A stretch of 41,221 bases of DNA, from IMG/VR virus record IMGVR_UViG_3300009085_000011, positions 1-41,221 of that record. One strand, 5' to 3'. Of the stretch, positions 1 through 41,221 are shown in pieces. The first letter of the stretch is position 1, and every line of letters starts with the position of its first letter. The notes under the pieces are model-generated. The model did not search any database. It worked only from the letters and a program-made list of their open reading frames with translations, and had not been told where the DNA came from. The position numbers and the translations under genes are program-made. Source of the stretch: a virus.

Positions 1-115
1 AAGATGACATTGGCAACGAGCTTGTTACTTATGGAAACATAATGCACGTTGCAATTAAGCTTGCCTATTACTTCGGTGCGGGAACAATACTGATTATTGG
101 AATGGAGCACAATCC
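1..115. repeat. Terminal direct repeat (left copy), contig closure
   Basis: The first 115 bases are identical to positions 41107-41221. The repeat lies inside one reading frame that continues unbroken across the junction, so the likely explanation is a circular assembly with overlapping ends, not a packaged terminal repeat. The non-redundant length is 41106 bp. Confidence 0.95.
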
Positions 116-317
116 TGATGATGCAAGAAACCATTTTTGGGGCGTAGACGAAGGTATGCCATTTGGAGTGCCACTGGACGATTGGTTTGAAGGCTACATT
201 CAATTACGCAAAGGTCTTGCTAAGAAGGGAGTTCAAATTTTCAATATCAGTGCTGAAACTTATGTACCTGGGGATGTGCTACCTCAGGACAATTTTGAGA
301 AATGGAGAACACAATAA
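1..317 (+). CDS. DUF115-like protein, C-terminal part (continues from 40770-41106)
   Basis: This is the 3' part of a gene interrupted only by linearisation. The codon phase starts at position 3 and matches the frame of the gene that begins at 40770. Joined across the 115-bp overlap it encodes 217 residues. The C-terminal half shows a GNIMHVAIKLAYYFGA segment followed by a hydrophobic strand (ILIIGMEHN) and a short NHFWG motif. This layout resembles DUF115 (MptE-like, sialyltransferase-like fold) proteins, in which an aligned GN..A..LA..GA helix precedes the last beta strand. It ends in a TAATG overlap with the major tail protein gene. Its role in a tail operon is unknown; sugar or nucleotide-sugar transfer to a virion protein is a guess from the fold. 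Confidence 0.75.
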   Translation, partial: DDIGNELVTYGNIMHVAIKLAYYFGAGTILIIGMEHNPDDARNHFWGVDEGMPFGVPLDDWFEGYIQLRKGLAKKGVQIFNISAETYVPGDVLPQDNFEKWRTQ

Positions 318-805
318 TGGAAGCAAACAGATCATTGATTGCGCACTTCCTTGATACTACACCTGCAGCAACTGCAAGGCTTTTCAAAAGGCTTGGCGAT
401 GGCATCACCACAGCAACAATGAATTACAACCCCCAATCCGTCACAGAAGCGTACATCCATCAAGATGTGGCAGTTACTCGGGTGGATAGCTATCAGCCTT
501 CCTTTCCTGTTGAACAAACTGCCTTCCCTGGTGACCCGGTTTACGACTTCATTGATGAAATCCGCCAAGGAGGTCCGAGCATCGGCGGAAACGATCTTAC
601 CCAGCTTGTTGAAGTCAGGCTTTACGAGACAGCCGTTGGAACTGGAGAGTATCCAGCCACCCGTTGGAATGTTGCGATCCAAATTGATTCATTTGGTGGT
701 GATGGTGGCGCAAAAGGTAAGCTTAACTTCACGATCAACATCAAGGGCGATTCAACACAAGGCAAGTTTGCTGTTGCCACAGGTGTGTTTACAGTCATAC
801 CGTAA
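317..805 (+). CDS. Major tail tube protein (putative)
   Basis: A protein of 162 residues, the usual size for siphovirus tail-tube subunits. It sits immediately upstream of the two tail-assembly chaperones and the tape measure, the standard position for the tube gene. The sequence is beta-rich with Gly/Asp turns and no membrane segment. An in-frame ATG at 302 exists, but the ATG at 317 overlaps the preceding stop as TAATG and has a GGAG site about 9 nt upstream, so I use 317. A 12-bp hairpin directly follows the gene, as often seen after highly expressed virion genes. The assignment rests mainly on position, size and composition. Confidence 0.75.
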   Translation: MEANRSLIAHFLDTTPAATARLFKRLGDGITTATMNYNPQSVTEAYIHQDVAVTRVDSYQPSFPVEQTAFPGDPVYDFIDEIRQGGPSIGGNDLTQLVEVRLYETAVGTGEYPATRWNVAIQIDSFGGDGGAKGKLNFTINIKGDSTQGKFAVATGVFTVIP

Positions 806-820
806 AAACTACATAACAAG

Positions 821-854
821 AGATGGACGTTGGCAATTCAGTCAACGTCCATCT
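821..854 (+). terminator. Hairpin terminator or attenuator after the tail tube gene
   Basis: A perfect 12-bp inverted repeat (821-832 with 843-854) encloses a 10-nt loop and ends in TTT. With only a short T run it probably gives partial termination or protects the 3' end of the tail-tube mRNA. Confidence 0.7.
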
Positions 855-870
855 TTGAAAAGGAATAATC

Positions 871-1338
871 ATGGAAATAAATATTTCAACTGGACTTGTG
901 AGAATAGCTGTAAATGTTGACGGCAAAAATAACAAGTACATTGAATTCAACCCTAACGATGTTTTGTTCATTGAGAAGCTTCATAGATTTTACAAGATTG
1001 TTTTGGAGAGAGCTTCTGAGTGGCAAAGGATTTCACCATCAATAGAGGCAAGGATAAAGGAAATTGGCTTAGACGAAAACGGTATGCCAATTAGTATTGA
1101 GCCTGCCCTACAGCCTCTTTATGATATGAATACCTTTATGAAGAAACAAATTGATGAAGTGTTTGGTGAAGGCACTTCTCAAGATATTTTTGGCGATCTT
1201 GTGACAAGAGACCCATCAATATATGCGCAATTGATCCAGGGTATTCAAAATTACCTTCAACCTCTTCGGAAAGTTAAAGTTGAAAGGTATACAAATACAG
1301 CTACCAGAAAGCCACGTGCACGCAAGAAAAGTAAATGA
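871..1338 (+). CDS. Tail assembly chaperone (DUF6673-like)
   Basis: A protein of 155 residues with the opening pattern INISTGLVRI...IEFNPNDVLFIEKLHRFY, which I recognise as the DUF6673-type family found between tail-tube and Gp15 genes in phages of Gram-positive hosts. The middle is helical and the C-terminus is a basic Arg/Lys tail (residues about 140-155). The gene ends in an ATGA overlap with the next gene, so translation is probably coupled. In siphophages this pair chaperones the tape measure during tail assembly. I found no convincing slippery heptamer at the overlap, so coupling by re-initiation is more likely than frameshifting. Confidence 0.7.
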   Translation: MEINISTGLVRIAVNVDGKNNKYIEFNPNDVLFIEKLHRFYKIVLERASEWQRISPSIEARIKEIGLDENGMPISIEPALQPLYDMNTFMKKQIDEVFGEGTSQDIFGDLVTRDPSIYAQLIQGIQNYLQPLRKVKVERYTNTATRKPRARKKSK

Positions 1339-1949
1339 ACATTCTTACCGATGCATTGGTTGAAGAGCTTGTTATTGATGGGATTGCATATTCTATTGAT
1401 ACAGATTTTCGTAATTGCTTAAGAATTATGCTTGCGTTTGAAGACACTGAATTAACTGACGCAGAAAAGCAAATGATAATGCTTTACAATCTTTTCGGTG
1501 ATCAAATTCCTGACAATGTTGAAGCAGCTATCAAAGAGGCAATTACATTCCTTGATGGAAATCTTGTTGATTACCAGGCAGGCACAAAAGGGAAAGGTGT
1601 TAGACTTTTCAGCTGGAAAAAGGATGCAACCTTTATCTTTGCTGCCTTCAGACAAACTCATTCAATTGATCTTTCAGAAGCACAAATGCATTGGCATAAA
1701 TTCATGGCTCTCTTTATGGACTTGGGAAGTCAAACAACCTTTTGTCAATTGGTGTCATTCAGAGATCGGCTTGCTAGTGGTAAAGCTTCTTCAGACGAAA
1801 AGAGAGCAGCACAAGAACTTGGGGAGATCGTAGAAGTTCAATATATTGATACCAGAACTTTGGAAGAAAAAGAAACAATGGACAACTTCTATAAACTTTA
1901 TGAGGAAGGTTTAAGGGTGAGGGAAAATGGCAAATCAAATAAAAGTTGA
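1335..1949 (+). CDS. Tail assembly chaperone, Gp15 family
   Basis: A protein of 204 residues matching the phage Gp15 family layout: an N-terminal DGIAYSIDTDFRNCLRIM segment, an acidic helix (LTDAEKQMIM), DNVEAAIKEAITFLDGN, then KKDATFIFAAFRQTHSIDLSEAQMHWHKFMALF. The motif of an Asp before an aromatic/Ile-Ala-Ala-Phe followed by a His-Trp-x-Lys-Phe helix is characteristic. The start overlaps the upstream stop (ATGA), and the C-terminus overlaps the next gene by 23 nt. Such proteins occupy the second chaperone position before the tape measure and are thought to keep it soluble. Confidence 0.8.
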   Translation: MNILTDALVEELVIDGIAYSIDTDFRNCLRIMLAFEDTELTDAEKQMIMLYNLFGDQIPDNVEAAIKEAITFLDGNLVDYQAGTKGKGVRLFSWKKDATFIFAAFRQTHSIDLSEAQMHWHKFMALFMDLGSQTTFCQLVSFRDRLASGKASSDEKRAAQELGEIVEVQYIDTRTLEEKETMDNFYKLYEEGLRVRENGKSNKS

Positions 1950-2124
1950 CGATGATGTAATGAATCAACTCTTGCGAGAGCCTGGTGTGGCTGAAAATGT
2001 TGCCGAGATGACACCTGCAACACTAGCAACCTTCAAAAGACTTCTTGTTAAGGAAGGCATTTATCAACGTTATTATCTTGAAAAGATGAGTGACAAAGTT
2101 AAAGAGATCTGGAGGAAGGAATGA
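1927..2124 (+). CDS. Small tail-operon protein of unknown function
   Basis: A predicted all-helical protein of 65 residues (MANQIKVDDDVMNQLL...) wedged between the Gp15-family chaperone and the tape measure. It overlaps both genes (23 nt upstream, 4 nt downstream) and has a GAGGG ribosome site inside the upstream gene. Charged helices and no cysteines suggest a minor assembly factor. No family is recognised. Confidence 0.7.
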   Translation: MANQIKVDDDVMNQLLREPGVAENVAEMTPATLATFKRLLVKEGIYQRYYLEKMSDKVKEIWRKE

Positions 2125-4379
2125 CAGCATCTGTTGATGGAACAATTCGTATTGATACAAAAATAGATCAAAAAGGATTTGATGTAGGCACAAGGCATTT
2201 AACTTCAAATCTTAAGGGTTTGGGCTCTAGGGTTTCATCTACTGTTACTGGATTGGCAAAACTTAAGTTAACTTTGATAGGTCTTGCTGCTGCATTCGGT
2301 CTTTTCTTAGGACTGCAAGCATTTGTTCAGTTTCTGGGATCATCTGTAAGTGAAGCATCAAAATTATCAAGTGCATTGATAGGTCTTGAGTCTATTGTTA
2401 ATGGAACGGGCAATAGCCTTGTGAGGGCAAATAAATTCCTAGATGATTACACCAAAGACGGTCTTGTGCCTGCTACAAATGCAATAACAGCGTACAAGAA
2501 TTTGTTAATGCGTGGATATGACACATCCCAGATCGAAACAACAATGCTTGCGTTGAAAAATAGCTCAGCCTTTGGTAGGCAATCCCATCTTACAATGGGT
2601 GAAGCTATTCAATCTGCAACTGAAGGTCTCAAAAATGAAAACTCCATTCTTGTTGACAATGCAGGTGTAACCAAAAACGTATCTATGATGTGGAAGGATT
2701 ATGCAGAAGAGCTTGGAATTGGGGTTGGAAGTTTAACAAAGGCTCAAAAGATACAAGCCGAAGTAAATGGCATTATGAATGAAACTCGCTTTCAAATGGG
2801 TGATGCAGCGAAACTTTCAAAAACATATTCTGGACAAATCTCTGCCCTTGGGGTTGCAATGTTAAATCTCAAGGTATCCATTGGCAAAGCTATTATTCCT
2901 GTTATCACCGCTATCCTTCCTTATATACGAGCAGCGGTGGAGGCTTTAACTGTTTTCTTCAATCGTGTTGCTTTGATTGTTTCGATATTATTTGGTGTTG
3001 ATATATCACAGGGAATAGGTCAAACAAATGCAGCAATGGATGATTCTGCTGTTGCCGCAACCGATGCAAGTAAGGCTCAGGATAAGTTAGCAGGAAGTAC
3101 TAAAAAGGCTGGAAAAGAAGCAAAAGGTGCATTGGCTTCCTTTGATAAATTGAATGTACTCCAACAAAGTATGGGCGATGAAGATGGCGCAGGCGGAGCA
3201 GGCGCAGGCGATCTTGGCGATCTTGCTGGAATTGGTGGCGGTGCAGCAATTGAAATGCCCGGGCTTGACACAACAGAGATGGATGCAAGCCTTGAAGAAT
3301 TAAGGGCAAAAGTTGAGACGGCAAAAGCAAGGTTTATTGAATTCTTTACCCCAGCAATTGAGGGCTTCAATCGTTTCAAAGAAGCCCTTGCACCGTTAGG
3401 GCAGACGATCTGGAGTGGATTGCAGTGGGCTTGGGAAAATATCTTAAAGCCTTTAGGAGAATGGGCTGTGCAATCCGCCACACCTGCTGTGTTTGATCTT
3501 CTTGCAGCCGGTGCAACAATTTTGAATGATGTGTTAACTGGATTGAAGCCTCTTGGGGAATGGTTATGGGAAAACTTCCTTAAACCGTTAGGAGAGTGGG
3601 CTGCCGATAACCTTATTGCTGCAATTCAACAAGTCACAGAATGGCTAGAAAAGCTCCATGTCTGGATTAGCAATAATGAACAAACATGGCAGTCTTTGCT
3701 TTGGATACTTGCTATTGTTGCTGGGGTAATGCTTTTAGTTCTTGCTCCTATTTCTGCAACAACTATTGCAATCGGTGCATTGATTGTTGCGATTATTTGG
3801 TTGATTGCAAACTGGAAACAGATTGCCCCAGCTTTTGCGAATACATGGAAGTTGATAACAGATAACTGGGGAAAGGCTGGGGATTGGTTCAAAAATATTG
3901 CCGATCAAATAAAGACGAATTTCAATACATCATTGGATTTTGTTCGCAATGCATTTTCAAATGCGTTTTCTGGCATTGTCAGCATTGTTCGCAATTCGAT
4001 CAATAAAGTTATTGAGTTCATCAATGGCATGTTGAGCCGTATCTCATCTGGTTTTGGTGCTTTGTCAACAATCGGTGGAGCGTTTGGAATTAAAATTCCA
4101 ACATTTGCTGTGCCTCAAATACCCTATCTTGCGACTGGCGCAGTTATTCCACCTAATAGTCAATTTGTTGCAATGCTTGGTGATCAGCGATCTGGCAAAA
4201 ATATTGAAGCTCCAGAAAATCTTATACGTCAGATCGTCCGTGAAGAAGCAGGAAATATGCAAACTTCTGTCAATATAAAATTTGAAGGTACTATAGGTGA
4301 GCTTGTTCGGATATTGAAGCCTCAGATTGAGAAGGAAACAAAGCGCAATGGCACAAGTCTTGCGCAAGGAGCATTCTAA
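2121..4379 (+). CDS. Tail tape measure protein
   Basis: The longest gene of the tail module, 752 residues. The N-terminus (IDTKIDQKGFDVGTRHL) is the usual tape-measure opening, followed by a hydrophobic segment near residues 45-70 and a glycine-rich stretch near 350-375. A repeated WEN..LKPLGEW element occurs around residues 435-495. Long hydrophobic helices near 525-565 could insert into the host membrane at injection. The C-terminal 90 residues are polar. Tape measures set tail length, and this size fits a siphovirus with a fairly short-to-medium tail. ATGA coupling joins it to the preceding gene and a TAATG overlap joins it to the next. Confidence 0.9.
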   Translation: MTASVDGTIRIDTKIDQKGFDVGTRHLTSNLKGLGSRVSSTVTGLAKLKLTLIGLAAAFGLFLGLQAFVQFLGSSVSEASKLSSALIGLESIVNGTGNSLVRANKFLDDYTKDGLVPATNAITAYKNLLMRGYDTSQIETTMLALKNSSAFGRQSHLTMGEAIQSATEGLKNENSILVDNAGVTKNVSMMWKDYAEELGIGVGSLTKAQKIQAEVNGIMNETRFQMGDAAKLSKTYSGQISALGVAMLNLKVSIGKAIIPVITAILPYIRAAVEALTVFFNRVALIVSILFGVDISQGIGQTNAAMDDSAVAATDASKAQDKLAGSTKKAGKEAKGALASFDKLNVLQQSMGDEDGAGGAGAGDLGDLAGIGGGAAIEMPGLDTTEMDASLEELRAKVETAKARFIEFFTPAIEGFNRFKEALAPLGQTIWSGLQWAWENILKPLGEWAVQSATPAVFDLLAAGATILNDVLTGLKPLGEWLWENFLKPLGEWAADNLIAAIQQVTEWLEKLHVWISNNEQTWQSLLWILAIVAGVMLLVLAPISATTIAIGALIVAIIWLIANWKQIAPAFANTWKLITDNWGKAGDWFKNIADQIKTNFNTSLDFVRNAFSNAFSGIVSIVRNSINKVIEFINGMLSRISSGFGALSTIGGAFGIKIPTFAVPQIPYLATGAVIPPNSQFVAMLGDQRSGKNIEAPENLIRQIVREEAGNMQTSVNIKFEGTIGELVRILKPQIEKETKRNGTSLAQGAF

Positions 4380-4762
4380 TGCCTATCACAATAGACACAG
4401 TTACATTTGATGTAAACATTACAATTGTTAATCGTGAGGCTATTTCTCTTGATAAATTCGCAGGGCGCACAGAGGATGGAGTGCTGCAACGTGAATTGAT
4501 CGGATGGTACTACAATTACAGATTGCAATGTGGAATGTCAGCGCACAATTCAACTGATTATGCAAATCTTTTCTTGAAGCTTACAGAGCCTGTTGAGTTT
4601 CATACAATTGTTATGCCAGGTGCCCCAGAAGGATACGAAGCTTTTGAATGTTATTTTGCTGAAGTTAAAGACGAATTGTATAGACATAATAAGGGTGGCG
4701 TTGATTATTTCCGTAGTTTATCTTTTTCAGTTATTACCAGAAACCCATCAAGGATACCATAA
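4379..4762 (+). CDS. Distal tail-type protein (DUF6711-like)
   Basis: A protein of 127 residues directly after the tape measure, the slot for distal-tail or baseplate adaptor proteins. The beta-rich N-terminus contains the DLARG-like pattern ISLDKFAGRTEDGVLQRE, in which an Arg-Thr-x-x-Gly turn leads into a strand, then a YNYRLQCG strand and a Tyr-Ala-x-Leu helix. This resembles DUF6711 proteins of phages of Gram-positive bacteria. TAATG overlaps at both ends show tight coupling to the tape measure and hub genes. Confidence 0.65.
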   Translation: MPITIDTVTFDVNITIVNREAISLDKFAGRTEDGVLQRELIGWYYNYRLQCGMSAHNSTDYANLFLKLTEPVEFHTIVMPGAPEGYEAFECYFAEVKDELYRHNKGGVDYFRSLSFSVITRNPSRIP

Positions 4763-6492
4763 TGACAACAAACGTTGTAATACTTATGGGCAGAAATGCT
4801 CTGAATATGAGAGGCGATTGCACAGTTCAAGTAACCGATGGCGGTGAGCAACCGTTTGCAAAAGCAACAAGCCTTTTACATGAAAATCCAATTGAATTGA
4901 TTGCGACATTCGAGCCCGATTGTTGGTTGTTAGACGGCAATTATAGATTTGCCGATTTGGCTATGAATAATGGATACATGAGTTCAAACTTATCAAATGG
5001 TTCTGGCGTATTTTTCCCTGTTGCGCCACCAAGTCTTTTGTTTACATTTGGAAAAGATTATTCAACAAACAACATAAAGATCGTCTGCCCTCCAGAAGAT
5101 TGGGCAAAGTCAATTTCAATCTCTTACATTCGAGCAAATGATACTATTATAAGAACTGACACATATACATTGACAACAAATATTCTCGAGACGAATATGA
5201 TTGTCCAGAATTTTAGAAAAGTTTCAATAGTAATAAATGAAACCAATAAGCCTTTCCGCATGGGCAGGATTACATCAATTGATTTTGATCAAACCATACG
5301 ATGGAATTCAACCAATATCAAAAACGCAAAGTTGATTGAACAAATTGACCCTGTTTCATTAGTAATGCCTTCAAACGAATTGGTGTTTACGATCTTCTCT
5401 GATGAGGCTGGATTTTCAGCAACCAATCCGTCTCCTCAATATGCTTCTCTTCAACAAGAAGAGCCCATTGAGGTCTATGAACAAATCAGTAATTCAAGCA
5501 TCTTTATGGGAAGATTTTATCTATCTGATTGGGAAAGTCTTAATGATAAAGAGGCAAAATTTACAGCTGTTGATGCAATAACTCTTCTTGAGATGACACC
5601 TTTTTATTGCACAGCAAACGGCATATCTCAGCCGTACGGTATTTATTATGTAGATGAATTGATCTTAAAACTTATGCAGGCTGCTGGATTTGAATACACT
5701 ATTGATAGCTCTTTAATTGACATTCCATTGTGGAACGTTTATTCTGGAATGATGAAAACAATGAATTGTAGAAAAGCCTTGCAACAAGCTTGCATTGTTC
5801 TTGGAGCTTATGCAACTTGTTCACGATCCAGGAAGATAAATATTGTTCCATTCAGATTAGGCTCAAGCCTTATGGAATATGATCACACAATCATGTCTGG
5901 GGAAAAGGGTATTAAATCTTCTGTCATGCTTCGCAGGGCAGTCACTTCTGTTGAAGTAATTGCTCATGAATGGGCAAGAATTTATTATGATCAAGCCAAA
6001 GAGGTATATGATCAAACTTTGCAACCAGGAAACTATGTTTTAACTTTTGATATACCTTCATTTTATGCTTTGAATAACAGCACGGCAGTCTATACAAGAA
6101 ATGATTATGGAAGATATTGGGTTGATATTACTGTAACCGTCACTGGAACTATTGTTGTTGAAGATACATATTACTTCAAAGCGATGAATGAGAAGAGAGT
6201 GCTTGTAAATACGGGATTACCTGCAGGCACTTTGACAAACATTATAAGACTTGAGGATGCCGAGCTTGTTACGACTGTTTTTGTCAACGAAGTCCTGCAA
6301 AGACTTTATGCATATTTCATTCAACGTCATGTTCAAAAGACAAGGTTGTTTGGAAAAGACATAAAGGTTGGGCAATCAGTATTGATTGAAACGCAATCCA
6401 ATAAGCACATAAAAGGCATTGTTGAAAGAGCCGAATTTGATCTAACTGGTGGATTTGTTTCTGATGTGGAGATCGTAGGAGTTGTAGTGTGA
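4762..6492 (+). CDS. Tail hub / tail-associated protein
   Basis: A protein of 576 residues, beta-rich, with no coiled coil or membrane segment. The central part has the pattern LIEQIDPVSLVMPSNELVF followed by a Phe-Asp-like turn, EPIEVYEQI and FYLSDWESL..KEAKFTAVDAITLLE, which is typical of the first domain of baseplate hub (gp27-like or phage minor tail) proteins in Gram-positive siphophages. The downstream KALQQACIVLGAYATCSRSRKINI is the usual hub helix-strand unit. I see no peptidase motif, so it is probably structural. It overlaps the next gene by 4 nt (GTGA). Confidence 0.75.
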   Translation: MTTNVVILMGRNALNMRGDCTVQVTDGGEQPFAKATSLLHENPIELIATFEPDCWLLDGNYRFADLAMNNGYMSSNLSNGSGVFFPVAPPSLLFTFGKDYSTNNIKIVCPPEDWAKSISISYIRANDTIIRTDTYTLTTNILETNMIVQNFRKVSIVINETNKPFRMGRITSIDFDQTIRWNSTNIKNAKLIEQIDPVSLVMPSNELVFTIFSDEAGFSATNPSPQYASLQQEEPIEVYEQISNSSIFMGRFYLSDWESLNDKEAKFTAVDAITLLEMTPFYCTANGISQPYGIYYVDELILKLMQAAGFEYTIDSSLIDIPLWNVYSGMMKTMNCRKALQQACIVLGAYATCSRSRKINIVPFRLGSSLMEYDHTIMSGEKGIKSSVMLRRAVTSVEVIAHEWARIYYDQAKEVYDQTLQPGNYVLTFDIPSFYALNNSTAVYTRNDYGRYWVDITVTVTGTIVVEDTYYFKAMNEKRVLVNTGLPAGTLTNIIRLEDAELVTTVFVNEVLQRLYAYFIQRHVQKTRLFGKDIKVGQSVLIETQSNKHIKGIVERAEFDLTGGFVSDVEIVGVVV

Positions 6493-6890
6493 TTTACCTT
6501 TTATTGATTTGGCTGCTGCTTCCTATTCCGATTGGAAATCAAGTTGCTGCTTACAACACATTATCGCAGACGTTTTTCTGTGTTGATCAATATTATTGTT
6601 GGCATGAAGAAGCTCATTACATTGACTTTCAAAATGGGATGATAAGTCATAGTAAGGAGTACAAAGAAGTTATAATAATATATGTTTTTACTAACAATAA
6701 CGATCTTTCAAGACAGATTGTTGGAATGTTAGGAAATCCAATAGAAGAGATTTATGCCGAGATTTACGCAAGAACAAACGGAAGTCCACCAGAGATTATG
6801 AAGCCCTTTTATCCAGATTATCAGTTAGCTTATCTGTCAGTTTTTGGAGGAAAATTTTATTATGGGATACACAACACCAATAAAAGATAG
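6489..6890 (+). CDS. Small exported HExxH (zinc metallopeptidase-like) protein
   Basis: A protein of 133 residues starting at GTG in a GTGA overlap with the hub gene. Residues 1-20 form a hydrophobic, signal-peptide-like segment. H39-E40-E41-A42-H43 is a clean HExxH zinc motif followed by YID, and residues 85-93 (IEEIYAEIY) look like the downstream Glu-bearing helix that provides the third zinc ligand in gluzincin peptidases (E87 or E91). Spacing and helix composition are as in HExxHxxD...EExxAExxA families. Its place in the tail-tip region suggests action outside or at the cell envelope, but the substrate is unknown. The activity is inferred from motifs only. Confidence 0.65.
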   Translation: MIYLLLIWLLLPIPIGNQVAAYNTLSQTFFCVDQYYCWHEEAHYIDFQNGMISHSKEYKEVIIIYVFTNNNDLSRQIVGMLGNPIEEIYAEIYARTNGSPPEIMKPFYPDYQLAYLSVFGGKFYYGIHNTNKR

Positions 6891-7380
6891 GACAATTCAG
6901 GACGTTATAAATAGAGCATCAAAAGCTCATTTTAATATTTCTGATTGGACAAGAATACTTAACAATGCAAAACTTGTTAACGGTTTGATTGAGGCATTAA
7001 CAAATACCTCAGTGGACTTCTTCATGATCTTCTACAATCCCACAACAAGAACAATTGCAGACTTCCTTCAATTCAATGGCTTGTTCAGAAACATAGAAGA
7101 GATTAGGCAAATTGCTAATATAGAAAATGTAGCTGGAGTAAAGACGCCAGTTAAATATGATTACATCGGTGGAAATTTTACATTCAATTATGTAATTGCT
7201 AACTATATCGAATTTTTGCTTGACGCAATTTGGCTTCATTACAATGGAAGCAGCTTTACGGTATTTCCAGTGCTTTCAGCAAATTTGACAATCTCTTCTC
7301 TTTCAATATATGTTGATGGTATTGACGCTGCCAATTTCAATATTGAAATCCAAGGCAATTCAAAATTGTATATCATATAA
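6862..7380 (+). CDS. Putative tail-tip structural protein, unknown family
   Basis: A protein of 172 residues. An in-frame TTG lies further upstream, but the ATG at 6862 has a GGAGG site at 6846-6850 and is the better start. The N-terminal half is helical (DVINRASKAHFNISDWTRIL), the middle is aromatic and hydrophobic, and the C-terminal third is beta-rich. It overlaps the metallopeptidase-like gene by 29 nt and precedes the fibre gene, so it is probably a baseplate or fibre-linking component. No family is recognised. Confidence 0.65.
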   Translation: MGYTTPIKDRTIQDVINRASKAHFNISDWTRILNNAKLVNGLIEALTNTSVDFFMIFYNPTTRTIADFLQFNGLFRNIEEIRQIANIENVAGVKTPVKYDYIGGNFTFNYVIANYIEFLLDAIWLHYNGSSFTVFPVLSANLTISSLSIYVDGIDAANFNIEIQGNSKLYII

Positions 7381-7390
7381 GGAGAATGTT

Positions 7391-8197
7391 ATGGGACAAT
7401 TAATCGTATCAGAAGAGGCTTCAACCCCCACTGCCCCAGGCGCAGGGAAATGGAAGTTGTACCCCAAGAATGGTGGATGGTTTGTTCAAGGAAGCTCAGG
7501 ATTAGAAGTGCCTGTGCTTCTGTTGCAAACTTCGATTGAAGGATTGAAGCTTGTATGGAATAGTCTCACAAGCATCAGTGTTGGTACAGGAAGGTGTCTA
7601 ACTCAGGGCGGAGATTTCATTGATGTTACAAGTACATTAACCGCATCTGGATTGAGCCTTACGGCAAATACTTGGTATCACGTCTATCTGTATTTGAATT
7701 CGGGCTCTCCAGCTATGGAGGTTGTAACCACTGCCCCGGCTCTTTGGAAGAATAGTGCTTACAGTAAGTCAGGAGTTGTCACCCGAAGATACGTTGGCAG
7801 TATTATGACAAATGCTACGGGTGGTATCTTTCAATTCCTTCATGAAAATAATGCAGGCATTATGCGTTATGTTGGATTGCAAATTGACAGTGTAATGCGT
7901 GTTTTGAATGATGGAAAAGCCACAGTATCAACTTCGGTAAGCTTGGCAGCCAAAGTGCCTGTCACTACCACGAGTGCGATCTTAAGAATAGGAAATAATG
8001 AAGCAACACAAGTCTTATATATGGATAGGGCAGCCGTCTCTACTACTTCTTATTACTTTTTTTTGAGTGCAAACTTCAAAGGTTTTATGGCAGAATTTCC
8101 TTTGAGTTCATCTCAAACTTTATTTTACGTTTATACAGGCACACCAGTAGCAACAGGATTGTATTTGGATGTGCTTGGGTATCGTTTTGATAGATAA
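7391..8197 (+). CDS. Tail fibre / receptor-binding protein candidate
   Basis: A protein of 268 residues starting at ATG 7391 behind GGAG at 7381-7384. The N-terminus contains TPTAPGAGKWKLYPKNGG, matching the common tail-fibre leader in which (T/S)P.AP..G...LY.K..G precedes the shaft. The rest is Ser/Thr/Gly-rich, beta-structured and without cysteines, as expected of a trimeric fibre or lectin-like head. It is located between tail-tip genes and the lysozyme. The receptor cannot be predicted. Confidence 0.7.
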   Translation: MGQLIVSEEASTPTAPGAGKWKLYPKNGGWFVQGSSGLEVPVLLLQTSIEGLKLVWNSLTSISVGTGRCLTQGGDFIDVTSTLTASGLSLTANTWYHVYLYLNSGSPAMEVVTTAPALWKNSAYSKSGVVTRRYVGSIMTNATGGIFQFLHENNAGIMRYVGLQIDSVMRVLNDGKATVSTSVSLAAKVPVTTTSAILRIGNNEATQVLYMDRAAVSTTSYYFFLSANFKGFMAEFPLSSSQTLFYVYTGTPVATGLYLDVLGYRFDR

Positions 8198-8224
8198 CAA
8201 AAATAAGGACAAGGAGAATTGACA

Positions 8225-9151
8225 ATGTATAAATTAGACAGAGGAATGGAAGCCGGGTACGTAAGACCTGATTGGACTGCGACTTGGTCAGACGTAATCC
8301 AAAAGCCCTACTCAAAAATCTACACAAGATTTGCTCAGCCAGATCCAATGATTACGATTGAGAGATCGGTCAAGATTATTGATCTGTCTTTTCATCAGGG
8401 TGAAGTTGATTTCAAGATTGTCAGAGGATTGTATGATGGTGCAATTCTTCGCGCTGGACAAAACCTTTGGGAAGATACAAGATTTCAGGAGAATAGGTCA
8501 AAAGCCGAAGCCGAAGGAGTGCCATGGGGCAGTTATTGGTATTTTGACAGTCGTGTCAGACCTCAAGATCAAGCCAATAAATGGGCAGAAGTTCTTAAAG
8601 GCAATTATGGCGATCTTGATCACACAGCCGATTATGAAGAAAATTATGGTGGCGCATATGCAAACTGGACAAATCTTTATTTGTTTATGCGTGATCAAAA
8701 CGATAGTTATGGTGGAGGTTTTCAATACCTCACAAAACTTCCTGACATAAGAGTGCCAGTATACACAGGTTATTATTATTGGCTTTCTGCAGGAAGATCA
8801 CCGCAGAATAACCCGGAAAGCATGGCGTGGTTTGCAAAGCATCCTTTGTGGCTTGCGTGGTACACAAACGATCCATCTGTTGTAAAAATACCCAAGCCCT
8901 GGAATGAATTGCCACCGTCTTTCATTCGTTGGCAGTTTACCGCAAAAGGCAACGGCTCTTCATTTTGTGACAGTCTCAATGTTGACGAAAATTGGCACAA
9001 CGGAAATCGTCAAGAGTATTTGGCACATTATGGTTGGGTTGACACAAAGCCTGAGCCTGTCCCAGCTTCTGATATTCCAATGAGTTTGTCCTGGGATGAA
9101 AACACAACGCATAAGTCTGGATCGGTAAGTTGGATAGTTGAGGCAAAATGA
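8225..9151 (+). CDS. GH25-family N-acetylmuramidase (endolysin or tail lysozyme)
   Basis: A protein of 308 residues starting at ATG 8225 (AAGGAG just upstream). Residues 50-60 (KIIDLSFHQGE) carry the GH25 opening strand with Asp53 as the DxS motif. GVPWGSYWYFD (98-108) is the second conserved strand, and the ADYEENYGG block (135-143, Glu138) occupies the position of the catalytic DxE. YTGYYYWL and WLAWYTND match later barrel strands. Such enzymes cleave between N-acetylmuramic acid and N-acetylglucosamine in peptidoglycan. The first 45 and last 40 residues lie outside the barrel and may bind wall or virion. The gene is followed closely by holin-like genes, so a lysis role is likely. Confidence 0.85.
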   Translation: MYKLDRGMEAGYVRPDWTATWSDVIQKPYSKIYTRFAQPDPMITIERSVKIIDLSFHQGEVDFKIVRGLYDGAILRAGQNLWEDTRFQENRSKAEAEGVPWGSYWYFDSRVRPQDQANKWAEVLKGNYGDLDHTADYEENYGGAYANWTNLYLFMRDQNDSYGGGFQYLTKLPDIRVPVYTGYYYWLSAGRSPQNNPESMAWFAKHPLWLAWYTNDPSVVKIPKPWNELPPSFIRWQFTAKGNGSSFCDSLNVDENWHNGNRQEYLAHYGWVDTKPEPVPASDIPMSLSWDENTTHKSGSVSWIVEAK

Positions 9152-9879
9152 ATTTCAAATTAAAAATGGGAGATATTGCTATTCCTCCCCCACCTCCACC
9201 TCCACCTCATCCACCTCCATTGCAAAACACATTAGTAATGAAGATAAAAGGTTACGGTCATCAAGTTTCATCAGATCTTTTTGGATTAGATACGAGATTG
9301 ACAAAAGACAATTTCAATCACGTAAACTATTATGACCCTGTTGGTGGATGGTCTGCTGTTTCAAAGTTTTATCTTGATGTGCAGGATACTTTGGTTTGGA
9401 TTAGAAGCCTTCATCAAGAATGGACAAGAGAGCAAGAGAATTGGCTTATTGGAGATATTACTGGTGGTGGTATGCCTTCACGCCCAATGTGGTGGGCTTT
9501 GAAAAACGGTCAAAGGTTTTTGAGATGTGGCACGAGCGCATTTGGTGAAAACGTTGTCATGATTGAAGCATCCAACGGACTTCCTGTTGAATATATGTAT
9601 AACGATAAATACCCAGGAGAGCCCGCAACAATGAAGCCTCACCCAATTAAATTCTGGAGAGTTATCGGTATGAAAAAGACCGATCTGTATAATGTAACTC
9701 ACCAGTCTCATCCATGGTTTGTTCACCGATGCAATCAAGCTAACTCAAGACCTGTCCATAATACAATTGATTGGAATACGAAAGGAAAAATCATTTATTA
9801 TCCTATCCTGGATTATAGTGATTGGATGCCCAATACAAGATTTAACAAAATGCTTATTCCTAAAGTTTTGTTTTATTGA
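9148..9879 (+). CDS. Polyproline-linker protein of the lysis region, unknown function
   Basis: A protein of 243 residues in an ATGA overlap with the lysozyme gene. Residues 13-24 are an almost pure proline run, giving a stiff linker after a short N-terminal peptide. The remaining 215 residues are rich in Trp, His and aromatic residues and look globular and extracellular (VGGWSAVSKFYLDVQD, GGGMPSRPMWWALKNG). Coupled translation with the muramidase suggests a partner in wall binding or a second wall-degrading activity, but I do not recognise a catalytic motif or family. Confidence 0.65.
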   Translation: MNFKLKMGDIAIPPPPPPPPHPPPLQNTLVMKIKGYGHQVSSDLFGLDTRLTKDNFNHVNYYDPVGGWSAVSKFYLDVQDTLVWIRSLHQEWTREQENWLIGDITGGGMPSRPMWWALKNGQRFLRCGTSAFGENVVMIEASNGLPVEYMYNDKYPGEPATMKPHPIKFWRVIGMKKTDLYNVTHQSHPWFVHRCNQANSRPVHNTIDWNTKGKIIYYPILDYSDWMPNTRFNKMLIPKVLFY

Positions 9880-9888
9880 TGAGGAAAA

Positions 9889-10302
9889 ATGTCTATTGAA
9901 CAATTCTTAGCTGAGAGATCAATATGGGTGTTCATGTTTTACATTATTGTTTACCACGGCATAATTCCTGCATGGAAGTTATATGTGCCGATGAAAATCA
10001 GTAAAATGAAAACGTTAGAAGAGAGAGCAATTGAAGCAAAAGAAAAAGAGTTAGATATCCAAGAACGTCAATTGACGATCTTTGAGATGATGGGCAAAAC
10101 GCTTGCGCTTGTTGAAATGAAGCAAGAGATAGCCCAAGGCGGATTGAATGCTATTCAAAGTCAACTGGGTACCATTCAACAATCATTAGTTTTGTTAGTT
10201 GACAGAGAGAGAGAGGCACATAAAGGAAGAGTGTACAAGGAAATAACTCAAGAAGTTAAACCAATACCACGTTCAAAAGGAGAGTTAAAAAATGACGGCT
10301 GA
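9889..10302 (+). CDS. Membrane-anchored coiled-coil protein (holin-like or spanin-like)
   Basis: A protein of 137 residues. One hydrophobic segment (about residues 10-32) is followed by a long Glu/Lys/Gln-rich helix with coiled-coil character (residues 40-115). The start is ATG behind GAGGAAAA. It overlaps the holin gene by 11 nt and follows the lysozyme, so it probably belongs to the lysis cassette, either as a second holin of the BhlA/UviB type or as an accessory membrane protein. The assignment rests on topology and neighbours only. Confidence 0.65.
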   Translation: MSIEQFLAERSIWVFMFYIIVYHGIIPAWKLYVPMKISKMKTLEERAIEAKEKELDIQERQLTIFEMMGKTLALVEMKQEIAQGGLNAIQSQLGTIQQSLVLLVDREREAHKGRVYKEITQEVKPIPRSKGELKNDG

Positions 10303-10618
10303 ACAATTGTCTGCAACAATTCTTGCTATTGCTGGTGTGTTGATCCAGCTTGCCTTTATGTATTTCCCGAGTGTCAAGAATTGGTATGAAACCCAGGAAA
10401 ATAAAGGCTTGATCATGATGGGCGTTGTGCTTGTTGTAAGTCTTGGGTACTTCGGTCTTTCATGTACTTCTCTTGCGATCTTGTTGAAGATCGTATTGCC
10501 TTGCAGCGTTGAAGGTGCATATCTGATTTTGCAAGCATTCTTCTACATTGCAATCGGTCAACAATTGACCTATCAATACACTCGCAACAGCAAGTTCTTC
10601 AAGACACGTAATAAATAG
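10292..10618 (+). CDS. Holin (putative, three membrane segments)
   Basis: A protein of 108 residues with three hydrophobic stretches (about 8-28, 40-60 and 65-90) and a short basic C-terminus (NSKFFKTRNK). This is the usual topology of a class I holin. It is the last gene of the late operon, 11-nt overlapped with the preceding membrane protein and followed by a strong hairpin. Holins form inner-membrane lesions that release or activate the endolysin. Confidence 0.75.
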   Translation: MTAEQLSATILAIAGVLIQLAFMYFPSVKNWYETQENKGLIMMGVVLVVSLGYFGLSCTSLAILLKIVLPCSVEGAYLILQAFFYIAIGQQLTYQYTRNSKFFKTRNK

Positions 10619-10648
10619 TAAAGACCGATCCAAGATAGATAGGATTAG

Positions 10649-10682
10649 AGCCAGGAAGCTCAAACAATCGAGCTTCCTGGCT
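10649..10682 (+). terminator. Terminator of the late operon
   Basis: A perfect 13-bp stem (10649-10661 with 10670-10682) with an 8-nt loop follows the holin gene by 30 nt, with a short T-rich tail. It marks the end of the structural/lysis transcript. Confidence 0.8.
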
Positions 10683-10694
10683 TCTTGTGTGAAG

Positions 10695-10790
10695 TACACA
10701 ATACACTGAGTACACTGAATACACTCAGTGTATTCAAAAGGTGGAATAAGAAAAAGACGGCACAAAGGTGTATCCAGTGTACTCAGTGTA
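10695..10790. repeat. Iteron element 1: inverted arms of 9-bp TACACTGRR units
   Basis: The left arm has units starting at 10695, 10702, 10711 and 10720 (the first step 7 nt, then 9 nt each). The right arm has the complementary GTGTA cores at 10768, 10777 and 10786, again 9 nt apart. The two 23-nt arms (10702-10724 and 10768-10790) differ at one base when one is reverse-complemented, with 43 nt between them. A perfect 19-nt palindrome is centred at 10726. The element lies between the late terminator and the early promoter and has a relative at 30917-31026. Tandem plus inverted spacing of this kind indicates a multimeric DNA-binding protein. Confidence 0.9.
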
Positions 10791-10885
10791 CTCTCTTCCG
10801 TGAACGAAAATCTCCGATCTTAAGCCCTCAAAAACATAGAACAAAAATTCTATATAAATCTACATTTTTACGCACTGGAAAAACC

Positions 10886-10913
10886 TTGAAAAAAAACGGA
10901 AAAGAGGTATACT
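10886..10913 (+). promoter_or_regulatory. Early promoter, sigma70-like
   Basis: A TTGAAA box at 10886-10891 and TATACT at 10908-10913 are separated by 16 nt, in an AT-rich stretch about 95 nt downstream of iteron element 1. Transcription would start near 10920 and read the structured leader and the early operon. Confidence 0.65.
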
Positions 10914-11438
10914 TGACCTCAGTGGGGGGATGACAACCGAGCTTTTGAGCGAAGTCAGGTAACAGGAAGAAAGCAAAACCAGTTTGAAAAGGGCAGAACC
11001 AACGAACCAGAAACCCCCAGTAAAACGGAAGCCGAAGCGGGATGCAAAAGGAAGGCAACGGAGCACCAGACTAGCAAGGCAAACGAGAGTTTGACCCAGT
11101 AAAGAGATCGGAAGAGAGAAGAGAGCCCGAAGTCATCCCGGTACAGCCCGGTCAAATTCAACTCCCCCACCATATGTGCGCCAGAATAGAGCGAAGTCAA
11201 AATTGATGGGTCGCAAGTGAGTAGCTTACTCCCTTCTCTGCTTTGAGACATATCGCTGAAGCGACAGCGGATAAAATCCGCCAGAGGCAAAAGCGAAAAA
11301 GAAAAAGATGAAACGGTTGATGTCAAGCTTCATATAGTTTGGAGCGCAAGATAAAAGACGGGCATCAAACGTATGCGATAAGCTGGGCACTTTCGCACTG
11401 ATGATTCAACCCAATACAAAAACAGGAGAATATAAGAA
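10914..11438 (+). ncRNA. Long structured leader or large non-coding RNA, class unknown
   Basis: About 525 nt without a plausible + strand gene, purine-rich and following a promoter. Visible helices include CAAAC-GAGA-GTTTG at 11080-11093 (GNRA tetraloop), GAGTA/TACTC at 11219-11231, and a closing helix 11236-11240 with 11282-11286 that encloses TCGC-TGAA-GCGA (11253-11264) and GCGGAT-AAA-ATCCGC (11267-11281). The 11-mer GAGCGAAGTCA occurs at 10947 and 11189, with a shorter copy at 11128. Nested helices with stable tetraloops support a folded RNA. It could be a free RNA or the 5' leader of the zinc-ribbon gene at 11439. I cannot match it to a named family. Confidence 0.6.
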
Positions 11439-11696
11439 ATGGCAAAATTGAAACTTCAAGGAAGATCGGTGGACGTGAACGATGTGTGGGCAAACGTTAC
11501 GTGCCCGGGATGCAATCACACTTATGATGTTCAAATGAAAGGCTCAACAACCTTCAAGACCTGCCGATGCTCAAAGATCACAATTTCATTTGCGATTTAT
11601 CCCGAGCCCGGCGCATTGGTTGTTGTTGCAACTTTCACTGACAATACCTTCCAATCAAGACCGTTGAAAGTCAACAAAGTATATATCAACGAATAA
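11439..11696 (+). CDS. Small zinc-ribbon-like protein, first gene of the early operon
   Basis: A protein of 85 residues with a CPGC pair (about residues 22-25) and a CRC pair (about 43-45), plausibly one zinc site, in an otherwise beta-rich chain. The ribosome site AGGAG lies at the 3' end of the structured leader. As the first gene after the early promoter it could be an early regulator or host-takeover protein. The function is not recognised. Confidence 0.7.
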   Translation: MAKLKLQGRSVDVNDVWANVTCPGCNHTYDVQMKGSTTFKTCRCSKITISFAIYPEPGALVVVATFTDNTFQSRPLKVNKVYINE

Positions 11697-11710
11697 GAAG
11701 GAAGAGGCAA

Positions 11711-11738
11711 CAGAGACGGGTGAGCAAGCCCGTCTCTG
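11711..11738 (+). terminator. Hairpin (attenuator or processing site) between early genes
   Basis: A perfect 10-bp GC-rich stem (11711-11720 with 11729-11738) and 8-nt loop, followed by ACATTCATTTC with no clear T run. It lies between the first and second early genes and may attenuate transcription or protect an mRNA end. Confidence 0.65.
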
Positions 11739-11778
11739 ACATTCATTTCAAATAAGAATAAAAAGAATTGGAGAAGAA

Positions 11779-12105
11779 ATGGAAACAACAATTGAATTCA
11801 AATCCTTTGATGCGTCAGACTGGGAGCTTTGTTCTGGTGCTGAAGGTACAGATCCAAAGATTTGTTACACAAAGATAAACTACGAAGGAAGGCAATGTGA
11901 TACTGTTATCGTTTGTGATGATTGTGGTCTTACTGTTATGGTTGACGACTGTGATGTAGATAGTGTGATGTGCTTCAATCTTTATGCAGAATACGTTTAC
12001 GGTGATACGCTCAAAGCTTTGAGATACGCCAAGAAGATAAATTGGAAAAGACCGTACACAAAAAGCCTTTTCAGATCAATGGGCTTCTTCGGAGTTGGAG
12101 CATAA
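11779..12105 (+). CDS. Acidic cysteine-containing protein, unknown function
   Basis: A protein of 108 residues with an acidic core holding a CDDCG motif and further Asp/Cys residues (DDCDVDSVMC), then a basic aromatic C-terminus. The cysteine pattern could bind a metal. The start ATG follows GGAGAAG. Part of the early operon; no family recognised. Confidence 0.65.
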   Translation: METTIEFKSFDASDWELCSGAEGTDPKICYTKINYEGRQCDTVIVCDDCGLTVMVDDCDVDSVMCFNLYAEYVYGDTLKALRYAKKINWKRPYTKSLFRSMGFFGVGA

Positions 12106-12106
12106 A

Positions 12107-12427
12107 ATGGACAAGCTGAAAGTCACAACAATTAAAAAGTATGTGTTGAGCAGAAGGTTTTACAAAACTCTGCCACGCAATAGGGTATCAGTGCCAAAAC
12201 TTGAAAAGCGAGCAGAACAATGTTTGGCGTCAATCATATTTGATGCCAAGCAGCAGTTTATGGCTTTGATGAATAAGAAAAGAGACGTGCGTAATCCAAG
12301 TTGGGAGGAGATAGAGATTGAGGTCAACAGAGACAATATGAAAATTGAAGATGACGATCAAGAGGATTTGATCTTTGTTGCCGCAGACGTTGTTGCAAAA
12401 TGGGTGTATGATCCAAAGGAAGGGTAA
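12107..12427 (+). CDS. Small early protein, unknown function
   Basis: A protein of 106 residues; ATG 12107 is preceded by TGGAG inside the upstream gene's end, better supported than the in-frame TTG at 12095. The basic N-terminal half (KKYVLSRRFYKTLPRNR) is followed by an acidic helix (EDDDQEDL). No recognised domain. It sits one base after the upstream stop and one before the next start, so it is translationally coupled. Confidence 0.65.
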   Translation: MDKLKVTTIKKYVLSRRFYKTLPRNRVSVPKLEKRAEQCLASIIFDAKQQFMALMNKKRDVRNPSWEEIEIEVNRDNMKIEDDDQEDLIFVAADVVAKWVYDPKEG

Positions 12428-12428
12428 A

Positions 12429-12710
12429 ATGGCTAAATCACGGATTACTTCAATATCAGTTGATTACTCTGACTTTGCAAAAGGAATTGTTCTTTTGCGC
12501 GTCAAAAGAGAAGACAACAGAAACAGGAAGTATAAAGTCAAGGTAACGAGCAAGGTATTGAAGTCACTTTCATTCTTCCACGATGGAGACGGTTACAAAG
12601 TTTATACCGCAATTCATTTGCCTATTTACCCAACAATCGTATTCGGGATTACATACCGCAATAAACAGCAGCCTGTTGATCCAGGATGGTCACTGCTGTT
12701 AAAGCGTTGA
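12429..12710 (+). CDS. Small basic beta-rich early protein
   Basis: A protein of 93 residues starting one base after the preceding stop, with AAGGAAGGG as the ribosome site. It is basic, mostly strands (GIVLLRVKRED, YKVKVTSKVLK). It could be a small nucleic-acid-binding protein, but no family is recognised. Confidence 0.6.
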   Translation: MAKSRITSISVDYSDFAKGIVLLRVKREDNRNRKYKVKVTSKVLKSLSFFHDGDGYKVYTAIHLPIYPTIVFGITYRNKQQPVDPGWSLLLKR

Positions 12711-12787
12711 GCCTGGCAAGCCAACGTAGGATAATGGAATGCTCCTTGGCAGTGGGATGGTTAAACTGCAAATCCAAAGAGGAAATT

Positions 12788-13243
12788 ATGAAAAAGACTC
12801 AAGTGACTGCGCAAGAAGTAGCAGAAAAAGGTATTGATGTTATTGTCACCTATGTCGGCAGAAGCCTTTCAAAGTCTCACTTTTACATTCTTGAAGAAAA
12901 AGATAAAGAGCCTGTTGAGATTTCATTCGTGCGTAAGCTTCAACGCTTTCATAGGATTGGTTATTCTTATCCTGCCAAAAAGATCGGAAATTCATTCACA
13001 ACAAAACGTTCTGATTATGCAATTAATGATCACAAGCTTCCTTTTCCTAAAAAGAAGCTTGTTGAATACATCAAAGATGACGAAGCCGTTGACAAGAGAA
13101 TTAAAAGAGAAGCAAATCAAACAAAACTTGCGAAGATCGGAAAAGATGCGGCAAAGTCAATAAAAAGATACTACCAATTAGGTAGTGATTATGACAAGGC
13201 AACAATACTACGGGCATTCGTAGAGGAGATTGAAGCGTTATGA
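12788..13243 (+). CDS. Basic early protein, unknown function
   Basis: A protein of 151 residues starting at ATG 12788 behind GAGG. An upstream in-frame ATG at 12686 would overlap the previous gene and lacks a good ribosome site. A lysine-rich chain ends in helices (DEAVDKRIKREANQTKLAKIGKDAAKS). The 77 nt before the start contain short GCCAA/TTGGC-type repeats that could fold. No domain is recognised. ATGA overlap with the next gene. Confidence 0.6.
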   Translation: MKKTQVTAQEVAEKGIDVIVTYVGRSLSKSHFYILEEKDKEPVEISFVRKLQRFHRIGYSYPAKKIGNSFTTKRSDYAINDHKLPFPKKKLVEYIKDDEAVDKRIKREANQTKLAKIGKDAAKSIKRYYQLGSDYDKATILRAFVEEIEAL

Positions 13244-13590
13244 ATACGTCTCTTTTTATTCTTATTACTGCAATCCTGGCAATCGTAATTCCATTTGAGA
13301 TCTGGGGTTTCATGAATGAGAGTGAACGTGCCAAACTTCTTAGGTGGAGTTACATTCATTTGCCGCATCAGATCACAAGGACAAAACGCTTTCAGGCTCT
13401 TCGTTGGAAATATTTTTATAGCGAAGCCAGGATGATGTTTTGGGGCAGATGTTTTGTTACTCGTCACGACTGGGTTTACATTGGCGTTGGAATACAATGC
13501 AAAGACTGCAAAGCCTTTACACCAAATTATCTTTTGGATGGCGTGATGAATTTTGAAACGGTAGAGGATGTTTTCAAAACTGTTGTATAA
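13240..13590 (+). CDS. Single-pass membrane protein with a CxxC motif
   Basis: A protein of 116 residues. Residues 4-24 are a strongly hydrophobic segment, followed by a basic, aromatic cytosolic part with Trp-rich stretches and a CKDC pair near residue 87. It overlaps the previous gene by 4 nt (ATGA). A phage-encoded inner-membrane protein in the early operon may act in exclusion or host takeover, but this is a guess. Confidence 0.6.
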   Translation: MNTSLFILITAILAIVIPFEIWGFMNESERAKLLRWSYIHLPHQITRTKRFQALRWKYFYSEARMMFWGRCFVTRHDWVYIGVGIQCKDCKAFTPNYLLDGVMNFETVEDVFKTVV

Positions 13591-13604
13591 GGAGAATATA
13601 AGAA

Positions 13605-15296
13605 ATGATAAGCAAATATGATGGTTTTTGTATGAAGTGCAAAAAGAAAATCCATAAGGGTGATGAGATCGTAAAAGATGAAGGGCTTGGCAAATGGGTG
13701 CATAAGGTTTGCCCGAGTGGTAAAAGAATCAATTTGAAACAAGAGCTTTTAGGAAGAAATGCCCCGAAGCCGATTGAGGAGGAAAATCGTAATCAAAGCT
13801 TCAGCATTGAATTTACTCCATCCGTTTATCAAGAAGAGATTTTTAAATTCATTGAAAGCGGAAAAGGAAATGGGGTTATTGAAGCTGTTGCTGGCTCAGG
13901 CAAAACAACCACGATCATAAAAGCCCTTGCCAGGATACCAAAAGATAAAAAGGTGGCATTCTTCGCTTTCAACGTCCATATCGCAAAAGAGCTTGAAGAG
14001 AGACTTATGAAAATGGGCTTATCAAATGTCCATGTTTCAACAATCCATTCATTCGGTCTTTCAATTTGCCGTAAACTTCCTGAACTGAAGAGAGGCAAGA
14101 ATGGCATAGACCGTGACAAGCTCAGCGGATTGATGGACAATTGGTATCCAATTCATTACGAGATCACAACAGCAGATCGTATCAAAAACAGAATTAAACG
14201 TAATCAACTTCGCAAGATCGTTACATTGGCAAAAGCAACTCTGATAGATTACAAAAACCGTGAAGCTGTTGTTGAAATGATGGAGCGTTATAACATAGAC
14301 CAGGATGACGATACCTTTGAGTTAGTTCAAAGGCTTCCTGAGTTAATGCAAATGTGTCTTGATAATCTTGAGACCGTTGACTTTGAAGATATGCAATGGC
14401 TTCCTGTTGTCATCAATCGGTTGAAGCTTCATACCGATAAGTTTGATTTTGTATTTATTGATGAAGCCCAGGACTTGAATGCATGTCAGATTGAACTGCT
14501 TCTCAATACGGTCAATGAAAGCGGACGTATCATAGCTGTTGGAGATCGGAAGCAATCTCTATATGGCTTCCGTGGAGCAGACACAGATGCAATACCTCGT
14601 TTGATTGAAATGCTTGATGCCAAAACCCTTCCTTTGTCAATCACATATCGCTGCCCAAAATCTCACGTTGAAAGAGCCAGGAAGATCGTGCCTCAAATTG
14701 AGGCAAGCGATGATGCAATTGACGGTTACTTTGGCGAGATCGGTTACAAAGACTTCCTTGATAAGATTTCTGACGGTGACATGGTTGTTTGCCGCACAAA
14801 TGCTCCATTGATGAAGCCTGCCTTTCAAACAATTCGGAATGGCAACAAGGCTATTATTCGTGGCGCAGAAATTGGCGAGCAGCTAGTAATGTTTATCCAG
14901 AAATTTGAAGCTCCATCACTTCTGACACTTTACGCATTGATGTCAGAATATACCGCCAAGGAAGTTGACAGGCTTTTGTCAAAAGGCAAAGAGCTTCAGG
15001 CAGAAATGCTTGTTGATAAAGAAGAGACGATTAAAGCCATTGCGAATGAATGTAAAACCGTAGAAGAGTTGACTGAGAAAATTCTGATCTTGTACAGCAA
15101 TGACAATATTGGCGTTGTATTCTCTTCCGTCCATCGTGCAAAAGGTCTTGAAGCTCAAAGGGTGTTTGTTTTAAGACCAGAATTAATGCCACATCCCAAA
15201 GCCAAACAAGGCTGGGAAATGATACAGGAGGATAACACACTTTACGTTGCGCTTACTCGGAGCAAGAGTGAGTTGTATTACGTAATAGGAGAATGA
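13605..15296 (+). CDS. UvrD/Rep-type superfamily 1A DNA helicase with N-terminal zinc knuckle
   Basis: A protein of 563 residues. The N-terminus has C9, C12, H33 and C36 in a CxxC...HxxC zinc knuckle. Helicase motif I is AVAGSGKTTT (K100), motif II is DEAQD (286-290), motif III is GDRKQSLYGFRGAD, motif IV is ITYRCP, motif V is SSVHRAKGLEA and motif VI is LYVALTRSKSELYYV. This is an ATP-dependent 3'-5' DNA translocase/helicase of the UvrD group, probably acting in phage replication or recombination. The short length compared with UvrD (about 720) reflects smaller 1B/2B insertions. A GGAG site precedes the start. Confidence 0.92.
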   Translation: MISKYDGFCMKCKKKIHKGDEIVKDEGLGKWVHKVCPSGKRINLKQELLGRNAPKPIEEENRNQSFSIEFTPSVYQEEIFKFIESGKGNGVIEAVAGSGKTTTIIKALARIPKDKKVAFFAFNVHIAKELEERLMKMGLSNVHVSTIHSFGLSICRKLPELKRGKNGIDRDKLSGLMDNWYPIHYEITTADRIKNRIKRNQLRKIVTLAKATLIDYKNREAVVEMMERYNIDQDDDTFELVQRLPELMQMCLDNLETVDFEDMQWLPVVINRLKLHTDKFDFVFIDEAQDLNACQIELLLNTVNESGRIIAVGDRKQSLYGFRGADTDAIPRLIEMLDAKTLPLSITYRCPKSHVERARKIVPQIEASDDAIDGYFGEIGYKDFLDKISDGDMVVCRTNAPLMKPAFQTIRNGNKAIIRGAEIGEQLVMFIQKFEAPSLLTLYALMSEYTAKEVDRLLSKGKELQAEMLVDKEETIKAIANECKTVEELTEKILILYSNDNIGVVFSSVHRAKGLEAQRVFVLRPELMPHPKAKQGWEMIQEDNTLYVALTRSKSELYYVIGE

Positions 15297-15300
15297 AAAG

Positions 15301-15474
15301 ATGGACACCAAATATATGAGACATTTTATAATCGCTCTCCTCCAACTTAAGCTCTTACACATCAATGTATTGACATTGGAAGAGCTTTTTAGTGAAATTG
15401 CAGATGCGATCTGTGTTGAAATGCAGGAAGAGTTTAAAAGACAGCAACGAGCAAAGGAAGATAAGAATGAATAA
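15301..15474 (+). CDS. Small helical protein (57 residues)
   Basis: Starts 5 bases after the helicase stop with GGAGAATG as ribosome site and overlaps the next start by 8 nt. Its amphipathic helix (LLQLKLLHINVLTLEELFSE) and charged tail suggest a small soluble partner, perhaps of the helicase. No family recognised. Confidence 0.6.
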   Translation: MDTKYMRHFIIALLQLKLLHINVLTLEELFSEIADAICVEMQEEFKRQQRAKEDKNE

Positions 15475-15736
15475 AAGCATTGCTTTGTTGAAAGTGAATT
15501 TGCAAAATGATGTTCTTGTCTTTATTGACGATAAGGAAAGGTCAAAAGTTTTAATGAGCTTTCCAGTCATAGATGACGATGACATCAAAGGCTGCCAAAA
15601 GATCGTTGGCGTTGGAGAGGGAATGAACGTTGTTGTCTTTGTCGTTTTTGTGGACGGCAGACAATTCGTAATTCCCTGGCACTCAGTCATAATGTATGAA
15701 ATAAAAGATACTGAAGAGGAAGGAGGTGATGTTTAA
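15467..15736 (+). CDS. Small beta-rich early protein, unknown function
   Basis: A protein of 89 residues from ATG 15467 (AAAGGAAG upstream). Alternating strands (IALLKVNLQNDVLVFIDD, MNVVVFVVFVDGRQFVIPW) suggest an SH3- or OB-like barrel. The acidic tail (TEEEGGD) overlaps the strong ribosome site of the next gene. Function unknown. Confidence 0.6.
   Translation: MNKSIALLKVNLQNDVLVFIDDKERSKVLMSFPVIDDDDIKGCQKIVGVGEGMNVVVFVVFVDGRQFVIPWHSVIMYEIKDTEEEGGDV
15720..15730 (+). promoter_or_regulatory. Near-perfect Shine-Dalgarno sequence
   Basis: AAGGAGGTGAT complements the anti-SD tail of bacterial 16S rRNA over its whole length and ends 6 nt before the ATG at 15737. It is the strongest ribosome site seen in the window. 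Confidence 0.85.
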
Positions 15737-15952
15737 ATGAGTAAGACGCAGTTGAATCATAGAGACCCCAGAGGGCGTAAAACAAATCCACGTGGAAGGA
15801 TACGTACCAATGGATTGTTTGAAGAGCAATGGAAGCGCATATTGAACGAAGCAGGTGATCAGGGCGTTGAAGGTGCATTCAAACTGCGTGAGATCGTTGA
15901 TTGGTATTTTGCTGCAAAAGATCAAGAAGCCAAGCAAGAAGTTCAAGAATAA
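15737..15952 (+). CDS. Small basic protein, strong translation start
   Basis: A protein of 71 residues. The N-terminal 25 residues are Arg/Pro/Gly-rich (HRDPRGRKTNPRGR) and suggest nucleic-acid contact; the rest is helical and acidic (FKLREIVDWYFAAKDQEAKQE). The near-perfect ribosome site implies high output. No family recognised; a DNA- or RNA-binding accessory protein is plausible. Confidence 0.65.
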   Translation: MSKTQLNHRDPRGRKTNPRGRIRTNGLFEEQWKRILNEAGDQGVEGAFKLREIVDWYFAAKDQEAKQEVQE

Positions 15953-15986
15953 AATCCAAAACAATACAAACAAGGAGTAATAAGAA

Positions 15987-16679
15987 ATGTCTCTGCGAGA
16001 TCAAATTCAAAAGGCAATTGAGAATGCACCGGTTGCTACCGGTGGATCGTTTGTGCAATACGGCAAACTTACGTGCGCGATCTTCATCACCACTTTCCAC
16101 GGCAAAGGCGAAAAGCCGACACGCAAGCCCTACACTGAGGATGCTGAGATTGACGAGCGCAATCAGGTACTTGAAGTTGAGTTTGTCATTGATGTGAAAG
16201 AGCTCAATCCCAGCCTCAACTTTGATAACTGGACACGGCGCATTCAGATCAAAAACAGTGGATCAAAGGTCAAGACCGATTGGGCTGAAACCGTTAAGCC
16301 TGCGCTTGAAAGGGTCTTTGGTGCAAAATGGGTTGATGTCGTCTCTGGCACATTGAAGCCCTACGTTGAATGCGAGCAGGCTGACAGCCAGTTTGTTCGT
16401 AGGGATGCCGAAAAAGATTACGGTGTGCCGAAAATCCTGCGTGCCTTCAAGAGCCGTGATGAATGTGCGGAAGCCCGCACTGAACGATACGGTGCGCCTG
16501 TTTCAAGCTCTTCCGATGAAGAAGCTGACGAAGAGTTGGGTATCCCGGCTGAGGTGATCAGTCAGGCAAAAGGCTTGAAGAAGTCCATCAAGAATGCCAA
16601 AAAGTTGCGTGAAATCTTCGAGACCACAGAGCCCTTCAGTGATTATGACGTTGATGCAATCATGGCTGAGATCGAGTAG
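15987..16679 (+). CDS. Abundant early protein, possible single-stranded-DNA-binding role
   Basis: A protein of 230 residues. Its codons are noticeably more GC-ending than those of its neighbours, as also seen in the major capsid gene, suggesting high expression. The first 150 residues are beta-rich (VLEVEFVIDVKELNPSLNFDNWTRRIQI, KWVDVVSGTLKPYVEC). A Ser/Asp/Glu-rich linker near 165-180 leads to helices and an acidic end (DVDAIMAEIE). A beta domain plus acidic tail, high expression and a replication neighbourhood are consistent with an SSB, but I do not recognise the family. Confidence 0.6.
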   Translation: MSLRDQIQKAIENAPVATGGSFVQYGKLTCAIFITTFHGKGEKPTRKPYTEDAEIDERNQVLEVEFVIDVKELNPSLNFDNWTRRIQIKNSGSKVKTDWAETVKPALERVFGAKWVDVVSGTLKPYVECEQADSQFVRRDAEKDYGVPKILRAFKSRDECAEARTERYGAPVSSSSDEEADEELGIPAEVISQAKGLKKSIKNAKKLREIFETTEPFSDYDVDAIMAEIE

Positions 16680-16712
16680 ATCAAATCCTGATCAACAACA
16701 AAGGGTTTTCAA

Positions 16713-16946
16713 ATGGCTCAAGAAGAACAACACGTATATCATCACTACGATAACGATGGTGTGCGTGTGAATGTGTCCTTTGAGCAAAATAGCCGTGGCG
16801 TGAATTTTTCCGCCACGGTTATGGGCTCAAAATCAGTAGCTGAGGCGATCTTGCAATTGCGCGAAGCCAAAGATGCGTTGAATGTTTTATTCCCCACTGT
16901 GGTCAAAGAGCCTGAAGTGGAGGATAAATCAAAAGTCAAAAAGTAG
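16713..16946 (+). CDS. Small beta-helix protein of the abundant block
   Basis: A protein of 77 residues: two or three strands (VRVNVSFEQN, VNFSATVMG), a helix (VAEAILQLREAKDALNVLF) and a Lys-rich tail. Codon use resembles the flanking abundant genes. Function unknown; it may be a partner of the 230-residue protein upstream. Confidence 0.65.
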   Translation: MAQEEQHVYHHYDNDGVRVNVSFEQNSRGVNFSATVMGSKSVAEAILQLREAKDALNVLFPTVVKEPEVEDKSKVKK

Positions 16947-16977
16947 ATCAAACCAAATCAAACCAAGGAGTATCGAG

Positions 16978-17319
16978 ATGAGTGACAAGACTGCTGAAAA
17001 CAAGTATGAGATCAAATGCAACAAATGCGCCAAGACCCTGGGTGTGAAGCGCACTGAAGGTGTGACAAAGATGACATTGAAGATCAATGCGCTGAAAGCC
17101 GGTTGGGCATGGGTTGACAAGGATACCCATCTTTGTTCTGATCACAAACCTGCCAAGGTGAAGAAGGAAGCAAGCCCGAAGGAAAAGAAGGAAAAGAAGG
17201 CACTTGGATCTGGCAAGGTGAAATTCGGCGCGAAGAAAACCGAAGAGACGAAAAAGAGCAACAAAGCCAAGGCACGTGAAGTGCTTGAAAAGATCACGAT
17301 GCCTGCTGACCCTGCATAA
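16978..17319 (+). CDS. Zinc-finger protein with long basic tail
   Basis: A protein of 113 residues from ATG 16978 behind AAGGAG. The N-terminal half holds a CNKC pair and a LCSDH pair, giving a probable CCCH zinc site. From residue 58 the chain is a Lys/Glu-rich unstructured tail, ending in a short helix. This is typical of small nucleic-acid-binding proteins. It is the last gene before a strong terminator. Confidence 0.7.
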   Translation: MSDKTAENKYEIKCNKCAKTLGVKRTEGVTKMTLKINALKAGWAWVDKDTHLCSDHKPAKVKKEASPKEKKEKKALGSGKVKFGAKKTEETKKSNKAKAREVLEKITMPADPA

Positions 17320-17341
17320 TTGATCTTCACAAATACAAATA

Positions 17342-17377
17342 AAACATCGGTGTGATTGATACGTCACACCGATGTTT
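17342..17377 (+). terminator. Strong Rho-independent terminator
   Basis: A perfect 14-bp stem (17342-17355 with 17364-17377) with an 8-nt loop and A-tract on the 5' side, followed by an AT-rich tail ending in TTTTT at 17392-17396. It ends the first early operon and insulates the RNA region downstream. Confidence 0.88.
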
Positions 17378-17399
17378 GCAATTATTATATATTTTTGCA

Positions 17400-17840
17400 T
17401 CGGCTGTGAAACTGGAGCAATATAGTCAACAGTATTTGGCGATAAAATGATGAAGGGTATCTGTATGGGTAGTAAAGACCTATATGACGAATGAGGATAC
17501 CTAGCTGTAAGACTTGGTTAAGGGCAAGATAATAGCTTTAGGCGCATCATCTGTTGTTTGCAATTCTCTCCCAGTTCCAAGGGAATTGTAATAATGCCAT
17601 CTGAAAAGGTTGCTAACCAGTCAGCAAGTTTCCAGAAACACGTGTTGAGCTTCGGCTCATGTAATGCGAATTGACGCAGTGCGTAATCAAGGAGACAGGA
17701 AAAGGTCAAAGCCGATCCATTGTTGATGATTTGCTTAACGCATGGAGTGAAGTGTAGTCTCCAGCTAGACAGCAGATTGTCTAAGATGGAAACTGCTCAA
17801 TTTGGATAGTGTAACCAATAGAGCGAACAATAGAGCAAAC
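17400..17840 (+). ncRNA. Large structured non-coding RNA next to a tRNA-like gene
   Basis: About 440 nt with no plausible gene but many self-consistent helices: GGTATC/GATACC (17456-17461 with 17496-17501) enclosing a 7-bp hairpin (17464-17470 with 17478-17484); CAATT/AATTG (17561-17565 with 17584-17588); TTGCT/AGCAA (17610-17627); TGAGC-TTCG-GCTCA (17646-17659); ACGC-AGT-GCGT (17674-17684); and TAGACA/TGTCTA (17766-17783) stacked inside a longer helix (17756-17763 with 17786-17793). The UUCG tetraloop and nested helices are hallmarks of a folded RNA. Size, phage context and an adjoining tRNA recall the GOLLD and ROOL classes, but I cannot confirm either. The boundaries are approximate. Confidence 0.65.
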
Positions 17841-17934
17841 GGGCTGATGGACGAGTGGCTAAAGTCTAGTCTTGCTGGACAGGTAACCATCTGCAAGACT
17901 GTATTGAGCGCAGGTTCAAATCCTGCTCAGCCCA
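17841..17934 (+). tRNA. tRNA-like gene with an expanded anticodon arm, anticodon not assignable
   Basis: Clear tRNA parts are present: a 7-bp acceptor stem (GGGCTGA 17841-17847 with TCAGCCC 17927-17933), discriminator A, a T-arm GCAGG-TTCAAAT-CCTGC (17910-17926), and a D-arm GAC-GAGTGGCTAAA-GTC (17850-17866) like those of Ser/Leu/Tyr tRNAs. The anticodon arm is abnormal: a perfect 8-bp stem (17868-17875 with 17893-17900) closes a 17-nt loop instead of 5 bp and 7 nt. CCA is not encoded. An alternative fold (GTCTA/TGGAC with loop GTCTTGC, anticodon CUU) would destroy the D-stem. It may be a tRNA mimic that caps the upstream RNA, or an unusual tRNA. Confidence 0.6.
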
Positions 17935-17970
17935 CTGTATAGATTGACATTTTGATACAAGGAGTAAATT

Positions 17971-18153
17971 ATGTCTATGAAATTAGTTATTGACAACGAA
18001 TACTTTTGCACGTCTCTTGATGAAAATGTAACTCTCAAAAAAGATGAAGGCGGGGAAAAGGTTGTTGTTGAAGATCAGTATGGACAAACGTGGGAAGTTC
18101 AACGCACTTCTCTTCGCTGGACAGCTGATAATATTCTGAAAAACGAGGGATAA
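17971..18153 (+). CDS. Small protein, unknown function
   Basis: A protein of 60 residues behind AAGGAG, starting 36 nt after the tRNA-like gene. Beta-rich (MKLVIDNEYFCTSL, EKVVVEDQYGQTWEVQRTSLRW) with a KOW/SH3-like feel. First gene of the second early operon, one base before the next start. No family recognised. Confidence 0.6.
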   Translation: MSMKLVIDNEYFCTSLDENVTLKKDEGGEKVVVEDQYGQTWEVQRTSLRWTADNILKNEG

Positions 18154-18154
18154 A

Positions 18155-18709
18155 ATGGCAGACAGAATTAAACCCCCAAAGATTACGAAAGTAAAAGAAG
18201 TAAAAACATTCAACGAATTGCTTGCAGCAATGGCTGATGTGTACACCCCAGGTTTTGGGAATGTTGGAAAACATATTGGATACAAAGTTAAAGCAGAAGT
18301 TCTTAAAGACTTGCATGAAATTGAAGAGCATATGTATATGCAGGATGCTTTAAACCGTCCTAACCCAAGGCTTGATACAAGTGAAGTTTCACATTACAGC
18401 AGTGGCATAACCGTCCAGCAGGGTACGGTTACAAAGAATGATCAGGGCGTGTTTTTTACGCCAGATACTGGCAAATCTTATCCGAGCCGAAAGGATGACC
18501 CGTCTTTTCCTGCTCCTGAAATTCCAGACATAAGCCCCAGTACATTATTCTTTACATTCCTGACAATTGTTTGGGCACCTGCTAATTGGTATATTGAAGC
18601 CAATTATGGATACGTACCTGCCTTTTGGTGGCTTTGTTATCCTAACCTATTCTTCTTTGTGATGATTGGCATTACTCACGTGATATCACAGATTAGGAAA
18701 ATGAAATGA
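18155..18709 (+). CDS. Membrane protein with two C-terminal transmembrane segments
   Basis: A protein of 184 residues. The first 125 are soluble and polar. Two aromatic hydrophobic segments follow (about 130-150 and 155-178), ending in a basic ISQIRKMK tail. It is a predicted inner-membrane protein with a cytosolic N-terminal domain. It overlaps the next small membrane gene by 4 nt (ATGA). Function unknown. Confidence 0.6.
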   Translation: MADRIKPPKITKVKEVKTFNELLAAMADVYTPGFGNVGKHIGYKVKAEVLKDLHEIEEHMYMQDALNRPNPRLDTSEVSHYSSGITVQQGTVTKNDQGVFFTPDTGKSYPSRKDDPSFPAPEIPDISPSTLFFTFLTIVWAPANWYIEANYGYVPAFWWLCYPNLFFFVMIGITHVISQIRKMK

Positions 18710-18873
18710 AGCCTTTCAATTCCAATTACAAACTTATCCAACCTGAGTACAGGGAAAGCGATCTGTTGAAAGTAGCCAGGAATGTTTTAGACGAAGCAGA
18801 GAGACAGGCATTCAGAAAGAGTGCTACTACTGCATTGATAATCTTATTTGCAATTCTTTTCCTCTGGAGATAA
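18706..18873 (+). CDS. Tail-anchored small membrane protein (55 residues)
   Basis: ATGA overlap with the previous gene. The charged helix (YRESDLLKVARNVLDEAERQAFRKS) is followed by a single C-terminal hydrophobic segment (TTALIILFAILFLW). The topology suggests a partner of the two-segment membrane protein upstream. Function unknown. Confidence 0.65.
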   Translation: MKPFNSNYKLIQPEYRESDLLKVARNVLDEAERQAFRKSATTALIILFAILFLWR

Positions 18874-18875
18874 AT

Positions 18876-19673
18876 ATGATTATCATAGCAGACATCAACG
18901 AAAAGGCAACCAATCCTAAAGTTATTGCAAGTCTTAAGAAGTTGTTTCCAAGCCTCAAATTGCAACAATTAAAATTCGGTGATCTTAATGTTATCCTGGA
19001 TAATGGCGATCTTCTTGCGATTGAACGTAAAGAGGCTCATGATTTTCTTGGTTCAATTGGAGACGGCAGGGTATTCCGCCAGGTTGAAGCAATGAGCAAT
19101 GGCGCAAAGTGGTGCGCTATCATAATTCAGGGTGTTATATCTTTTGATGAAAACGATATGACAGAGATCAATGGAAAAGTAACAAACTGGAGAGGCGCGT
19201 CAGTGCGTGGAGCTTTATTAGCAATTCAGTGGTCAGGATGCCCAATTATCTTCACCGCTTCCTTTCCTTATGATTATGCAGAGATCGTTGCGGATATCAT
19301 AAAGTTTTGTTCAAAGCCCGATGTTCACCACCAGTCTCTTGGCAGGAAGCGCATTGTTACATTCCCTCCAATAAGTTTGCCAGAAGAGATCGTTGCAGGC
19401 TTTCCCGGGATTGGATTGAAGAGAGCAAGGTCATTGATAAACTTTGCCAAAGATATGGACGATAAAAGCAAAGAGCCATCTTTGGCAAAGGCTTTGTGTT
19501 GGGTTACATATCTTCCCAGACTTGACTACAAATCACGTCCAGAGGGCTGGGGAGATAAGACAGTTACAAACTTCCGCTTAGCTCTTGGGTTGTCAGATAA
19601 TGAACATTTGATAATTGAAGAGGAAAGGTCAAAAAATGGAACTTTCAAAAAGTCAAAAAGATCGAGTGGGTAA
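18876..19673 (+). CDS. ERCC4/XPF-type nuclease with helix-hairpin-helix
   Basis: A protein of 265 residues. The nuclease core shows GD (35-36) and the diagnostic ERKxxxD (E50-R51-K52...D56), as in XPF/Mus81/Hef endonucleases. A helix-hairpin-helix DNA-binding motif lies at 171-190 (EEIVAGFPGIGLKRARSL). Phage proteins of this type cut branched DNA or 3' flaps in recombination and replication. Here it lies with a Sak4-like ATPase and helicases, which supports a repair/recombination role. The basic tail (KKSKRSSG) overlaps the next gene by 38 nt. Confidence 0.88.
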   Translation: MIIIADINEKATNPKVIASLKKLFPSLKLQQLKFGDLNVILDNGDLLAIERKEAHDFLGSIGDGRVFRQVEAMSNGAKWCAIIIQGVISFDENDMTEINGKVTNWRGASVRGALLAIQWSGCPIIFTASFPYDYAEIVADIIKFCSKPDVHHQSLGRKRIVTFPPISLPEEIVAGFPGIGLKRARSLINFAKDMDDKSKEPSLAKALCWVTYLPRLDYKSRPEGWGDKTVTNFRLALGLSDNEHLIIEEERSKNGTFKKSKRSSG

Positions 19674-19893
19674 CAGGAAGTGGCAAAGGGCAGTCAGTGT
19701 TGTGTTTTGTTTTGACTGCAGTGCAGAAACAATGGGTATGGTTTCATCTGATCAACAAGCCCTTCATTGTTATGATTGTGGTGGCGAAAATGTTACAGAT
19801 GCTCTTCCTCCACCAGATCTTACAGAAAATGACTGGGAAGCGATATTTCAAGGAGAGTGCCAAGATGGACAAGATACACCGCAGGATGAATGA
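19636..19893 (+). CDS. Small zinc-ribbon protein
   Basis: A protein of 85 residues from ATG 19636 behind GAGGAAAGG. CFDC and CYDCGG pairs (about residues 25-28 and 45-48) form a classical zinc ribbon; the tail is acidic. It overlaps the nuclease gene by 38 nt and the next gene by 29 nt, so it is probably a co-translated partner. Specific role unknown. Confidence 0.7.
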   Translation: MELSKSQKDRVGNRKWQRAVSVVFCFDCSAETMGMVSSDQQALHCYDCGGENVTDALPPPDLTENDWEAIFQGECQDGQDTPQDE

Positions 19894-20077
19894 TTTCATT
19901 TGGTACAAAGTTTGCAAACGTTGCGGTATAAGAGTTACTTGGCAACATGAAGAACGCAGTGAAAATACACTCGAGAATTTTCACACGGCTTTAAAGGAAG
20001 CCGGTTGGAGGAAAAGTATATTTAGCAGCAAATGGACTTGCAATATCCATAATAAAAAGACAATGAGGAGATCATAA
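19865..20077 (+). CDS. Small zinc-finger protein
   Basis: A protein of 70 residues from ATG 19865 (GGAG at 19854). Motif VCKRCG near the N-terminus and TCNIH near the C-terminus make a probable Cys3-His zinc site with about 45 residues between the pairs. Basic overall. Possibly nucleic-acid binding. It is one of several such small proteins in the early operons. Confidence 0.65.
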   Translation: MDKIHRRMNDFIWYKVCKRCGIRVTWQHEERSENTLENFHTALKEAGWRKSIFSSKWTCNIHNKKTMRRS

Positions 20078-20078
20078 C

Positions 20079-21194
20079 ATGATATTCACAAAAACACGTG
20101 GCGTAATTGAAATCATCGGTGAGCATGATGTGGGGAAAACAATTGCTGCATTGCAAGTTGTCAATCCGTATAAAAACACAGCCTTTGTTGATGACGATAT
20201 CAAAGGCGATGGAACAATGCGCCAGATGAAGGAAGGTGGAATTGAGGTCAGGGATTATGTTGATCTAGCTGCAATGCGCATAAGACTTGGCAGGACACCG
20301 ACAGCTACCGATCTTATGCATAAAGTTGTTGACCCAACAGTTGAGTATCTTCTTAGCGGGAAAAGATATGACGTGATCATTTGGGATACGTGGCGGATTG
20401 TGTACGAAGCAGCCCGTGGGCATGTTGATCGGAATCAATCGAAGTACAGCAACGTTGTTACTTTCCGTGGAAATTCAATAATCATTCAAGGTCTTGTGAG
20501 CAAGGTCGCACGAATGATTGAACGGGAATACATTGAACGTTTGCGCAATGCCTGCGATCTTCTTGTGCTTACGCATCACGTCAAAGATTATTACCTCAAC
20601 AATGTGGTTGTTGGCAAAATACCTGAAAGCTCCAAAACACTTAATGAAGTTTGCAATATGCGTGTGTGGCTTAGGCGCAACCCAAGAAGTAAAGTGCCTA
20701 TTATTCTCTTCCTAAAGAGACCGTCTATGCCAAGTATTGCCAAGACTGGTGCTCCACGTTTTGTCAATATCGTACCTTTGAAGATCACTCCAACAGAAAA
20801 AGATGAAAGTATTTGGGGTGCAATCAGCCGATATGAGCAAAAGCCGATTGAAAACCGTCAGCCCACTGCAGATGAGACACCAACAAAAGAAGAGTTTGCT
20901 GCAATCTCTGGCACTATGACGGAAGAGCAAAAGCAATACGCAAAAGAAATGCTTAGACTTCAGGCAGAGACAACCGAAGATTTCCTTGGCGATCTTTCAA
21001 AGGGTATGAAGCAAACCGAAGTTGATCACCCAGCGAATGGCACGCAACTTCTTACAATGTCAGCCAATCGTTACAGTCTTGATAGTGATGAGGTTTTAAC
21101 TCTTCTTGATCTTGACGATTTGGGTGATGTATTTTCACTTACTGGAAAAGCTCTTGAGCAGGCATGGAAGACAATAAAAGAACATGGAGAATAA
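20079..21194 (+). CDS. Sak4-like RecA-fold ATPase (single-strand annealing/recombination)
   Basis: A protein of 371 residues. Walker A is GEHDVGKT (14-21), Walker B is the strand VIIWD ending at D103, followed by a LLVLTHHVKD strand typical of RecA-like AAA_24/Sak4 recombinases. The C-terminal 120 residues are helical and variable (TMTEEQKQYAKEML...). Sak4 proteins promote single-strand annealing with a partner SSB. The neighbouring ERCC4 nuclease and helicase complete a recombination/replication group. Confidence 0.8.
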   Translation: MIFTKTRGVIEIIGEHDVGKTIAALQVVNPYKNTAFVDDDIKGDGTMRQMKEGGIEVRDYVDLAAMRIRLGRTPTATDLMHKVVDPTVEYLLSGKRYDVIIWDTWRIVYEAARGHVDRNQSKYSNVVTFRGNSIIIQGLVSKVARMIEREYIERLRNACDLLVLTHHVKDYYLNNVVVGKIPESSKTLNEVCNMRVWLRRNPRSKVPIILFLKRPSMPSIAKTGAPRFVNIVPLKITPTEKDESIWGAISRYEQKPIENRQPTADETPTKEEFAAISGTMTEEQKQYAKEMLRLQAETTEDFLGDLSKGMKQTEVDHPANGTQLLTMSANRYSLDSDEVLTLLDLDDLGDVFSLTGKALEQAWKTIKEHGE

Positions 21195-21200
21195 AAAGAA

Positions 21201-21605
21201 ATGTCAAACAACTCGTTATTCAATCAATACATAGCTGTTGATTTTCCGATTGATAGAAATGAAACTGAAACAGTCATTTGTCTTGTTGAATCACATGCCT
21301 TTCACAAGGCAGAAAAAGATATGACCTATACCTATAAAGGCAGGAAAATCCAAGCTAAAAAAGGTGATACGTATTATGCAGGTGAATTGGTTTTACGTAT
21401 TGATCCAAGAGAATTGTCAAAGAAATGTGAAGCTTACTTGATTGAAAATTATCCGTGCCTTAATCCATATGGGTCAACCTCACGTCTTTACATCATTTCA
21501 AAGGAAAGGTTGAGGCAGTATGTTAAAGGAGAAGTTATTGAGCAGGCTGGGCAAAGCGTTGTCCCAGTCAGACAGAAGCCTGCTAAAGCTATTCACCGTA
21601 ACTGA
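21201..21605 (+). CDS. Conserved-looking protein of the replication block, unknown function
   Basis: A protein of 134 residues. Beta-rich N-terminal half (ETVICLVESHAFH, KGRKIQAKKGDTYYAG, LVLRID) then a helix and a basic tail. It starts 6 nt after the Sak4-like gene and overlaps the helicase gene by up to 86 nt. No domain recognised; an accessory replication protein is plausible from position. Confidence 0.6.
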   Translation: MSNNSLFNQYIAVDFPIDRNETETVICLVESHAFHKAEKDMTYTYKGRKIQAKKGDTYYAGELVLRIDPRELSKKCEAYLIENYPCLNPYGSTSRLYIISKERLRQYVKGEVIEQAGQSVVPVRQKPAKAIHRN

Positions 21606-22749
21606 GCAGAAAGGTCTTGTGGTATTCCGAATGCCCAAGACCTTATTTGCTTTAGAAAATCTTTGGGCAGACATTGAAGCTGTTGCAAAAGAAGCAAAAA
21701 TAACAATTAAGAAAACAGGCTTATATGCAACAGTGGAAGAGCTTGATGCAATTCTGTCAGACATTGATTGGCTCTGGAAAGGGCATATACCAAAAGGCTT
21801 CATGACGATGTATGCTGGAGAGGCAGGTATTGGCAAAAGCCTTACAGTGCTTGATATTGCTAGAATTGTGACGACTGGTGATTATTTCCCAATGTCACAA
21901 GAACGTTGCAAAAAGGGTAAGGTGTTTTGGATTGACACTGAAATGAAGCAACAATTGCTCAACATGAGATCAAAGAGCTTGGGCGTAGACAGAACAAGGT
22001 TGCTTATCCCGTCCATTGATGGAAATCTTCTTGCAAAGCTTGATGCTGGGAATGAATTACATAAACAACATATTGTGTCTGTTATTGAAGCAGAAGAGCC
22101 GAGCCTGCTAGTTGTTGATTCATTAGGTCACTCTCATTCCCGTGGAGAGAATAGGATTGAAGACATCAGACCAGTTATGGATTTCCTGACAAGTATTGCA
22201 AGAGATTATGGTATTGCATTGATTGCTGTGCATCACTTAAACAAACCAAAAGAGGAAGCATTAGAAGTATCAATGAGTAGGGTGCGTGGATCAACCGATA
22301 TTGTAGCGACACCTGTCATAATTAACGCTGTTGAAAAAGGAATGTCAGAGGATGGTATAAAAATCAGACAAATCAAAAACAATATCGGACGGCAACAAGA
22401 GCCCTTGGAAGCGATCTTGACATATCGTGATGCTGAAAGGAATGAAATAAGCTCGTTACAATACAATCTCTTCAAAGCTCCACCGCCAAAAAGAAACAAA
22501 AAGGAAATTTGCGCAGACTGGGTACACAATCTTCTTTTAAGCAACAGGAATGGAATGTTATTGACAGAGCTTGTTGAATTAGGTGCAGCCCAGGGTTTCA
22601 CTCGTGGTAATATATATGCCTGCCGTGAAATTCTTGGAGATCAATTAACGTTTGGAGGTACTGGCAATAAGGCAATTTGGTATCTGTCAACATCAAACGA
22701 TCAAGAAGCCATAGAAAAGATAAGGAGCAGACATGGAAAACAAAACTGA
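21520..22749 (+). CDS. RepA-like replicative helicase (AAA_25 family)
   Basis: A protein of up to 409 residues. Walker A is GEAGIGKS (100-107), Walker B is LLVVD (D200), and the strand IALIAVHHLNKP carries the histidines of hexameric RepA/RadA-like helicases. VFWIDTEM matches the conserved Glu region. The C-terminal 90 residues look like a winged helix (LTELVELGAAQGFTRGNIYACREIL). It is the likely DNA-unwinding motor of phage replication. The start is uncertain: ATG 21520 has GAGG nearby; ATG 21631 would give 372 residues and little overlap with the upstream gene. Confidence 0.85.
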   Translation: MLKEKLLSRLGKALSQSDRSLLKLFTVTEQKGLVVFRMPKTLFALENLWADIEAVAKEAKITIKKTGLYATVEELDAILSDIDWLWKGHIPKGFMTMYAGEAGIGKSLTVLDIARIVTTGDYFPMSQERCKKGKVFWIDTEMKQQLLNMRSKSLGVDRTRLLIPSIDGNLLAKLDAGNELHKQHIVSVIEAEEPSLLVVDSLGHSHSRGENRIEDIRPVMDFLTSIARDYGIALIAVHHLNKPKEEALEVSMSRVRGSTDIVATPVIINAVEKGMSEDGIKIRQIKNNIGRQQEPLEAILTYRDAERNEISSLQYNLFKAPPPKRNKKEICADWVHNLLLSNRNGMLLTELVELGAAQGFTRGNIYACREILGDQLTFGGTGNKAIWYLSTSNDQEAIEKIRSRHGKQN

Positions 22750-22873
22750 TAGTAAAGAGCCCGTTCAATTGTCATTCATTGATTGGTGTCTTGAAGGTGT
22801 GAGAGGTGGATTTATAAAAGCTACCTGCACCGTTGAGTGGATGATTGCGATGTATCCTGTAAAGGTAGGTTAA
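22733..22873 (+). CDS. Small protein (46 residues), unknown function
   Basis: Starts at ATG 22733 behind AAGGAG inside the end of the helicase gene and stops 2 bases before the next start. Contains FIDWCLEGVRGGF and CTVEWMIAMYP. Compact gene packing and a good ribosome site support it. No family recognised. Confidence 0.55.
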   Translation: MENKTDSKEPVQLSFIDWCLEGVRGGFIKATCTVEWMIAMYPVKVG

Positions 22874-22875
22874 AG

Positions 22876-23292
22876 ATGAGCACATTATTTCAGGCAACAG
22901 GTCTTAACGCATTCGATGAAGTTGCTGACGATGACTTTTTCTACGAAGATAAAAAACCTGGCAAGAATTTCTTTGATGCAGTCTCTTTGCCAGACACTCC
23001 ATCAAGATCGTTCAATGCAGTGGGCGCAGAAGTCTTTGTGCTTCATCTTGCATTTGATACGCAAGAAGATTTATTAAGGGCAATTCGAGCCTTAAGTGTT
23101 GGCACAAGAAAATCCTTAATAAAGACTTCCAAAGAGGCAACTTTCAATGGAATTGCTTTACGTCCTGATGGATCTGAAACCTGGCTTGATTTCTGGGAAC
23201 GTAAATTGGCAGAAACAAAACCAATTGTCATCAAGAAGAAAAAGAAAAGCAAAGATGACGATGAAGCACAAGAGCCCTTTACAGGAGGATGA
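22876..23292 (+). CDS. Protein of unknown function upstream of the modification operon
   Basis: A protein of 138 residues from ATG 22876. Acidic, aromatic N-terminus (FDEVADDDFFYEDKK), then a globular part (VFVLHLAFDTQEDLLRAIRALSVGTRKSLIK...GIALRPDGSETWLDFWERKL), and a Lys-rich tail overlapping an acidic end. The central part may be a small alpha/beta domain. It is immediately followed by a 57-residue gene and the amidotransferase, so it could be part of the modification group. Confidence 0.6.
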   Translation: MSTLFQATGLNAFDEVADDDFFYEDKKPGKNFFDAVSLPDTPSRSFNAVGAEVFVLHLAFDTQEDLLRAIRALSVGTRKSLIKTSKEATFNGIALRPDGSETWLDFWERKLAETKPIVIKKKKKSKDDDEAQEPFTGG

Positions 23293-23293
23293 C

Positions 23294-23467
23294 GTGCATA
23301 TTATTATTGGATTGGTGCCCGGGGTTTCTGAGTATCGTATTTTGGAATACCCTGAAATGATCAAAGCCTTTGGTGACGATCTTGAGCTTGTTGCAGATTG
23401 GTGCGATGAAATGAATGAAAAAGGTTGTCCAGTTGAATTTACGATAGCCTTTCAGGAGGTTGAGTGA
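23294..23467 (+). CDS. Small alpha/beta protein (57 residues), GTG start
   Basis: GTG 23294 has AGGAGG at 23283-23288 and lies 1 nt past the upstream stop, which fits better than upstream in-frame ATGs inside the previous gene. A strand (HIIIGLVPG) precedes helices and a last strand (VEFTIAFQEVE), a ferredoxin-like pattern. The stop overlaps the amidotransferase start. Function unknown. Confidence 0.55.
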   Translation: MHIIIGLVPGVSEYRILEYPEMIKAFGDDLELVADWCDEMNEKGCPVEFTIAFQEVE

Positions 23468-24114
23468 TGTGCGGTGTAATCGGTTGCTTTCCAACAAAAA
23501 GAATAATGACTGATTGGCATATCGAGAAGTTTTGCGAGCTTCTTACTCAAAGCAGAATAAGAGGAATGCATGCATACGGTATTGCTGCCCAGTTTCCGTC
23601 TGGGCGTTGGAGCTTCCTTAAATCTCTTGAGATTGCCGAAGTTATATCATGGGCATTTGAGATTTCAAAAACTGCAACAGCCATGATAGGTCACACTCGT
23701 TATGATACAAGCGGTAATTGGAGAGTAGCAGCAAACAATCAACCCATTACTATTGGGCAAGACTTCCTTGTGTTTAACGGTGTTATTAGAATGTCAACAA
23801 AAGCCGAATATGAGGAAGAGTTTGGCACAAGATTTACAACGGAAAATGATGGAGAGATTTTGCTGTGGCTTCTTGGCAAGAGCGAAAAGGGAAAGGCAAA
23901 GAAGCTTCTTGACGATGAGCAGGTATCATATGCAGGCATTCAAGTAGTTAATGGTGATGTGTCAATATACCGCAATGAACGCAGACCTTTAACACTTTTG
24001 CGCAAAAGAGGATTGTGGGTTGCAAGCACCATTGATATTTTAGCCAGAACGTTTGGAGCAGAGTTAAATCCTCAATCAATCGAGCCGGGAATATTCCACC
24101 ATGTCAAGACTTGA
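23467..24114 (+). CDS. Class II glutamine amidotransferase domain protein
   Basis: A protein of 215 residues starting MCGVIG. Cys2 becomes the N-terminal nucleophile of an Ntn-type glutaminase after Met removal, so ATG 23467 is the true start rather than the GTG at 23464. RGMHAYGIA matches the RGxDxxG block, GHTRY (75-79) with TSG and the NNQP segment is the glutamine-site signature, and FNGVI and TENDGEIL correspond to HNG and the sDtE motif. Stand-alone proteins of this size hydrolyse glutamine to release ammonia for a partner synthase. The partner is probably one of the co-transcribed modification enzymes; the next gene overlaps by 14 nt. Confidence 0.85.
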   Translation: MCGVIGCFPTKRIMTDWHIEKFCELLTQSRIRGMHAYGIAAQFPSGRWSFLKSLEIAEVISWAFEISKTATAMIGHTRYDTSGNWRVAANNQPITIGQDFLVFNGVIRMSTKAEYEEEFGTRFTTENDGEILLWLLGKSEKGKAKKLLDDEQVSYAGIQVVNGDVSIYRNERRPLTLLRKRGLWVASTIDILARTFGAELNPQSIEPGIFHHVKT

Positions 24115-25048
24115 TGAATACATTCAATACCATGCAATTTCAGAGCAGATCGGAGATATTGACCCGAGTTATGCAATGCTCAGATATGTTTGTGATAGAT
24201 TTGAGTTGAACATTGAACAACGTTTTTGGTTATCTTATTTGTACAGTACCTGCTACAATGCTTCAACCGTCTTTTACATCTATAATGAATTTCCAGATTA
24301 TCTGGGCGTTGACGTTGGCAGGCTTCAAAGATGGTGGAATGCCAATAGAGATCGGCTTGATTTTCAAACTGATTGCCGTTGGGTACGGTCACGCAATCAA
24401 TTTGTTCAAATGTTTATAGAGTACAGAATGTTGTGCGGTAGAAGTCAGGAAGAGACTTATCATAATTTGGTTTTCAGAAAGTCTCACCCATACCGATCTT
24501 GTTATTCTTACTTTGAACAAATACATAACTTTGGCAGGTTTAAGCTTTTCCTGCTTCTTGAGGCAGTTCATGTTGTAACGGGCTTCGACATTGAGCCTGA
24601 TGAACTACCGCTTGAACAAGCTCAATCCAGTTGCAACGGATTGTGTTATGCTCTCAATCGTGACGATCTTCTGCGTGGAAATGATTACGGTGACAAACCT
24701 CTTCTGGCAGGTGATTATGAATATCTCTATATAGAATTTGAAAAACTTCTAAAGTTAATGCGTTCAAGATTTCCAGACAAACGCATTGATTATTGGAATG
24801 TTGAAACGACATTGTGCGCATACAAGAAATGGCATAGAGGAAAGCGATACCCAGGTTATTATCTGACAAGGCAGGCAAAAGAGATCATGAGCATGCGTCA
24901 CAATGTGCCTGAGGGAGTTTGTTGGGAAGTGCTTTGGGATTATCGCAAGGAATGTCTTGACCATAAATACCTGTACGAGTTTACAGGACGTGAAGACCCG
25001 GGAGTATTTGGAAATGATACCAGACAAATCAGCATCTTTGAAATCTAA
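24101..25048 (+). CDS. aGPT-PPlase/HMUDK-helical family protein (amino acid:DNA transferase-like)
   Basis: A protein of 315 residues. The diagnostic parts are an IHNFGRFKLFLLLEA helix (F144-G145-R146-F147), GLCYALNRDD, the W232-VETTLCAYKK helix and K248-R249-Y250-PGYYLTRQ. I recognise these as the all-helical family predicted as alpha-glutamyl/putrescinyl-thymine pyrophosphorylases and shown in thymidine-hypermodifying phages to be amino acid:DNA transferases. Such enzymes replace the pyrophosphate of activated 5-hydroxymethyl-dU in DNA with an amino acid. A matching kinase lies two genes downstream. It overlaps the GNAT gene by 35 nt. The amino acid used cannot be read from sequence. Confidence 0.8.
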   Translation: MSRLDEYIQYHAISEQIGDIDPSYAMLRYVCDRFELNIEQRFWLSYLYSTCYNASTVFYIYNEFPDYLGVDVGRLQRWWNANRDRLDFQTDCRWVRSRNQFVQMFIEYRMLCGRSQEETYHNLVFRKSHPYRSCYSYFEQIHNFGRFKLFLLLEAVHVVTGFDIEPDELPLEQAQSSCNGLCYALNRDDLLRGNDYGDKPLLAGDYEYLYIEFEKLLKLMRSRFPDKRIDYWNVETTLCAYKKWHRGKRYPGYYLTRQAKEIMSMRHNVPEGVCWEVLWDYRKECLDHKYLYEFTGREDPGVFGNDTRQISIFEI

Positions 25049-25595
25049 GTTTGAATTCGGTTTTGTTCGGCAGGGAGAATTTTTCCAAATCCCAATTGAA
25101 GAACTATCCAGGAAAATTCCAGCCGTAAAAGATTTTGCATATACTTGGAGGTTTTGGCAAAATTGGGAAAAGTATCCACCTGTTGTTGCTTATTCTGGCA
25201 AGATCGTCTACGGTTTTCTTGCCATTACAAACTCCATCAGTGGTTATCTCAATCTTTATTACATTGCAACAAACCCAGAGCATAGAGGGCAGGGAATTGC
25301 AAAAGACATGTTTGACTTCTATCTTCAAAATCTTCCTCCAATGCGTTACAGAAGAATGAAGATACGCACCACAAAAGATGCAGACGGTGAAAAGTTTTTC
25401 AGGTCTTTTGGCTTCAAACCTTTTCTTTTGGTTGAGACAAAGCCAAAACATTTTGAGTATTTCTGGAATGTTGATTTGGGATACTCGAGATCGGTCAAGG
25501 AGGTAATTGAAAGGCAAAAGGATAAGACACAGCCAATTCCATTGGGTGAAATTGAAAAGATCATAAAAAAGTATCCAGATGCGAGGTTGCTATGA
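25014..25595 (+). CDS. GNAT-family N-acyltransferase
   Basis: A protein of 193 residues from ATG 25014 (GGGAG at 25000-25004). Motif A is a beta strand (LNLYYIATNPEH) plus the acyl-CoA pyrophosphate loop H90-RGQGIA, followed by a helix (KDMFDFYLQNL) and a late GFKPF strand, as in GNAT enzymes. In thymidine-hypermodification clusters GNATs acylate the amine of the modified base, and the placement between the transferase and the DNA kinase supports that role. ATGA overlap with the kinase gene. Confidence 0.85.
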   Translation: MIPDKSASLKSKFEFGFVRQGEFFQIPIEELSRKIPAVKDFAYTWRFWQNWEKYPPVVAYSGKIVYGFLAITNSISGYLNLYYIATNPEHRGQGIAKDMFDFYLQNLPPMRYRRMKIRTTKDADGEKFFRSFGFKPFLLVETKPKHFEYFWNVDLGYSRSVKEVIERQKDKTQPIPLGEIEKIIKKYPDARLL

Positions 25596-26149
25596 AAGTC
25601 ATATTGATCGGTGGCTATCCTGGAGTGGGGAAATCTTTTGTTGTTAAAAAGTTAATCGAGCTTATCAGATCAAAGATAGGCGGAGATGATTTTGAAGAGA
25701 TGTCAGAATACAGTATGCCATATATGATCAAGCGCATGAAAGATAAAGATCTGATCATAATGGGCTCTTACAAGCACAACGAAAAGTTTCCTGGCACAGA
25801 TCGGTTTTCAATGGGAGTTCAACCATACTTTGAGCAATTCCTAAAGAAGCATAAAGACGACAATGTTGTAATCTTGCTTGAAGGTGATCGGCTTTTCAAT
25901 GGCAAAACCATTGGACACCTTTGGGCTCAAAGGATACCGTATAACATTGTTATAATAAGAGCCGATGAAAAGATTACAAAAGAGAGGAGGGAGAGCAGGT
26001 CATTTCAAAATGAAACCTGGCGCAAAGGCAGGAAAACAAAAGTTGACAATATTGCAAAGCAGACACCTTTTGCGATTTCTATAAACAATGACACAGAAGA
26101 GCAGGCAGAGGTAGCTGCTAATCGTATCCTTCAATTGATAAAGAGATAA
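25592..26149 (+). CDS. 5-hydroxymethyl-dU DNA kinase-like P-loop enzyme
   Basis: A protein of 185 residues. Walker A is GGYPGVGKS (7-15). IIMGSY followed by FPGTDRFSMGVQP (GTDR 68-71) and VVILLEGDRLFN (EGDR 97-100) is the signature set of the phage kinases that phosphorylate 5-hydroxymethyl-dU in DNA to give the activated pyrophosphate ester. ERRESR (about 131-136) fits a lid. The product would be the substrate of the transferase encoded at 24101. Coupled to the GNAT gene by ATGA; a 33-nt gap with AAGGAG leads to the radical SAM gene. Confidence 0.85.
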   Translation: MKVILIGGYPGVGKSFVVKKLIELIRSKIGGDDFEEMSEYSMPYMIKRMKDKDLIIMGSYKHNEKFPGTDRFSMGVQPYFEQFLKKHKDDNVVILLEGDRLFNGKTIGHLWAQRIPYNIVIIRADEKITKERRESRSFQNETWRKGRKTKVDNIAKQTPFAISINNDTEEQAEVAANRILQLIKR

Positions 26150-26182
26150 CACAAGATTTTATTTACAATAAGGAGTATTGAA

Positions 26183-28285
26183 ATGGAATTAACAACAGGT
26201 AATTACGGCTCTCCAAGATGGTCATATGAAATTCTGGATTGTGCAATGCCAATGACATTTGACACGTACTCGAATTGTGCGCATCAGTGTTTGTATTGTT
26301 TCAGCTTCTTTCAACGGGCTGTTGGAACAAGCGCAGAAGATTATTTGTCACATAAGGTGCGTTCTGTTGACGTTGAACGTGTCAAACGTATGTTTACCAA
26401 TCCTGAGAAGTACGGTGGGCAATTCAAGAATTACATCAAACGCAGAATGACATTGCAATGGGGCGGGCTTTCTGACGGATTTGATTGGTACGAAAAGAAG
26501 TTTGGAAAATCTCTTGAGCTTCTTACATTCTTCAACGAGATTGATTATCCACTCTCAATCAGCACGAAGGGTGTTTGGTACGTCTATGATGATGAATACC
26601 GCAAGCAACTCAGAGATCGTAAAAACTTGCATTTCAAATACTCAATCATAACAGACATTGAAGAGCATGTAAAAGCAATCGAGCCTGGAGTGCCATCAGC
26701 CAGAGATCGTTTTGCAGCACTGAAAGAGCTTAACAAATTGGGAGTTGCAGCAACAACACTCCGCTTCCGTCCGTTTATTATTGGTACATCCGATCTTTGC
26801 ATTGAAAGTATGATGAAGAGCGCAAGCGATGCTGGATGCTATTCAATAACAACTGAATTGCTTTGTTGGGAGAGCCGTGCCAGTGATACCAGTAGAGATC
26901 GTTTGGATCGGCTTTCAAAGGTCTTGGGTTATGACGTTTGGAAGTTCTACAATGAGCAGAGCGCAAGATCGTCTGGGCTTTTGCGTTTGAATTACGATCT
27001 GAAACGTCCATACATTCTTGAAATGAAAGAAGCAGCAGAAAAGTATGGCTTGAAATTCTTTGTGTCTGATGCGCATCATAAAGAAGAGAGCTATCATGCT
27101 GGATGCTGTGGGCTTCCTGAGACTGGAGCTTTATCAAACGTCAATCGTGGACAATATGCTCATGCAATAAAGATTGCAAAAGAAAAAGGAATTGTGAAGT
27201 GGTCTGATATCAAAGAGGAAGCAAAAGCCTTGCTTGAAGACATTCCACTTGTTCGGGCTGAGGGCTTTAATATTGGTACGACAGGTGAAGCAACAAAGCG
27301 AACATATCAAAGCGTTTTTGATTTCATGCATGACATTTGGAACAATCCAACCTCATGGCAATCGCCTGCCCGTTATTTTGGTGGTGCTCTTGTACCAGGT
27401 CAGCCTGACGAGAATGGTGACATTGTCTACCTTTACAACAAACCGTTTATTGAATTGAATGTAAGAGTTGAGAGCGTAAACGATCTTGCAAAAGAGTTGA
27501 GGATGACTGGTGCACCTAATGCTCAAAGATACAACGAGATGACTGCAGACGGCACTGATTATGGTTACACTGCTTATCCAATTTACATTTTCAGTAGGAA
27601 GAGATCGGCAGATGCCTCAACTCCGCTTGTGTTAAGATCGGCACGATTGAATTACCATTTTGTTGTGAGCAAAGACGATCTTGATGCATATGCTGATCAA
27701 TTCCCAGAAGCCGACATAATTGTTGTGCCTCAAAGAAACAGTATACGTGCTGCACGTCAATTCATTCTTGAGCAAGCCCGTGAGGAAGGATACCCGTACA
27801 TTTGGATGCTTGATGATGATATTGACAGCGTAAAGCAAAATGGAAAGCCTGTTTCAATGCGTGCTTTGCTTTCAAGCCTTGAACGTTGGGTTGAAGATTA
27901 CAGTAATGTTGCTCTTCTTGGAGTGAATGGAAATCGTGCGAAGTTTGTTGTCAATCAAATTCCAGCAGGCTTGCTTCTTGTCAACACAATGACTGGAATT
28001 TCATTCACGGGCTTTGAATACAAAGAAGTTGAAGCATTTGCCCTTCAGCATTTCAAAAAGGAAAATTGGGTTACCGTCTGCAACGGTGAGTTTACGATTT
28101 CCTTCAAGGAAATCCAAGGCGGTGGAGCAGCGCATATCATAACAGCCGAATTGCAAGATCACCAGTATTCAAAGAAGCTTTTTGAAAGATACAGAGAATA
28201 CTTTAATGAGGCTAAGGAATTTCAGCCCAATACTATCAGAAACAGTATCAGATCAAGGCACGTAGAAGCCATGATCAAGGAGTAA
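26183..28285 (+). CDS. Radical SAM - TAGT/GREB1-type glycosyltransferase fusion
   Basis: A protein of 700 residues. C32-xxx-C36-xx-C39 followed by Phe is the radical SAM iron-sulfur motif. Residues about 15-300 carry a barrel with QWGGLSDGFD, ISTKGVW and LRFRPFIIG strands, resembling SPL/Rv2578c-like enzymes. Residues about 465-690 form a second domain: YPIYIFSRKR, YHFVVSKDDLDAY, IIVVPQRNSIRAARQFI and WMLDDDIDSV (D544-D546). The SKGR-like start, the GI..ARNFI-like helix and the LDDDI metal motif match TET/JBP-associated glycosyltransferases (GREB1-like GT-A fold). I infer a bifunctional base-modification enzyme. The linker 300-465 has CCGLP at the end of the first part. A dedicated AAGGAG site precedes it. 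Confidence 0.82.
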   Translation: MELTTGNYGSPRWSYEILDCAMPMTFDTYSNCAHQCLYCFSFFQRAVGTSAEDYLSHKVRSVDVERVKRMFTNPEKYGGQFKNYIKRRMTLQWGGLSDGFDWYEKKFGKSLELLTFFNEIDYPLSISTKGVWYVYDDEYRKQLRDRKNLHFKYSIITDIEEHVKAIEPGVPSARDRFAALKELNKLGVAATTLRFRPFIIGTSDLCIESMMKSASDAGCYSITTELLCWESRASDTSRDRLDRLSKVLGYDVWKFYNEQSARSSGLLRLNYDLKRPYILEMKEAAEKYGLKFFVSDAHHKEESYHAGCCGLPETGALSNVNRGQYAHAIKIAKEKGIVKWSDIKEEAKALLEDIPLVRAEGFNIGTTGEATKRTYQSVFDFMHDIWNNPTSWQSPARYFGGALVPGQPDENGDIVYLYNKPFIELNVRVESVNDLAKELRMTGAPNAQRYNEMTADGTDYGYTAYPIYIFSRKRSADASTPLVLRSARLNYHFVVSKDDLDAYADQFPEADIIVVPQRNSIRAARQFILEQAREEGYPYIWMLDDDIDSVKQNGKPVSMRALLSSLERWVEDYSNVALLGVNGNRAKFVVNQIPAGLLLVNTMTGISFTGFEYKEVEAFALQHFKKENWVTVCNGEFTISFKEIQGGGAAHIITAELQDHQYSKKLFERYREYFNEAKEFQPNTIRNSIRSRHVEAMIKE

Positions 28286-28287
28286 AG

Positions 28288-28482
28288 ATGGCAGAGCGTA
28301 TTCAATACCAGGTAGACGTTTTATTGAGTTGTGGAAACATAATTTCAATAATCATTGAAAGCGTTTTAAAGAAGCCAAAGATTGGAGACAAGATCGTTTG
28401 TGCTTTTTGTCGCGCTGAAAGTGAAGTCATTAAAGTTGGCACACCATATCGCATTACAATAAAAGAGGAGGTATCCCAATGA
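28288..28482 (+). CDS. Small protein with a CxxC motif
   Basis: A protein of 64 residues; AAGGAG overlaps the end of the radical SAM gene. Beta-rich, with CAFC near residue 38. ATGA-type overlap with the clamp gene. May be a small clamp or modification partner; no family recognised. Confidence 0.6.
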   Translation: MAERIQYQVDVLLSCGNIISIIIESVLKKPKIGDKIVCAFCRAESEVIKVGTPYRITIKEEVSQ

Positions 28483-29579
28483 ATGCCGTAAAATCCGATC
28501 TACTCAGGGCTCTGCAAATTACGTCAAAAGCAGTTCACCCAAAACCAATCATACCGTTGTTCTCAAACATTCTGCTTGAAGTAAGCGGTGATACAGCGCA
28601 AATGTCCGCAACGAATTTTGAGATAAGTATCAGGGTAACTTTCCCCGTCAAAAAGTCTGGCAAATTTTCAACCTGCATTCCAGCCAAACTTATGACAGAC
28701 CTTATTTCAATGACCGCATCAAATGAAATAGGTCTTGAATTCAAATCTCAATCTAACGAGCTTGTTGTTAAAACCAAAAACAGCACAAACACTGTTAAAT
28801 GCATTCCATCAGACGATTTCCCCCAAACGCAAACGATCAACAAGCCAACTTTGAAAACAGATGCTGTTGCACTAAAGAAGAGTATTAGTCGTACAACCTT
28901 TTGTGCAAAATCAGGAGATGATCAAAGTGCCTTGGCTGGAGTGCAGATCAAACTTGAGGGCAATAAATTGATTTTGTTTGCAGTCGATGGCTTCCACCTC
29001 TCTTATGATGAAACAGAAATACCCAAAAAGAATAGGTACACCAAAGAAGCCGAAGCAATAATCAAAGCTTCAACATTGGATACCGTTGCGAAAATTCTTG
29101 ATGAAAGCGGGGATGTAGCAATTGAGATCACAGACAGGAATATCGTATTCAACTCTGAAAACATTATCATTGTTGTGCAACGTTTGGATGGCAATTTCCC
29201 TCCATATGAAAGGCTTCTTTCAGTTGTTGATGGTACGAATACATCAATAACCGTTCCAACTCTTGAAATGTTGCAGGCTTGCAAAGTTGTCGAGCTTTTC
29301 ACTGATGCAAACAAAGCCGATCTTACTACTTCTGGCGGAATGATTACCCAGTTGTCTTCCGTCTCAACAGAAAAAGGCAAAGGCAAGATGGAAATTGGCT
29401 CAGTCATAACTGGCAGCCCGATAACAATTCAACTCAATGTTCTGTATCTAAGACAATTCCTTGAGATCTGTGATGCAGATGATGCCGTGATTGATCTTAT
29501 CAGTGATAAAAAGCCTGTCTTGCTAACGATGAAAGACAATCCGCATTTCAAGCACATCATCATGCCAATTGCAACATGA
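28479..29579 (+). CDS. dnaN: DNA polymerase III beta sliding clamp homologue
   Basis: A protein of 366 residues, the full bacterial DnaN length with three clamp domains. Recognisable blocks are KPIIPLFSNILLEV and MSATNFEISIRV (domain 1), FCAKSGDDQSALAGVQIKL and AVDGFHLSYDE (domain 2), LDGNFPPYERLL, and a C-terminus ending KHIIMPIAT that corresponds to the YVIMP(M)RL tail. It forms a dimeric ring that tethers polymerase to DNA. No polymerase gene is present in the window, so it presumably recruits host Pol III and perhaps the phage modification enzymes, its immediate neighbours. Confidence 0.92.
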   Translation: MNAVKSDLLRALQITSKAVHPKPIIPLFSNILLEVSGDTAQMSATNFEISIRVTFPVKKSGKFSTCIPAKLMTDLISMTASNEIGLEFKSQSNELVVKTKNSTNTVKCIPSDDFPQTQTINKPTLKTDAVALKKSISRTTFCAKSGDDQSALAGVQIKLEGNKLILFAVDGFHLSYDETEIPKKNRYTKEAEAIIKASTLDTVAKILDESGDVAIEITDRNIVFNSENIIIVVQRLDGNFPPYERLLSVVDGTNTSITVPTLEMLQACKVVELFTDANKADLTTSGGMITQLSSVSTEKGKGKMEIGSVITGSPITIQLNVLYLRQFLEICDADDAVIDLISDKKPVLLTMKDNPHFKHIIMPIAT

Positions 29580-29588
29580 GATAAAACA

Positions 29589-29831
29589 ATGGACAATCAA
29601 TCAGCACTAACAGTAACCGCAAAAGTGCTGAGATATTTCAAAGCTCACAAAGGTCTGGCGGTATCAAAAGATGATATTGCCAGACTTATTTATGAGAGTG
29701 ACGGAATAGCTCAAGAGCAAAAAGATGCCTATATTCGTCAGGTTGTTTTTGAAATAAGACGAATAGTTGGTGAGAATAGAATTGGGAAAATCGTCAACAT
29801 AAGAGGGTATGGGTACAGATATGAAGAATGA
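29589..29831 (+). CDS. Stand-alone OmpR/PhoB-type winged-helix DNA-binding protein
   Basis: A protein of 80 residues with only the output domain: AKVLRYFKAHKGLAVSKDDIARLIY, then VVFEIRRIVGENRIGKIVNIRGYGYRYEE (residues 51-80). The final RGYGYRY wing hairpin and the preceding recognition helix are diagnostic of the OmpR/PhoB class. No receiver domain is attached. This class binds tandem direct repeats, making it a good candidate regulator for the 9-bp iterons at 10695 and 30917. It lies near the end of the early region. Confidence 0.8.
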   Translation: MDNQSALTVTAKVLRYFKAHKGLAVSKDDIARLIYESDGIAQEQKDAYIRQVVFEIRRIVGENRIGKIVNIRGYGYRYEE

Positions 29832-30006
29832 TGAAAACACACCAAGAGACAATCAGGATTTGTTTGACAATCTTATGGGCTTTACCATAGTGATTGTGAT
29901 ATTCTCTTTGATCTTGTACTTTGTATTCGGCATACCGTTTTGCACAGGAGCAGGTATAGTAAGTTTTGTATTTGCAGTATTGATACTGTTACCTAAACTA
30001 TTCTGA
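29821..30006 (+). CDS. Small membrane protein with two hydrophobic segments
   Basis: About 61 residues from ATG 29821 (or 65 from ATG 29809; neither ribosome site is strong). A short polar N-terminus precedes two transmembrane stretches (GFTIVIVIFSLILYFVFG and IVSFVFAVLILLPKLF). It overlaps the winged-helix gene. Function unknown. Confidence 0.6.
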   Translation: MKNDENTPRDNQDLFDNLMGFTIVIVIFSLILYFVFGIPFCTGAGIVSFVFAVLILLPKLF

Positions 30007-30023
30007 AAGGAGAGACGAAGCCG

Positions 30024-30707
30024 ATGATGTTTTATCCAGACAGAGCTTGGAAGCTTATCGCATACCCAATCGTTCCAGTAATGATTGGGTTTTTCATATA
30101 TCGCATAACAGAACAAAACTTTGGCAAAGACCCGATCATCATTTGGCTTGTCATGGTGCCTCTTGATGTAATTGCAATCTTCTATCTCCTGCTACTCATA
30201 ATGGTTGAAATAAGAATAAGCGCAGAAGCTTTTGCAGCAACGTTCAAGTCATTCAAATCAGAAAACCAGACGCCACAGAAGATCGTGCAGGACTTGAACA
30301 ACACTGATGCTTTGCCTCCAATCAAAGGTTATGTCAGTATTGAAAACAAAGGATTGAAACAGGAAAGCATAACCAATGAGATGGCAGTTAACAGTGCAAT
30401 CAACTGGGATTTGGAACGGAATTTTGCAAAAGCTCTTGTTGCCATGGCAGCTGTAAACAAAGGCTGGGAAAAGGTTGATCTAACAGAAGTCTACTGGAAT
30501 GAAAAGATCAATTTTAGGTCAAGATGGTCAAAGCTGGGCGGAAGCGCAATTGCTCAATTGAGAGAGATAAAAGTTAGGTGGGCAAAGCTGGGGGTACTCG
30601 AAAAGGTTAACCCAAATTCCGACAGAAGCCCTTACAGGATTGTAAGGGTTAAGGGCATCGCACTCATAGCTTCGGGCACTCATTTGGAGCTTCCTCTTCA
30701 GCCCTAG
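30024..30707 (+). CDS. Membrane protein with cytosolic C-terminal domain
   Basis: A protein of 227 residues; ATG 30024 (or the adjacent 30027) follows AAAGGAGAG. Two transmembrane segments lie in the first 60 residues (IAYPIVPVMIGFFIY and IIIWLVMVPLDVIAIFYLLLLIMV). The remaining 165 residues are soluble; the last 80 (LERNFAKALVAMAAVNKGWEKV...WAKLGVLEKVN) look helical with a final hairpin and could be a winged helix. It is the last gene of the early region. Function unknown. Confidence 0.6.
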   Translation: MMFYPDRAWKLIAYPIVPVMIGFFIYRITEQNFGKDPIIIWLVMVPLDVIAIFYLLLLIMVEIRISAEAFAATFKSFKSENQTPQKIVQDLNNTDALPPIKGYVSIENKGLKQESITNEMAVNSAINWDLERNFAKALVAMAAVNKGWEKVDLTEVYWNEKINFRSRWSKLGGSAIAQLREIKVRWAKLGVLEKVNPNSDRSPYRIVRVKGIALIASGTHLELPLQP

Positions 30708-30792
30708 CCATTGTGGTAGGCTCGTGGTAGATCGTAATCCACCCTTCCTCCCTTGAAACGTCCTAAGAGCCCTAGAAGCCCTTTTCACAGGG

Positions 30793-30811
30793 GCAAGCAA
30801 GCAAGCAAGCA
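30793..30811. repeat. Short GCAA tetranucleotide tandem repeat
   Basis: Four perfect GCAA units plus GCA lie in the non-coding stretch between the early region and its terminator. No other repeat of this type was seen; it may be prone to slippage. Confidence 0.8.
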
Positions 30812-30818
30812 GGAAAAG

Positions 30819-30864
30819 CAGGCTACTTTCACCGTTTTCGGTGGGGGTAGCCTGTTTTCGTTTT
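30819..30864 (+). terminator. Terminator of the early region
   Basis: An 8-bp outer stem (30819-30826 with 30847-30854) encloses a 5-bp hairpin CACCG-TTTT-CGGTG (30830-30843). Two TTTT runs follow (30855-30858 and 30861-30864). A good Rho-independent terminator 110 nt after the last early gene. The rest of the 382-nt non-coding stretch 30708-31089 holds only the GCAA repeat, iteron element 2 and a promoter. Confidence 0.85.
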
Positions 30865-30916
30865 AAGCCTAGAAGCTCTACGAAGATTGGAGAGCCGAGC
30901 CCGATCTTGTGTGGGG

Positions 30917-31026
30917 TACACAGTACAGTGAATACACTGGGTACACTGAAAAGATCGGCTCTTCAATCGGTCTTATTCTTGCCACCTCTGTGAAATACTC
31001 TGAGTGTACTGAGTGTATCCAGTGTA
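30917..31026. repeat. Iteron element 2: inverted arms of 9-bp TACACTGRR units
   Basis: The left arm has units starting at 30917, 30924, 30933 and 30942 (first step 7 nt, then 9 nt, exactly the spacing of element 1). The right arm has GTGTA cores at 31004, 31013 and 31022, 9 nt apart. The 23-nt arms match at about 19 positions when one is inverted, with 57 nt between. The spacer contains TCTTATTC and CCACCT, which match the spacer of element 1 on its opposite strand, so the two elements are related and lie in opposite orientation. It is located between the early terminator and the late promoter. Confidence 0.88.
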
Positions 31027-31055
31027 CGTCTTTTCCCACACAGGAAGCCGAAAAG

Positions 31056-31083
31056 CTGAAAAGGGCTTGCAAAGATTTATAAT
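31056..31083 (+). promoter_or_regulatory. Late promoter, sigma70-like, possibly leaderless transcript
   Basis: CTGAAA (31056-31061) and a perfect TATAAT (31078-31083) are 16 nt apart, the same spacer length as the early promoter. It lies 30 nt beyond iteron element 2. Transcription would begin at or next to the ATG at 31090, and no ribosome site precedes that ATG. Confidence 0.6.
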
Positions 31084-31089
31084 AATAAT

Positions 31090-32598
31090 ATGCCTGCACC
31101 AGTAGTAACCGGCTCAATAATCCAGATCCAAAATGGATCAACTTCTGCCTCACAATCTGTTTCAATTCCTGCTGATGCAGAATTGTGTCTGGTGCTTATA
31201 TCTTATTGGATAGCAGGCGGTGGAAATCTTTCAAGTGCTTCATTAGGTGGAAATGCTTTTACTTCAATTGCAACAGCTGGAAACTCCAATACTGGCAATT
31301 CAACGGCTTGGCGGTATATCATTCCGTCAAACTTTAAGGGTACAAGTCAGACATTAGCATGGACGTTCGCAAGCGCAATCGCTGAAGGTGCAAATATCTT
31401 TGTTGTGTTTCTTAAGAATGTCAACGTATCTGGAAATCCAATTAGAGGAAGTGGAATTGCACAAGCAGCCGGTGGAGGTACTTCAACAACTCCATCATTC
31501 TCTACCAATGCAAACGATACTTGTTATTGTATTGTTTATTCATTTAACATTACAGATGCTGATGCTGCCCCAACAGGAGCAGGGCAAACAGAAATAGCTG
31601 ACAGCACAGCTTTCCGTGAATGCCAAGGAGCAGTTGGCACTAAAGCTGGCTCTGGCAGCACAACAACAATGAGTGGTGCTGGTGAATACAGAGCTATTGT
31701 TGGCTTCAGTGTAATAGGAACAACAGGTGGGACGAATAATCTAACATCAACAAATATTACAACAGACGTTCCATCTGTTGGAAGCCCTTCAATTGGTCAA
31801 AAACATTCATTAGCAGCAGTTGCAATTGCAACTGGTAGCTCTTCCGTTCCAACAACTTCTCTGGGTCAAATACATCAGATTACATCATCTGGTATTGCCA
31901 CAGGAAATCCTGTTGTTGGAAATCCTGTTTTATCTGGCACAATAAATCTTACAGCCCTAGGGATAACAACAAATAATCCTGTTGTTGGAAATCCATCAAT
32001 TGGGCAGGCTTATGCTTTAACAGCAATTGGTATAACAGTCACACCGATCTTGGGGCAACCTTCAATCGGTCAAAAACATAATATTGGTGCAGCAGGAATT
32101 ACAACAGGAAATCCATCTGTTGGCAATCCGTCTTTAACAACAGGTGCATTTAGTTTATCTTCTACCAATATTGTTACGGGCTCTCCGCAATTAGGTCTGC
32201 CAGCAATCGGTCAAAGACATCAATTGTCAGCATTGGGCATAACGACAGGGCAGCCAATATTGCAAAGCCCTTCAATGTCGCAAGAAGCTATCCTGAATGC
32301 AAATAACATCACAACAGGCAATCCTGTTATTCCTAATCCTACATTCAGACAATTGCATGCTTTAGGTATTGTTGACCTATCAACGCCCAATCCTGTGTTT
32401 GGTGCAATCTCATTAACTCAAGTTCATAACCTTGTAGCAGTTATAATTGTGACCGATCTTCCTGTTGTTGAAAGTCCGTCAGCAATTTATGATTTTACAG
32501 ATGAAGCATTATTGCCTATACAATCTGAGAAAATTGCTATCAGTCAAAGTGAAGGATTAGCGTTAATCCATTCACAGAAAACAAATAGAGCTTTGTAA
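31090..32598 (+). CDS. Repeat-rich surface or structural protein
   Basis: A protein of 502 residues, first gene of the late operon. Residues 1-215 form a Gly/Ser/Thr-rich beta domain. From about residue 223 to 475 there are 11 tandem units of 22-24 residues with the consensus ITTGNPVVGNPSIGQ.H.L.A.G. Each unit is a likely beta-hairpin, building an elongated stalk. The last 30 residues are polar. Similar repeats occur in phage head- or tail-associated proteins. It probably decorates the virion or contacts the host. No Shine-Dalgarno site is visible, and the ATG lies about 6 nt after a TATAAT box. Confidence 0.7.
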   Translation: MPAPVVTGSIIQIQNGSTSASQSVSIPADAELCLVLISYWIAGGGNLSSASLGGNAFTSIATAGNSNTGNSTAWRYIIPSNFKGTSQTLAWTFASAIAEGANIFVVFLKNVNVSGNPIRGSGIAQAAGGGTSTTPSFSTNANDTCYCIVYSFNITDADAAPTGAGQTEIADSTAFRECQGAVGTKAGSGSTTTMSGAGEYRAIVGFSVIGTTGGTNNLTSTNITTDVPSVGSPSIGQKHSLAAVAIATGSSSVPTTSLGQIHQITSSGIATGNPVVGNPVLSGTINLTALGITTNNPVVGNPSIGQAYALTAIGITVTPILGQPSIGQKHNIGAAGITTGNPSVGNPSLTTGAFSLSSTNIVTGSPQLGLPAIGQRHQLSALGITTGQPILQSPSMSQEAILNANNITTGNPVIPNPTFRQLHALGIVDLSTPNPVFGAISLTQVHNLVAVIIVTDLPVVESPSAIYDFTDEALLPIQSEKIAISQSEGLALIHSQKTNRAL

Positions 32599-32612
32599 AG
32601 AGGAGATGAAAA

Positions 32613-32984
32613 ATGCCAGCTTTAAATGATCGTGTATTTGATAGTGGTCTTGTTATTATTGATAACGAGACCACTGCGCTGCATATCTTGAGCGCAGACC
32701 CTGGGTTGACTTATGCCAATATCGCAACCTATACCCTGGGAAATAAATCAGCACCTGCTATTGCTGCTCCTGCAGACCGTTCTGGTGGAGGTAGGCAGGT
32801 TACGGTTTCAGCAATTACTGATGGATCGGTTACTGCCAATGGGACGGCTTCTCATTATGCTCTCATTGATGCAACCAATAGCAGAATTTTGGCATCTGGT
32901 GCTTTGTCTGCAACTCAGGTTGTTACCAGTGGCAATACCTTTACATTGACCCAGTTCATAATCGGCATCCCAGACCCGGTGTAA
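32613..32984 (+). CDS. Small beta-rich structural protein
   Basis: A protein of 123 residues behind GAGGAG. It contains TYTLGNKSAPAIAAPADRSGGG and VTVSAITDGSVTANGTASHYALID, a pattern I associate with small proteins found beside terminase genes in many siphophages. Beta-rich without cysteines or membrane segments, probably a head-decoration or fibre-associated protein. Exact role unknown. Confidence 0.65.
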   Translation: MPALNDRVFDSGLVIIDNETTALHILSADPGLTYANIATYTLGNKSAPAIAAPADRSGGGRQVTVSAITDGSVTANGTASHYALIDATNSRILASGALSATQVVTSGNTFTLTQFIIGIPDPV

Positions 32985-32988
32985 TCTG

Positions 32989-33273
32989 ATGTCAAGAGAA
33001 GTGCGCCAAACCCAATCAACAACGGAAGGTAAACCGTACAGAATTAGGTTTAATCTTCCGGTTGGCGTCACATTGATTGACGTCACGATAACGCATGCAC
33101 AACCAGACAATGGCACACCGCTTGATTTGCAAAAGATTATTGACAGTCCAGATGCATGGATATATATGCCTAGAGATTTAACCAAAGGTAGGCACATTGT
33201 TCTTGTTGCTGCAGACACGAACGATCCAAAAGTTACGCCAGAAGTAAGGTTGATAGTTGACGTTGTTATATAA
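32989..33273 (+). CDS. Small protein upstream of terminase, unknown function
   Basis: A protein of 94 residues. Beta-rich with GKPYRIRFNLPVGVTLIDVTITH and a C-terminal LIVDVVI strand, like an immunoglobulin-type fold. A TAATG overlap with the terminase gene. It is not a recognisable small terminase, since no helix-turn-helix is visible. Likely structural. Confidence 0.6.
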   Translation: MSREVRQTQSTTEGKPYRIRFNLPVGVTLIDVTITHAQPDNGTPLDLQKIIDSPDAWIYMPRDLTKGRHIVLVAADTNDPKVTPEVRLIVDVVI

Positions 33274-34880
33274 TGGCAAACAGATCAGATAATTTCACTG
33301 ACAAGAAAAAGAAAAAGGGTGGTGTTGGGAAGCCTTTTGTACCAGGCGATCCACGCATCAACAGAAAAGGCGCACCGGTGCGAGGTCAAACATGGCGTGA
33401 GACCGTCAAGAAAAACACCGATCTGACTTGTCGTGAACTTATTCTCATCTTTGGAGCAAGAACAAGGGTTGGGAAATTCCTTGCAAAATTAGACCCTGAG
33501 ATGCCTGCAAAAGATGCCCTTGCGCTTGCTGCAATCGGCTCTTACTTCAACTCCCCAAATCCACGCACTCTTGATATGCTGATGAGCAGAGAAGAGGGCA
33601 GACCAGGTTTAGCTCTTCCTCCAAAAGAGGATGCCAATTCAAGCTTTTCAATTCCTGCTGAATTGATAGGCAGAAACTTTTCTGATGTTTATCGTGACAT
33701 CAGAATGGGATTGCATACAGAGTACTGCTTTGAAGGTGGACGTGGTAGCCTGAAATCTTCTTTTGTTAGTCAGGTTATCATAATGCTTATGATCAACAAT
33801 CCTGAAATGCATGTATTGGCAATGAGGCAGGTATCCAATACGCTTTTAGGAAGTATCTATAACCAACTTAAGTGGGCTGTCCTGGTGATGGGATTAACAG
33901 ACAAATTTATATTCACTCCGTCTAACCTTGAGATAACCTACGTTCCCACAAATCAGAAAATATTCCTAAGAGGTGCATCAGATCCAACAAATATAAAAAG
34001 TATCAAGCCTGATTTTGGATACATCGGTATAGTGTGGTTTGAAGAGTTTGATCAATTCCGTGGTGAAGCTGCCGTCCGCAACATTGTTCAATCAGCTTTG
34101 CGTGGCGGTGATAAGGCTTATCGTTTTGAAAGCTGGAATACACCAAGAACAAAAGACCACTGGGTGCACAAATACAAATCTTTGCCCAGAGAAGATCGGT
34201 ATTATCACCATTCAACTTATCTTGAAACTCCGAGAGAGTGGTTGGGTGAAATCTTTTTGCGTGAAGCTGAGTATCTTAAAGAGGTCAATTATCCTGCTTA
34301 TGAGCATGAGTATCTTGGACTTGCCAACGGCTCTGGCGGGATGGTCTTTACAAACGTTACAAATCGCAAGATTACAGAAGAGGAAATTGCAACATTCAAC
34401 GAAGCCCTTCATGGTCTTGATTGGGGATTTGCTGTTGACCCTGCTTCATATGGAAAAATGTCTTACGATGCAGCCCGCAGAAAGCTTTATATATACGGAG
34501 AGTATCGAGCCTGGAAATGCAGTAACAGAGAGCTTTATGAAGCATTACTGAAAAACGGTTACAGTGATCCATCGGAGTTGATCATTGCAGATAGCGCAGA
34601 GCCGAAAAGCGTTGCAGACTTCCGCAAGTATGGAGCTAATTGTCGTGGTGCAGAAAAAGGTCAAGACAGTGTACGTTACTCTATCAGATGGCTTCAAAAT
34701 CTTGCAGAGATTGTTATTGATCCAAGTCTTGCTCCTCATCATAGTGAAGAATTTACAAATTATGAATATGAGCGCAATAAAGACGGTGAAGTTATTTCTG
34801 CCTTTCCAGACAAAAACAATCACGGTATTGACGATACCCGTTACGCAACAAATCTCAAATGGCGAAAAATGGGTGAGTGA
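33273..34880 (+). CDS. terL: Terminase large subunit with small-terminase-like N-terminal extension
   Basis: A protein of 535 residues. Residues 15-35 (KGGVGKPFVPGDPRINRKGAP) match the DUF5681-type opening seen in small-terminase-like proteins, and the first 115 residues are helical and basic. The ATPase follows: Walker A GGRGSLKS (155-162), Walker B IVWFEE (E257-E258), then the nuclease with GLDWG (D383), IADSAEPKS (D440) and GIDDTRYA. The type is Terminase_3 (PBSX-like). It packages DNA through the portal encoded next door. No separate small-terminase gene is recognisable, so the extension may do that job. Confidence 0.9.
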   Translation: MANRSDNFTDKKKKKGGVGKPFVPGDPRINRKGAPVRGQTWRETVKKNTDLTCRELILIFGARTRVGKFLAKLDPEMPAKDALALAAIGSYFNSPNPRTLDMLMSREEGRPGLALPPKEDANSSFSIPAELIGRNFSDVYRDIRMGLHTEYCFEGGRGSLKSSFVSQVIIMLMINNPEMHVLAMRQVSNTLLGSIYNQLKWAVLVMGLTDKFIFTPSNLEITYVPTNQKIFLRGASDPTNIKSIKPDFGYIGIVWFEEFDQFRGEAAVRNIVQSALRGGDKAYRFESWNTPRTKDHWVHKYKSLPREDRYYHHSTYLETPREWLGEIFLREAEYLKEVNYPAYEHEYLGLANGSGGMVFTNVTNRKITEEEIATFNEALHGLDWGFAVDPASYGKMSYDAARRKLYIYGEYRAWKCSNRELYEALLKNGYSDPSELIIADSAEPKSVADFRKYGANCRGAEKGQDSVRYSIRWLQNLAEIVIDPSLAPHHSEEFTNYEYERNKDGEVISAFPDKNNHGIDDTRYATNLKWRKMGE

Positions 34881-34883
34881 ACT

Positions 34884-36353
34884 ATGTTAAAAAACATTCT
34901 TGGTGGACTTTTCAATAACATGCTGACAAACGTCAGAGATTGGTTGGATAAAATGCTAACAACAAAAGATATTGCAAAGGCTTTGAATATTGAAGTTTCA
35001 ATTGATACCGATATGTGGAATGCCATAAACTTATGGTCAAGAATGTATCGCAACATTCCTCCCTGGAAAGTTAAACAACAGGATTACATAAAAACACTTA
35101 ATCTGCCTGCTGTTATTTCATCAAAGATTGCAGGCAATGTAACTGTTGAAATGTCTGTAAAGGCTTCGGGCTCTCCAAGGGCTGTGTATCTTGAAACTCA
35201 ATTCAAAAAGGTCTTGACCAATATTCAACACATTATCGAAAAGGGTAATGCTCTTGGCGGCATTATTATCAAGCCTTATGTGAGACTTGATCAAATCGTT
35301 TTTGATTATGTCATGGCTCATGAGTTTTATCCTACGTCATTTGACTCAGACGGAAATATTACAGGCTGTGTCTTTTTGGATCGGAAAAAGATTGGCAACT
35401 TTTGGTTTACCAGGCTTGAGTACCACCAAATGGGCGCAAATAATACATATCGTGTTTATAATGCAGCTTTCCGATCTTCCCAGCCCGATGTATTAGGTGG
35501 ATCTGTGCCTCTCAATTCAGTTGAGGATTGGAAGGCATTAAAAGACGAAGTAACAATAATGAATGTTACTTCACCTCTTTTTGGATACTTCAAAGTTCCA
35601 ATTGCAAATACAATTGATATGTCATCTCCTCTTGGTATGTCTTGCTTCGCAAAATCAGTTGATCTGATAGAGCAAGCAGATAGATTGTGGTCAGACTTCC
35701 TTTGGGAATTTGAAAGCGGAAAGCGGGCAATGTATGTTGATCCGATTGCTATGCCTGCAGACGTTGATGGTAATCCATTTCTTCCCAATAAACGTTTGTA
35801 TAGACAAATAGCGTCAGCATCAACAATAGGTGACAAGAACAAGATGTTTGAGGAGTGGTCACCGACATTGAGAGAGCAAAGCTACATTACTGCCTTAGAT
35901 ACAATTCTTAAACGTATTGAATTGAATTCAGGTTTGGCATTCGGCTCTCTGGTTACCGATCCAGATAGGGTTGAAATGACTGCAACTGAAATCAAAACGA
36001 GCAGGCAGGAGACCTATTTAACGATTACGAATACACAGAAGAATGTTGAGAATGCAATTGTCAGTACGTTTTATGCAATGGATGTTTACGCAACACTTTA
36101 TGGGCTTGCTCCTGATGGTGAATATGAATTGATGCTTGAGTTTGACGATAGTGTTGTGTCAGATCGTGATACTCAATTTCAACAAGACCTTCAAGTGTCA
36201 ACTTCTGGAAAAATGCCTGATTACATCTTTTTGATGCGCAATTACGGTCTGTCAAAAGCCGAAGCAAAAAGATGGGTAAGCGAAAAACAAGAAGAGACTT
36301 CAGACGCTATGAATTTGATGGATAAAGGTTTTGATGAAGATCAGGAAGAATAA
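34884..36353 (+). CDS. Portal protein (A118/SPP1 Gp6-like)
   Basis: A protein of 489 residues directly after terminase. Characteristic stretches are INLWSRMYRNIPPWK near the N-terminus, AVISSKIAGNVTVEMSV, NALGGIIIKPYV, VMAHEFYPTSFDSDGNITGCVF and a helical C-terminal region with TATEIKTSRQETY, as in the A118-like portals. It ends in an acidic tail (DEDQEE). It forms the dodecameric head vertex channel. TAATG overlap with the minor capsid gene. Confidence 0.85.
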   Translation: MLKNILGGLFNNMLTNVRDWLDKMLTTKDIAKALNIEVSIDTDMWNAINLWSRMYRNIPPWKVKQQDYIKTLNLPAVISSKIAGNVTVEMSVKASGSPRAVYLETQFKKVLTNIQHIIEKGNALGGIIIKPYVRLDQIVFDYVMAHEFYPTSFDSDGNITGCVFLDRKKIGNFWFTRLEYHQMGANNTYRVYNAAFRSSQPDVLGGSVPLNSVEDWKALKDEVTIMNVTSPLFGYFKVPIANTIDMSSPLGMSCFAKSVDLIEQADRLWSDFLWEFESGKRAMYVDPIAMPADVDGNPFLPNKRLYRQIASASTIGDKNKMFEEWSPTLREQSYITALDTILKRIELNSGLAFGSLVTDPDRVEMTATEIKTSRQETYLTITNTQKNVENAIVSTFYAMDVYATLYGLAPDGEYELMLEFDDSVVSDRDTQFQQDLQVSTSGKMPDYIFLMRNYGLSKAEAKRWVSEKQEETSDAMNLMDKGFDEDQEE

Positions 36354-37459
36354 TGCTAACACCAGAACAATTCGACATTCTTGTTGATCCATTTATGGCT
36401 CTTTATGAGGAGTTTGAAATATCCATCATAAGAGATATTGCCGCAAGAATAACAAAAATGGGCAAGCCAACTTCTACTGCTGCATGGCAGGCTCAACGGC
36501 TTCTTGAAAGTGGATCGGTGTTTAAGAATTTCATTAAAGAGCTATCAATCCTAACAGGACGAAGTGAAAGACTTCTTGCAAAACAATTCAGAGAAGCTGG
36601 AGTTCAATCGCTTGCTTTTGATGACGAGATATACAGATTAGCTGGATTGAAGCCTTTGCCATTAAATCAATCTCCTGCAATGTCTCAGTTACTTTTGGCA
36701 GGAATTGAAAAGACAAATGGAGTAATCAGAAATCTAACACTAACAACGGCAAATAGCTCTCAGCAGCTATTCATACAATCTCTTGATTTGGCTTATATGC
36801 AAGTAACGTCTGGGGCGATGAGTTATGACCAGGCAATACGTCAGGCAATTAAATCCGTTGGCACTAGTGGATTGAAAGTCTTTTATCCGTCAGGTCATGT
36901 TGATAAATTAGATGTAGCAGTAAGACGTGCAGTGCTTACTGGCACTGGTCAAACAACCAATAAATTGCAATGGATAAGAGCCGAGCAAATGGGGGTTGAT
37001 CTTGTTGAGACCTCAGCCCATATTGGTGCCAGACCTTCACATCAGATCTGGCAAGGCAAGGTCTTTTCAAGGTCTGGTAATGATAAAAGATACCCTGATT
37101 TTATAAGCTCTACTGGGTATGGAACTGGACAGGGATTGGGTGGATACAATTGCAGGCATAGTTATTATCCTTATTTTCCTGGCATATCAGAAAGGGTTTA
37201 CAGTAAAGCAACTCTTGATAATATATCAAGACAATCGGTCAAATACAATGGCAAGACCTTGTCTGTATATGATGCAACTCAAATCCAAAGAGGCATTGAA
37301 CGCAAAATTAGAATGTGGAAAAGACAGCAGGAAGCTTTTGATGCTGCTAAACTAAGTAATGCTTTTGAGACAAGAAAAGTAAAGCAATGGCAAGCAAAGA
37401 TGAGAAGCTTCATTAAACAAACAAAATTGAGCAGACAATACGTGAGAGAGAAGGTATAA
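36353..37459 (+). CDS. Minor capsid protein (Phage_min_cap2 / MuF-like)
   Basis: A protein of 368 residues. The C-terminal third contains the signature block SSTGYGTGQGLGGYNCRHSYYPYFPGIS, in which G-x-N-C-R-H precedes a Pro-rich turn, typical of Phage_min_cap2 proteins. Tandem helices precede it (DYQAIRQAIKSVGTSGLKVFYPSG-like region). It sits between portal and scaffold, where such proteins act in head morphogenesis and may be ejected with DNA. Confidence 0.85.
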   Translation: MLTPEQFDILVDPFMALYEEFEISIIRDIAARITKMGKPTSTAAWQAQRLLESGSVFKNFIKELSILTGRSERLLAKQFREAGVQSLAFDDEIYRLAGLKPLPLNQSPAMSQLLLAGIEKTNGVIRNLTLTTANSSQQLFIQSLDLAYMQVTSGAMSYDQAIRQAIKSVGTSGLKVFYPSGHVDKLDVAVRRAVLTGTGQTTNKLQWIRAEQMGVDLVETSAHIGARPSHQIWQGKVFSRSGNDKRYPDFISSTGYGTGQGLGGYNCRHSYYPYFPGISERVYSKATLDNISRQSVKYNGKTLSVYDATQIQRGIERKIRMWKRQQEAFDAAKLSNAFETRKVKQWQAKMRSFIKQTKLSRQYVREKV

Positions 37460-37587
37460 AGCAAGAAAACAAAAATGCCAGAGGTATAATTGTTGTGTTG
37501 AAAATTCGTTATCTGTCAAACGTAAAAGCGACAGGCACAAGTGATGCGAAACACGTATAAAGCGTAGTGTGACAAAAGGAGATTAGG

Positions 37588-38190
37588 ATGAAAAGAGATT
37601 TCTTGACAAAGTTAGGATTGACAAAAGAAACCCTTGAAAAAGCTGAGCTTGGTGAGGATGTGATTGATAAAATCATGGCTGAAAATGGTAAAGACATTGA
37701 GGCAACAAGGATTTCTGCTTCATTAAAGGCTTCTGAGTTTGAGGAAGAGAATGGCAAGTTAAAAGCACAATTGGCTGAAGCTCAGAAGCAAATGGATCAA
37801 TTCAAAGGAATGAAGACACCTGAAGAAGTTGAGAATGCCGTCAAAGATTGGAAGCTAAAGGTTGCAGAAGCCGAAAGGGCACATACCGAAAGTGTATTGG
37901 CTTTGAAACGAACGCACACCATGGAGCGTGTTTTGAAGGAAGAGTTTAAAGCCAAAAACGTAAAGGCAGTTGTAGCACTTCTCAATCAAGAGACTTTGAA
38001 ATTTGATGAAAAGGAAGAGAAGTTTATTGGCTTGAAAGAGCAAATTGAGCCTTTGATCAAATCCGATCCATACCTATTCTCCACTGGTAAAGAAGCTCCA
38101 AGATTTTCGGAAAAGTCAGAAACAGGTAACAATGAAAAACCACTCACATTTGCAGGTGCAATCCAGGAAAGGCTTGCAAATCAAACTTAA
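37588..38190 (+). CDS. Scaffold protein (phage minor structural GP20 family)
   Basis: A protein of 200 residues with an extended coiled coil (EENGKLKAQLAEAQKQMDQF...VAEAERAHTESVLALKRTHTMERVL), then a compact C-terminal part. This matches the GP20 scaffold family that precedes the major capsid gene. It guides procapsid assembly and is then lost. I see no head-maturation protease in the window. The 128 nt upstream hold a TATAAT at 37485-37490 without a convincing -35, and small hairpins. Confidence 0.8.
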   Translation: MKRDFLTKLGLTKETLEKAELGEDVIDKIMAENGKDIEATRISASLKASEFEEENGKLKAQLAEAQKQMDQFKGMKTPEEVENAVKDWKLKVAEAERAHTESVLALKRTHTMERVLKEEFKAKNVKAVVALLNQETLKFDEKEEKFIGLKEQIEPLIKSDPYLFSTGKEAPRFSEKSETGNNEKPLTFAGAIQERLANQT

Positions 38191-38207
38191 AACAAGGAGA
38201 ATAAAAG

Positions 38208-39176
38208 ATGACTATTACATTGGCTGAAGCCAAAACGCTCTCGCAAGACAAGTTGACGAATTTTGTCATTGATGAATTCCGCAAAGATGCATTGCTTGAT
38301 TCACTTGTCTTTGACAACACGGTGAAGCCCCAGGGCGGTGAAACCCTGGCTTATGTTTACAACCGTGTTACGACATTGCCCACTGCGGCAGGACGCGCAC
38401 TCAACTCTGAATACACAGCGCAGGAAACAAAGACCACTCCTTATACGGTTAATCTGAAACCGTTTGGTGGATCGTTCCAGCTTGATCGTGTGATCATAAA
38501 GCATGAACGTCAGGTTGTGGATCATATCGCATTTCAGTTGCAGCAAAAAGTTCAGGCAACTCGGGCTCTGTTTTCAGATTGGTTCATCAATGGTGACTCA
38601 GCTGCAACTGGCAGTTTGTCGTTTGACGGGCTGAACAAAGCGATCACCGGCTCATCGACTGAATACAATGCAAGTGGATCGGCAATTGCATTGGCAAGCT
38701 CTGCGAACATCGACAGCAATTGGAAAGTTTTCCTGGATGCCTTGCGCAAAATGCGTGCAAAGCTGGACGGTGCACCCACTTTGTACATGATGAATGCTGA
38801 AATGTACGCTGTCTTCCAGTCCGTTATGGATCGTGCGGGCATCAATCTGTTGAGCAAGCAGAATTATGGCGCAGAAGTTTCACAATGGGGCTCGAGCCTC
38901 GTTGTTGCGCTTGGTGACAAGCCCGGCACATCAAATCCGATCATCTCCACTTCTGTTGCAACTGGAACGTCTGGTGAAACCAGTATCTATGCGGTGCGCA
39001 TCGGTCTTGACGGTGTTCATGGAGTATCGCCCGAAGGTGATACGTTGATCGAGACCTACCTGCCCGATATGACTGCGCCCGGTGCTGTCAAAAAGGGTGA
39101 GGTTGAAATGGTGGCGAGTATGGCAATCAAGGCTACCAGATCTGGTGGTGTGTTGCGCAAAGTCAAGATTGCGTAG
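38208..39176 (+). CDS. Major capsid protein (HK97-like fold expected)
   Basis: A protein of 322 residues. The N-arm and E-loop region contains FGGSFQLDRVIIKHERQVVDHIAFQLQQKVQATRALFSDWFINGD, typical of HK97-type capsid proteins that follow GP20 scaffolds. Codons are markedly more GC-ending than in neighbouring genes, consistent with very high expression. The C-terminal strand is MVASMAIKATRSGGVLRKVKI. Preceded by AAGGAG. Confidence 0.85.
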   Translation: MTITLAEAKTLSQDKLTNFVIDEFRKDALLDSLVFDNTVKPQGGETLAYVYNRVTTLPTAAGRALNSEYTAQETKTTPYTVNLKPFGGSFQLDRVIIKHERQVVDHIAFQLQQKVQATRALFSDWFINGDSAATGSLSFDGLNKAITGSSTEYNASGSAIALASSANIDSNWKVFLDALRKMRAKLDGAPTLYMMNAEMYAVFQSVMDRAGINLLSKQNYGAEVSQWGSSLVVALGDKPGTSNPIISTSVATGTSGETSIYAVRIGLDGVHGVSPEGDTLIETYLPDMTAPGAVKKGEVEMVASMAIKATRSGGVLRKVKIA

Positions 39177-39208
39177 TCAAAAAGTTGTGTAATTGAAAAG
39201 AGGCTGAT

Positions 39209-39607
39209 ATGGCTTATGCGGATTATCAATACTATTTGCGAGAGTATCATGGCGATCTTGTAAAAGAAGCGGAATGGTTGCGATTGTCCGCAGAAGCCTC
39301 AGCCTGGATAGACAGGTTAACTTTCAATCGTGCTGCTACTGCTCTTACGGCACTTCAAGACAAAGTCAAAATGGCAATGTGTGCAATAGCAGACGAATTG
39401 AAAATGATCAGAGACGACGGTGGGCTGGATGGAATTGTTTCAGAAAGCATTGGATCAGCTAGTGTTACATATTCTGATACTTCAGCCCGCCGTCTTGTCA
39501 AAGGTCAACGAATTAAAAATGCAGCCACTCTTTATCTTGAAGGCACAGGCTTGTTGTATGCTGGCTTCTTAGATGGAGAGTATGGAATGAATACCAGTGA
39601 AATCTAA
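39209..39607 (+). CDS. Head-tail connector (adaptor) protein
   Basis: A protein of 132 residues right after the capsid gene. Mostly helical, starting YADYQYYLREYHGD and continuing EASAWIDRLTFNRA and KMAMCAIADEL, the pattern of gp6/YqbG-type adaptors that dock under the portal. The end overlaps the next GTG start by 11 nt. Confidence 0.75.
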   Translation: MAYADYQYYLREYHGDLVKEAEWLRLSAEASAWIDRLTFNRAATALTALQDKVKMAMCAIADELKMIRDDGGLDGIVSESIGSASVTYSDTSARRLVKGQRIKNAATLYLEGTGLLYAGFLDGEYGMNTSEI

Positions 39608-40001
39608 TGCCAACATAACGTTGTTCAATAAATACGTTTCAGATCGTTCTGAGTTTTATATTAGCACACAGATTGAGCGTGTCACTTGGGAAGATCGAAA
39701 AGCAGTCAACAAACTTTCATCTGGTGGTGACATTAAAGCTGATGCTGCTTACATTTATATACCAAAAGCAAGAGGGCTTGATTATCTCACCCCCAAACTC
39801 TGGTTAGAAAACAAAACGTCAAACTGGACACTACAATCTGGAGACATTGTTGTGCGTGGATTGATTGAAGATGAAATTACGAGCGCATTCACGATTTCAG
39901 ATCTTAAAAAGAAGTATGATTTTGTTCTTACAATCAATTCCGTTGATTTGTATGATAATGCCTCCCTGGTAGTAGCTCATTGGAAGATTGCTGCATCATG
40001 A
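39597..40001 (+). CDS. Head completion/minor capsid protein (DUF6751-like), GTG start
   Basis: A protein of 134 residues. NITLFNKYVSDRSEFYISTQIERVTWEDRKAV followed by ADAAYIYIPK and SGDIVVRGLI matches the beta-barrel DUF6751/Minor_capsid_1-type stopper proteins. The GTG at 39597 lies in an 11-nt overlap with the upstream gene; no ATG gives a comparable start. ATGA overlap with the next gene. Confidence 0.7.
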   Translation: MKSNANITLFNKYVSDRSEFYISTQIERVTWEDRKAVNKLSSGGDIKADAAYIYIPKARGLDYLTPKLWLENKTSNWTLQSGDIVVRGLIEDEITSAFTISDLKKKYDFVLTINSVDLYDNASLVVAHWKIAAS

Positions 40002-40357
40002 AAAGATTTCAAAATTTTTCAAGCCTTCATTTCAAAGTGGAGTTCAAAACATACACTGAGGCAAAATGGGGCAAGAAGTTTATCAATGCCCAAACTCTTT
40101 TTGATGCAGAAGTCCTAAGAGGCTGTGAGCCTTACATCCCACTATTGACTGGCAGGCTTATAAAGTCTGGTATTGATGGCACGAAGATCGGAAGCGGATT
40201 AGTTCAATGGATTGCTCCTTATTCAAAACGACAATATTATTTGCCACGTGTTGGAACGCAAACAGGCAGACTTCGTGGAGGCTTTTGGTTCAAACGTTGG
40301 CAGGCAGTTCATGGTCAACGGACGTTGTCTAATGTCAGGAAGGCATTTGCAAAATGA
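39998..40357 (+). CDS. Minor capsid / head-tail joining protein (Minor_capsid_2-like)
   Basis: A protein of 119 residues from ATG 39998 in an ATGA overlap. Residues around 45-60 (YIPLLTGRLIKSGIDGTKIG) carry the P..TG.L..S motif of Minor_capsid_2 / HK97 gp10-like joining proteins, followed by APYSKRQYY. Basic C-terminus. It joins tail terminator to connector. Confidence 0.75.
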   Translation: MKRFQNFSSLHFKVEFKTYTEAKWGKKFINAQTLFDAEVLRGCEPYIPLLTGRLIKSGIDGTKIGSGLVQWIAPYSKRQYYLPRVGTQTGRLRGGFWFKRWQAVHGQRTLSNVRKAFAK

Positions 40358-40773
40358 GCACATTATTGGCAGTTGCTACGTTTATTAAGACCTATCCAAA
40401 TCTTGAGACTGGTGCTCCAGTTACTGTGGATTATGCAGGTGAAAACCCTGCATGGTATTCAATCCTTCCTACTCCGTCTAACCCTGTTATTGAAACATAT
40501 ATCAGCGGAAAGGAAAAGAGGCAATTTACTTTTGTGTTTCAAGCTGTTGGATATACCGCTGACGATATTGAAAGAATTGACAACATTTCCTTTTTTGAAG
40601 CCTTTGCATCATGGTTGAAAAGTCAGACAAACAGTAAAATTTTGCCAGTGCTTGAAGTAGGTCAAACACCTCAGGAGATCGAAGCCTTGACATGGGCTTA
40701 TCTTTTTGAGGAAGGTGTATCAGACACTGGCATTTATCAAATCCAATGCAGACTGGTATACATACAAGCATGA
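40354..40773 (+). CDS. Tail terminator-like protein (Minor_capsid_3-like)
   Basis: A protein of 139 residues in an ATGA overlap. The pattern WYSILPTPSNPVIETYISGKEKRQFTFVFQAVGYT followed by NISFFEAFASWLKSQ and LPVLEVGQTPQEIEALTWAYLF is the Minor_capsid_3 family, which occupies the tail-terminator position just before the tail tube gene. It probably caps the tail tube for head joining. Confidence 0.8.
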   Translation: MSTLLAVATFIKTYPNLETGAPVTVDYAGENPAWYSILPTPSNPVIETYISGKEKRQFTFVFQAVGYTADDIERIDNISFFEAFASWLKSQTNSKILPVLEVGQTPQEIEALTWAYLFEEGVSDTGIYQIQCRLVYIQA

Positions 40774-41221
40774 AATCAATTAAACAATTCAGAAACATCC
40801 ATGAAGCAAGAACAATACTACTTGTTGGTAATGGCGGAAATCTGAAATTAACTCCGCCAGAAAACTTTGATTACATTAGCATTGCAATGAATACGGCTCA
40901 TTTGTATAATGGAGACTGGAAACCGTCTTTTTATACAGCTGTGGATCAAAGAGTTGTAGATGAATTTGGAGGTGCCATTGCGCATAAATATCAAAATATA
41001 CCTAAGATCGTTCCAACCAGAATAAACAACTGGGCTGGAGATAATTTTTATGAGTTCACAAATGCACCCGGTGTATTATGGTCAAGAGATCAAAGCGACC
41101 TTTGGCAAGATGACATTGGCAACGAGCTTGTTACTTATGGAAACATAATGCACGTTGCAATTAAGCTTGCCTATTACTTCGGTGCGGGAACAATACTGAT
41201 TATTGGAATGGAGCACAATCC
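40770..41221 (+). CDS. DUF115-like protein, N-terminal part (continues at 116-317)
   Basis: The 5' part of the 217-residue gene split by the contig ends. ATGA overlap with the terminator gene. The N-terminus ARTILLVGNGGNLKL is a Rossmann-type strand-turn (VGNG), followed by YISIAMNTAHLY and PSFYTAVDQRVV, which correspond to the GNGPSL..N and P..Y...D motifs of DUF115/MptE-like and phage sialyltransferase-like proteins. Together with the second half this gives a complete single domain. The role is unknown; a transferase acting on a virion or host glycan is possible. Confidence 0.75.
   Translation, partial: MKSIKQFRNIHEARTILLVGNGGNLKLTPPENFDYISIAMNTAHLYNGDWKPSFYTAVDQRVVDEFGGAIAHKYQNIPKIVPTRINNWAGDNFYEFTNAPGVLWSRDQSDLWQDDIGNELVTYGNIMHVAIKLAYYFGAGTILIIGMEHN
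41107..41221. repeat. Terminal direct repeat (right copy), contig closure
   Basis: Identical to positions 1-115 and in the same reading frame. See the left copy: the two copies should be counted once. Confidence 0.95.

Follow-up and report, generated by a model that had tools for sequence, protein, structure and literature searches.

The five genes at 23464/23467-28285 of the window (the whole 41,221-nucleotide stretch of the IMG/VR virus record IMGVR_UViG_3300009085_000011 analysed here) appear to form a post-replicative thymine-hypermodification operon, in which a radical SAM domain (rSAM) would stand in for TET/JBP and the hydroxymethyl group would then pass either to a TAGT-family glycosyltransferase or to a kinase (KIN), an amidotransferase-transferase pair (GAT and ADDT) and an acyltransferase (GNAT), with ADDT probably held on the sliding clamp (Table 1). 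We give this reading a probability of roughly 0.55; it draws on gene families, conservation, mutual exclusion, synteny and fold similarity, from which the chemistry is inferred. The most novel claim, that an rSAM resembling spore photoproduct lyase (SPL) is an O2-independent thymine-methyl hydroxylase on DNA that replaces TET/JBP in the phages of anaerobes, together with a GAT-fed, clamp-tethered ADDT that makes 5-aminomethyl-dU, seems to us about an even bet.

TET/JBP require oxygen, so hydroxylation of bases in DNA by the phages of obligate anaerobes is not something to be taken for granted. The named hosts of the rSAM family (Clostridia, Selenomonas, Prevotellaceae and similar) are mostly obligate anaerobes; in Selenomonas ruminantium S137 (L189, NZ_FNJQ01000002) the rSAM gene lies on a putative prophage. 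The terminase and portal encoded in the window are closest to those of Blautia, Clostridioides and Faecalibacterium phages, and we read the source as a gut-type bacterial virus whose host is anaerobic and probably clostridial.

Table 1. Features of the putative operon and the adjoining clamp gene, in window coordinates.
Feature	Coordinates	Strand	Assignment	Basis
GAT	23467..24114	+	Stand-alone class II (Ntn) glutamine amidotransferase, 215 aa, nucleophile Cys2	PF13522 1.5e-8, PHROG 14519 4.9e-18
ADDT	24101..25048	+	Amino acid:DNA transferase family, predicted to act on phosphorylated 5-hmdU	PF18724 9.5e-18
ADDT C-terminal motif	25025..25039	+	Putative sliding-clamp-binding motif QISIF, residues 309-313	Sequence motif
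GNAT	25014..25595 (start uncertain)	+	GNAT acyltransferase	PF13508 2.9e-9
KIN	25592..26149	+	P-loop kinase, hydroxymethyl-base DNA kinase-like	Ploopntkinase3 2.1e-4, PHROG 800 5.5e-9
rSAM domain	26183..27502	+	Resembles spore photoproduct lyase (residues 1-440); proposed to replace TET/JBP anaerobically	AF2 fold, CX3CX2C
TAGT domain	27575..28285	+	Glycosyltransferase domain of the TAGT family, on the same polypeptide as rSAM (residues 465-700)	PF20691 4e-18, DDD motif
DnaN	28479..29579	+	Phage sliding clamp	Three DNA_pol3_beta domains above cut-off

All five open reading frames lie on one strand; GAT and ADDT overlap by 14 nt, ADDT and GNAT by about 35 nt (taking 25014 as the GNAT start, 24903 being only that of the longest ORF) and GNAT and KIN by 4 nt, and a gap of 33 nt separates KIN from the rSAM gene. 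A preliminary description, made from the sequence alone, had listed five consecutive, mostly overlapping genes; its coordinates and family assignments stand, and the motifs that it picked out (GTDR, EGDRLFN, VETTLCAYKK and RYPGYY) are present and lie inside conserved blocks. When synteny was compared, as it had also proposed, the operon genes were found together again in many other viral contigs, so that this is not a chance grouping. Its thymidine-hypermodification operon, with a kinase and ADDT core plus GAT and a sugar transferase, is upheld; as to the 5-hmdU-centred chemistry, the type of operon was right, but the window encodes no known source of 5-hmdU, a point absent from that description, as is the rSAM half as the likely replacement. 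Promoter and terminator scans of the window gave only the levels found in shuffled sequence. A restriction or defence island was considered and rejected, as phage structural genes flank the operon on both sides.

The known hydroxymethyl sources, a TS-like enzyme and TET/JBP, were looked for in the window and not found (PF00303, PF12851, PF02511 and PF13640 are absent), and searches of the window for ThyX, C5-methyltransferase and ParB found none. Among 71 distinct GAT loci, 62 have TET only, six have rSAM only and none has both, the other three being truncated, one of them a fragment of the window (Fisher p 5.9e-7 for exclusion, uncorrected for phylogeny). One contig picked via GAT and without TET (L158) proved to have rSAM, and rSAM occupies the very slot that TET holds in relatives: GAT-ADDT-rSAM in L081 versus ParB-kinase-GAT-ADDT-TET in L012. 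In a set of 50 long contigs rSAM is present in 35, none of which has TET or TS, and of the others 14 have TET and one has TS; those with rSAM are 25-76 kb long, all may be incomplete, and a divergent oxygenase could escape detection. Since the rSAM contigs were mostly found through rSAM, only the GAT census is near-unbiased for the source enzyme. TAGT accompanies rSAM in 48 of the 90 rSAM records and KIN and/or ADDT in 28, and the presence of these partners, which need a hydroxymethyl group, counts for rSAM as its source; on the other side, 17 of the 90 have no recognised TAGT, KIN or ADDT. C5-methyltransferase occurs in only 3/50 contigs, so the substrate is probably T and not 5mC made by the phage.

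The CX3CX2C motif of rSAM lies at residues 32-39 (26276-26299). The window protein matches Radical_SAM at 7e-4, below cut-off, and neither the fusion sequence nor the rSAM profile matched any PDB sequence; its AF2 model (pLDDT 94) has SPL as all six of its best PDB matches. SPL makes a thymine methyl radical in DNA that is quenched by C141 with Y99, and in the C141A mutant this radical is trapped by SO2- derived from dithionite (PMC3742179). The two have in common the fold, the CX3CX2C motif and the SAM-contact Tyr adjoining the third Cys, and thymine in DNA is the proposed substrate of rSAM; they differ in that rSAM lacks a conserved C141, has Phe for Y99, carries additional invariant Cys and sits in a phage operon. 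Across the 90 sequences of the family F40 is invariant: sequence comparison places Phe at the Y99 position (B. subtilis SPL numbering), after the third Cys, in 90/90, and finds no conserved Cys near +43, the C141 distance, which is a distance along the sequence and not from structural superposition. C20, C308 and C309 are invariant and C228 nearly so, and these could hold a second cluster. We propose that rSAM would abstract a hydrogen from the C5 methyl group of DNA thymine and that, because it lacks the pair by which SPL returns the hydrogen, oxidation of the thymine-methyl radical and its capture by water would follow, an O2-independent route to 5-hmdU. Against this, few rSAM enzymes hydroxylate with water.

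The classical pathway offers another account, in which a dUMP hydroxymethylase or TET is undetected or off the contig, rSAM tailors the amino or sugar substituent at a late stage, much as the M6 gp53 isomerase does, and ADDT attaches an amino acid. M6 does employ an rSAM for tailoring, the rSAM family of the window is distantly homologous to the M6-type one (hhalign probability 98, 17% identity), and the window is a linear record whose completeness is unproven. We nonetheless think this account unlikely, given that TS or TET occurs in none of the 35 rSAM contigs and that L158 and L159 fill the source gap exactly. The family HMM has no match to M6 gp53, so by sequence rSAM is not a gp53-type isomerase, and the two kinds coexist as separate genes in L061, L078, L079 and L115, the last three of which combine the M6-type rSAM, kinase and transferase with the window-type rSAM and no TS. 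The window-type rSAM is moreover found with TAGT alone, KIN alone or neither, and with partners so varied it is not bound to one downstream substrate. Alternatively, rSAM may act on the thymine methyl to give a product other than 5-hmdU (such as an adduct or aldehyde) that KIN and TAGT then use; an SPL-like fold with a lost hydrogen-return pair predicts only a persistent methyl radical, and the SO2- trapped in SPL C141A is a case in point, but TAGT, KIN and ADDT of these same families also operate alongside TET/JBP or TS, where the product is hydroxymethyl, so that an equivalent hydroxymethyl product is the simplest reading and any other improbable. That cytosine is the modified base (5mC to 5hmC), which is the case in TET phages with a C5-methyltransferase, is highly improbable: TAGT family members do use hydroxymethylcytosine in T6-like phages (PMC13390438), but the window has no C5-methyltransferase, which is as rare among the contigs as given above, and the relatives of ADDT and the kinase are members of the thymidine pathway.

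If 5-hmdU is indeed made in DNA by rSAM, the fused TAGT would glycosylate part of it, and, to judge from the families, KIN would phosphorylate 5-hmdU, ADDT would swap the phosphate for ammonia freed from glutamine by GAT, and GNAT would acylate the resulting 5-aminomethyl-dU. GAT is above the GATase_6 cut-off (1.5e-8), and the ATG at 23467 follows an AGGAGG box by 7 nt, a start that makes the catalytic Cys residue 2; Cys2, Arg78, Asn104-Gly105 and Asp128 are invariant among 16 homologues, as in a class II amidotransferase. ADDT is present in 70 of the 71 distinct GAT loci of uncultivated phages, and in all that are untruncated; GAT itself has zero matches among 50,697 GenBank phage records. 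GAT-ADDT is a conserved, widespread and apparently undescribed pair in uncultivated phages, which corrects the preliminary description in that the combination is not peculiar to this phage. The amino-acid-derived product that it predicted is doubtful, since ADDT of this clade nearly always lies beside an intact glutaminase, which indicates ammonia as donor; PLP and M6-rSAM amino-acid sculptors were looked for in the GAT loci and none found. Ammonia is a less certain assignment than the rSAM step, because some close ADDT relatives lack GAT. GAT could be trimming or amidating and not supplying ammonia to ADDT, for example by EgtC-like hydrolysis of a gamma-glutamyl amide installed by ADDT, a rival for one step only, which does not conflict with the rSAM reading. 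EgtC is a stand-alone hydrolase of class II amidotransferase fold, and GNAT sits between GAT and ADDT in part of the loci; against these stand the invariant glutaminase residues, the ADDT in every untruncated locus and the best NCBIfam matches of GAT, PurF and GlmS, which transfer ammonia, and we hold trimming to be somewhat unlikely.

The preliminary description had also taken the kinase and transferase for the core pair of M6 and ViI. ADDT clearly belongs to PF18724, and the fold predicted for it (AF2 pLDDT 92.6; best PDB matches 8z2m/8z2n, a glycinyltransferase) and profile comparison (25qc_A E 2e-19, 8z2m_A E 1e-18) match the PaMx11 5-PmdU glycinyltransferase (PUGT); fold and family are shared, whereas identity is about 15% and the window ADDT has a glutaminase partner. 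The kinase half fits less well: KIN is only weakly like M6 gp54 and is below the Pfam HMUDK cut-off (HMUD2, 0.056). It is also below the cut-off for Ploopntkinase3, which its homologue in L003 exceeds. The KIN family HMM matches the kinases of Melnitz, Cr30, MementoMori and Magpie, and the nearest relatives are P-loop kinases from phages of Caulobacter, Methylophilales and Microbacterium, several of which occur with TET; a sequence search of KIN alone against PDB gave no match, and the family profile only P-loop proteins in general. PHROG 800 and an NCBI name would make KIN a terminase small subunit, a label we dropped because M6 gp54, in a hypermodification operon, carries it too and Cr30 has the same kinase less than 5 kb from an ADDT. 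GNAT is an Acetyltransf_7 member above cut-off. The PF20691 match of TAGT covers residues 465-580 (66.5 bits, cut-off 27.5; 131/205 positions), and all ten unlabelled stand-alone neighbours of rSAM tested in relatives (10/10) proved to be PF20691. TAGT belongs, above cut-off, to the same family as the TET-associated glycosyltransferases, and differs from them in being fused to or adjoining rSAM in a genome without TET.

No other protein of the window has a strict Q[LI][SD][LI]F motif besides ADDT, whose QISIF (in the peptide RQISIFEI) lies in a tail with pLDDT <50 (AF2), as befits a clamp motif in a flexible tail. ADDT of L003 ends in QLSLF, and a clamp-type motif is found in 2/79 ADDTs. DnaN has the same position, downstream of rSAM-TAGT, in L003 and L033 as well, and is the likely partner of the tail; the motif probably holds ADDT at the fork on the phage's own clamp, which predicts replication-coupled modification.

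Actinophage Tonitrus has a module of ParB, TET/JBP, aGPT-PPlase2 and 5-hmU kinase (PMC11955845), and Magpie has the same. These modules resemble the operon, as read here, in oxidation of T in DNA, phosphorylation and transfer, with homologous ADDT and kinase, whereas the operon has an SPL-like rSAM for TET/JBP, adds GAT, GNAT and TAGT, and has no ParB in the window. Pseudomonas phage M6 (5-aminoethyl-dU) likewise has the AADT and kinase core and an rSAM gene, but it has the TS-like gp58, an rSAM of another family and no GAT, and the window has no PLP enzyme. We found no description of an rSAM/ParB/TAGT association in the literature searched, a scope outside which Iyer 2013 and Lee 2022 fall. 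If the proposal is true, a swappable rSAM would explain how phages of anaerobes make DNA armour, the SPL-type radical SAM enzymes would gain a new reaction, and an enzyme would become available for anaerobic writing of 5-hmdU in DNA; from GAT paired with ADDT, a short route to aminomethyl-dU is predicted. A point against the proposal is that the contig with the GAT-ADDT-rSAM order (L081) also encodes ThyX.

Read from left to right, the 41,221-base IMG/VR virus record that makes up the window passes from tail and lysis genes through replication genes to those for terminase, portal and head. The five-gene hypermodification operon proposed in the preliminary description was borne out: all the genes lie on the + strand and encode a class II glutamine amidotransferase (GAT, PF13522), an amino acid:DNA transferase (ADDT, PF18724), a GNAT (PF13508), a P-loop kinase (KIN) and a 700-aa protein joining a spore-photoproduct-lyase-like radical SAM half (rSAM) to a glycosyltransferase half (TAGT, PF20691). 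The operon represents a variant form of thymidine hypermodification; it very likely acts on thymine in DNA, and its likely product is a mix of 5-hmdU, glycosyl-hmdU and (acyl)aminomethyl-dU. Upstream of the operon are an ERCC4-type nuclease and a P-loop ATPase (18876-19673 and 20079-21194), an order kept in the related locus L003, and ARAGORN calls a tRNA-like gene with a four-base anticodon (tgct) at 17841-17935.

Features of the hypermodification region of the window
Feature	Position	Strand	Remarks
Five-gene operon	23467-28285	+	GAT, ADDT, GNAT, P-loop kinase, rSAM-TAGT
Clamp-binding motif QISIF of ADDT C-terminus	25025-25039	+	
Phage sliding clamp (DnaN)	28479-29579	+	directly 3' of rSAM-TAGT

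One known hydroxymethyl route is the thymidylate synthase (TS)-like dUMP hydroxymethylase of phage M6 (gp58); another is the TET/JBP route of Tonitrus (PMC11955845), of which Magpie is also an example. Neither enzyme was found in the window, nor was a C5-methyltransferase, ThyX or PF13640 oxygenase. Scanning IMG/VR with ADDT, GAT and rSAM gave 71 distinct GAT loci, in most of which the neighbor gene is TET/JBP and in a minority, with the window, rSAM (TET 62, rSAM 6, both 0, truncated 3); this census is almost independent of the source enzyme, 3 of its loci having entered through rSAM as query. The rSAM alignment itself retrieved 80 viral loci. Among 50 contigs of 25-76 kb, 35 carry rSAM, with TET or TS in none of the 35, and the other 15 carry TET (14) or TS (L159); L158, selected by its GAT and lacking TET, was then found to have rSAM. 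Gene order shows the replacement of TET by rSAM directly, the same slot reading GAT-ADDT-rSAM in L081 and GAT-ADDT-TET in L012 and L006. The swap probably occurred more than once, because the ADDT tree requires at least five TET/rSAM changes, and for the rSAM label well-supported branches make at least two unavoidable. We put the probability that rSAM makes the hydroxymethyl group at roughly 0.6; if true, this step is a new enzyme activity. Proteins of the TET/JBP type (such as L006:7879-8655) fall in PHROG 6059, named queuine tRNA-ribosyltransferase, and hypermodification kinases in PHROG 800, named terminase small subunit; both names are probable misannotations. In L159, a GAT-scan locus with ADDT, a thymidylate-synthase family protein (G050:C1:31748-32233) stands in place of both TET and rSAM.

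Some of the 90 rSAM records are duplicates; 48 include a TAGT-family glycosyltransferase, 28 KIN and/or ADDT (3 overlapping with the TAGT group) and 69 ParB, and all 10 unlabelled rSAM neighbors tested scored above the PF20691 cut-off. In known systems, the TAGT and KIN/ADDT families both work on a hydroxymethyl base. In three contigs (L078, L079, L115) rSAM adjoins an M6-type rSAM that is accompanied by kinase and transferase (and by a PLP enzyme in L078 and L079), and no TS was found, which puts rSAM where M6 has its TS. That rSAM is itself the M6 isomerase was rejected, the M6-type rSAM being a separate protein beside it in these contigs. A second, SPASM-type radical SAM protein occurs at L055:4324-5235 and in 13 other rSAM loci; in L055 and L056 its gene ends where that of the SPL-like rSAM begins. 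EcbF-like phosphatase and cytidylyltransferase-like genes lie near rSAM/TAGT at L066:2379-3873, perhaps supplying nucleotide sugar for DNA glycosylation.

The AF2 model of rSAM (pLDDT 94) has spore photoproduct lyase (SPL) as all six of its best PDB matches (E 2e-8 to 5e-7), and a relative weakly matches Pfam SPL. SPL works on thymine in DNA via a thymine methyl radical, to which Cys141 gives hydrogen by a return path that includes Tyr99; if Cys141 is missing, outside species trap the radical, and SAM regeneration would be expected to cease in Y99F or C141A (PMC3742179). The phage family retains the Tyr97 equivalent (Tyr38), whereas Phe occupies the Tyr99 position in 90/90 sequences (17 found only by the other search pattern, and L158 by neither), among which no conserved Cys was found at the Cys141 distance. 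Cys20, Cys308 and Cys309 are further invariant residues and Cys228 is near-invariant; we speculate that these form a second cluster able to accept an electron. A hydroxylase would need both a lost hydrogen return and an available oxidant.

The same strand carries ADDT in 70 of the 71 GAT loci (the remaining one is truncated), directly 3' of GAT in 51, with a commonest overlap of 13-14 nt; in other loci a GNAT-type gene sits between them. GAT has no tblastn match among 50,697 GenBank phage records, and ADDT relatives there show ~30% identity or less, chiefly from ViI-type Ackermannviridae. The class II amidotransferase glutaminase residues, Cys2, Arg78, Asn104-Gly105 and Asp128, do not vary among GAT homologues. 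PLP or M6-type rSAM enzymes, which sculpt attached amino acids, occur in 0/68 GAT loci vs 3/16 ADDT loci scored as GAT-less (p 0.006), although 3 of these 16 (L019, L021, L159) do have a GAT overlooked by the ORF picker. The simplest inference, to which we give even odds, is that GAT passes ammonia to ADDT; some close ADDT relatives lack GAT. The GNAT found nearby in the window and in 32/71 GAT loci would acylate the amine so formed. In L003 the place of GNAT between ADDT and KIN is occupied by a protein of 446 aa (7957-9297) that weakly matches a sulfotransferase, and in L033 a gene lying between those of ADDT and the kinase (1505-2050) encodes a dual-specificity phosphatase that possibly strips base phosphates.

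The ADDT ends in RQISIFEI in the window and KQLSLF in L003; QISIF and QLSLF are pentapeptides of the bacterial clamp-binding type. Elsewhere in the window proteome the motif has no strict match (background rate 1.1e-5 per residue). It lies in a tail predicted to be disordered and occurs in 2/79 ADDTs, each from a phage that encodes a DnaN of its own 3' of rSAM-TAGT; L033 also has a clamp gene, but its distant ADDT lacks the motif. Judged from sequence, ADDT probably attaches to the clamp.

Eleven GTDB genomes carry rSAM (Clostridia, Clostridiaceae, Oscillospiraceae, Selenomonas ruminantium S137, Selenomonadaceae, Prevotellaceae, an uncultured Firmicutes bacterium and one Bacteroidetes/Chlorobi-group MAG), almost all from obligately anaerobic groups. 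The window terminase and portal are nearest to those of Blautia, Clostridioides, Faecalibacterium and human faecal phages. Cultured-phage TET-type relatives infect aerobes (Mycobacterium, Microbacterium, Methylophilales, Rhodococcus), though cultured phages are aerobe-biased anyway. The S. ruminantium S137 locus (L189, NZ_FNJQ01000002) reads ParB-ParB-KIN-rSAM, with no ADDT or TAGT recognised, and this named strain is a candidate laboratory model.
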